Assembly (NCBI GenBank): GCA_025774805.1 | Contig: JALGZR010000035.1 | Span: 1 to 38,939 of the forward strand | Reading direction: 5' to 3' | Source: a bacterium | GTDB taxonomy: Bacteria > ARS69 | Length of the DNA: 38,939 bases | Shown: positions 1 to 38,939 of the stretch, in pieces | How positions within the stretch are numbered: position 1 is the first letter of the stretch | Layout: each line of letters starts with the position of its first letter | The notes under the pieces: generated by a model | What the model was told of the DNA's origin: nothing | Database searches by the model: none | What the model saw: only the letters and a program-made list of their open reading frames with translations | Translations under genes and position numbers: made by a program

Positions 1-759
1 GGAGCGCCGACGTATCTCCTGGCCGACATCGCCTACCACCTGGACAAGGCGGCCCGCGGCTTCCGTCGGGTGATCGACGTTTGGGGTCCCGACCACCACG
101 GATACATCAAGCGTCTTCACTCCGCGACCGTCGCGCTCGGTCAGCCCGATGATTGGCTGGAGATCCTGATCGTCCAGCAGGTGAATCTGCTGCGAGGGGG
201 AGAGCCGTTCACGATGTCGAAGCGGGGCGGGGAGTTCGTGACGCTCGACGAGCTCATGGACGAGGTGGGGAAGGACGTCTCGCGCTTCTTCTTCCTGATG
301 CGGCGGGCCTCCGCCCACCTCGACTTCGATCTGGAGCTCGCGAAGAAGCAATCGCTCGAGAATCCGGTGTTCTACGTGCAATACGCGCACGCCCGCACGC
401 GAAGCATCTTCCGGCAGCCGATGGCGATTCGGATCCTCGAGGGGGCCGAGACACCGCCCGACCTCTCGCTCCTCACGATGGAGGAGGAGGTCGTCATGAT
501 GCGGACCCTCCTCCGGTACCCGGAGATCGTCAAAGACGCGGCCCGCGCCCTCGAGCCCCACCGGATCGTGGCGTATCTCCGTGAGGTCGCGGGGACCTAT
601 CACCGCTACTACACGCGGGGCAAACAGGAGGCGGGCTCCCGCGTCCTGGTCGAGGACGAGGAGCTCTCGCGGGCGCGTCTCTTCCTCGTCGAACTGTTGG
701 CGGAGATCCTGAGGGAGGGGCTCGGACTCCTCGGCATCGTCGCCGTCGAAGAGATGTAG
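1..759 (+). CDS. argS: Arginyl-tRNA synthetase, C-terminal part (5' end outside window)
   Basis: Class I aminoacyl-tRNA synthetase that charges tRNA-Arg in the cytoplasm. The reading frame is open from base 1 and ends at a TAG at 757-759, so only about the last 252 residues are seen. The visible part has the end of the catalytic Rossmann core (VWGPDHHGYIKR), a KMSKS-type loop in the form FTMSKRGG, and then the helical DALR anticodon-binding domain with the typical ENPVFYVQYAHAR stretch. The N-terminal HIGH-type motif must lie upstream of the window. A PfkB kinase gene follows after 79 bases with its own ribosome binding site. Assignment is firm because the FTMSKR loop and the QYAHAR helix are characteristic of ArgS. 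Confidence 0.95.
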   Translation, partial: GAPTYLLADIAYHLDKAARGFRRVIDVWGPDHHGYIKRLHSATVALGQPDDWLEILIVQQVNLLRGGEPFTMSKRGGEFVTLDELMDEVGKDVSRFFFLMRRASAHLDFDLELAKKQSLENPVFYVQYAHARTRSIFRQPMAIRILEGAETPPDLSLLTMEEEVVMMRTLLRYPEIVKDAARALEPHRIVAYLREVAGTYHRYYTRGKQEAGSRVLVEDEELSRARLFLVELLAEILREGLGLLGIVAVEEM

Positions 760-838
760 GATCGCGCCCCGAGGCCGGGACCCGGAGTCCGGACGGCGTC
801 CCGCGGCAACCGGATCCCTCACGAAAGGAGGCGGGGTC

Positions 839-1771
839 ATGGGCATACTGGTGGTGGGCTCGATCGCGTACGACGACGTCACCACGCCGCACGGACGGGT
901 GGAGATGTCGCTGGGAGGCTCGGCCACCTACTTCACGGCGGCGGCGAGCTTCTTCTCGCCCGTGCGAATCGTCGCCGTCGTGGGGGAGGACTTCGACGTC
1001 GGCGCGCTCGGCTTCCTGGAGGCGCGGGGGGTCGACACGTCGGGCCTCGCCGTCCGGCCGGGAGAGACCTTTCGGTGGTCCGGATCCTACGGCGAGGACA
1101 TGGGAGAGGCGACGACGCACGCGACCCACCTCAACGTTTTCCAGGACTTCCGACCCGTGATCCCCGCGACCCACCGGAGCGAGGACTACGTCTTCCTGGC
1201 GAACATCGATCCCGAGCTGCAGCGCTCGGTGCTCGATCAGGTGGAGAAGCCGCGCCTCGTGATCTGCGATACGATGAACTTCTGGATCGACGGGAGGCGC
1301 GATGCGCTCGAGAAGCTGCTGCGTCGCGTCGACGTCTTCGTTCTGAACGAGGCGGAGGCCAGGGACCTCGCCGGCGAGAAGAACGTCGTGAAGGCGGCCC
1401 GGAGGATCCTCGATCTCGGGCCCTCCCGGGTGGTCGTCAAGCTCGGGGAGTACGGAGTCATGCTCGTGGGAGCCCACCGGATTCTCCGACTCCCCGCGTA
1501 CCCGGTCGAGGAGGTCCGGGATCCGACCGGAGCGGGGGACACGTTCGCGGGAGGCTTCGTGGGGTGCCTCGCGGAGTCGGGGGATGACTCGTACGAGGGA
1601 ATGCACCGGGCGCTCCTGGCCGGCACGGTCACCGCCTCCTTCAACGTCGAGGCGTTTTCCATGACCCGGCTGCGGGAGATCGACCGACAGGCGATCGACG
1701 AACGGTGCCGCCATCTCGAGCGCGTGGCCGGGTGGCGTCCGTGGGCGGCGGCCGTTCCCCCCGGATGCTGA
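839..1771 (+). CDS. PfkB-family carbohydrate/nucleoside kinase
   Basis: ATP-dependent kinase of the ribokinase/PfkB fold, 310 aa, cytosolic. The N-terminal strand MGILVVGSIAYDDV is followed by the glycine pair of the substrate lid (SLGGSATYF, about residues 24-32). The C-terminal signature DPTGAGDTFAGGF lies at residues 228-240, with D234 of GAGD as the expected catalytic base. Start ATG 839 is supported by AAAGGAGG about 8 bases upstream. The substrate cannot be read from sequence: family members act on ribose, fructose phosphates, adenosine and others. The neighbours (argS and an unknown protein) do not settle it. Length is normal for the family and nothing looks broken. Confidence 0.88.
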   Translation: MGILVVGSIAYDDVTTPHGRVEMSLGGSATYFTAAASFFSPVRIVAVVGEDFDVGALGFLEARGVDTSGLAVRPGETFRWSGSYGEDMGEATTHATHLNVFQDFRPVIPATHRSEDYVFLANIDPELQRSVLDQVEKPRLVICDTMNFWIDGRRDALEKLLRRVDVFVLNEAEARDLAGEKNVVKAARRILDLGPSRVVVKLGEYGVMLVGAHRILRLPAYPVEEVRDPTGAGDTFAGGFVGCLAESGDDSYEGMHRALLAGTVTASFNVEAFSMTRLREIDRQAIDERCRHLERVAGWRPWAAAVPPGC

Positions 1772-1898
1772 CCGGGTCGACCCGTCAAGGATTCCCAAAA
1801 GCGGCAACCGGCCGAGGGCGGTCGGGGTCCAATCGGGGGCGGATGGGGTCCGAGCCGCTTCCGGCCGGGGGCCGGGACGACCGATCGTTCGCAAAACA

Positions 1899-1907
1899 TG
1901 ATAGACT
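1899..1907 (+). promoter_or_regulatory. Possible extended -10 element
   Basis: TGATAGACT resembles an extended -10 box (TGn plus a hexamer matching TATAAT at four of six positions) in the 212-base gap before the 254-aa protein. No convincing -35 hexamer is seen at 16-18 bases. The gap otherwise shows only GC-rich sequence. This is a weak call from motif shape alone. Confidence 0.2.
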
Positions 1908-1983
1908 CGATGCCGGATTGGCATGGACGATGGCCGGGAGGACGGATTCGTCGCGGTCTCCTCGGACGCCGTGACGACCTGGC

Positions 1984-2748
1984 ATGAGTGTCTCGGCTTC
2001 AGAACCCAGCTCTTCGCTTGTCTCGGATCGCCCGATCAGCCCGAAACGGAGCGCCCTTCCGATGGAGAATCCCTCGACCCCGTATACCGCAGCGGAACGC
2101 ATGATCTGCAAGCTCCGGGATGTCTATTCCTGTGACATCCAGGTGGGTTCCAGCGGAGCGATCACCGCCGTGCACGTCACGGCGCGCGCGGGCCGTTCCC
2201 CGAAACAGATCGCGCGAGACATCGAGGCCATCCTGGCGGCGGAGGAGCGGGTCCAGATCGATCACCGCAAGATCTCGATCGCGCAGTACGGCGACGCCGA
2301 CGCCCCCGCCGCTCAGGTGCTGGAGCGCCTCTCCATCACCGGCGTCAGCCTGCACCAGGGGACGCACGGGTTCGAGGCCGAGGTCACGCTGTCGAGCGGA
2401 GAGACCCAGGCGACGGGGAGGGCGATGGGACCGAACACGCGGTACGAGACGAACCGGATCGTCGGCGCGGCCACGCTCGACGCCATCGCGAAGCTCGTCA
2501 GCGGAGATCCGGCGTTGTCCCTTGGGGAGCTCGAGGAGACGGAGCTCGGATCGCGCCGGGTTCTTCTCGTGTGCGTGAATCACCTCTCGGGACGCACGGA
2601 GACGAGCCTGATCGGGAGCGCGGAAATTGGCTACGATCCGACGCGAGCAGTTATTTACGCGATCCTCGACGCCGTGAACCGAGTCCTGGGTTCCTTTTCC
2701 CCGCGAGAGCCCGTAGAGTACGAGATCGGGCCGGCGCCTGCAGAGTAG
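1984..2748 (+). CDS. Conserved-looking protein of unknown function (254 aa)
   Basis: I do not recognise a named family. After about 30 poorly structured residues there is a first module (about residues 36-100) with alternating strands and a helix: IQVGSSGAITAVHV, then RSPKQIARDIEAIL, then IDHRKISIAQY. A second module (about 110-240) contains DAIAKLVSGD and a C-terminal DAVNRVLGSF helix. From memory, the 'RSPKQIARDI...IDHRKIS' pattern recurs in uncharacterised proteins of Firmicutes and Actinobacteria; I could not check this. There is no signal peptide or membrane segment, so it is probably cytosolic. The start is uncertain: ATG 1984 lacks a clear Shine-Dalgarno, and ATG 2062 is an alternative that removes 26 unconserved-looking residues. 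The next intact genes on the strand are a mini-ORF and a membrane HD-GYP gene. Confidence 0.7.
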   Translation: MSVSASEPSSSLVSDRPISPKRSALPMENPSTPYTAAERMICKLRDVYSCDIQVGSSGAITAVHVTARAGRSPKQIARDIEAILAAEERVQIDHRKISIAQYGDADAPAAQVLERLSITGVSLHQGTHGFEAEVTLSSGETQATGRAMGPNTRYETNRIVGAATLDAIAKLVSGDPALSLGELEETELGSRRVLLVCVNHLSGRTETSLIGSAEIGYDPTRAVIYAILDAVNRVLGSFSPREPVEYEIGPAPAE

Positions 2749-2852
2749 GGCCCGAGCGAAGCCCTGAAATCGGAGCGGAACTCCCGAGTCGAGCGGATGG
2801 CCACCTGCCGAGCGGCGGCGGGTGAGACAGACAGTCGAAGGGAGAGATCTAC

Positions 2853-2930
2853 TTGCTCGCGTTTTGGGCGGGCGTTCTGGTTAGCGTGGTGCTCAGCGCC
2901 CTGACCAGGGGCGGCCGCAACGACTGGTAG
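2853..2930 (+). CDS. 25-codon mini-ORF encoding a hydrophobic peptide
   Basis: A TTG-initiated reading frame of 25 codons ending at TAG 2928-2930. Its peptide starts MLAFWAGVLVSVVLSALT, a single hydrophobic segment long enough to span a membrane, and ends with a short polar tail (RGGRNDW). AGGGAGAG sits six bases before the TTG, a good Shine-Dalgarno and spacing. A GC-rich hairpin with a T run follows 40 bases later. The signal, membrane segment, basic tail and terminator fit a real small membrane protein or a leader peptide. Chance occurrence cannot be excluded at this length, and I know of no family for it. Confidence 0.4.
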   Translation: MLAFWAGVLVSVVLSALTRGGRNDW

Positions 2931-2969
2931 ACGAACTGAACACCAGGCGTCGGTTTTTCCTCCTGACGA

Positions 2970-2997
2970 AGAGCCCCCCTCGAGCGAGGGGGGCTTT
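2970..2997 (+). terminator. Intrinsic terminator hairpin
   Basis: A perfect 10-bp stem (AGCCCCCCTC at 2972-2981 with GAGGGGGGCT at 2986-2995) closed by a GAGC tetraloop and followed by TTTCTC. The stem is very GC-rich and the T tract is short but present. It would end transcription of the 254-aa gene and mini-ORF unit before the HD-GYP gene. Confidence 0.75.
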
Positions 2998-3203
2998 CTC
3001 GTGGGATCCTTGATCGATCTTGGCGCTTGCCAGCCCCGCGGCGGATCGGCAACCGGTCCGCCCCGAGGCCGAACCGGCTCCCGTCCGGCGGCGCCGCGGC
3101 GGATTTCGGAAGACAGAGACCTCGATTTCGCGTCACATATAGCCGATAGCGAGAAAAGGCCGGATCGACCCGGGTCCGACCGGGCTCGCGCCGTGAGGTT
3201 TGC

Positions 3204-3830
3204 GTGAGAGATCTCCATCCGCTGTTGCGGATCTACGTGCTCGCCGTCTTCGTCGGCGGCTTGGGGTTGCTCGCCTTCGTCAGCGCTGACCTGGGCGTGC
3301 TCGACTGGCACCCCCGGTCTCTCGCGAATCTCGTCCTGTGGACCGTGATGATCGCGATCGCCGCGATGTGGCCGATTCCGCTTCCGCGGGGCGGAGCCAC
3401 CGTCACCGTCACGTCCGCTCTCGACTTCGCCGCCATACTGATCTTCGGACCCGCGATCGCCATCTGGTTCGGCGTGGTCTCCGATCTTCTCACGAACGTG
3501 GTCGTCAAACGGAATCCGCTCTACAAGGTCGCCTTCAATCTCGGCCAGATCGTTCTTTCGATCGGCGGCGCCGGCCTGGCCTACCGTGCGCTCGGCGGCC
3601 GGATGGGCGCGGCGTTCACGCTCGACTCGTCCCAGGTCCTTCCCCTGCTCGTGGCCCCGCTCGTCTACTTCTTCCTGAACACCGGGCTCATCTCCCTCGC
3701 GATCGGGCTCAAGGACCGGATCTCCGCGGTGCGCGGGAGGTCCTTCACGTCATCTTCTTCCTCCCGTTCGGGATTCTGCTCGCGCTCGTTCATCTCCGGA
3801 TCGGTCCCGTCGGCGTCGCCCTGTTCCTGA
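3204..3830 (+). CDS. Membrane HD-GYP phosphodiesterase, N-terminal fragment before a frameshift
   Basis: GTG-started frame with GAGG five bases upstream. Residues 1 to about 177 form at least five hydrophobic segments (for example VLAVFVGGLGLLAF, LVLWTVMIAIAAM, AAILIFGPAIAIWFGVVSDLL and LPLLVAPLVYFFLN), the membrane sensor half of a membrane-anchored HD-GYP protein. At about base 3734 the frame loses sense and becomes serine-rich (FTSSSSSRSGF). The logical continuation, VLHVIFFLPFGILLALVHLRIG, is found in the frame shifted by -1 on the same strand. The real protein was therefore probably one chain of about 492 residues ending at 4681. The break lies in GTGCGCGGGAGG near 3729-3740, consistent with loss of one base or gain of two. 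I see no slippery heptamer that would suggest programmed frameshifting. Confidence 0.7.
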   Translation: MRDLHPLLRIYVLAVFVGGLGLLAFVSADLGVLDWHPRSLANLVLWTVMIAIAAMWPIPLPRGGATVTVTSALDFAAILIFGPAIAIWFGVVSDLLTNVVVKRNPLYKVAFNLGQIVLSIGGAGLAYRALGGRMGAAFTLDSSQVLPLLVAPLVYFFLNTGLISLAIGLKDRISAVRGRSFTSSSSSRSGFCSRSFISGSVPSASPCS

Positions 3831-4681
3831 TCCCTCTCTTCCTGGCCCGATTCTCCTTCAAGCTCTGGATCGACACGAAGGGCTCCCACATCGCCACGGT
3901 GCAGGCGCTCGTCTCCGCGATCGACGCGAGCGAGAGCGATCCCTTCACGCGCGGCCACTCCTACCGCATCTCGAAGTACGCGGTCCGGATCGCCCGTCAC
4001 CTGGGCGTCTCCGAGAAGGAGGTCGAGGAGATCGAGTACGGCGCGCTCCTGCATGACATCGGGAAGATCGCCATCCAGCACGACGTTCTCCTGAAACCGG
4101 GCCGGCTGGACGAGAGCGAACGGGAGCTCATGAAGACGCATCCGAAGGTCGGTCACGACATCCTGAAGGGCCTGAAGTTCCTGGAGGCCGCCGCGGAGAT
4201 CGTCTACTGCCACCACGAGCAGCCCGACGGGCAGGGCTATCCGCGCGGCCTCGGGTCCGAACGGATTCCGATGGGCAGCCGGATCATCATGGTCGTGGAC
4301 GCGTTCGATGCGATGACCTCGGACCGACCGTACCGGCGCGGGCTTCCTCCCGAGGTGGCGTACGAGGAGCTCCGGCGGCACAGCGGGACCCAGTTCTTCG
4401 AAGACGTGGTCGAGGCCCTGATCGAGCTCCACTCCTCGCAGACACTGTTCGACGACATCGACGTCGAAGAGCTCGAAATGTATACTTCCGACCGGTACAA
4501 CTCGCGCATTCTCGAGGAGTTCGTGATGAGCCGGCTCGAGAAGGCGTACGGTCCCGACACCGGGGGCCACTTCGAGCGGCTCCGAAGGAGAGAGTCGGCC
4601 GAAGGGCTGGCCATTCCGGTTGCGTCCACCATCGATCCGAACGCCCGGTCGGGCGAGACGGAGTCCGGCGGCGCCGGGTGA
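3734..4681 (+). CDS. HD-GYP cyclic-di-GMP phosphodiesterase domain, C-terminal fragment after the frameshift
   Basis: This frame resumes the last membrane segments (VIFFLPFGILLALVHL, then VALFLIPLFLARF) and continues into a full HD-GYP domain, which in studied members hydrolyses c-di-GMP. Visible metal-site and signature motifs are GHSYRIS, LLHDIGKI, the KTHP histidine, and HHEQPDGQGYP, the GYP signature; DAFDAMTSDRPYR follows. All residues expected for activity appear present. If read separately, translation could start at GTG 3899, giving a soluble HD-GYP domain, but no clear ribosome binding site supports that. The frameshift point is placed at about 3734. purM begins 27 bases after the TGA. 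Confidence 0.78.
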   Translation, partial: REVLHVIFFLPFGILLALVHLRIGPVGVALFLIPLFLARFSFKLWIDTKGSHIATVQALVSAIDASESDPFTRGHSYRISKYAVRIARHLGVSEKEVEEIEYGALLHDIGKIAIQHDVLLKPGRLDESERELMKTHPKVGHDILKGLKFLEAAAEIVYCHHEQPDGQGYPRGLGSERIPMGSRIIMVVDAFDAMTSDRPYRRGLPPEVAYEELRRHSGTQFFEDVVEALIELHSSQTLFDDIDVEELEMYTSDRYNSRILEEFVMSRLEKAYGPDTGGHFERLRRRESAEGLAIPVASTIDPNARSGETESGGAG

Positions 4682-4708
4682 CCCCGGGATCGCCGGCGGG
4701 CGGTCCCC

Positions 4709-5728
4709 TTGAGCGATTCCCACGAACGCGACCTCTACCGTGACGCCGGCGTCGACGTGCGCGCCGGCGAGGACTTCGTCGAGCGGATTCGCGCCGCCGT
4801 GGAGGCCACGCGCACTCCGGCCGTGCTCGGAGCGGTCGGGGGGTTCGCCGGCCTGTTCGCGCCCGACCTCGCCGGTATGGAGGAGCCGGTTCTCGTCTCC
4901 TCGTCCGACGGCGTGGGCACGAAGCTCAAGCTCGCCTTCGCCACCGGCGAGCACGCCCGGGTGGGAGGGGATCTGGTGCGGCACTGCGCGAACGACGTCG
5001 CCGTTCTCGGGGCCCGCCCTCTCTACTTTCTCGACTATCTCGCCACCGGTCGTCTCGCCCCCGAGACCCTCGCGGCTCTCGTCGAAGGGATGGCCGCGGC
5101 CTGCGCGGACGAGGGGATGGCGCTGCTCGGAGGAGAGACGGCGGAGATGCCGGGCTTCTACGCCGACGGCGAGTACGACTGCGCCGGCTTCATCGTCGGG
5201 ATCGTCGACCGGGCGAAGATGATCGACGGATCCGAGATCGCTCCCGGGGACCGCCTGATCGGATTCCCGTCTTCCGGGCTCCACACGAACGGCTACAGCC
5301 TCGCCCGGAAGATCGTCGACGACTCCCCCCGGCTTTCGCTCGACCTCGCTCCTCCCGAGCTCGGGGGGGTGACGGTGGGGGAGGCTCTCCTCGCCCCTCA
5401 CGTCTCCTACACCCGCGAGATCCGCGCCCTCCTCGACGGCCCGGACGTCGGTGCGAAGGGCTTCGCCCACGTCACCGGAGGCGGGGTCGAGGGCAACTTG
5501 AAGCGGATCCTCCCCGCCGGGGTCGACGCGCGCGTCCACCCCGACCGTCGGCGGGAGCCTCCCGTCTTCGATCTCCTGCGCCGGGCCGGCGGCGTTCCCG
5601 AGAGCGACATGCGGTCGACGTTCAACCTCGGCGTGGGCCTGGTCGCGGTGATCGGAGGGAAGACGGAGCGGGGCTTCCCGATCGGAGAGATCGTCCCGGG
5701 TTCGGGCCGCGTCCTCTGGGACGACTAG
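4709..5728 (+). CDS. purM: Phosphoribosylformylglycinamidine cyclo-ligase (AIR synthetase)
   Basis: Catalyses the ATP-dependent ring closure of FGAM to AIR, the fifth step of de novo purine synthesis, in the cytosol. The 339-aa protein is of normal length. It shows [18 protein letters not shown] near the N-terminus, [13 protein letters not shown] around residue 65, [23 protein letters not shown] around residue 145, [11 protein letters not shown] and [13 protein letters not shown]. Start TTG 4709 is chosen because the conserved YRDAGVD motif begins nine residues later and no ATG precedes it in frame. It lies about 27 kb from the purB-L-Q-S-F cluster in the same window. Its TAG stop is inside the CTAG end of a foldback repeat. 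Confidence 0.95.
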
Positions 5729-5779
5729 CCTGCATTGCCCACCGGGCTCATCGCGACGCCGATGAGAGATGCAGGCCAG
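5725..5779. repeat. Short foldback repeat with a CTAG end, abutting purM
   Basis: A 55-base nested palindrome. The outer arms are CTAGCCTGCAT (5725-5735) and ATGCAGGCCAG (5769-5779), matching at 10 of 11 positions. The inner arms are CTCATCG (5747-5753) and CGATGAG (5760-5766), perfect. The left end resembles those of the larger elements at 19887 and 25495 (CTAGCCTGCAT). The purM stop TAG is bases 2-4 of the element. The right end has CCAG where a CTAG would be expected. It is probably a degraded or minimal member of the same family. Confidence 0.6.
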
Positions 5780-5872
5780 CCCGCACCCCGGCGCGGGCGG
5801 TACGCGCGGTGGCGGGGCCGGCGAACTCGGGTATCGGAGAGGTCCCCGACGCGCCCCCCGTTTCCGGGGAGC

Positions 5873-7009
5873 GTGCCGCCGCTCCGATGCGCCCGGCGCG
5901 CATGGTCTTGGCGACTTCCGAGCCCGCTGCTCACTCCCCGACGCTCCTCCCGCGGCACGCTGTCCGTCCCGTCCCCCCCGTCCCGCTCCGAGCCGTTTTC
6001 CGACGCCGTCCGCCGGGTCCTGCCCGTCGTGGGAAAGAGCCGCGCCTTTCTCGAGATGCTCTCCCTCGTCGAGTCCCTCGCGGGCACCGACACCACCGTT
6101 CTCGTCACCGGCGAGAGCGGCGTCGGCAAGGAGCTGGTGGCCCGGCTGATCCACGAGACGGGAAGCCCTCGCGGCACGTACCTTGCCCACAACTGCGCCG
6201 CGATCCCGGAGGGAACGCTCGAGAGCGATCTGTTCGGCCACGTGGCCGGAGCGTTCACCGGCGCGGTGGGGGCACGGCGAGGGCTGTTCGCGGAGGCGGA
6301 GGGAGGAGCGCTGTTTCTCGACGAGATCGGGGACATCAGCCCCCGCCTTCAGGCGCAGCTCCTGCGCGTGCTCCAGGAGGGAGAGATCCGGCGGGTGGGG
6401 GAGTCCCGCGTGCGGCGGGTCGACGTCCGGGTGATCGCCGCGACGAACCGGGACCTGGCCGCCGAAGTTCGCGCCGGAAGGTTTCGCGAGGACCTCTTCT
6501 ATCGACTGAACGTGGTCCAGGTGCGCGTGCCCCCGCTCCGGGAGCGGCGGAGCGACATCCCCCGGTTCGTGCGGAGGTTCCTCGAGCGTTCCGTGCGCAA
6601 GGGAGAGCCCGTGGGGGAGGTGCTCGGACCGGACGCGATGGAGAGCTTGCTGACGTATTCCTGGCCGGGCAACGTGCGGCAGCTCCGCAACGAGATCGAA
6701 CGGGCCACCTTGACGACGCGGGGCCGCGGTCGAATCGAGCGGAGGCACCTCTCCGAAGAGCTTCGGGACGGCGGAGCTTCGCTGCCGGCCATCGCCGGAA
6801 CCCTCCGGGAGCAGGTCGAGAGGGCCCAACGACGGATCGTTCTCGGCACGCTGCAGCGTCACCGGTGGAACAAGACGCGCAGCGCTCGCTCTCTCGGGAT
6901 CACGCGGCAGGGGCTGATCAAGATGATCCACCGGTTGGAGATCCCGATGCAGCCCCCGGCGGCGATGCGGCGATCGTGGGAGGAGGCGCCGACCGGCGAG
7001 GCGGCCTGA
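5873..7009 (+). CDS. Sigma-54-dependent transcriptional activator (AAA+ plus Fis-type HTH)
   Basis: Enhancer-binding protein that drives open-complex formation by RpoN polymerase. The AAA+ core has Walker A GESGVGKE (about residue 80), the sigma-54 contact loop GAFTGA, Walker [12 protein letters not shown], and [10 protein letters not shown]. It ends with a Fis-type helix-turn-helix ([20 protein letters not shown], about 332-351). Upstream of [11 protein letters not shown] the frame is arginine- and proline-rich with no recognisable receiver, GAF or PAS domain. The N-terminus is therefore doubtful: TTG 5735, ATG 5762 (inside the repeat), GTG 5873 and GTG 6029 are all possible, and none has a good Shine-Dalgarno. 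Such a protein would be controlled by its amount or by a partner. It converges with the envelope operon, 36 bases apart; its target genes are unknown. Confidence 0.85.
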
Positions 7010-7045
7010 TCGCCCGCCGGTCCTCCGCCGGCCCCGCACCGCCGG

Positions 7046-7570
7046 TCACCCGCGCCGTCGGTACCGGATCTGCCAGAGCGTCTTCCAGCTCTTTTCCCCG
7101 TCCTCGGACGACTCCCAATCCCAGAGGAGCGAGTTCTCCCCGATGTCGTGAAAGACCATGCGCTGCGAGATCTCCTTGCCGTCGCGGGTGGTCGTGCGGG
7201 AGAGGACCATCCGGTCGTCCTCCCACCCTCCGACGAACTCGAGGTAGCCGCCCTGGTTGTCCACCCAGGTCTGGCGCCAGGCGCCGATCGCGGGCACCCA
7301 GGTCGACATGCTCATTCCCTCGAAATCGCCCCCGTCGAATCTCTCGAGGATGACGCAGTCATCGTAGGCGCGCTCGATGACGTTCGTGCCGCGGCCGTCC
7401 TCTCCCCAGGTCAGATCCCAGGTTCCGACCCAGAAGTCGAGCTGACGGAACTCCGGGGCGGAGCAGGGAGGCGGGGGAGGGGGCTCCTCGGGCGCGGCCT
7501 CCTGCGCGAGGCCCGGTCCGGGAACCACCGAAAGGCCGCCCAGGACCCCGAGGAGAAGCGGAGCCCTCAC
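7046..7570 (-). CDS. Secreted DUF1579-like protein
   Basis: A 174-aa protein with an N-terminal signal peptide (RAPLLLGVLGGLSVVPGPGL, cleavage probably after LAQ or nearby) and a short proline-rich linker. The remaining domain begins FRQLDFWVGTWDLTW and continues with GMSMSTW and WRQTWVDNQGGYLEF. The FWVGTWD opening is typical of DUF1579/lipocalin-like beta-barrel proteins of unknown ligand. Start GTG 7570 is chosen because it overlaps the upstream TGA in a GTGA, implying translational coupling, and gives a clean signal peptide. Longer in-frame starts would run through the DUF2892 gene. It is the last gene of the RND-LolA-OMP operon. Function is not known. Confidence 0.75.
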   Translation of the reverse strand: MRAPLLLGVLGGLSVVPGPGLAQEAAPEEPPPPPPCSAPEFRQLDFWVGTWDLTWGEDGRGTNVIERAYDDCVILERFDGGDFEGMSMSTWVPAIGAWRQTWVDNQGGYLEFVGGWEDDRMVLSRTTTRDGKEISQRMVFHDIGENSLLWDWESSEDGEKSWKTLWQIRYRRRG

Positions 7571-7755
7571 TCGGGCAATCCCGTCTTCCGGATGATGTTG
7601 TCCATCGGACAGAAGCCGGTGAACGCCGACTGGAACATGTTCGCTCCGATGAACACGGTGAAGAGGTACCACCAGGGGGAGACCCAGTGGCCGAGGGCCA
7701 CGCTGCTCAGGATCATCAGGCCCACGATGACCCGGAAGAGATCACGCTGCGTCAT
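7567..7755 (-). CDS. Small inner-membrane protein, DUF2892-like
   Basis: A 62-aa protein starting MTQRDLFRVIVGLMILSSVA with two hydrophobic segments and the FTGFCPMDNIIRKTGL ending typical of DUF2892/YgaP-type membrane domains, often found with rhodanese or thiol-related proteins. Start ATG 7755 has AGGAGG eight bases upstream; the longer frame to 7896 overlaps the previous gene and is rejected. The conserved Cys in the FCPMDN motif is present. It lies 43 bases after the outer-membrane protein gene and its stop overlaps the next start. This suggests co-transcription with the exporter genes, though a direct role in export is unproven. Confidence 0.8.
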   Translation of the reverse strand: MTQRDLFRVIVGLMILSSVALGHWVSPWWYLFTVFIGANMFQSAFTGFCPMDNIIRKTGLPE

Positions 7756-7798
7756 TTCGTTCCTCCTGTGCTGTCCCGCGCGGGGAGTGGTTTCCGGG

Positions 7799-9088
7799 CT
7801 AGAAGCTGTACCGGAGTCGAGTGTATACGTTGTCGTCCTCGTCGAAGGCGCCGAAAGTCGTCGTGCTCGAATTCCCCTCGAACACGTTCGCCCCAATCAC
7901 GACTTCCACGTCATCATTGACCTTGTAGCTGACGAGAGCCCGCACATGGGCGTCCTCGTCGGTCGGGGAGAGGAAGGCGAACACGGAGACTCGAATCGTC
8001 TGGTAGTGGAGCATCTTCTCCGCCCGGGCCGTCCAGAGGTGCCGGAACTCGTCCTCGGCGCCCGCTCCCCCCACGCTCTCCACGTACGCGTCGTGCTCCC
8101 GCATCCACTCGCCGTAGTACTGGAGCGTCACGTTGAAATCGGACAGGAGCTGTCGCTCGTAGCCGGCGAGGTAGCGAAGGGACGAGTTCTCGACGCTCGG
8201 ATCGTCGCCGTCCCGGTCGTCCCGGGAGTCGTACCAGCCCCCCTCGACCCAGGTGATGCCGCCCAGCGCGGAGCCGCGCAGGCTCGCTCCCCAGACGGAG
8301 AGCTCCGGGTGGATCGGATGGAAGGCGGGCGGGGGACCGGGGAAGAAAGCCCCGGGGTCCGAGCTCGATCGGACGCCCTCCGGGGTCTTGAAGAAGCCGT
8401 GGTAGCCGTAGAGCGATGCGGTGAAGTTTCCCACGTAGCGGGAAAGACGGAGCGCCCACTCCGCATTCCGCAGCGTGTTCGCCGGGCGCCGCGTCGGACC
8501 GAAGTCCGGCGGGGCCGTGATGGAGTAACGGTCCCCCGGCGCGGGCAGGCGATCGGGGGTGAACTCGGGCGTGACGACCAGGTCCACGTCGAAGGGCAGC
8601 GCGTAGAACCCGAGACGGATCGCGTCGGAGGGCGCCTTGAGGTACTGGTCCTCGCGTCCCGCGAAAAAGGACTCCCAGTCCTTCGGGAAGAGATCGTTCA
8701 CGAAGACGAGATCGCCCGTACCCCAGGTGAGCGCCTGCCTGCCGGCCTTGACGTCCAGCAGATCGCGCAGCGTCGTGAAGCGGAGGTATCCCTCCCGCAG
8801 CGCGACGTCGGTTTCGTCCCCCGCGACGTGATCCTGGAGGACGTCGAGCCGCACAAACGCCTCGCCCGCGTCGCCGTAGGCCGTGAGCCGGAGCTGGGCC
8901 CGCGTCTCCTGGAGCGTGAAGTCCTCCGCGTCGCCGTGGATCGAGGACTCCGCCGTGCGGACCCCGAAGGCCCCCTCCACGAAGCCGTGCACGTCGGCCT
9001 GCCCGGCCGCGGCGCCCGGGAGGGCGGCCGCGGCCAGTCCGGCGAGGAGTGAAGCGAACGGCGAGCGGAGACCCCGTGACGCCTTCAT
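7799..9088 (-). CDS. Outer-membrane beta-barrel protein of an RND export operon
   Basis: A 429-aa protein with a signal peptide (basic start MKASRGLRSPF, then a hydrophobic alanine-rich core ending AAAGQA). The mature part has alternating amphipathic strands rich in Tyr, Trp and Phe (for example VRLDVLQDHVAG, VTLQYYGEWM and LVSYKVNDDVEVVIGANVF) and ends YTRLRYSF with a terminal Phe, the usual BAM recognition signal. LDVKAGRQALTWGTGDLVFVN and NDLFPKDWESF resemble the DUF1302-type proteins often encoded beside MMPL exporters. Start ATG 9088 has AGGGAGAG upstream. The gene follows the LolA-like gene by 13 bases, so the two are one transcript. Substrate is unknown. Confidence 0.82.
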   Translation of the reverse strand: MKASRGLRSPFASLLAGLAAAALPGAAAGQADVHGFVEGAFGVRTAESSIHGDAEDFTLQETRAQLRLTAYGDAGEAFVRLDVLQDHVAGDETDVALREGYLRFTTLRDLLDVKAGRQALTWGTGDLVFVNDLFPKDWESFFAGREDQYLKAPSDAIRLGFYALPFDVDLVVTPEFTPDRLPAPGDRYSITAPPDFGPTRRPANTLRNAEWALRLSRYVGNFTASLYGYHGFFKTPEGVRSSSDPGAFFPGPPPAFHPIHPELSVWGASLRGSALGGITWVEGGWYDSRDDRDGDDPSVENSSLRYLAGYERQLLSDFNVTLQYYGEWMREHDAYVESVGGAGAEDEFRHLWTARAEKMLHYQTIRVSVFAFLSPTDEDAHVRALVSYKVNDDVEVVIGANVFEGNSSTTTFGAFDEDDNVYTRLRYSF

Positions 9089-9101
9089 CCGACGGCTCTC
9101 C

Positions 9102-9971
9102 CTACCGGCCCACGACGTCGGCGGGCGGGTTCTTGAGGTGGCGCTCGGTGAACACGTCGTCCTCGACTCCGATGTCGTACTGGACGTCGGTGAACTCCAC
9201 GACGGTCCGGTGGTTCTTGCGCTCATTCTTCATGCTGCGCCGGGTCACCGTGACGTAACCGCCGACCTCCTCGATCTCCTCGGCGAGGAACGTGCGCTCG
9301 AGGCGGTCCTTCTTGTCGTAGAACTCCTCCTTGAGGGGGAGCATGTGCTCCTTACCCACCCAGGTGACCTTCTTCGCGAAGGCGTCCTTGGACTTCGGAA
9401 CGCTCTCGATCACCCAGCAGGGCTTCCCGTCCAGCTCTTCCTCGCGCAATAGGGTGTGGTCGTCCTCCGTCCAGTGCCGGCCGGAGACGTCCTCGTAGGA
9501 GAAGTCGCTGCCCACGAAGGAGGAGCCCTTGTCCTTGGACGAGATGCGCTTCACGAGATCGACGGCCGGAATGTAGATCCACCGGGAGTCGTCCTTGTCC
9601 TGGTACTTCCAGACCATGAAGCTGGTCTTGCGGACGTCCCCCGGCTCGAGAAAGTACGTGTAGTACTTCTGCTCTCCGCCGTCCTCGGCGTCCCGGCGCA
9701 CCATGACGAACTTCCGGGACCGGGTCTTCCCCCGCTCGTCCTCGAGGGTCATCTCGACGACGGCGCTTCCGTCGTCCCCGGCGTAGAAGAGGTTGAGGTG
9801 CGCCTCCTTCATGATCTCGGTGGCGTCCTGGGGAGCGGCGGCGGTCGTTGCCGGGGCGTCCTCCTGGGCGGCGGCCGGAGCGGCGGGAAGCGTCGTCAGC
9901 AGGGCGAGAGCCCCGGCCGCCGTTCCGAGGAGGACACCCATGCGCGTCCGATTCCACGTTTTCCGAGACAT
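9102..9971 (-). CDS. LolA-like outer-membrane lipoprotein-sorting protein
   Basis: A 289-aa periplasmic protein with a signal peptide (MSRKTWNRTRMGVLLGTAAG, cleavage near AAAQ). The following domain is of the type annotated 'outer membrane lipoprotein-sorting protein' (LolA/LppX-like half-barrel that holds lipid or lipidated cargo). Typical features are EMTLEDERGKTRSRKFVM, DDSRWIYIPAVDLVKRISS, KGSSFVGSDFSYEDV and a late TRRSMKNERKNHRTVVEF. Start ATG 9971 has AAAGGAG nine bases upstream. The order exporter, LolA-like, barrel resembles MMPL operons in other diderms, where this protein is thought to shuttle hydrophobic cargo across the periplasm. The cargo here is unknown. Confidence 0.87.
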   Translation of the reverse strand: MSRKTWNRTRMGVLLGTAAGALALLTTLPAAPAAAQEDAPATTAAAPQDATEIMKEAHLNLFYAGDDGSAVVEMTLEDERGKTRSRKFVMVRRDAEDGGEQKYYTYFLEPGDVRKTSFMVWKYQDKDDSRWIYIPAVDLVKRISSKDKGSSFVGSDFSYEDVSGRHWTEDDHTLLREEELDGKPCWVIESVPKSKDAFAKKVTWVGKEHMLPLKEEFYDKKDRLERTFLAEEIEEVGGYVTVTRRSMKNERKNHRTVVEFTDVQYDIGVEDDVFTERHLKNPPADVVGR

Positions 9972-9999
9972 CGTCGTGCACTCCTTTCGGGATCGGAAA

Positions 10000-12327
10000 T
10001 CAGAGGGAAGGCGCCGGAGGGGCGGCCTTCGGGGTTCGGGAGCCGGCCAGGAACTTCGGGCTCATGAGCGACAGGATGGCCGGCAAGGAGAAGAGGGTCG
10101 TGAACCCCGACACCATCATGATCGCGAAGAAGAACGCGCTCACGGTGACATAGGGGACCAGGTTCGCGAAGAACATCGGGACGAAGCCGATGGAGATCAC
10201 GAGAATGTTTCGGGTGAGGGCGTGGGAGGGCGCCTCGAAGATGAGCTGCATGGCCTTTCGGAAGTCTCCGGTCGCCCGGTAGGCCTCGCGGGTCCGCTGG
10301 AGGAAGTGGATGGAGAAGTCGATGGAGAGCCCCAGCGTCAGCGAGGAGAGGACCGCGATGGGCATGTCGTAGGCCTTGCCGGCGAAACCGATGGATCCGT
10401 AGACGAGGGTAATGGTCGCGGTGAGCGGGATCATGGCCAGGAGGCCCAGCTTGACCGAGCGGAAGAGCCCGACCATCATCAGGAGCACGATGATCGCGCT
10501 CCCCGCCAGGGCCTTGCCCATGCCGGCCACCATCTTCTGCTGCCAGACCACGTTGATGTAGGGAAGCCCCGCCCACGCGATCTCCAGACCCGGATACGGA
10601 TTTCCCGCCAGGTATTCCTCGACGCTCTCGACGACGCTCACGACCTCCCGGTTCTCGCCCCGCCGCATCTGCACCCAGATGTTCGCGCGGTCGTTCTCCG
10701 GGGTAATGAGTTTGAAGAGGTCGTCGGGATCGCCTCCCGACATCTCGTAGAGGAAGATGTACTGGGCGATCTCCGTCCGGTCGTCGGGAATCACGGCGTG
10801 CTCCGGCCCCCCCTTCAGCTCCTCGCCCACCTTCTTCACGATGTCGGCGATCGACGTAGCCGCACCGACGTTCGGGTGCGCGGCGATGTGGTTCTGGAGC
10901 CGCTCGATGTAGCTCATGACCTCCGGGCTCTTGATGCCTTCCTCCTCGGGGCTCTGCACCGACAGGTACGCGAGGTACGTGCCCGCGAGGTGGTCGTTCA
11001 TCACGTCGTCGGCGACCCGCATCGGATGGCCGGCCTTGAACCACTTCACCGGGTTGTCGTTGACCTCGATCCTCGTCAGACCGATCAGCGAGACGATCAG
11101 GATGGCGATCCCCGCGACCACGATCGGAATGCGGAGCCGGAGCGAGAGGTCACGCACGAGGTGCATCGAAGCCCGCATGACCTTTCCGCTCTCCGGGGCG
11201 GCGCCGAACTTCTCGAGGGCCTTCTTCGGCAGCAGAACCGCGTAGGCCGTGTTGAACGTCACCGATAGGAACCAGGCGCTCGCGATGCCGAACGCAACGA
11301 ACGCCCCGAAGACCCGGACCGGAGGGATCGGGGTGGCGGTCAGTGAGGCGAAGCCGACGACCGTCGTGATCGAGGTGAAGAGCATCGGGACGAAGAGATC
11401 GTCCATCGTTTCCCGGACGGTTCGCTTCATGTCGCCGTGCTCGGGGTACTTGGCGTGGAACTCCGTGAGCACGTGGATGGAGTCCAGCACCGCGATCGGG
11501 ATCAGGAAGATCGGGATCATCGAGCTCATGATGTGAACCGTGAACCCCGTTCCGATCAGGAGCCCCATCGTCCAGATGACACTCATCATCGCCACGATCA
11601 TCGGGGCGAGCACCAGCCGGACGTTCCGGAAGAAGTAGAGCATCAGGAGGAAGATGATCAGGAACGCGGCGGGAGCCGAGATCGCCATCTGCACGAACAT
11701 CTCGTTTCCGAACGTGTCCTGGGCGAGCGGGACCCCGGCGAGGTGGTACTCCTCGTCGCCTCCCAGCTCGTCGATCACGGCCCGGATCTCGTCGGCGACC
11801 CGCTTCGCCACGTCCTTGGACTCGAGAGGGATGAACAGCGCCATCGCCCTGCCGTCGTCCGAGGCGAGCTTCCCGCGCAGGACCGGGTTGTCCCGGATCT
11901 GGACGAGGATTCTCTCCGAGTCGGCGACCGTCTCGGGAACGTCCTCCATCAGCGTGCTGACGCGAAGGGTGCCGAGCTCGTCCGTCGTGATGTCGTCGAC
12001 CTCGGTGGGGGCGAGGATGTCGTACTCGATGACCCCCTCCATGTCGCGGACCGCCTCGGTGATCGCGGCGACGCGCTCGAGGGTCTCCGGACGGAAGACG
12101 CCCTCCTCGCGCACGATGCCCACGACGAGGATGTCGTTCAGCCCGAAGGTCTCCTTCACGTCGTCGTGAAAGACCCGAACCGCCTCGTCCGCGGGGAGCA
12201 TGTTCTCGGGATCCGTGTCGATGAGGATCCTCGGGATCTGCAGTCCGAACGCGACCGTGACCAGCACGGTCGCCGCGATCACCCACCTCGGGTGGTTCAG
12301 GGAGAGCCGGAGCAGCGCCTTCTTCAT
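10000..12327 (-). CDS. RND/MMPL-family exporter
   Basis: A 775-aa inner-membrane protein with two repeats of one N-terminal transmembrane helix, a large periplasmic domain and a block of five helices. The first repeat begins MKKALLRLSLNHPRWVIAAT and includes DTDPENMLPADEAVRVFHDD. The second begins around IVVAGIAILIVSLIGLTRIE. Helix blocks contain IPIFLIPIAVLDSIHVLTEF and SSLTLGLSIDFSIHFLQRTR, the latter with the acidic residues expected for proton coupling. Start ATG 12327 has GGAAGGAA upstream; the 22 extra codons to 12393 would overlap the sigma-54 promoter. It is the first gene of the operon. By family it exports lipids or hydrophobic molecules; the substrate cannot be told from sequence. 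Confidence 0.9.
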   Translation of the reverse strand: MKKALLRLSLNHPRWVIAATVLVTVAFGLQIPRILIDTDPENMLPADEAVRVFHDDVKETFGLNDILVVGIVREEGVFRPETLERVAAITEAVRDMEGVIEYDILAPTEVDDITTDELGTLRVSTLMEDVPETVADSERILVQIRDNPVLRGKLASDDGRAMALFIPLESKDVAKRVADEIRAVIDELGGDEEYHLAGVPLAQDTFGNEMFVQMAISAPAAFLIIFLLMLYFFRNVRLVLAPMIVAMMSVIWTMGLLIGTGFTVHIMSSMIPIFLIPIAVLDSIHVLTEFHAKYPEHGDMKRTVRETMDDLFVPMLFTSITTVVGFASLTATPIPPVRVFGAFVAFGIASAWFLSVTFNTAYAVLLPKKALEKFGAAPESGKVMRASMHLVRDLSLRLRIPIVVAGIAILIVSLIGLTRIEVNDNPVKWFKAGHPMRVADDVMNDHLAGTYLAYLSVQSPEEEGIKSPEVMSYIERLQNHIAAHPNVGAATSIADIVKKVGEELKGGPEHAVIPDDRTEIAQYIFLYEMSGGDPDDLFKLITPENDRANIWVQMRRGENREVVSVVESVEEYLAGNPYPGLEIAWAGLPYINVVWQQKMVAGMGKALAGSAIIVLLMMVGLFRSVKLGLLAMIPLTATITLVYGSIGFAGKAYDMPIAVLSSLTLGLSIDFSIHFLQRTREAYRATGDFRKAMQLIFEAPSHALTRNILVISIGFVPMFFANLVPYVTVSAFFFAIMMVSGFTTLFSLPAILSLMSPKFLAGSRTPKAAPPAPSL

Positions 12328-12374
12328 CACGGTTCCTTCCGTCCGAGAGAGCTTCGATCGTCTTTCCCAAGGGA

Positions 12375-12392
12375 AAAGCAACACTCGGGCCA
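12375..12392 (-). promoter_or_regulatory. Sigma-54 (-24/-12) promoter of the exporter operon
   Basis: Read on the minus strand the site is TGGCCCGAGTGTTGCTTT. It matches the consensus TGGCACG-N4-TTGCW with one change (A to C in the -24 box) and has exact GG-N10-GC spacing. The predicted start near 12366 would leave a leader of about 39 bases before the exporter ATG. A sigma-54 activator gene lies divergently 240 bases away, which strongly supports the call. Confidence 0.8.
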
Positions 12393-12486
12393 ATTGTCCT
12401 CGGAGGGCCCGGTCGTTCGATCTTGATGAATGACAATGGGTTATGAGAACATAGACACCCTCACGAGCAGGAATGATGATGCGGAA

Positions 12487-12549
12487 TGTTGCGCGACAGC
12501 GAGTTCCGGGGCATCATTGTGTTGCAGCCCGCGTGCAACATGATGCAAC
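12487..12549. promoter_or_regulatory. Candidate upstream activator sites (TGTTGC inverted repeats)
   Basis: Three related motifs lie in 63 bases. They are an imperfect palindrome TGTTGCGCGACA (12487-12498, 10 of 12 symmetric), a perfect inverted repeat TGTTGCA-N7-TGCAACA (12520-12540), and a further half site TGCAAC (12544-12549). They are about 120-185 bases upstream of the predicted sigma-54 start, the usual place for enhancer sites. They also lie just in front of the activator's own start, allowing autoregulation. Binding by the 12565 regulator is inferred. Confidence 0.55.
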
Positions 12550-12564
12550 GTCCCGGAGGACCTC

Positions 12565-13920
12565 GTGACCGAGCGAGCCGGAACCCTCGAAGTCTGCATG
12601 GCGCAGAAGGCCAACATGGAGGCCATCTTCCACAGCGTGGCCGACGGAATCCTCACCTTCGACAACGACCGCCGGGTGGTCAACGCAAATGTCGCGGCCG
12701 TCGCGATGCTCGGCGTGGACGAGACGCGGGTCGCCGGACGCCCCGCGGGAGAGGTGCTTCCCGGGCGTCTCGGAGACGTGGATGCGCTGCTGGCCGAGAC
12801 CCTCGCCACGGGGGAGAGCGTCCACGGTAGGGAGAATCTCCTCGTCGGGGCGGCCGGGCGGGAGATCCGTGTGCTGATCACGACGAGCCGACTCTACGAC
12901 CGGAACGGGGAAGTCGGCGGCGCGGTCGTCGTGCTGCGCGACGTGACCCACGTGCGCGAGCTGGAGGTGCGCCTCGAGGAGCGGACCCGGCTGCACTCGA
13001 TCATCGGGAAGAGCCACGCGATGCAGGAGATGTTCCGGTTGATCGAAGAGGTGGCCCCGACCGACTCCACCGTTCTGATCGAGGGGGAGTCGGGCACGGG
13101 CAAGGAGCTCGTCGCGGACGCGATCCACCGCTCGAGCCGCCGCGCGCAGGGGCCCTTCGTCAAGGTGAACTGCTCCGCGCTCTCGGAGGGGCTGCTCGAG
13201 AGCGAGCTCTTCGGTCACGTCAAGGGTGCCTTCACCGGCGCGCTGCAGGATCGCGTCGGACGCTTCGAGAGGGCCGACGACGGCACGCTGCTCCTCGACG
13301 AGGTCGGAGACCTTCCCGAGAGGATTCAGGTCAAGCTCCTGAGGGTTCTGCAGGAGCGGGAGATCGAGCGGGTGGGGGACAGCCGCGTTCGCCGCGTCAA
13401 CGTACGCATCCTGGCCGCCACGCACCGATCGCTCCGCCGCCTCGTCGACGAGGGGGCGTTTCGCCAGGACCTCTACTACCGCCTGCACGTGATCCCGATC
13501 CGGGTGACGCCGCTGCGGGAGCGCCGGGAGGACATTCCCGATCTCGCCGCCGCGTTCCTCCATGAGCTGGGCACGGCGGCGGGCAAGAAGCTCGAGCGCA
13601 TCTCCCCCGACGCCCTGCGCGTGCTCATGGATCATCGCTGGCCGGGCAACGTCCGCGAGCTCCGCAACGCCGTCGAGCACGCGGTCGTCAAGTGCCGGGG
13701 CTCGGTCCTTCTCGTCGAGGATCTTCCGCGCGAGCTGATCGAGGAGTCGGCGGGAGTGTCCCGTCTGGCGCGCACGCCCTCTCGCGACCGCGAGGGGGAG
13801 CGCATCCGGGAGGCGCTGGAGGCGACGGGATGGAACCGGGGAGAGGCGGCCCGACGGCTGGGCATCGATCGCTCCACGCTCTGGCGGAAGATGAAGAAAC
13901 TGGGCATCGCACCGGGCTAG
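12565..13920 (+). CDS. PAS-containing sigma-54-dependent activator
   Basis: A 451-aa enhancer-binding protein with a PAS domain (about residues 15-130, starting [20 protein letters not shown] and ending [14 protein letters not shown]). An AAA+ core follows (about 145-380) with Walker A GESGTGKE, the GAFTGA loop, Walker [11 protein letters not shown] and [11 protein letters not shown] Fis-type HTH closes the chain ([20 protein letters not shown], about 424-443). Start GTG 12565 has CGGAGGA six to seven bases upstream. The PAS domain suggests it senses a small ligand or redox state; no cofactor residue can be assigned. It is divergent from the exporter operon, whose promoter is a near-perfect sigma-54 site, so it is the likely regulator. 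Its TAG shares a CTAG with the stop of the converging ATPase gene. Confidence 0.92.
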
Positions 13921-16900
13921 CCTGCCGTCCGCTCCGCCTCCGACCGGCCGGAGACGCGGGCCACCGCCCACAGCTCGCGGACGATCCGGGCCACGTCCTC
14001 GGAGGCGAGGGTTCCGCCCGCCACGGGCAACGCGCAGGCCGCGAGCACGCGAGCGCGAACGCCGTCCTCGTCGAGCGGAGGACGCTCATCGAGATACCCC
14101 TCTCCGGTGAGATACTCCCTCAGATCGTCGCGCTTGCTCCGGCGGAAGTGCTTCACCTGGCCCGCCTCGATGGCCTGCATCAAGAGACGCGCGTCCCCCC
14201 CTTGCGTGTCCACGAGCTCCAGCACGCGCGGCCGCAGGGTCTCGCTCACTCCGGCATCGCGCAGGGCCGAGGCGTCCACCGGTCGCCCGCGACCGATTCG
14301 CCAGGCCGCGATGAACGCGTCGACGAGCTGCACCCGCGCGGCGATCCGGGCGGCGGCCTCCTCGCCGACGAGACCCTCGGCGGTCTCGTTCTCCTCCACG
14401 GCGCGCCACTGGCCGATCGTCCGGACGTGGTTCCGGAGCAGCCGGTGAAGAAGGGGCAGATCGTCCCGCAGCAGGTGAAAGAGGTGCACCTCTCCCGACG
14501 GCCGGCTCGGGTCGAATCGTTCCACCTTCAGGCGCGCCCCATAGTCCTCCGGACGTTCGTCGCCGGGCGACGGAACGGAGGGAAGGCCCGGGACCACGAG
14601 CTCCCCGGCGTCGGTCACGGCGCGATCGAACCCGCGCAGAGCGGCGAGGTCGAAGCGCACCGCTCCGGGGACCCCCTCCCTCTCCAGACGGTGGTCCCAC
14701 GCGGCCGCGTCGGCGGGATTCGCGCTCAGGTAGAACACCTGCCGTCCCTCGTCCCGGACGAGTGCGGCCAGGCTGCCCGCTACGGCGTGGAAGCGCTCGG
14801 GGTCGCTCGTGGTGAGCACCTCGTCGAGCACGAGGGGCAGCGGCCCTCCCGACGTCCGTTCCACCGCGCCCGCGAACGCGAGGCGCACGGCGAGAAGAAG
14901 CTGCACGCGCGTGCCGTCGGAGAGCTCACCGAGAGATCTCGTCCGGAGGGTCGCGCTCTCCCGCGCCCGGAGACGGGGCGGTTCCGTCTCCGTGTCGATC
15001 TCGAACGACCACTCGTGACCGGTGAAGCGATCGAAGAGCGCGCGGGCGCGACGGACCACGGCGGGACGTTGCGCGCGATCGTGCTCCTCCCGAATCCGCT
15101 CGACGAGGAACCGGCCGGCGGCGGCGCGCATCGCCTCCTCCCGCCGGGCGGCGAGCTCCTCGATCGCCTCGTCCCGCCGGGCCAGGGCCGACTCCAGCTC
15201 CGCGCCCTTCCGCGCGCGCTCGACGCCGGCCCGGATGCGTCCGATCCGCTCCTGCAGCTCGCCGAACCGATCCGCCTCCCGCTCCGCCGCGGCGATACGC
15301 TCCTCGAGGCGGGTCCCGTCCAAACCGCGAAGATCGTCCCGATCTCCGAGCCGCCTCTCCGCCTTCGCGACCCCCGCGGCGACCTCGGTCCGCTTCGCGA
15401 CGAGCGCGCGGCGCCTCTCCGCCAGCGGGATGTGCTCCTCCAACCACGCTTCGTCCGGTGAGCTCCGACCCAAGGTGCGCCAGAAATCCTCGAGTTCGCG
15501 ATCCGTGGTCGCGAGCTTCTTCCGGAGGATCTCGAGGTCCCGCTCCTCGCGCTCCCGGGCGGCATCCGCGTGGCCGCGCGCCGCGCTTCTCTCCCGAAGT
15601 CCCTCGATGCGCGTCTCGGCCTCCGCGGCGTCGTCGGCGATCGGCTCGCCATGACCGGCCAACCACGCATTCAGCGCGTCCCGGCTCGCGGCGGTCCGCC
15701 TCTCGATCTCCTCGTGCAGCTCACGCGCCGCCTCCGCCGCCCGCTCGGCGTCGCGCCACGCCGCGAGCTCGCGTCCGAGCGCCGCGAGGGTGAGGTCGGA
15801 TCGACCGGGGTCGACGCCCAGCGTGTCCCGGATCGCCTCGCGTTCGGCCGCGAGCTCCTCGCCCTCTTCTCGGAGCGCCTCCTCTCGCCGTCTCAGCTCG
15901 TCGATCCGAATCCGAGCGCTCTCGCGCAGCACCGCCTCCGCGCGGGCCGACGCGAGCTCTCGCCGGCGCCTCCGCACCGTGGATGGGGACCACTCCGCCG
16001 GATCCTCCAGCCCGAGCTCGCCCCACCGCCGGCCCATCTCCTCGCGGCGCCGCTCCGCGCCCCGGCCGACGGCCCCTCGCGCCGCGGCCAGCAGCAGCCC
16101 GACTCCCACACCGGCAAGGCCCCAGGCGACGGGATCGACGAGCAGCGCGAGCGCCGTGCCTCCGGCCAAGAGGAGAGCGGCGGCAATCCCGGCCGCCGGG
16201 ATTCGGGCGCGGGGACGCTTCGATTCGGCCAGCCACGCGTCGAGGATCTCGACTCCCTCCTCGAGGACGTACGGGGGAACGGCGTCCTCCCCCCCGGCCG
16301 ACGCCCCGAGCCAAGCGCGCTCGTGATGGAGAGCCGTGCCGGCCTGACGGAGCCGCTCGGCTCTCTCCAGAAACGCGTCCAGGGAATCGAGGGCCTCGCC
16401 GTCGGGCGGCGGCGACTCGGCGACGTCCCGGTCGCCGGCGAGAGCGGCCCTCGCCTTCCGCGCCGCGCCCGCGGTCTCCGCCGCATGCCGCGCCGCCGCC
16501 TCGCGCTCGCTTTCCCGCTGCCGGAGCTTCCGGCCGCGCTCGCTCCACGTGCGCCACTCCTGCTCGTCGAGGGGTCCGTCGGGGAGACGCGCCGCCGCGG
16601 CGGCGGCAATCGAGTCGTCGCGTCGTCGGGTCGCCTCCGCGATCTCGTCGGCGAGCTGCCGTCGTCGCTCCTTCAGGTGGTCGAGGCGCTCCCGCTCGTC
16701 CCCGCGAAACCGCTCGAGCTCCGGGGGGAGCGCGGCGAGCTCGGCGTCCACGTCCTCCAGATCTCCGCGCTCCTCGGCCAGATCCCGGGCCCGTCGCAGG
16801 GGCTCGAGGTCGGCCGCCGCGCGGCGCGCCCGATCACGGTCGCGCTCCGACTCGCGGAGCCCCCGCTCTTCCTCGGCGAGCGCCCGCTGTTCGGCGCGGA

Positions 16901-17402
16901 CTCGCGCGACCTCCGACCGCGCCTCGCGCAGCCGACTCACCTCCTTCAGACGCGCCGTGCTCCGCAGGGGGAACAGCTCGTCGCGCACGCGGCCGGGCTC
17001 GTACCCCCCCGCCATCTGCCGTCGGATCTCCCGCGCGATTCCCGCGTCGGTGCCGCCGTCCTCGACGAGGAGGTCGCGGAGCCCCAGGAAGAAACAGCCG
17101 CTCGTCTCCGGATCGGGGAGCGGGGGCGGCCCGTACGAAGTGCCGTCGCGGAGCCATCGGACGTCGCGGCCGTCGCGCTCCGCGATCCAGACCGTCTCTC
17201 CGTCCGCCCACTCACCGACGACGGAGACCCGATCGGAGGAGAGTGTCGACGGCCAGAGGAGCGCGCGGACCGCACGCGCGAGGGTCGTCTTCCCCGAGCC
17301 GTTGGGACCCAGGACGAGATTCGTGCCCGCGGCGATGTCCTCGAGCGTGAACCCGTCGGGGACCCCGGGCATCCGTCGGATCTCGAGTCGAGTGAGTCTC
17401 AC
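13917..17402 (-). CDS. SbcC/YhaN-like ATPase of an SMC-type nuclease complex
   Basis: A 1161-aa SMC/Rad50-like ATPase, partner of the nuclease encoded upstream. It has an N-terminal Walker A, GPNGSGKT (residues 32-39), and very long Arg/Glu/Ala-rich coiled-coil arms. An Ala/Leu hydrophobic hairpin sits around residues 400-440 ([19 protein letters not shown]), as in YhaN proteins. The signature motif is [20 protein letters not shown] and Walker B is [13 protein letters not shown] helical C-terminal extension of roughly 250 residues follows (including [20 protein letters not shown] and [16 protein letters not shown]), which SbcC itself lacks. Start GTG 17402 overlaps the nuclease TGA in a GTGA, implying coupled translation. 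A zinc-hook CxxC is not visible, which fits YhaN rather than Rad50/SbcC. It probably acts in DNA end processing or repair; membrane association is possible. Confidence 0.87.
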
Positions 17403-18784
17403 CCGCCGTCCTCCTCGTCCTCTCCGCCGGCGCCGCCGGGACCGGGGACCTGAGCGAGAAGCTCGTCGAGTACGGCCCGACCGCTCTCCAGAAGAAGCGT
17501 GCGCACCCGGGCACGGTCGAGCTCGAGGGGCGAGAGATCGGGGTCCCGCCACGCGGCGTCCTCGGCGGCGGACTCGAGCGCGCGCCTCGCCTCGTGCACG
17601 AGGGGCTCCGCGTCCGGGTCGTCCCGTTCGAGCGCGAGCAGTCGCCGCGCGAGCACTCCGGGAGGCGTCGGGACGCCGGCCAGAGACTCGAGATCGACGG
17701 CGGGGACGGTCCGATCGAGGACCCGCTCGACGAAGAGCAGGACTCCGTCACGATGTACGGAGAGGGAGGCGAGGTCCCCCTCGGCCAGGAGCTTCCGGAG
17801 CTCCCGGCGACGCGACACCCGGCCGGTCAGTACGAGGCGGCACCCGACCGCGAGCGCCCCTTTCCCGTCCTCTCCGAGGTCGTCCCGTAGATCGCCGAGG
17901 GCGCGCATCACCCGCGCGGGGAGACCCGCTCCTCCGAGAGGACCGTCTTCCTTCGCATCGCCGAGGACGATCTCCACCCGCTCCCAGCGGAGCGGTGCTC
18001 CCCCCAGCCGCTGCACCGTCACCCGCCCGGCCGCGTCGACGTCGACGCGCACCGGGCCGTGTCCGCCCGGCTCTCCGGGATCGAGCCCGACCAGCGATCC
18101 GACGTAGCCGAGCGCGCGCTCTTCGATCCCGGGAGACGGGGTGTGCACGTGTCCCAGAAACCACCCGTCCAGGGCGGAGCGCTCCAGCTCCGCCCTCGCG
18201 ACCGGGGCGTACCGGCTCGAACGCTGGTCGAGATCGGCGTGGAGGACGCCGAAGACCGGGGAGTCGCCCGCCGGTCGCCCGGGGAAATCGAGAAGGGGGC
18301 TCGTCGTCACCCGGGGGCCCGGGAAAGACCACCCGATGATTCGCGCGAACGGTGCCTCTTCGTCGGGCATCCCCCGAAGTCGCAGCTCGGCGGTCTCCCA
18401 GAGACCTCCCTGTCCCAGAAGACGGAACCCCTCGACCGCGTTCGCAAGGCGCGGAAGGACGTCCCCGTCGTGGTTGCCGGAGACCGCGAAGACCGCGATC
18501 CCGGCGTCCGTCAGCTCGCGAACGCCTGCGTCGAGAGGGCCGAGCGCTTCGAAGAGGCGATTCCGGTCGTCGACGACATCGCCGCAGAGCACCACCGCGT
18601 CGATCCGACCTTCGATGGCGGCACTCACGGCACGACGCCAAGCCGCCGCCGGGCCCAGGTCTTCCGCCCGCAGCCCGTGGGTCGCCAGATCGTGGGGAAG
18701 GTGTCCGGGCCTTCTTCCCAGGTGGATGTCCCCGACGAACAGCACGGACCCGGACCGGGACGACTCCAACGCGCGCACCTCCAC
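17399..18784 (-). CDS. SbcD/YhaO-like metallophosphoesterase nuclease
   Basis: Mre11/SbcD-type calcineurin-like nuclease of about 461 aa, expected to cut DNA with Mn2+ in complex with the adjacent ATPase. All metal motifs are present in order: GDIHLG (D19, H21), LCGDVVDD, SGNHDG, GVLHADL and LGHVHTP. The C-terminal third is helical and acidic (ending GGEDEEDGG) and probably binds the ATPase arms. The start is uncertain: GTG 18784 gives the longest frame but has a pyrimidine-rich upstream region with no Shine-Dalgarno, while GTG 18778 or GTG 18745 (starting VLFVGDIHLG) would fit the family's short N-terminus. The next gene overlaps by four bases. The pair is transcribed away from the NYN-LOTUS unit. 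Confidence 0.88.
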   Translation of the reverse strand: MEVRALESSRSGSVLFVGDIHLGRRPGHLPHDLATHGLRAEDLGPAAAWRRAVSAAIEGRIDAVVLCGDVVDDRNRLFEALGPLDAGVRELTDAGIAVFAVSGNHDGDVLPRLANAVEGFRLLGQGGLWETAELRLRGMPDEEAPFARIIGWSFPGPRVTTSPLLDFPGRPAGDSPVFGVLHADLDQRSSRYAPVARAELERSALDGWFLGHVHTPSPGIEERALGYVGSLVGLDPGEPGGHGPVRVDVDAAGRVTVQRLGGAPLRWERVEIVLGDAKEDGPLGGAGLPARVMRALGDLRDDLGEDGKGALAVGCRLVLTGRVSRRRELRKLLAEGDLASLSVHRDGVLLFVERVLDRTVPAVDLESLAGVPTPPGVLARRLLALERDDPDAEPLVHEARRALESAAEDAAWRDPDLSPLELDRARVRTLLLESGRAVLDELLAQVPGPGGAGGEDEEDGG

Positions 18785-18973
18785 GGAGAACGGAGAGGAG
18801 AGGGAGAGAAAGATACCGCGCGTACCCGGAGTCCGTCACCTTTCGCCCTCTCGATTCCCATTGACGTTTTCCGCCGATGCCGCAGTCTTGGGCGATCGGG
18901 TCTCGATTGAGGGGACGACCGTCGCCCGAGACCGGGCGGCGCGCCCGATCGTCCCCGCGGGAGGAGGTGCTTC

Positions 18974-19051
18974 GTGCAACGATCGTTCGCCGCCCTCGCC
19001 GCCATTCTGTGGTGGCCGGAACCGCTCAACTCGACTGGTACTGGTAGATGA
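18974..19051 (+). CDS. 25-codon mini-ORF translationally coupled to the NYN gene
   Basis: GTG at 18974 is preceded by a perfect AGGAGG (18962-18967) at six bases, the strongest ribosome site in this area. The peptide begins MQRSFAALAAILWWPEPLNS, short, basic then hydrophobic with two Trp. It ends at TGA 19049-19051, overlapping the next ATG (19048) in a classic ATGA. The downstream gene has no Shine-Dalgarno of its own, so its translation probably depends on ribosomes finishing this ORF. It could be a leader peptide or a small partner protein; I know of no family. The 189-base gap before it shows only a weak TTGACG at 18861 without a good -10. Confidence 0.5.
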   Translation: MQRSFAALAAILWWPEPLNSTGTGR

Positions 19052-19890
19052 TGCCGGCCGCCTCCCCCGAGAGCCTCGCGCGCGATCTCGCGGTGTTCAT
19101 CGACTTCGAGAATCTCGCTCTCGGGTTCGAGGGGCGGGAAGGCGCGCCGTTCGACGTCGAGCGGGTTTTCGACCGCCTCGTGGAGAAGGGAAAGATCCTC
19201 GTGAAGCGGGCCTATTCCGACTGGAGCCGCTATCGGAAGTACACGGCGGGGCTTCACGAGGCGGGAGTGGAGCTCATCGAGATCCCCAAGCGCTCGATGA
19301 CGGGGAAGAACTCCGCCGATATCCGCATGGTCGTCGACGCGATGGACCTGAGCTACTCCAAGGAGCATATCGACACGTTCGTCATCGTCTCGGGGGACAG
19401 CGACTTCTCCCCGCTCGTCGCGAAGCTCAAGGAGAACGGGAAGTACGTCATCGGGCTGGGGATGCGGAAGTCGACGTCCAAGCTGCTCGCCGACCACTGC
19501 GACGAGTTCCTCTACTACGAGGATCTCAAGCCCGAGGAGCGGGAGGACAACGGGGCCTCCGCCGACTCGAAGCAGATCCCGAAGGAGAAGAGGGACGCGT
19601 GGTTCCTCCTCTTCGACGCGATTCGCGCGCTGCAGCGGGAGAACTACGAGGTCCTCTACTCGTCGCAGGTCAAGGACACCATGAAGCGGAAGCGTCCCTC
19701 GTTCACGGAGTCCTCCTACGGCTACCGCAGCTTCTCCGAGCTCCTCGAGGACGTCCAGGAGGCGGGGCACATCGCCCTGAGAACCGACGAGCGGAGCGGG
19801 ACGTACGTCGTGCAGAGCCTGCACTACGGTCGCCGCCGCCGGAAGCGGCGCTCCTCGACTCGCGCGGCCAAGAAGTCGGGGAAGGACTAG
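19048..19890 (+). CDS. NYN-domain RNase-like protein with a C-terminal LOTUS/OST-HTH domain
   Basis: A 280-aa protein of the LabA/DUF88/MARF1 type. The NYN (PIN-like) domain spans about residues 13-160. It shows VFIDFENLAL (D19), the KRAYSDWSRY strand, SADIRMVVDAMDL and VIVSGDSDFSPLV, which together give the acidic residues of a Mg2+-dependent RNase site. After a charged linker, residues about 185-265 (AWFLLFDAIRALQ... TESSYGYRSFSELLEDVQ... GTYVVQSL) match an OST-HTH/LOTUS RNA-binding domain. A lysine/arginine-rich tail follows. Start ATG 19048 overlaps the mini-ORF stop; ATG 19051 is an alternative. The TAG stop lies in the CTAG end of a foldback repeat. It likely acts on RNA, but the target is unknown. 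Confidence 0.88.
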   Translation: MMPAASPESLARDLAVFIDFENLALGFEGREGAPFDVERVFDRLVEKGKILVKRAYSDWSRYRKYTAGLHEAGVELIEIPKRSMTGKNSADIRMVVDAMDLSYSKEHIDTFVIVSGDSDFSPLVAKLKENGKYVIGLGMRKSTSKLLADHCDEFLYYEDLKPEEREDNGASADSKQIPKEKRDAWFLLFDAIRALQRENYEVLYSSQVKDTMKRKRPSFTESSYGYRSFSELLEDVQEAGHIALRTDERSGTYVVQSLHYGRRRRKRRSSTRAAKKSGKD

Positions 19891-20083
19891 CCCGCATCTC
19901 GGACTCGACCCGACCCTCTGTCACCAGCAGCGGTCGGTCGGGGGTCCCTCCCAGGCCGAGTGGCGAGCCGCGAGCTGAGCGATCCGAGTCGTGTGCCGCG
20001 ATCCTGTCGGCGAGCTTCGAGGCTCGGGAGGGATCCCGACCGACCGTGGCGGAGGCGCTGGTCCGGTGAGAAACGCGGGCTAG
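19887..20083. repeat. 197-base foldback element with CTAG ends between convergent genes
   Basis: The element starts CTAGCCCGCATCTC and ends GTGAGAAACGCGGGCTAG, whose reverse complement is CTAGCCCGCGTTTCTCAC. Inside is a strong inverted repeat: GGTCGGTCGGG at 19932-19942 with TCCCTCCC just after, against GGGAGGGATCCCGACCGACC at 20026-20045. The whole unit can fold into one long imperfect hairpin. It fills the gap between the NYN gene and the convergent membrane protein gene completely. The left CTAG contains the NYN stop and the right CTAG contains the other gene's stop. No ORF is evident inside. It looks like a non-autonomous mobile element (MITE-type) with a CTAG target duplication. Confidence 0.7.
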
Positions 20084-22452
20084 AGCGGGGCCCGCGCCGC
20101 GGTGATCCTCCCGACACCGAGAAGTCCCCAGACGCCGAGATAGAGGACGGCTCCCGTCATCCCCACGAGCGCGTAGCCCCAGATCATCGACAGCGCCAGC
20201 GACGTCACGCTCGCGACGACGCTGAACGCGCCGTTCATCGCCCAGAACCAGGCTCGGTTCTCCTCCGGGAATCGGATCATGCCCACGGGAAAGGGGAACC
20301 CCATCAGGAAGGAGGGGGGGAGCAGCAGGACGAGGGAGATCGCGACCCGACCGGGAAGAGGCCAGCCGAGCGTCCCGGCGAAGATGGGGGGAAGCGCGAG
20401 GCCGACCCCGGCCACGACGGCCGGCAGCGCGAGACCGGAACGCCGCACGCGGTCGACCGGGACTCGGGAGGCGGTGAGAGAGCCCGCGCCCGCGCCGAGC
20501 AGCATGGCCGCGAGCACGACCGTGGTCGCGTAGCTCGGGTGGCCCAGGTAGAGAATGAACCGATGGATCCAGGAGATTTCCACGAACAGGAACGCGAGTC
20601 CGATGCCGGCGAAATAGAGGCTTCCCGTCCAGAATCCGGGGGCCCGCCGCCGGCCGCGCCAGACCGCGAACGGAAGGAAGAAGAGGATCCCGGCGAGCAG
20701 CAGGACGACCGCGATGAGCTGGCGCAGCAGGACCACCGACTGCTCGTTCACCGAGAGGCGCGCCACGAGTCCGGCGTCAACCCGTCCGAGAATCGGAACG
20801 GTCTGGAAGAAGAAGGGCCGATCGTCCGTGGGAGGGGAGAGATCCAGTCCGGTGCTCGCCAGAGCTCCCGGTCCCTGCGTCAGTAGCCGGGGGATCATCG
20901 CCTGGCGGGGAGTCGACGGGAGAGGGGGCCAAGCTCGCGTGAAGCCGCGCTCCGCGCACACCTCGTCGATCCGTCGGTAGTCCGCCTCGGAGAACGGGGG
21001 CTTGGAGACGAGAAGGGTGGCCACCGCCCCCGCGTGCACGACGACGAGATGGCTCTCCGGACTGCCGATCCCCTCGCGTCGAAGGGCCGACTTCGCGAGC
21101 AGCACGAGCCGCGCGGTCTCCACGAGGTGGCGGTCGAGGAACCAGCGACTGATCGACACGATGCCCGTCTCCGTCAACCGTCGCCAGTAGAGGCGAAAGG
21201 CCTCCGTCGTGTAGAGGAAGTTCTCCGAAAGGGAGTAGGCGCCCGCCGCGGTCGCGGCCCAGCTGTCGACCATCGAGACCTGGATCAGGTCGTACCGCTC
21301 GCTGCTCCGGGTCAGGTGGCTCCTTCCCTCCCGCGCCACCGGGCGCACGCCGGGAAGGCGGTAGACGTCGCCCGAGTACTCCCGAAACGGACCGGACACC
21401 ACGTCGATGATGTGCCGGTTCAGCTCCACCGCCTCCACGCCGGTGGCCCCGCACCTCAGGGCCGTCAGCACATCGCGACCGCCGCCCGCGCCGATCACGC
21501 AGGCGCGCTCCACCGGGCGAACCTGGTATCCGAGACTCGTCACGTCGTAGAGCAGGTGATCCATCGCCTCGAGAGTGCCGGTCCACTTCGTGATCGGGCT
21601 CCCCGCCGATCCGTCCTGCTCCAGCCAGAGCTGTTCGACGGGCCGCGGCTCGAAGCGACTCCCGAATCCCCACGCGAACGCCTCGCTCGGATCGGCGAGG
21701 TGAAAGACGTCGGGGAAGACCGCGATCCTCCCCGTCGGAGTCCACTTCTCGTGAAGGAGCCGGCCGCCCTCCCGGTACTTCTTCGTGTAGGTCAGGCGAT
21801 ACGCCTCTCCGTGGAGGAGGGACGCGAGGAGAACCACGGCGATCCCTACCGCCCACACGACTCGCCGGGGCGCGAGCAGGGCCGCGGCCCCGAGCGGAAG
21901 GAGACCGGTCGCGGCGATCAGCGAGGGCGTGGGAAGGGCATCGAGCAGCGGAACCACGAACGCCGCCCCGAGCGTCGCTCCGAGCAGGTCCGCTCCGTAC
22001 ATCGTTCCGATGCTCCTTCCCGGAGCGCGCAACAGGAGCAGGCAGACGCTCGAGCCCAGCGCGAGGAACGGGATCAACAGGACGACCACGGTGAAGACGA
22101 CCTCGAGGCCGAGGAACGAGGCCTGCGCGCTGTCACCGAAGCTCGTCGCGGCGTCTCCGACGAGGTCCCCCCGGTGGAAGCGTCCGAGCCCCTGCGTGAT
22201 GGCCACGATCGAGGCGGGAATCGTGATCCCGGCGGCCAGCAGGGAACCGGTCAGCACGCCCCGCCGGGGAGGAAACCGGGAGAACCAGATGCCGGGCACT
22301 CCGAGGCCGAGGAGCGCGAGGGACACGGAGAGAAACGCGAAGTGATACCAGAGGACCACGCTCAGGACGCGCGTGATCGCCACCTCGTACAGGAGCAGGG
22401 CGGCGGACGCCGCCGCGATGGCGAAGTAGCGGTGGATCGCGGTGCCGATCAT
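20080..22452 (-). CDS. Membrane-bound spermidine-synthase-like protein
   Basis: About 790 aa combining hydrophobic helices with a spermidine synthase/methyltransferase-like domain. An N-terminal block of six to eight helices (for example YFAIAAASAALLLYEVAITR and LSVVLWYHFAFLSVSLALLG) precedes a Rossmann domain. That domain holds VIGAGGGRDVLTALRCGATG, VEAVELNRHI, and YDLIQVSMVDSWAATAAGAY followed by SLSENFLYT. A second helix block closes the chain (LYFAGIGLAFLFVEISWIHR onward). The GAGGGRD loop is the nucleotide/S-adenosyl-binding site. Such fused proteins are widespread but largely uncharacterised; whether it makes polyamines is unknown, though speA lies 3 kb away. Start ATG 22452 is preferred (GGGAG upstream) over GTG 22500. 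The stop is inside the foldback repeat. Confidence 0.82.
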   Translation of the reverse strand: MIGTAIHRYFAIAAASAALLLYEVAITRVLSVVLWYHFAFLSVSLALLGLGVPGIWFSRFPPRRGVLTGSLLAAGITIPASIVAITQGLGRFHRGDLVGDAATSFGDSAQASFLGLEVVFTVVVLLIPFLALGSSVCLLLLRAPGRSIGTMYGADLLGATLGAAFVVPLLDALPTPSLIAATGLLPLGAAALLAPRRVVWAVGIAVVLLASLLHGEAYRLTYTKKYREGGRLLHEKWTPTGRIAVFPDVFHLADPSEAFAWGFGSRFEPRPVEQLWLEQDGSAGSPITKWTGTLEAMDHLLYDVTSLGYQVRPVERACVIGAGGGRDVLTALRCGATGVEAVELNRHIIDVVSGPFREYSGDVYRLPGVRPVAREGRSHLTRSSERYDLIQVSMVDSWAATAAGAYSLSENFLYTTEAFRLYWRRLTETGIVSISRWFLDRHLVETARLVLLAKSALRREGIGSPESHLVVVHAGAVATLLVSKPPFSEADYRRIDEVCAERGFTRAWPPLPSTPRQAMIPRLLTQGPGALASTGLDLSPPTDDRPFFFQTVPILGRVDAGLVARLSVNEQSVVLLRQLIAVVLLLAGILFFLPFAVWRGRRRAPGFWTGSLYFAGIGLAFLFVEISWIHRFILYLGHPSYATTVVLAAMLLGAGAGSLTASRVPVDRVRRSGLALPAVVAGVGLALPPIFAGTLGWPLPGRVAISLVLLLPPSFLMGFPFPVGMIRFPEENRAWFWAMNGAFSVVASVTSLALSMIWGYALVGMTGAVLYLGVWGLLGVGRITAARAPL

Positions 22453-22621
22453 TCGCTCCCACAGAGGCGAACGAGAGGAGGTGGTTCGCGGGTGGGTCAC
22501 GGTATCACGGGCTCGCGCGGTTCAGCAACGACGCGCGGAACGGGGGAGATCGGTCGCTCGTGACCGGGACCCTCGGCCGTGATATCCTCCGCGCCGGCTC
22601 TTCCCTTCCGGAGGTTTGCTC

Positions 22622-23833
22622 GTGTCTCAGGACATCCTCTCCTCGCTCTTGAACGACTCGCCGGCCAAGATTCTCCTTCTCGTGCTCGACGGTCTCGGGG
22701 GTCTGCCCGACCCCGCCACCGGTCGCACCGAGCTCGAGACGGCCCGGTGCCCCCGGCTCGACGAGTGGGCCGCCGCCGGGGCGACGGGACTTCTCGATCC
22801 GATCGGTCCCGGGATCACGCCGGGGAGCGGGCCGGCCCACCTCGGTCTGTTCGGCTACGACCCGATCGGCGACATCGTCGGTCGCGGCGTGCTCGAGGCG
22901 CTCGGCTGCGGGTTGGAGATGGCGAAGGGCGACGTCGCGGCCCGCATCAACTTCGCGACCCGGGACGCCGCCGGCCTCATCGTCGATCGCCGTGCGGGTC
23001 GCATCTCCTCGGAAGAGGGACGACGCGTCTCCGAGCTGCTCGCGAAGAACGTCGAGATCCCCGGCATCGACGTCACCGTACGCGCCGTGAAGGAGCACCG
23101 CGCGGCGGTCGTCTTCCGGGGCGACGGGCTCGGGGGCGCGGTACGCGACTCCGATCCGCAGTCGACCGGGGTCCCGGCGCGGGCTCCGACCCCGCTCACC
23201 GACGATTCCGCCGCGAAGCGGACCGCCGATGCGGCGGCCGCCTTTCTCGCGCAGGCCCGGGAGATCCTGGGCGGGGAGAGGGCCGCGAACGAGGTGCTTC
23301 TCCGCGGATTCGCCGCCTGGGACCCTCCGGTTCCCTTCCGGGAGAAGTTCGGCCTGACCGCGAGCGCGATCGCCATGTATCCCATGTACCGGGGGCTCGC
23401 CCGTCTCGTCGGGATGGACGTGCTTCCGGAAATGCCGTCGATCGAGGCGGAGTTCGAGGCGTTGCCGGGGGCGCTCGAGCGATCGGACTTCGTCTATCTG
23501 CACGTCAAGCAGACCGACAGCGCGGGCGAGGACGGAGACTTCGCCCGAAAGGTCTCCGTGATCGAGAAGGTCGACGCGATGCTGCCGGCGGTCGACGCGG
23601 CCGGTCCCGACGTGGTGATCGTCACCGGCGATCACAGCACCCCTTCGCTCATGAAGTCCCACTCCTATCACCCGGTGCCGGTGCTCATGAGGGGCGGTAC
23701 GACCTACGTCGACGCCACGAAGGAGTTCGGAGAGTCCGCCAGCCGCGGCGGAGCCCTCGGCCGGTTCCCCTCCTGCACCCTCATGCCCCAGGCGCTGGCG
23801 GCGGCCGGCCGCCTGGCCAAGTTCGGGGCGTGA
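22622..23833 (+). CDS. apgM: 2,3-bisphosphoglycerate-independent phosphoglycerate mutase, archaeal type
   Basis: Interconverts 3- and 2-phosphoglycerate in glycolysis, cytosolic, about 403 aa, the short ApgM type. Alkaline-phosphatase-superfamily metal and catalytic sites are visible: LLVLDGLGGLPDP near the N-terminus, the phospho-serine S69 in GSGPAHLGLFGYDP, YLHVKQTDSAGEDGD, and VTGDHSTPSLMKSHSYHPVP around residue 335. Start GTG 22622 is preferred because GGAGG (22610-22614) sits seven bases upstream; the TTG at 22616 would be one base from it. lnt starts eight bases after the stop, so the two are probably one operon. Confidence 0.93.
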   Translation: MSQDILSSLLNDSPAKILLLVLDGLGGLPDPATGRTELETARCPRLDEWAAAGATGLLDPIGPGITPGSGPAHLGLFGYDPIGDIVGRGVLEALGCGLEMAKGDVAARINFATRDAAGLIVDRRAGRISSEEGRRVSELLAKNVEIPGIDVTVRAVKEHRAAVVFRGDGLGGAVRDSDPQSTGVPARAPTPLTDDSAAKRTADAAAAFLAQAREILGGERAANEVLLRGFAAWDPPVPFREKFGLTASAIAMYPMYRGLARLVGMDVLPEMPSIEAEFEALPGALERSDFVYLHVKQTDSAGEDGDFARKVSVIEKVDAMLPAVDAAGPDVVIVTGDHSTPSLMKSHSYHPVPVLMRGGTTYVDATKEFGESASRGGALGRFPSCTLMPQALAAAGRLAKFGA

Positions 23834-23840
23834 CGGCGGA

Positions 23841-25451
23841 GTGAAGCGGCCCGAGGTCGGCCCCGCACTTGACCACCGACCGGGGAGGGCGGTCCTTCTC
23901 GGGAAGTCCCTGCTCGCCGGTGGGCTGCTGGCGACTTCCTTTCCGCCGTTCGATCTGACGTTCGTCGCGTTCGTCGGACTCGTGCCCCTGCTCGGCGTCC
24001 TCGAGGATCTGGCGCGGACGGGCCGGGATCGTCCCCTGCGCGACTGGGGAGGTTCGGCGTTCCTCTCGGGAATGGTCACCGGGTTCGTCTACTTCCTCGC
24101 CCTCCTCTGGTGGATCGTCGTCCTCGACGCGCCCTCGCTGACCATTCCGTGGGTCCGGTACCCGGGTACGCTCGCGATCGTCGGCTACCTCGCCCTCTTC
24201 CACGGGATCTTCGCCCTCGCGTACGCGTGGATACGAGCCCGCGTCGGGACGCCGCCGGCGTTCTTGGCTCCCCTGCTCTGGACGATCTGCGATCTCGCCC
24301 GGGCCCGGGGGCAGCTCGCGTTTCCGTGGGGCGAGCTCGGGTACTCCCAGGTCCCGTTCCTGCCCGCGCTCCAGATCGCCGCCGTTCTCGGGTTGCGGGG
24401 GATCACCGCCTGGACCGTTCTCGTCAACACGCTCGCCCTCCCTCTCACGCGACCGGGGGGGTTCCGTTTTCGACCGGCTCTGTGGCTCCTACTCGTCTTC
24501 GGGCTGCCGGTGGCGGGCGGCGCGCTGCGGCTCGCCCGTTCGACGGAGCGGCCCACGGCCCGGGTCGCCCTCGTCCAACCCGACGTGGGGAACGACGAGA
24601 AGTGGGATCCCGCCCGACGGGCGGAGATCTTCGAGAACATGGCGTCGTTGACGCGCGCGGGCGTCGAGGCGGGGGCGGACCTGGTCGTCTGGCCGGAGAC
24701 CGCGGCCCCCTGCTACCTGCTCAAGGACCGCACCTGGCGGCCGTGGGTCGAAGAGCTCGTCGCCGAAGGCGGCACTCCCCTCCTCGCGGGAATGCCGGAC
24801 TACGAGATCGTCGAGGATGGAGAGGAACGACGGGTCGCCTACCGCAACACCGGGGCCTTCTTCGACGGTACCGGGCGGTTCGTCGATCGCATGTACAAGA
24901 TTCAACTGGTTCCGTTCGGCGAGCGGGTGCCCTTCAGCGATTGGATCGGGGCGCTCGACCGCGTCGACTTCGGCGAGGCCGACTTCATCCCGGGAACGCG
25001 GTTCGTCCTCTTCGACGGAGGGGGCTGGAAGTTCGGCAACCTCGTCTGCTTCGAGGCGATCTTCCCGCACCTCACGCGGCGTTACGCCGTCGACGGGGCC
25101 GAGATGCTCGTCAACATCACGAACGACTCCTGGTTCGGCGCCGGATCCGGGGCCGAGCAGCACGCTCGAATGGCGGTCGCGCGGTGCGTGGAGACCGGCT
25201 GCGGGATGGCGCGGTGCGCGAACTCGGGGATCTCTCTCGGCGCGGATCCCTACGGACGGATCACCGGCCGGACCCCGCTCTTCGAGCGGACGCTCTCCGT
25301 CGTCGACGTGCCGCTCCGCCGGGGATGGACACCTTACGTCCGCTTGGGGGACTGGATCGCTCGGCTCTCGCTCGTCGGGGCTCCGCTCCTGATCGTTGCG
25401 GCGTTCCTCCGGGGCCGCAAAGGAGTCCCCCCCGGGCGCGCGGTGGGGTAG
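23841..25451 (+). CDS. lnt: Apolipoprotein N-acyltransferase
   Basis: Transfers the third acyl chain from phospholipid to the N-terminal Cys of apolipoproteins at the inner membrane. 536 aa. The N-terminal half has about six helices (from AVLLGKSLLAGGLLATSFPP to AAVLGLRGITAWTVLVNTLA). The periplasmic nitrilase-like domain begins RVALVQPDVGNDEKWDP. The triad is visible as E286 in VVWPETAAPC, K353 in YKIQLVPFGERVPF, and C403 in LVCFEAIFPHL, at spacing close to the E. coli enzyme. A C-terminal helix (LSLVGAPLLIVAAFL) closes it. Its presence supports a diderm cell with triacylated lipoproteins. GTG 23841 follows apgM by seven bases. Confidence 0.95.
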   Translation: MKRPEVGPALDHRPGRAVLLGKSLLAGGLLATSFPPFDLTFVAFVGLVPLLGVLEDLARTGRDRPLRDWGGSAFLSGMVTGFVYFLALLWWIVVLDAPSLTIPWVRYPGTLAIVGYLALFHGIFALAYAWIRARVGTPPAFLAPLLWTICDLARARGQLAFPWGELGYSQVPFLPALQIAAVLGLRGITAWTVLVNTLALPLTRPGGFRFRPALWLLLVFGLPVAGGALRLARSTERPTARVALVQPDVGNDEKWDPARRAEIFENMASLTRAGVEAGADLVVWPETAAPCYLLKDRTWRPWVEELVAEGGTPLLAGMPDYEIVEDGEERRVAYRNTGAFFDGTGRFVDRMYKIQLVPFGERVPFSDWIGALDRVDFGEADFIPGTRFVLFDGGGWKFGNLVCFEAIFPHLTRRYAVDGAEMLVNITNDSWFGAGSGAEQHARMAVARCVETGCGMARCANSGISLGADPYGRITGRTPLFERTLSVVDVPLRRGWTPYVRLGDWIARLSLVGAPLLIVAAFLRGRKGVPPGRAVG

Positions 25452-25494
25452 GATCCACCTCGGGACTTCGCGAAGGGCAACGCCGTGAGTGAGC

Positions 25495-25676
25495 CTAGCC
25501 TGCATATCTCACCAGCCTCTGCTGCGGCAGCGGCAAAGCCGCGCCTGACTTCGTCGTTGGGGCGCTTCCGCCCTGCGACGGGGCTACGGCCTCGCCTCGG
25601 GCGAAAACACCCCATCTCCTCGCCATACACGACTATCCGCTGCCTCGCGACGAGCCTGGTGAGAAATGCAGCCTAG
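25495..25676. repeat. 182-base foldback element with CTAG ends, overlapping the speA start
   Basis: Left terminal repeat 25495-25519 starts CTAGCCTGCATATCTCACCA. The right terminal repeat 25652-25676, reverse complemented, starts CTAGGCTGCATTTCTCACCA. They match at 22 of 25 positions. The interior is also imperfectly self-complementary (GTTGGGGCGCTTCCGCCC near 25556 against the reverse complement of GGGCGAAAACACCCCATC near 25599), so the unit folds as one long hairpin. Both ends are CTAG, as in the element at 19887. No protein is encoded. It fills the gap between lnt and speA and carries the speA ATG at 25666. MITE- or REP-like; no transposase is in the window. Confidence 0.78.
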
Positions 25677-27648
25677 TTTCTGGACGATTCGGGATTCCGT
25701 CGATCTCTACCGGGTCGACTCCTGGGGGGCGGGGTTCTTTCGGATCAGCCCCCGGGGTCACGTCGAGGTCACCCCGCGCGGACCCGACGGCCCCTCGGTC
25801 GACCTCCTCGAGCTCGTCACCGGGCTGAAGGAGCGAGGGCTCGGGTTGCCCCTGCTGCTTCGCTTTCCCGACATCATCGCCCGCCGGGTCGAAGCGCTCT
25901 GCAATGCCTTCGATCGGGCCATCGCCACCGAAGGCTACCGCGGCGCCCACCAGTGCATCTACCCGATCAAGGTCAACCAGCAGCGCAAGGTCGCCGAGGC
26001 GGTGCTGAGCGGGGCCGACCATCGTACGCTCGGTCTGGAAGCCGGATCAAAGCCCGAGGTTCTCGCCGCCCTCGCCCTCGCCGACGCCCCCGAATCCCTG
26101 ATCGTGCTCAACGGCTACAAGGACCACGAGTACGTGGAGACGGCGTTGCTCGCGACGAAGCTCGGGCGGAACGTCGTCCTGGTCGTGGATCGCTACCGGG
26201 AGCTCGATCTCATTCTGCGCGTGGCGGAGCGGCTCGACATCCGACCGCAGGTCGGAGTCCGGGTGCAGCTCGACACCCAGGTGGAGGGGAGGTGGATCGG
26301 ATCGAGCGGACTGGGCTCGAAATTCGGTCTCGAGTCCGCCGAGCTCGTCGCCGGAGTGGAGAAGCTCCGGGATCGAGGGATGCTCGACGCGCTCGTGCTG
26401 CTCCACTTCCACGTCGGCAGCCAGATACCCGGGATCCGCGGCCTCAAGGACGCGGTGCAGGAGGCGGCCCGGGTCTACGTCGAGCTCCACCGCCTCGGCG
26501 TTCCGCTTCGCTACCTCGACGTGGGCGGTGGGCTGGCCGTGGACTACGACGGTTCGCGGTCGACGAGCCACTCCTCGATGAACTACGACCTCCAGGAGTA
26601 CGCGAACAACGTCATCTACCACGTTCGCGAGATGTGCGACGAGCTCGACGTGCCCCACCCGATCATCGTGAGCGAGTCGGGACGGGCCCTGGTGGCCCAC
26701 CATTCCGTGCTCGTGCTGAGCGTGCCCGACATGGAGGAAGGACTGCCCGACGTCGTCCCCGACCCGGTCTCCTCGGACGAGCACCGCGTCCTCCACTCCC
26801 TGTACGAGACGTGGAGATCGGTCTCGCCGTCGAACGTCAGCGAATGCTGGACCGACGCCAATTTCGCCCGGGAAGAGGCGGTCACGCTCTTCGCGAACGG
26901 CGTGCTCGACCTGAAAGGCCGCGCCCGCGCCGATGAGCTCTACCGGGCCTGCTGCGCGCGGATCCTCGACCTCGTACGGAGGATGGACTCGGTCCCGAAG
27001 GGGCTCGCCGACCTCGAGCGCGAGTCGTGCGACATCTACTTCGGGAACTTCTCGATCTTCCAATCGGCACCGGACAGCTGGGCGATCGATCAGCTCTTCC
27101 CCGTTCTCCCGATCCACCGCCTCGACGAGGAGCCCACCCGGCGGGGCATCCTCGCCGACCTCACGTGCGACTCCGACGGGGTGATCGACCGCTTTCTCGG
27201 ATCGCCCGAGGGCCGACCCGTCCTCGAGCTGCACCCTCTCGACGATCAGCCGTACTACCTGGGGATCTTCCTCCTCGGGGCGTACCAGGAGATCCTCGGC
27301 GACTACCACAACCTCTTCGGGGACACGAACGCGGTGCAGGTCTCTCTCGATCGGGAGGGAAGACCGCTGCTGGCCGACGTCGTCGAGCTCGACACGGTGA
27401 CCGATGTGCTCGGTTACGTGGGATACGATCGCCGGGACCTTCTCGCGCGGATGCGGCGCGCGGTGGAGAAGGCGCTGCTGGAGGGGACACTCACGCGCCG
27501 GGAATCGGCCCTCTTCCTGCGGGACTACGAGCACGGCCTCTCCGGCACGACCTACCTGGAGGACGAGGCGGTCGAGGAGGCGGCCGAACCGACGGGGTCC
27601 GGCCCGGAGATCTCCCGAGAGAAGGTGTCTCCTCCCGTGGTGCCCTGA
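25666..27648 (+). CDS. speA: Biosynthetic arginine decarboxylase
   Basis: PLP enzyme converting arginine to agmatine, first step of the agmatine route to putrescine. 660 aa, normal for the SpeA type. Motifs include WTIRDSVDLYRVDSWG, CIYPIKVNQQRKV with the PLP lysine K102, GLGSKFGLE, LHFHVGSQIPGIRG, YLDVGGGLAVDYDG, and LADLTCDSDG with the catalytic C501 near the other end of the shared active site. The start ATG lies within the right terminal repeat of a foldback element. An in-frame TGA six bases upstream rules out a longer frame, and no other start precedes the conserved WTIRDS. The ribosome site GGTGAG is close and weak. A glycosyltransferase gene follows by 26 bases. Confidence 0.95.
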   Translation: MQPSFWTIRDSVDLYRVDSWGAGFFRISPRGHVEVTPRGPDGPSVDLLELVTGLKERGLGLPLLLRFPDIIARRVEALCNAFDRAIATEGYRGAHQCIYPIKVNQQRKVAEAVLSGADHRTLGLEAGSKPEVLAALALADAPESLIVLNGYKDHEYVETALLATKLGRNVVLVVDRYRELDLILRVAERLDIRPQVGVRVQLDTQVEGRWIGSSGLGSKFGLESAELVAGVEKLRDRGMLDALVLLHFHVGSQIPGIRGLKDAVQEAARVYVELHRLGVPLRYLDVGGGLAVDYDGSRSTSHSSMNYDLQEYANNVIYHVREMCDELDVPHPIIVSESGRALVAHHSVLVLSVPDMEEGLPDVVPDPVSSDEHRVLHSLYETWRSVSPSNVSECWTDANFAREEAVTLFANGVLDLKGRARADELYRACCARILDLVRRMDSVPKGLADLERESCDIYFGNFSIFQSAPDSWAIDQLFPVLPIHRLDEEPTRRGILADLTCDSDGVIDRFLGSPEGRPVLELHPLDDQPYYLGIFLLGAYQEILGDYHNLFGDTNAVQVSLDREGRPLLADVVELDTVTDVLGYVGYDRRDLLARMRRAVEKALLEGTLTRRESALFLRDYEHGLSGTTYLEDEAVEEAAEPTGSGPEISREKVSPPVVP

Positions 27649-27674
27649 GCGTCTCCGCCGGCGAGGATCGCCTC

Positions 27675-29261
27675 ATGTCGTCTCCGCTCGTTCGTCGTTA
27701 CCTTCCCCTCCTGATCACGCTGGCCGCGATCGTCCTCTACCAGGTCGATCTGGAGGAGGAGAAGTACAACGCGGACGAGAACCGCTGGATCTACCAGGGC
27801 GTCGAGTCGTGGCGGCATCTGCGCGCGCTCCAACTCGACGCCCCCTACTGGTCCGAGGCAGATCTGTTCTGGGGGCGGGCGAGCCCGACGATCTCGAAGT
27901 TCGCCATCGGAATCGGAATGTCGGGAACGGAGGTCTCGGTGCCTCTCCCCGAGGGTCGTCCCCCGGACGACATCCTTCGGGCGGCCCGGCGCTCCTCCGT
28001 CATCCTGGGGGCGGCCGGCGTTCTCTCTTTCTTTCTCCTCGTCCGGCGGGTCGCGGGGACGCCTCGGGCTCTCCTGGCGTGTGCCCTCCTCGGGATGTCT
28101 CCGATCTGGGTGTCGGCGTCCCGCCGGGCCATGACGGACATCCACGGGGTCGCGTTCGCGGTGGCCGCGACGTACTTTTTTCTCGTGTCCCGCGATTGGG
28201 CCCGCCGGACGCGGGGGCCGCTCGCCCTGGCGGGTTTCGCCGGCACCGGGATCCTGCTCGGCTGCGCCGTGGGCTCCAAGTTCTCCGCGGCGGGGGTCGC
28301 CATCGGGCTCGGACTGTTTCTCCTCGTGGAGACCGTCATCGCGCCCCGGGCGCTCGGATGCCGTCGAGACGCCGGAACGCGCCTCTTCCTTCTCGGGGGG
28401 GGAGCCCTGATGGCACTCGCGTCCCTGGCGGTGTTCGTAGGCTCCTATCCGTACCTGTACGACGACCCCTACGGGAAGCTCCGTCACGTGATCGAAGCCT
28501 GGACCAGCCTCCGCGAGAAGCACGCCGCCTATCCGGTTGGTGCGTTCAAGACCGCTTACCGACCCGGCCTGCACTCCATCGGCGAGGTCGGCGGGTTGCT
28601 CGTCTGGCCGGAGAGCATCACCGGGGCTTTCCTGGCTCTTCCGGTCGCGGCCGCCCTCCGCGCTCGCGCCCGAACGCTTCGCGATCGCGAGGACGGGTTC
28701 CGGAGCCGCGCCGTCGTCTGGTTCGCGCTTCTCCCGGCCGCAGTGGCCGTTCAGTTCGCTCCCGGTCGGTTGAATCACCTCTGGATCGGCTGGTTCGGGC
28801 TCATGGGCGGAATCCTGGCCTCCCTTGTCGGGGGTGCGGGCCGACCTCGACCGGCCGGAGAGAATCCTCCCCCGGGCGCGATTCCCGCCCTCGCCACGGC
28901 GACTCTCGTCGCGCTCGCGTTCATTCTGAGGAGCACGTACATCACGTGGGCGCGCTACTACATCTACCTTCTCCCCGCCTGCGCCTTCATCGCGGCCGGC
29001 GGTCTCCTGGATCTCCTCCGGCTCGCGAGGATGCTGGCCGGACGAACGATGGCCCGCGGGATCGCCGTGGCCATCGCTCTCGCCCTGCTGTCGGTGGTGG
29101 CGGCCTACCCGCTGCCCGGTGCGGCGAAGCTGGTGAGTCTTTCGAAGTCGGAGGGAATGTCCGCCGCCCGCGGCGCCGCCGATGTCACGGCGGCGCTTGT
29201 CCTGCTGACCTCGGGGGCGGCACTCGTCTCCGGTTTGCGTCGACCCCGCGCTTCGGCCTAG
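27675..29261 (+). CDS. Membrane glycosyltransferase, GT39/PMT-like (GT-C fold)
   Basis: A 528-aa integral membrane protein with about ten to twelve helices (RYLPLLITLAAIVLYQVDL first, then others such as FLLGGGALMALASLAVFVGS). The first periplasmic loop has the acidic motif YNADENRWIYQG (D34, E35) expected for the catalytic site of PMT/ArnT-type enzymes, which use polyprenyl-phosphate sugars. SRRAMTDIHGVAFA and GSKFSAAGVAIGL also fit the family. Start ATG 27675 has GAGGAT seven bases upstream; longer in-frame extension would overlap speA and is arginine-rich. The acceptor (protein, lipid or glycan) cannot be inferred. It is part of the long + strand run. Confidence 0.8.
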   Translation: MSSPLVRRYLPLLITLAAIVLYQVDLEEEKYNADENRWIYQGVESWRHLRALQLDAPYWSEADLFWGRASPTISKFAIGIGMSGTEVSVPLPEGRPPDDILRAARRSSVILGAAGVLSFFLLVRRVAGTPRALLACALLGMSPIWVSASRRAMTDIHGVAFAVAATYFFLVSRDWARRTRGPLALAGFAGTGILLGCAVGSKFSAAGVAIGLGLFLLVETVIAPRALGCRRDAGTRLFLLGGGALMALASLAVFVGSYPYLYDDPYGKLRHVIEAWTSLREKHAAYPVGAFKTAYRPGLHSIGEVGGLLVWPESITGAFLALPVAAALRARARTLRDREDGFRSRAVVWFALLPAAVAVQFAPGRLNHLWIGWFGLMGGILASLVGGAGRPRPAGENPPPGAIPALATATLVALAFILRSTYITWARYYIYLLPACAFIAAGGLLDLLRLARMLAGRTMARGIAVAIALALLSVVAAYPLPGAAKLVSLSKSEGMSAARGAADVTAALVLLTSGAALVSGLRRPRASA

Positions 29262-29372
29262 GACGGGAGCACGCCGTTGACCCGCCCCGGGGCCGGTGCT
29301 ATCGTGCCCGCTTCCAGCTCCCCTTCGGCGCACGATTGGCGGCAGGGCACCTTTCTCCGAGGCTTTCCTGGG

Positions 29373-30158
29373 ATGCGATTCGCGTTTCGGCGGGACGTCG
29401 CCCTCGGTCGTTACGTGTCCCTCGACACGCCCGTCCACCGGCTCGATCCTCGGACCAAGCTCCTGGGATTCGCCGTCGTCCTCGCCGCCCTCTTCCGCGC
29501 CGGGGAGACGGGATGCGCGGGCCTCGTTCTCCTGCTCGGAGGCCTGACGACCTGGGCGGGGATGCCGGTCCGCCGGACCGTCGGAGCACTGAAGGGAATG
29601 GCGTGGATCCTCGCGCTGACCGTTCTGTTTCAGGCGCTCTGGGTGGGGCCGCGCCACCTCGGGGGGATCGCCGCCGGCCTCCACGTCGGGATCGAGATGG
29701 GTCTGCGGCTGGTCGGAATGCTCGTCGCGGCCATGCTCCTCACCTTCTCCACGGAGCCGATTCGTCTCGCCGACGGCCTCGGGCGGCTCTTCGGGTTCCT
29801 GGAGCGCTTGCGCGTACCGGTCCGCGATCTCGCGATGGTCTTGACGCTGGCGTTGCGCTTTCTCCCGACCGTCCTGGAGGAGGCGGAGCGCCTCGTCACC
29901 GCCCAGCGGGCACGCGGCGCGCGATTCGGGGGCGGCCTGCTGACCCGGGCCCGGCGAGTTCTCCCCCTGGCGGTGCCGCTCTTCACCGGCTGTCTCCGGC
30001 GGGCGGACCGCCTGGCGCTCGCGATGGAGGCGCGCGGATACCGGGGCGGGGCGTCCCGGACCCAGCTCGACCCGCCGGCGTTCGGCCGAGGGGACGGGGT
30101 GGCGCTGATCGCCCTGACGGTTCTGCTCGCGGTGGTCTTCGGAGCGCCGGCCGACTGA
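29373..30158 (+). CDS. Energy-coupling factor transporter transmembrane protein (EcfT/CbiQ)
   Basis: A 261-aa membrane protein, the T component that links the S component to the ABC ATPases of vitamin and metal uptake systems. It starts [20 protein letters not shown] and continues [15 protein letters not shown], the usual EcfT opening. About five to six helices follow. The two coupling motifs are AQRARGARF and AMEARGYRG, close to the Ala-Arg-Gly ATPase-contact sequence. ATG 29373 is preferred over TTG 29277, whose extra 32 residues look unlike the family. No EcfA ATPase or S component is in the window, so it must work with subunits encoded elsewhere. truA follows by 20 bases. Confidence 0.88.
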
Positions 30159-30178
30159 CGCCGGTGAAGGGGTGAGGC

Positions 30179-30934
30179 GTGACGAGCTGGAAGCTCGTCG
30201 TGGAGTACGACGGCTCGGATTTCGCCGGGTGGCAGATTCAGCCCGGGCTCCGTACCGTACAGGGAGAGCTGACCCGGGCGCTCTCTACCGTGCTGCGCCA
30301 CGAGATCGGAGTGCAGGGAGCCGGTCGGACCGACGCGGGGGTCCATGCCCTCGGACAGGTCGCGAGCCTCGCGACCGATGCGGACGTGGCCGGCGCGCTC
30401 TACGGAGTGAACTGCGTGCTTCCGGAGGACGCGATCGTCCGTTCGGCGGAGAGGGTGCCCGACGGGTTTCACGCCCGCTTCGACGCGATCCGGAGGCACT
30501 ATCGCTATCGGCTTCACCGGGGCCCGGTGGCCCTGGAACGGAGGACCTGCCTTCGCGTTCATCCCGTTCCCGACGTACAGAGGATGCGCGCCGCCGCCTC
30601 CCGGATTCTCGGGGACCGGGACTACGCGAGCTTCGCGAGCGACGTCCCCGAGGGCGACGGCACCGTCTGCCGGGTCGAGCGCTGCGACGTCCTCGAGGAC
30701 GGAGGGTTCGTGAACGTGGAGGTGACCGCGAACCGGTTCCTCCGAAAGATGGTTCGGACACTCGTCGGGACCCTGCTCGAAGTGGGGTGGGGAAAGCGCC
30801 CGCCGGAGTGGATCGACGAGGTTCTCGAGGCGCGGGACCGCCGGCTCGCCGGCCCCGTCGTCGCGCCCCGCGGTTTGATACTGACCGCGGTGGACTACCC
30901 GCATCCCCCGGAAGGGGAGGAGGCTGCCCGATGA
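30179..30934 (+). CDS. truA: tRNA pseudouridine(38-40) synthase
   Basis: Isomerises uridines 38-40 in the anticodon stem-loop of many tRNAs. 251 aa, normal length. Motifs include [34 protein letters not shown] with catalytic D52, [14 protein letters not shown], and [19 protein letters not shown]. Start GTG 30179 has AAGGGGTGAGG just upstream. The TGA overlaps the next ATG in ATGA. It begins the tightly coupled run truA-transaldolase-htrA-purB-purL-purQ-purS-purF. Confidence 0.95.
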
Positions 30935-31587
30935 AGTTCTTTCTCGACACCGCCAACGTGGACGAGATCCGGAAATACCAGGATCTGGGAATCGTGGACG
31001 GCGTGACGACGAATCCGACCCTGCTCTCGCGCGAGAAGGACCGGGGCGACTTCCGCGACGTGCTCCTCGAGATCTGCTCGATCGTGGACGGCCCGGTCAA
31101 CGCCGAGGTCGTCGGTGAGAACTACGAGACGATGTTCGAGGAGGGCATGAAGCTGGCCCGTATGCACGAGAACATCGTGGTCAAGATCCCCATGACCCGC
31201 GAGGGGATGAAAGCGGTCCACGCGCTGAGCGGCGAGGGAATCCAGACGAACGTCACGCTCGTCTTCTCTCCGAACCAGGCGCTGCTCGCGGCGAAAGCGG
31301 GCGCGAACTACGTGAGCCCGTTCGTCGGCCGGCTCGACGACATCAGCACGTTCGGAGTCGAGCTGATCCGCGACCTGGTCACGATTCTCGGCAACTACGG
31401 ATTCGAGACCGAGATCCTCGCGGCCTCCCTTCGGAATCCGACCCACGTCGTCGACTGCGCGGCCGCGGGCGCGCACATCGTGACGATGCCGTTCAAGGTC
31501 CTCGATGCGATGTTCAACCATCCGCTCACCGACAAGGGCATCGCGGCGTTTCTCAAGGACTGGGAGAAGATGGGGGCGAAGATCTGA
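30931..31587 (+). CDS. Transaldolase / fructose-6-phosphate aldolase family protein
   Basis: A 218-aa small TalC/FSA-type enzyme of the pentose phosphate region of metabolism. It forms a Schiff base with a lysine: K85 in [12 protein letters not shown], the same position as in E. coli [54 protein letters not shown] and [11 protein letters not shown] are all typical. Transaldolase or fructose-6-phosphate aldolase activity cannot be told apart securely from motifs alone. ATG 30931 overlaps the truA stop and has GGGGAGGAGG upstream; htrA starts three bases after the stop. Confidence 0.92.
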
Positions 31588-31590
31588 CCG

Positions 31591-32724
31591 ATGAGAGCGC
31601 TTCTGAGGGCCGGACTCGCGCTGCTCCTCCTCGCCGGGAGCTCTGCCGGAGCCCTCGGGGCCGACCGTGCCGAGCGGGAGCTGATCGGCGAAGAGATCCG
31701 TGCCGAACGTCGCAGCGCGATCGTGCGGGCGGCCGAGGCGGTCGGCCCCTCGGTCGTGACCGTGTCGGTGCTGCGGACGGAGATCGTCGAGGGGCCGGCC
31801 TTCTCCCGGCAGCGGGAGTTCTTCTACCCGTTTCTGCGAAGCCTCCGCCGGCGCTACTACCGGCAGGCGCAAAGTGTCGGCTCGGGGGTTCTCGTCCGGG
31901 ACGACGGCGTGCTCCTCACGAACTTCCACGTCGTGTCCGGGGCGCGGCAGATCAGGATCACGCTTCCCGGCGGTCGCGAGTTCTCCGCGGAATACGTGGG
32001 GGGATCGAAGCTCTACGACCTGGCGGTACTGAAGATCGAAGGCGAGGGGGAGCGGGTTCCCGCCGCTCCCCTGGCGGAGTCGGGGGATCTCCTCATCGGA
32101 GAGTGGGTCATCGCGATCGGGAATCCCTTCGGTTACCTGCTGGGCGACACCGAGCCCACCGTGACGGTCGGGGTCGTCAGCGCGGTGTCGCGCGACATCC
32201 TTCCCGAGCAGGAGGGGGGCGACACGATCTACAAGGACATGATCCAGACCGACGCGGCGATCAACCCCGGCAACTCGGGCGGGGCGCTGGTCAACTCGGT
32301 CGGCGAGGTGATCGGGATCAACACATTCATCTTCTCCAGCTCGGGGGGAAGCCAGGGCATCGGCTTCGCGATCCCCATCGAGACCGCCCGTCTCGTCATG
32401 CAGGAGATCCTCGAGCACGGAGAGGTTCGGCCGGTCTGGGTCGGCATCCAGATCCAGGAGTTCGACGAGGACCTCGCGGACATGCTCGACCTCGGGATCG
32501 ACCGCGGGGTCATCATCACCAAGGTGGATGCGGGAAGCCCGTCGGAACGGGCCGGCCTCCGCCGGGGGGACGTGATCCGGACGATCGACGGCCAGCGGAT
32601 CTGGGACTATGAGGACGCACGCCGCGCGCTGTACGGTACGCTGGTGGACAAGCTGGTCGAATTCGAGGTGGAGCGCCCCGGGAAGCGCTCCACTCATGTC
32701 CTTCGACTCGTGGAGCGCCGATGA
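31591..32724 (+). CDS. HtrA/DegP-type serine protease with one PDZ domain
   Basis: A 377-aa secreted or membrane-tethered protease for envelope quality control. It has a signal sequence (RALLRAGLALLLLAGSSAG, cleavage near ALGA), a trypsin-like domain with H113 (NFHVV), D143 (LYDLAVL) and S229 (GNSGGAL), and a single PDZ domain near residues 280-370 (including VGIQIQEF, VDAGSPSERAGLRRGDVI and IDGQRIWD). A short acidic-basic helical stretch follows the signal. The ATG sits three bases after the transaldolase stop. Its TGA overlaps purB in ATGA, so it is translationally coupled to purine genes. Confidence 0.93.
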   Translation: MRALLRAGLALLLLAGSSAGALGADRAERELIGEEIRAERRSAIVRAAEAVGPSVVTVSVLRTEIVEGPAFSRQREFFYPFLRSLRRRYYRQAQSVGSGVLVRDDGVLLTNFHVVSGARQIRITLPGGREFSAEYVGGSKLYDLAVLKIEGEGERVPAAPLAESGDLLIGEWVIAIGNPFGYLLGDTEPTVTVGVVSAVSRDILPEQEGGDTIYKDMIQTDAAINPGNSGGALVNSVGEVIGINTFIFSSSGGSQGIGFAIPIETARLVMQEILEHGEVRPVWVGIQIQEFDEDLADMLDLGIDRGVIITKVDAGSPSERAGLRRGDVIRTIDGQRIWDYEDARRALYGTLVDKLVEFEVERPGKRSTHVLRLVERR

Positions 32725-34040
32725 TCGCGAGATACACGCGACCCGAAATGGGTGCGCTCTTCACCGATCAGAAGAAGTTCGAGACCTGGCTTGAGGTCGA
32801 GATCGCGATTCTCGAAGCGCTGGCGGACGCGGGGCAGGTTCCCGCGGCCGACGTCGCCGAGGTCAAGGCAAAGGCGAAGGTCGACGCGGCCCGCATCGCG
32901 GAGATCGAGGCGGAGACGAATCACGACGTCGTCGCGTTTCTCCGCAACGTGACGGAGCACGTGGGGGAGGCCGCGCGCTGGGTGCACCTCGGAGTGACCA
33001 GCTCCGACGTGGTGGACACGGCGTGGGCTCTCCTGCTGCGGGAGGCGGGCACCCGCCTGCTCGACGGCATCGACGGCCTGCGCCGGGCGGTCGCGAAGCT
33101 CGCCGTCGAGCACCGCCACACCCCGATGATCGGGAGGACGCACGGCGTGCACGCCGAGCCCACCACCTTCGGGCTGAAGCTCGCCGTGTTCTGGAAGGAG
33201 CTGGGCCGGAACCGGGAGCGGGTCGCACGGGCCGTCACGACGATCTCCGTCGGGAAGGTCTCCGGCGCGGTCGGCACGTTCGCCCACCTCGACCCGGACA
33301 TCGAAGCGGGCGCGTGCCGCCGTCTCGGGCTCGAGCCGGCCCCGGTCTCCACTCAGATCCTGCAGCGCGACCGCCACGCCGAGTTCGCGTTCGCCCTGGC
33401 GGTCACCGCGGCCACCCTGGAGAAGATGGCCCTCGAGGTCCGTCATCTGCACCGGACCGAGGTGCGTGAGGTCCAGGAGCAGTTCGCCCGGAAGCAGACC
33501 GGCTCCTCCTCCATGCCCCACAAGCGCAACCCGATTCTCTCCGAGCGGATCTGCGGGCTCGCCCGGATCGTGCGGGGGGATCTCCTCGTCGCGCTCGAGA
33601 ACGTCGCCCTCTGGCACGAGCGGGACATCAGCCACTCCTCGGCGGAGCGCGTCACGCTCCCCGACGGCTGCATCCTCGTCGACTATCTTCTCGCGAAGAC
33701 CACCGCCCTGATCGAGAACCTCCTGGTCTTCCCCGAGAACATGCGCGCGAATCTCGACCGTACGCGCGGACTCGTCTTCTCCCAGAACCTCCTGCTCGAT
33801 CTCGTCCGTGCGGGCCGGACGCGCGAGGACGCCTACCGGGCCGTGCAGCGGGCGTCGGCGAGGGTCTGGGACGAGAACATCACCTTCCGCGAGGCGGTGA
33901 CGGGCGACGAGGCGATCACTTCCACGCTCAGCGGCGAGGCCATCGACGCGGCGCTCTCGCTGGAGCGGTCGCTGCGCAACGTGGACCGCGTGTTCGAGCG
34001 GATCCACATCACCGATCGGGAGGCCGCCGTTGCCGGTTGA
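32721..34040 (+). CDS. purB: Adenylosuccinate lyase
   Basis: Cleaves SAICAR to AICAR and adenylosuccinate to AMP plus fumarate. 439 aa. The start MIARYTRPEMGALFTDQKKF, the TNHDVVAF and HLGVTSSDVVDTA segments, RTHGVHAEPTTFG, and the fumarase/lyase signature TGSSSMPHKRNP with its catalytic serine are all present. It overlaps htrA by ATGA and purL by 11 bases, so the run is one transcript. No fusion or truncation seen. Confidence 0.97.
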   Translation: MIARYTRPEMGALFTDQKKFETWLEVEIAILEALADAGQVPAADVAEVKAKAKVDAARIAEIEAETNHDVVAFLRNVTEHVGEAARWVHLGVTSSDVVDTAWALLLREAGTRLLDGIDGLRRAVAKLAVEHRHTPMIGRTHGVHAEPTTFGLKLAVFWKELGRNRERVARAVTTISVGKVSGAVGTFAHLDPDIEAGACRRLGLEPAPVSTQILQRDRHAEFAFALAVTAATLEKMALEVRHLHRTEVREVQEQFARKQTGSSSMPHKRNPILSERICGLARIVRGDLLVALENVALWHERDISHSSAERVTLPDGCILVDYLLAKTTALIENLLVFPENMRANLDRTRGLVFSQNLLLDLVRAGRTREDAYRAVQRASARVWDENITFREAVTGDEAITSTLSGEAIDAALSLERSLRNVDRVFERIHITDREAAVAG

Positions 34041-36441
34041 TCTCACCGGATCGGGAGCGCGTCCGCCCGGATCGGACCCGGCGGCACGCGACGCGGAGTC
34101 CCCCTCGATCGTTCGGCTTCCGTTCGCGGCCGGCTCCGATGCGGACGTCGTGTCGGCGGTGGAGACGCACGGTCTCGGCTTCACGATCGAGGAGGCGCGC
34201 TCCCTCGCGCGGCTGCTCGGGCGCGATCCGACCGTGCTCGAGGCCCACCTCTTCAACACGATGTGGTCGGAGCACTGCTCGTACAAGTCGAGCCGACCGG
34301 TGCTCAAGCGGTTTCTCCCGGTCGACGGTCCCTTCGTCGTTCTGGGCCCGGTCGAGGACGCGGGGGTCGTCGAGATCGGCGAGCACGAGGGGGAGACCTG
34401 GGCTCTCGCGATCGGACACGAGAGTCATAACCACCCCAGCCAGATCGTACCCTACGAGGGCGCCGCCACGGGGATCGGGGGGATCGTCCGGGACGTCTAC
34501 TGCATGGGGGCGGACGTGTTCGCGGTGCTCGACTCCCTTCGCTTCGGCGATCTCGACGGGCCGAACGCCCAGCGCTGCCGCGAGATCATGACCGGGGTGA
34601 TCGAGGGAATCGCCGGCTACGCGAATCCACTCGGCATTCCGAACCTGGGCGGTGAGACCACGTTTCATCCCGGCTACGACGACAACTGCCTCGTCAACGT
34701 GATCTGCGCGGGGGTGATGCCCGTCGACCGGCTGGTCCACTCGGCGGTGCCCGCCGCGGCGAAGCGCGAGGCGTACGATCTGATCCTCGTGGGCAAGGGC
34801 ACCGACTCCTCCGGGTTCGGCGGCGCCGCGATGGCCTCGCGCATCCTCGAGGAGGCCGAGGACAACCGCTCCGCGGTCCAGGTGCCCGATCCCTTTCTCA
34901 AGCGGGTCCTGCGCAACGCCACGCGGGAGGTGCTCGATCTCGCCCGGAAGCGCGGGATCGCGGTCGGCTTCAAGGACCTGGGCGCCGGGGGGATCGCGTG
35001 CGTCGCGTCCGAGATCGCGCACGCGGGCGGAGTGGGGGTCGAGATCGACCTCGATCGCGTTCCTCTCCAGGAGGAGGGACTTCCCCCGGAGGTGATCGCC
35101 TGCGCCGAGACCCAGGAGCGCTTCGGGTGGGCGGTTCCCCGCTCCTTCTCCGCCGACGTGCTGCGCATCTACAACGAGGAGTACGAGCTCGGCTCGGTGA
35201 GCCGGGGAGCGGCGGCGACCGTCGTCGGCCGCTTCCTCTCCGAGGATGAGGTCATGCGGGTCCTCTGGCGGGGCGCCGTCGCCGGCGAGGCGAAGACGGC
35301 GGACATCACCGCCGGCGTCGTGGCCGAGCGCGAGTCCGCGCCGGCGGAGCGGCCGGAGGAGATCGAGGAGGTGGAGTACGGGGGAGACCTGGGCCGACTC
35401 GCGCTCGAGGTGCTCGCGTCTCCGAACATCTCCAGCAAGCGCGAGCTGTTCTCCCACTACGACCAGGAGGTCCGGGGCGAGACGTTTCTCCGGCCCGGGG
35501 AGGCGGACGCGGGAGTCTCTCTGCCGGTGGAGGGGGCTCCGCTCGGGATCGCGCTCGCCGCGGACGGCAATCCCCGCTACGGCGCGCTCGATCCCTATTG
35601 GGGCGGAGCGAACGCCGTGCTCGAGGCCGTTCGAAACGTGGTCGTCACCGGCGGCCGGCCTCGCGCGCTGACCGACTGCCTGAACTTCGGGAATCCGGAG
35701 AAGCCGGAGGTCTTTCGCGACTTCGTCGAGTCGATCCGCGGTGTCGCCGCCGCCGCGCGGGGCGTCGGCACCGTGGAGCTTCCGGACGAGGTGCCGCTTC
35801 CGTTCATCAGCGGAAACGTCAGCTTCTACAACGAGTCGTCGACCGGGAACGCGGTTCCCCCGTCTCCGATCGTCTGCTGTGTCGGCGTGCTGCCCGATGC
35901 GGCGGCCGCCCCCGGAATGCGGCTCGGCACGGTCGGAAACCGGATCGTCCTCGTCGGAGAGCGTCGCTCCGAGCTCGGCGGGTCGGAAGCGGCCCGGGTG
36001 TTGGGGCAGGAGTCCCGGGGCCGGGTCCCCACCGCCGACTTCGCCGTGGAGCGGCGCTGCGCGAAGGCGGTGCTCGCGGCGATCGAGGCGGGCGCGGTCG
36101 TCTCCGGGCACGACATCTCGAGCGGCGGACTCGTCACGGCGCTCGCCGAGATGATGCTCGGCGCCGGGGCCCGGGTCGAGCTCGGGCTGGACGTGGACCT
36201 CACGTCGCTGCCGGGCCGGAACGACTTCGAGCGGATGTTCTCGGAGACCGGAGCGTACCTGCTGGAGGTCGCGGGAGCGGGCCCGCTTCCCTCCGAGCTC
36301 GCGAACGTGCCGGCGGTCGTGATCGGACAGGTGATCTCCCGGCGGGAGCTCCGCCTTCGCGGCGAGTCGGGAGACGTGGTCCTCCCTGCGGACGACCTCG
36401 AGGAGTCCTGGGGTCGCTCCTTCCGAAAGGCCCTGCCGTGA
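34030..36441 (+). CDS. purL: Phosphoribosylformylglycinamidine synthase, large subunit (small-type PurL)
   Basis: ATP-dependent FGAM synthase subunit using ammonia from PurQ. 803 aa, the size of the three-subunit (PurLQS) type and not the 1300-aa fused type. Motifs include FNTMWSEHCSYKSSRPVLKR, GHESHNHPSQIVPYEGAATG, IPNLGGETTFHP, GKGTDSSGFGGAAMAS, FKDLGAGGIACVASE, and in the second half FISGNVSFYNESS and GHDISSGGLVTALAEMM. TTG 34030 is chosen because GGGAGG lies six bases upstream; about 40 unconserved N-terminal residues precede the family core. It overlaps the purB end by 11 bases. Confidence 0.96.
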   Translation: MPVDLTGSGARPPGSDPAARDAESPSIVRLPFAAGSDADVVSAVETHGLGFTIEEARSLARLLGRDPTVLEAHLFNTMWSEHCSYKSSRPVLKRFLPVDGPFVVLGPVEDAGVVEIGEHEGETWALAIGHESHNHPSQIVPYEGAATGIGGIVRDVYCMGADVFAVLDSLRFGDLDGPNAQRCREIMTGVIEGIAGYANPLGIPNLGGETTFHPGYDDNCLVNVICAGVMPVDRLVHSAVPAAAKREAYDLILVGKGTDSSGFGGAAMASRILEEAEDNRSAVQVPDPFLKRVLRNATREVLDLARKRGIAVGFKDLGAGGIACVASEIAHAGGVGVEIDLDRVPLQEEGLPPEVIACAETQERFGWAVPRSFSADVLRIYNEEYELGSVSRGAAATVVGRFLSEDEVMRVLWRGAVAGEAKTADITAGVVAERESAPAERPEEIEEVEYGGDLGRLALEVLASPNISSKRELFSHYDQEVRGETFLRPGEADAGVSLPVEGAPLGIALAADGNPRYGALDPYWGGANAVLEAVRNVVVTGGRPRALTDCLNFGNPEKPEVFRDFVESIRGVAAAARGVGTVELPDEVPLPFISGNVSFYNESSTGNAVPPSPIVCCVGVLPDAAAAPGMRLGTVGNRIVLVGERRSELGGSEAARVLGQESRGRVPTADFAVERRCAKAVLAAIEAGAVVSGHDISSGGLVTALAEMMLGAGARVELGLDVDLTSLPGRNDFERMFSETGAYLLEVAGAGPLPSELANVPAVVIGQVISRRELRLRGESGDVVLPADDLEESWGRSFRKALP

Positions 36442-36451
36442 GGAGACGTCG

Positions 36452-37231
36452 ATGAGAGTCGGGGTCGTTCTGTTTCCGGGGATGAACTGCGAGCACGAGA
36501 CCCAGCGGGCCCTCGTGAGCGTGGGGGTCGAAGCCGAGATCGTCCGCTCGAATCAGCGGGAGCGGCTCCGCGCGCTCGACGGCTACGTGCTCCCCGGGGG
36601 GTTCTCGTTCGAGGACCGGATTCGAGCCGGCGTCGTGGCGGCGCACCTGCCCGCGATCGAGGTCGTCGCCCGCGCCGCGGAGGCGGGGAAGCCGGTCGCC
36701 GGCATCTGCAACGGCGCGCAGATCCTGCTCGAAGCGGGACTGGTCCCCGGACTGACGCCCGGTCGGGTGGAGATGGCTCTGGCGCTGAACGAGTCGGGAA
36801 CGCGCGTCGGATACTACTGCGACTGGCGATGGGTGACCGGCAGCCTCTTCGCGGAGCCGGTGCCGCTCCCCTTCGCGCACGCGGAGGGCCGGTTCGTGAC
36901 GGAGGACGAGACGGTGCGGCGGGCCGTGCTCGAGCGCGGGCTCGTGGCCGCGCGGTACTGCGCCCCCGGAGGGAAGGTGATCCGCGACTGGCCGGTGAAT
37001 CCGAACGGAGCCTGGGAGAATGCGGCCGCGATGACGAACCCGGAGGGCCATGTCGTCGCCATCATGCCCCATCCGGAGCGGGCCAACTGGGCCTATCAGG
37101 TGCCGCCCGACGTCGGCGGAAAGTGGGCGGGGCGGAAGCGCCGGTCGGTCGCGGGGCTCGCCGGCGAGCCGGGACCGGGCCGCGAGTTCTTCGAGCGGTT
37201 TCGAGAGCTTCTCCGGAGGGCCGTGGCATGA
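36452..37231 (+). CDS. purQ: FGAM synthase, glutaminase subunit
   Basis: Class I amidotransferase subunit that hydrolyses glutamine and passes ammonia to PurL. 259 aa. MRVGVVLFPGMNCEHETQRA at the start, the nucleophile C86 in AGICNGAQILLEAGL, and the His/Glu pair in IMPHPERANWAYQ are visible. GYVLPGGFSFEDRIRAG gives the oxyanion-side loop. Slightly longer than the B. subtilis protein, with extra basic residues near GGKWAGRKRRSVAG. GAGGAG precedes the ATG. Its TGA overlaps purS in ATGA. Confidence 0.96.
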   Translation: MRVGVVLFPGMNCEHETQRALVSVGVEAEIVRSNQRERLRALDGYVLPGGFSFEDRIRAGVVAAHLPAIEVVARAAEAGKPVAGICNGAQILLEAGLVPGLTPGRVEMALALNESGTRVGYYCDWRWVTGSLFAEPVPLPFAHAEGRFVTEDETVRRAVLERGLVAARYCAPGGKVIRDWPVNPNGAWENAAAMTNPEGHVVAIMPHPERANWAYQVPPDVGGKWAGRKRRSVAGLAGEPGPGREFFERFRELLRRAVA

Positions 37232-37731
37232 CGGTCTCGGTGTGGGTTCGCCGCAAGACGCGCGACCTCGTGCGGGACGCCGCCGAGGATCTGCTGCGGG
37301 CGACCGGCGAGCGCGTGGAGCGGATCGAGCGCGCGGAGCTCTGGCGCTTCGAGGTCGAGAGGAGCGACGAGCCGGAGACCACGGTGAGGCGCATTCTCGA
37401 CGAGACGACCCTGGTCGTGAATCCGAACGTCCATCGCTACTCGCTCGAAGAGCGCGGCGGCCCGCCCGCCGCCCGCACCCGCCTTCGCGTCGAGGTCCGC
37501 GATCGGGTGGACGCCAAGGGAGCCGCGGTCCTCCGGTCGATCCGAGAGCGGCTGGGGGTCGGGAGCGTGACCGGCGTGACCCGCTCGGTCCTCTGGTCCA
37601 TCGATCTCGATGCCGACGAGGAGCGGGCCCGATCGGTGGGTCGAAGGCTCTCCGGCGACGGCGAGCGGGGGGCGGGCGTCCTCGCGAACCGCCACGCTCA
37701 GATCACCGAGATCCACCTGGAGACGGAATGA
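37228..37731 (+). CDS. purS: PurS-like FGAM synthase subunit, double-length (tandem PurS domains)
   Basis: PurS is normally about 80 aa and works as a dimer bridging PurL and PurQ. This protein is 167 aa and looks like two PurS folds in tandem. Residues about 2-74 run VSVWVRRKTRDLVRDAAEDL through a central strand to NPNVHRYSLEE. After a Gly/Pro/Ala linker (75-83), residues about 84-165 run TRLRVEVRDRVDAKGAAVLR through a central strand to AQITEIHLE. The second copy keeps the PurS D-x-x-G segment (VDAKGAAV); the first does not. Position between purQ and purF, with ATGA overlaps on both sides, supports the role. The domain reading is by eye and inferred. Confidence 0.75.
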   Translation: MTVSVWVRRKTRDLVRDAAEDLLRATGERVERIERAELWRFEVERSDEPETTVRRILDETTLVVNPNVHRYSLEERGGPPAARTRLRVEVRDRVDAKGAAVLRSIRERLGVGSVTGVTRSVLWSIDLDADEERARSVGRRLSGDGERGAGVLANRHAQITEIHLETE

Positions 37732-38939
37732 CCGGACCGAAGGAGAAGTGCGGGGTCTTCGGGGTGTGGGGCCATCCCGAGGCGGCCTGGCTGACGTACA
37801 TGGGGCTCTACGCGCTGCAACACCGGGGACAGGAGGGCGCCGGGATCTGCACGTGCGACGAGGGGTGCATCCGCATGCACCGCGGGCGGGGACTCGTGCA
37901 CGAGGTCTTCCCCGAGGAGGCGTTCGAGGGGCTCGCGGGTACCGCGGCGATCGGACACAACCGCTACTCCACCACGGGGTCCGACCTCTCCGCGAACCTC
38001 CAGCCGCTACTCGCCTCGTACCGGAACGGGCAGATCGCGATCGCCCACAACGGAAACCTCGTGAACGCGCAGGAGCTGCGCGCGGAGTGCGAGCACCTCG
38101 GCTCGATCTTCCAGACGACCGTCGACAGCGAGGTCATCGTCCACCTCGTGGCCCGGGCGATTCCCGACGATCTCGTCGGCAAGCTCAAGCAGGCGCTCTC
38201 CCGGGTCAAGGGTGCGTACTCTCTCGTGGCGCTCACGCCCGAGTGCCTGATCGGAATCCGGGATCCGCACGGTTTCCGGCCGCTCTGCCTCGGTCGCCTC
38301 GGCGACGTCTGGATGCTCGCCTCGGAGAGCTGCGCGTTCGACATCCTCAACGGGGAGTACGTGCGGGAGATCGAGCGGGGCGAGATGGTGGTGATCGACC
38401 GGAGGGGCCTCCGATCCCGGCGCTTCGGGCAGGACAAGCCGCTCTCCGAGTGCGTGTTCGAGCACGTCTACTTCGCCCGGCCCGACTCCCGGACCTTCGG
38501 ACGGGGGGTGGGGCGGATCCGCGTCAGCCTCGGACGTCAGCTCGCCAAGGAGCACCCCGCCGACGCGGATCTCGTCGTCGCGGTTCCCGACTCCTCGAAC
38601 GGGGCCGCCCTGGGCTTCTCCCGGGAGTCCGGGATTCCGCTCGACCATGCGCTCATACGAAACCATTACGTGGGGCGGACCTTCATCAGCCCGAAGCAGA
38701 CGCAGCGCGACCTGGGAGTCCGCCTGAAGTACAACGTGGTTCGCGACATCGTGGAGGGGAAGCGCGTCGTCGTCGTGGACGACTCGGTCGTGCGGGGGAC
38801 GACCAGCCGGAATCTGATGCGCATGATCCGCGAGGCGGGCGCACGCGAGATCCACTTTCGGATCAGCTCGCCGCCGATCACGCATCCCTGCTACTACGGC
38901 ATCGACATGCCGACCTTCGAGGAGCTGATCGCGCACGAG
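37728..38939 (+). CDS. purF: Amidophosphoribosyltransferase (3' end outside window)
   Basis: First committed step of purine synthesis: PRPP plus glutamine to phosphoribosylamine. The frame is open to the window end (404 codons seen). C8 in KEKCGVFGVWG is the N-terminal nucleophile exposed after removal of a seven-residue propeptide. The glutaminase domain shows LYALQHRGQEGAGI, GHNRYSTTG and AIAHNGNLVN. The PRPP domain shows VVVVDDSVVRGTTSRNLMRM around residue 348. C242 (SECVFEHVYF) and C388 (HPCYYGIDM) match two of the four Fe-S ligands of the B. subtilis-type enzyme; the other two would lie past the window. It begins within the purS TGA. Confidence 0.96.
   Translation, partial: MTGPKEKCGVFGVWGHPEAAWLTYMGLYALQHRGQEGAGICTCDEGCIRMHRGRGLVHEVFPEEAFEGLAGTAAIGHNRYSTTGSDLSANLQPLLASYRNGQIAIAHNGNLVNAQELRAECEHLGSIFQTTVDSEVIVHLVARAIPDDLVGKLKQALSRVKGAYSLVALTPECLIGIRDPHGFRPLCLGRLGDVWMLASESCAFDILNGEYVREIERGEMVVIDRRGLRSRRFGQDKPLSECVFEHVYFARPDSRTFGRGVGRIRVSLGRQLAKEHPADADLVVAVPDSSNGAALGFSRESGIPLDHALIRNHYVGRTFISPKQTQRDLGVRLKYNVVRDIVEGKRVVVVDDSVVRGTTSRNLMRMIREAGAREIHFRISSPPITHPCYYGIDMPTFEELIAHE

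Follow-up and report, generated by a model that had tools for sequence, protein, structure and literature searches.

The arginine decarboxylase gene speA lies directly behind a 182-bp inverted repeat in the window (the whole stretch of 38,939 nucleotides that was analysed), and its reading frame opens inside that repeat, which raises the questions of where the repeat came from, what became of the older start of the gene and how speA is now translated. The explanation that we consider probable is that the repeat is a non-autonomous MITE, moved by an IS1380-type transposase and inserted at CTAG, that it exchanged the start of speA for an in-frame ATG of its own, and that ribosomes would reach this ATG by re-initiation after a leader. 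The features at the junction are as follows.

25495-25676, no strand assigned: 182-bp MITE copy at the start of speA (inverted repeats; more than 40 near-full copies in the genome; 30-copy alignment)
25495-25498, no strand assigned: left CTAG, putative copy of the target-site duplication (boundary of similarity in the 30-copy alignment; joining the flanks with a single CTAG restores an in-frame native start)
25499-25519, plus strand: left terminal repeat, CCTGCATATCTCACCAG plus CCTC (arm pairing)
25652-25672, minus strand: right terminal repeat, CCTGGTGAGAAATGCAGC in outward reading (arm pairing)
25673-25676, no strand assigned: right CTAG, of which the TAG at 25674-25676 is the stop of the leader frame
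25658-25662, plus strand: GGTGA, Shine-Dalgarno-like, 3 nt 5' of the ATG (GAA spacer)
25666-25668, plus strand: speA ATG supplied by the element, opening the frame 25666-27648
25666-27648, plus strand: speA, biosynthetic arginine decarboxylase, single copy in the genome (660-aa frame; NF003763, 820.9 bits; TIGR01273, 721.3 bits)

The original prediction described a foldback unit with 25-base terminal inverted repeats, and this description holds: 22 of the 25 bases of 25495-25519 pair with 25652-25676, CTAG stands at both ends, and the RNA of the self-complementary unit has a folding energy of -88.5 kcal/mol, shuffles giving -64.0 +/- 4.1 (z = -5.9). At 182 bp the unit is too short for a transposase gene, and its sole long frame is a 63-codon leader (see below). 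It lacks the GTAG-type head and the hairpin inside each single unit that define REP/BIME sequences, since its end motif starts with CTAG and no internal hairpin was seen on inspection of the alignment. A promoter scan around the speA/element region found nothing.

The source is a 5.1-Mb draft genome of 284 contigs, in which the stretches around elements and twelve further 20-kb stretches were examined. At least 40 near-full copies of the unit (90-96% identity) occur in this genome, and the end motif matched 322 times, against 0 matches for a reversed control pattern; 251 distinct ends were recorded in the DNA examined, so that ends of this kind number in the hundreds and the copy number of the element in this bacterium is well over a hundred. 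Most elements belong to the 182-bp form (180-183 bp) or to forms of 55-98 bp, with short classes at about 55, 65, 70, 78 and 83 bp. In an alignment of 30 copies the similarity spans from CTAG to CTAG and the flanks outside are unrelated, i.e., the copies are dispersed and have fixed ends, as in a MITE.

The proposed start of speA agrees with what had been predicted: the ATG at 25666 falls inside the right arm (25652-25676), a TGA at 25660-25662 stands upstream in the same frame, and conserved SpeA residues follow at once, with PRK05354 (NCBIfam) aligning from residue 4 and TIGR01273 from residue 6. The GGTGA before the ATG is a candidate for pairing with UCACC of the 16S tail. The displaced start and its neighbours could be located upstream of the element.

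23841-25451, plus strand: lnt, apolipoprotein N-acyltransferase-like, named by resemblance and by the label in the original prediction (open reading frame; same gene order in L062 and L063)
25473-25477, plus strand: AAGGG, native Shine-Dalgarno-like motif 7 nt before the GTG at 25485 (sequence)
25485-25487, plus strand: native speA GTG start, displaced by the element (empty-site frame GTGAGTGAGCCTAGTTTC; equivalent starts after lnt in relatives)

In two genomes of the same family (L062 and L063, SpeA identity 70% and 66%) lnt is followed directly by speA and the element is absent, so the unit is not a conserved leader of the gene. The distance between the two genes is 35 nt in L062, where speA begins ATG GCC CAT CCG AAT CGC TGG (MAHPNRW), and 23 nt in L063, where it begins with ATG; in the window 33 nt separate the lnt stop from the GTG at 25485. 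These empty junctions are too divergent for a base-by-base comparison, and the reconstruction of the site relies on the window, where joining the two flanks with one CTAG (VSEPSFWTIRDSVDLY) restores the reading frame of speA. The collapsed junction reads GTGAGTGAG-CCTAG-TTTC, that is GTG AGT GAG CCT AGT TTC TGG, or MSEPSFWTIRD, with the same length to the first tryptophan as in MAHPNRW of L062. The filled site is predicted to give MQPSFWTIRD from the ATG of the element; since the insertion struck codons 4-5 behind an existing start, the change to the protein is limited to MSEPSFW becoming MQPSFW. CTAG was probably duplicated on insertion.

It had also been suggested that the insertion rewrote both the 5' end and the expression of speA. 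The first part stands, as the start codon comes from the element, and with it the Shine-Dalgarno-like bases that lie closest, while the second gained no support; the effect on expression could be nearly neutral, because ribosomes probably continue to load at the old start, by way of the leader frame.

Near the start of a gene an insertion is normally thought to kill the gene. About a dozen genes appear to have had their starts replaced by the element without loss, and the counts for the whole genome (genes called with a home-made codon score trained on this genome) point in the same direction. Genes pointing outward from an element lie in the frame of its ATG in 24 cases, against 9 and 7 in the other two frames (p=0.0005). 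When the flanks were joined, a native start with no stop between was found up to 14 codons upstream in 15 of the 23 ATG-frame cases with both ends known, compared to one of nine for the second possible frame (p=0.008) and, among controls, 38 of 138 (p=0.0006); as about 28% of control ends thus have an upstream start by chance, the 15 reconstructed swaps probably include some spurious ones, and one of them (L242) is a nested copy in which the upstream "start" is the ATG of another element. Inside genes CTAG can be read only as xCT-AGx or CTA-Gxx, for which codon usage predicts a ratio of 1.32:1, and the near-start insertions are distributed 15:1, so that the rescuable frame has 15 of 16 (p=0.0016 against a codon-usage null of 0.57). 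An insertion near a start in the xCT-AGx frame would be survivable because the outward end, GGTGA-GAA-ATG-CAG-GCT-AG, gives an in-frame ribosome site and a start; the insertion at codons 4-5 of speA was of this kind. Swaps were reconstructed from the sequences at about a dozen to 14 genes besides speA, among them a glycosyltransferase (L246, MKPRILMSAYACNP to MQARILMSAYACNP; no close orthologue was found among relatives for a comparison of the N-terminus), a phosphodiesterase-type protein (L262, MSRDSG to MQARDSG; a relative in L340 begins MSRRVLVIALDG), a DsbD-type protein (L035, with GGAGG before ATGACTAGG) and a DASS-type transporter (L018). The element thus can, as far as these reconstructions go, land in the first codons of a gene without the gene being lost.

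The old start of speA has not disappeared. From the GTG at 25485 a second frame enters the element as AGC CTG CAT and runs across the whole unit to the TAG of the right-hand CTAG.

25485-25676, plus strand: leader frame of 63 codons, opening at the native start, crossing the element and sharing 11 nt with the start of speA (translation; stop at +8 nt from the ATG)

The same geometry recurs elsewhere in the genome: in 13 of 14 swaps the frame of the old start has its stop in the interval from -6 to +8 nt around the new ATG, compared with 76 of the 166 other ends (p=0.0005); with only long elements counted, the figures are 10 of 11 against 39 of 90 (p=0.003). A leader stop close to a new ATG is the geometry required for termination and re-initiation (PMC4833913, PMC6728339), and as the old-start frame closes at the new ATG or right beside it, translation of the leader followed by re-initiation is probable. 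Ribosomes translating the leader peptide would unfold the hairpin in which the new start is otherwise buried and, after termination, would begin again on speA; we infer a coupled leader peptide and re-initiation at speA from this arrangement. Taken with the frame counts, the leader counts appear to carry a clear statistical trace of selection. For the wider proposal, that the element acts as a portable two-cistron start cassette, in which, on insertion into the first codons of a gene, an old start would be turned into a leader peptide and the ribosome passed on to the ATG of the element, so that starts would be tolerated as landing sites throughout the genome alongside stops via CTAG, we see about even chances.

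A simpler reading, in which ribosomes bind directly to the GGTGA and ATG of the element and the leader frame has no role, is possible but in our judgement clearly less probable than coupling. Most copies have GGTGA 3 nt upstream of the ATG, and the local fold around the speA ATG is not unusually strong (-12.9 kcal/mol, z +1.4), as direct binding would have it; in the fold of the full unit, however, the terminal stem sequesters the region of the ATG, and direct initiation does not predict that the leader should stay open up to the new ATG in nearly all swaps and in less than half of the other ends. Re-initiation from the leader is the reading that we retain.

Insertion at CTAG also touches the other ends of genes. 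In 279 kb (the 12 stretches L318-L329 and the window) CTAG is found at 6% of expectation (49 against 837 sites). In the same DNA TTAA likewise stands at 6% of expectation, and GATC and TCGA are over-represented 3.5-3.8 times. The stop of an inward-running gene coincides with the TAG of the element's CTAG at 85 of 249 ends, and 42 of the 93 two-ended elements carry at least one gene stop on such a TAG. Two further copies in the window are of this kind.

5725-5779, no strand assigned: short copy (55 bp), right end with an ATG at 5769, giving the TAG stop of the gene 4709-5728 on the plus strand
19887-20083, no strand assigned: second copy (197 bp) with a degraded left end, between convergent genes (19048-19890, plus strand, and 20080-22500, minus strand, stop on its two TAGs)

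The gene at 4709-5728 resembles purM in its sequence. Active targeting of stop codons was not adopted as an explanation, as unoccupied CTAGs in the neighbourhood of elements coincide with stops at a similar rate (7 of 16); docking at stops arises because CTAG is rare and often positioned at gene ends. Nor do elements occupy almost every CTAG, since they account for 7 of the 49 sites in the 279 kb. A transposase of the IS1380 family would insert the unit at CTAG and duplicate it, and the sites available to it would be few, often at gene ends (C-TAG) or within genes as xCT-AGx or CTA-Gxx; at a stop codon the duplicated CTAG would keep the gene intact.

An unrelated deltaproteobacterial MAG, in which genes were called by a third-position G+C rule, has elements with the same ends and a different interior. 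The bias towards stop codons is seen there in 23 of 44 coding ends; no start swaps were found in it, and its element also has early stops in the frame concerned. The VGTG MAG (deltaproteobacterial; L094-L170) contains 186-bp elements by the dozen, nearly identical to one another, which share these ends but have an unrelated interior and often lie at contig edges; they represent a recent burst.

The exact end motif was found in more than 100 stretches from several phyla, mostly as paired short elements, and nearly identical ends are found on IS1380 transposases of genomes that carry it. In L196 a 489-codon IS1380 transposase (NF033539 match) lies between the ends CTAACCCGGATTTCTCACGAG and CTAGCCCGATTTCTCACGAG, and in L195, an Eisenbacteria MAG, a 459-codon IS1380 transposase (NF033539 match) is followed by the right end TTAGCCCGCATTTCTCACCAC; the ends of the unit thus match both ends of the L196 element and the right end of the L195 element. 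An IS3-like transposase gene (L195, 262-1146) adjoins the latter and seems to have removed its left end. The ends of relics in L201, L208 and L211 agree with the IS1380 ends. In the assembly of the window's own genome a search for an intact IS1380 gene yielded only a 131-aa relic (C17), with no matching ends nearby; as this relic is all that the draft assembly holds, the unit is described here as most likely moved by IS1380 rather than as a member of that family. The lack of an intact gene might be a consequence of the assembly, since MAG assembly may lose multicopy transposons. From the ends we infer, as the best reading, that the unit was mobilised by an IS1380-family transposase.

That a transposase of another type moved it is unlikely in our view. 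The missing intact IS1380 gene speaks for such a mover, as does the fact that CTAG-like (YTAR) targets have also been described for IS5; yet PF01609 (DDE_Tnp_1), which covers the IS4/IS5 types, found no match in this genome, and IS1380 elements elsewhere have nearly the same ends, including CTAG. IS1380 remains the preferred source.

Two further readings carry little weight. It is very unlikely that the genes start downstream at codons of their own and that the element is in frame by chance: several ATG-frame cases do have an obvious start of their own (e.g., L256 and L279), and chance frames occur at the low rate of the two other frames given above, but the next in-frame ATG, GTG or TTG after the element is about 56 codons into the protein in speA, and none occurs for 51 codons in L018 and 50 in L315, and signal-peptide-like starts follow directly after the element's ATG in L028 and L035; for speA this reading now fails, except in the case of a rare start codon. 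An immobile regulatory RNA leader of speA (e.g., a polyamine-responsive one), which the strong fold and the position directly before the gene might suggest, is refuted by the hundreds of copies beside unrelated genes and on stops and by its absence before speA in relatives, and no curated Rfam family matched in the window, so that we give it next to no credence.

IS1380 insertion sequences such as those of L195 and L196 share with the unit the end type CTAGCCCG-ATTTCTCACSAG and CTAG/TTAG flanks, but they carry a transposase gene, which the 182-bp unit does not. Bacterial MITEs fused to reading frames are known from RPE of Rickettsia, ERIC, YPAL and the 107-bp form of Correia (PMC10969869, PMC2229807), which are likewise small, palindromic, of high copy number and sometimes joined in frame with genes; these add an internal peptide or a tail, whereas at several genes the end of the present element takes the place of start codon and ribosome site, and its internal frame would become a separate leader. 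For MITEAba12, start codons near the element ends were noted as possibly fusing to neighbouring genes (PMC6382973); there the possibility is mentioned in passing, whereas here the pattern is genome-wide, frame-biased and supported by empty sites. In leader-peptide re-initiation and in bicistronic designs a short first frame ends beside the start of the main gene (PMC4833913, PMC6728339, PMC5995908), but in the present case the leader cassette would arrive by transposon insertion, with coupling read from the sequence. A limited literature search found neither an IS1380 MITE with start-swapping behaviour nor any description of MITEs that take over start codons at many genes or have a geometry suited to leader coupling. 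The element offers a concrete and cheap way to test how a transposon reshapes protein N-termini and the control of translation, and annotators should be aware that in such genomes repeats contribute the N-termini (MQA/MRA) as well as the stop codons of many genes.

Related repeats were also noted outside this family. In G002, one of four genomes of the same family of bacteria that were examined, two elements (L091, 1501-1662, and L092, 1501-1608) have a similar interior and different terminal repeats (CTAGTTCGGGTGGCGGGAGGGTTC), which suggests that the ends were exchanged and the core kept. In L321, other paired repeats with CTAGCC ends and a different inner sequence occur at 6837-6986 and 14266-14465 (CTAGCCCGGACTATTC and CTAGCCTTGATCTTCC); they are probably further MITE families with the same CTAG target.
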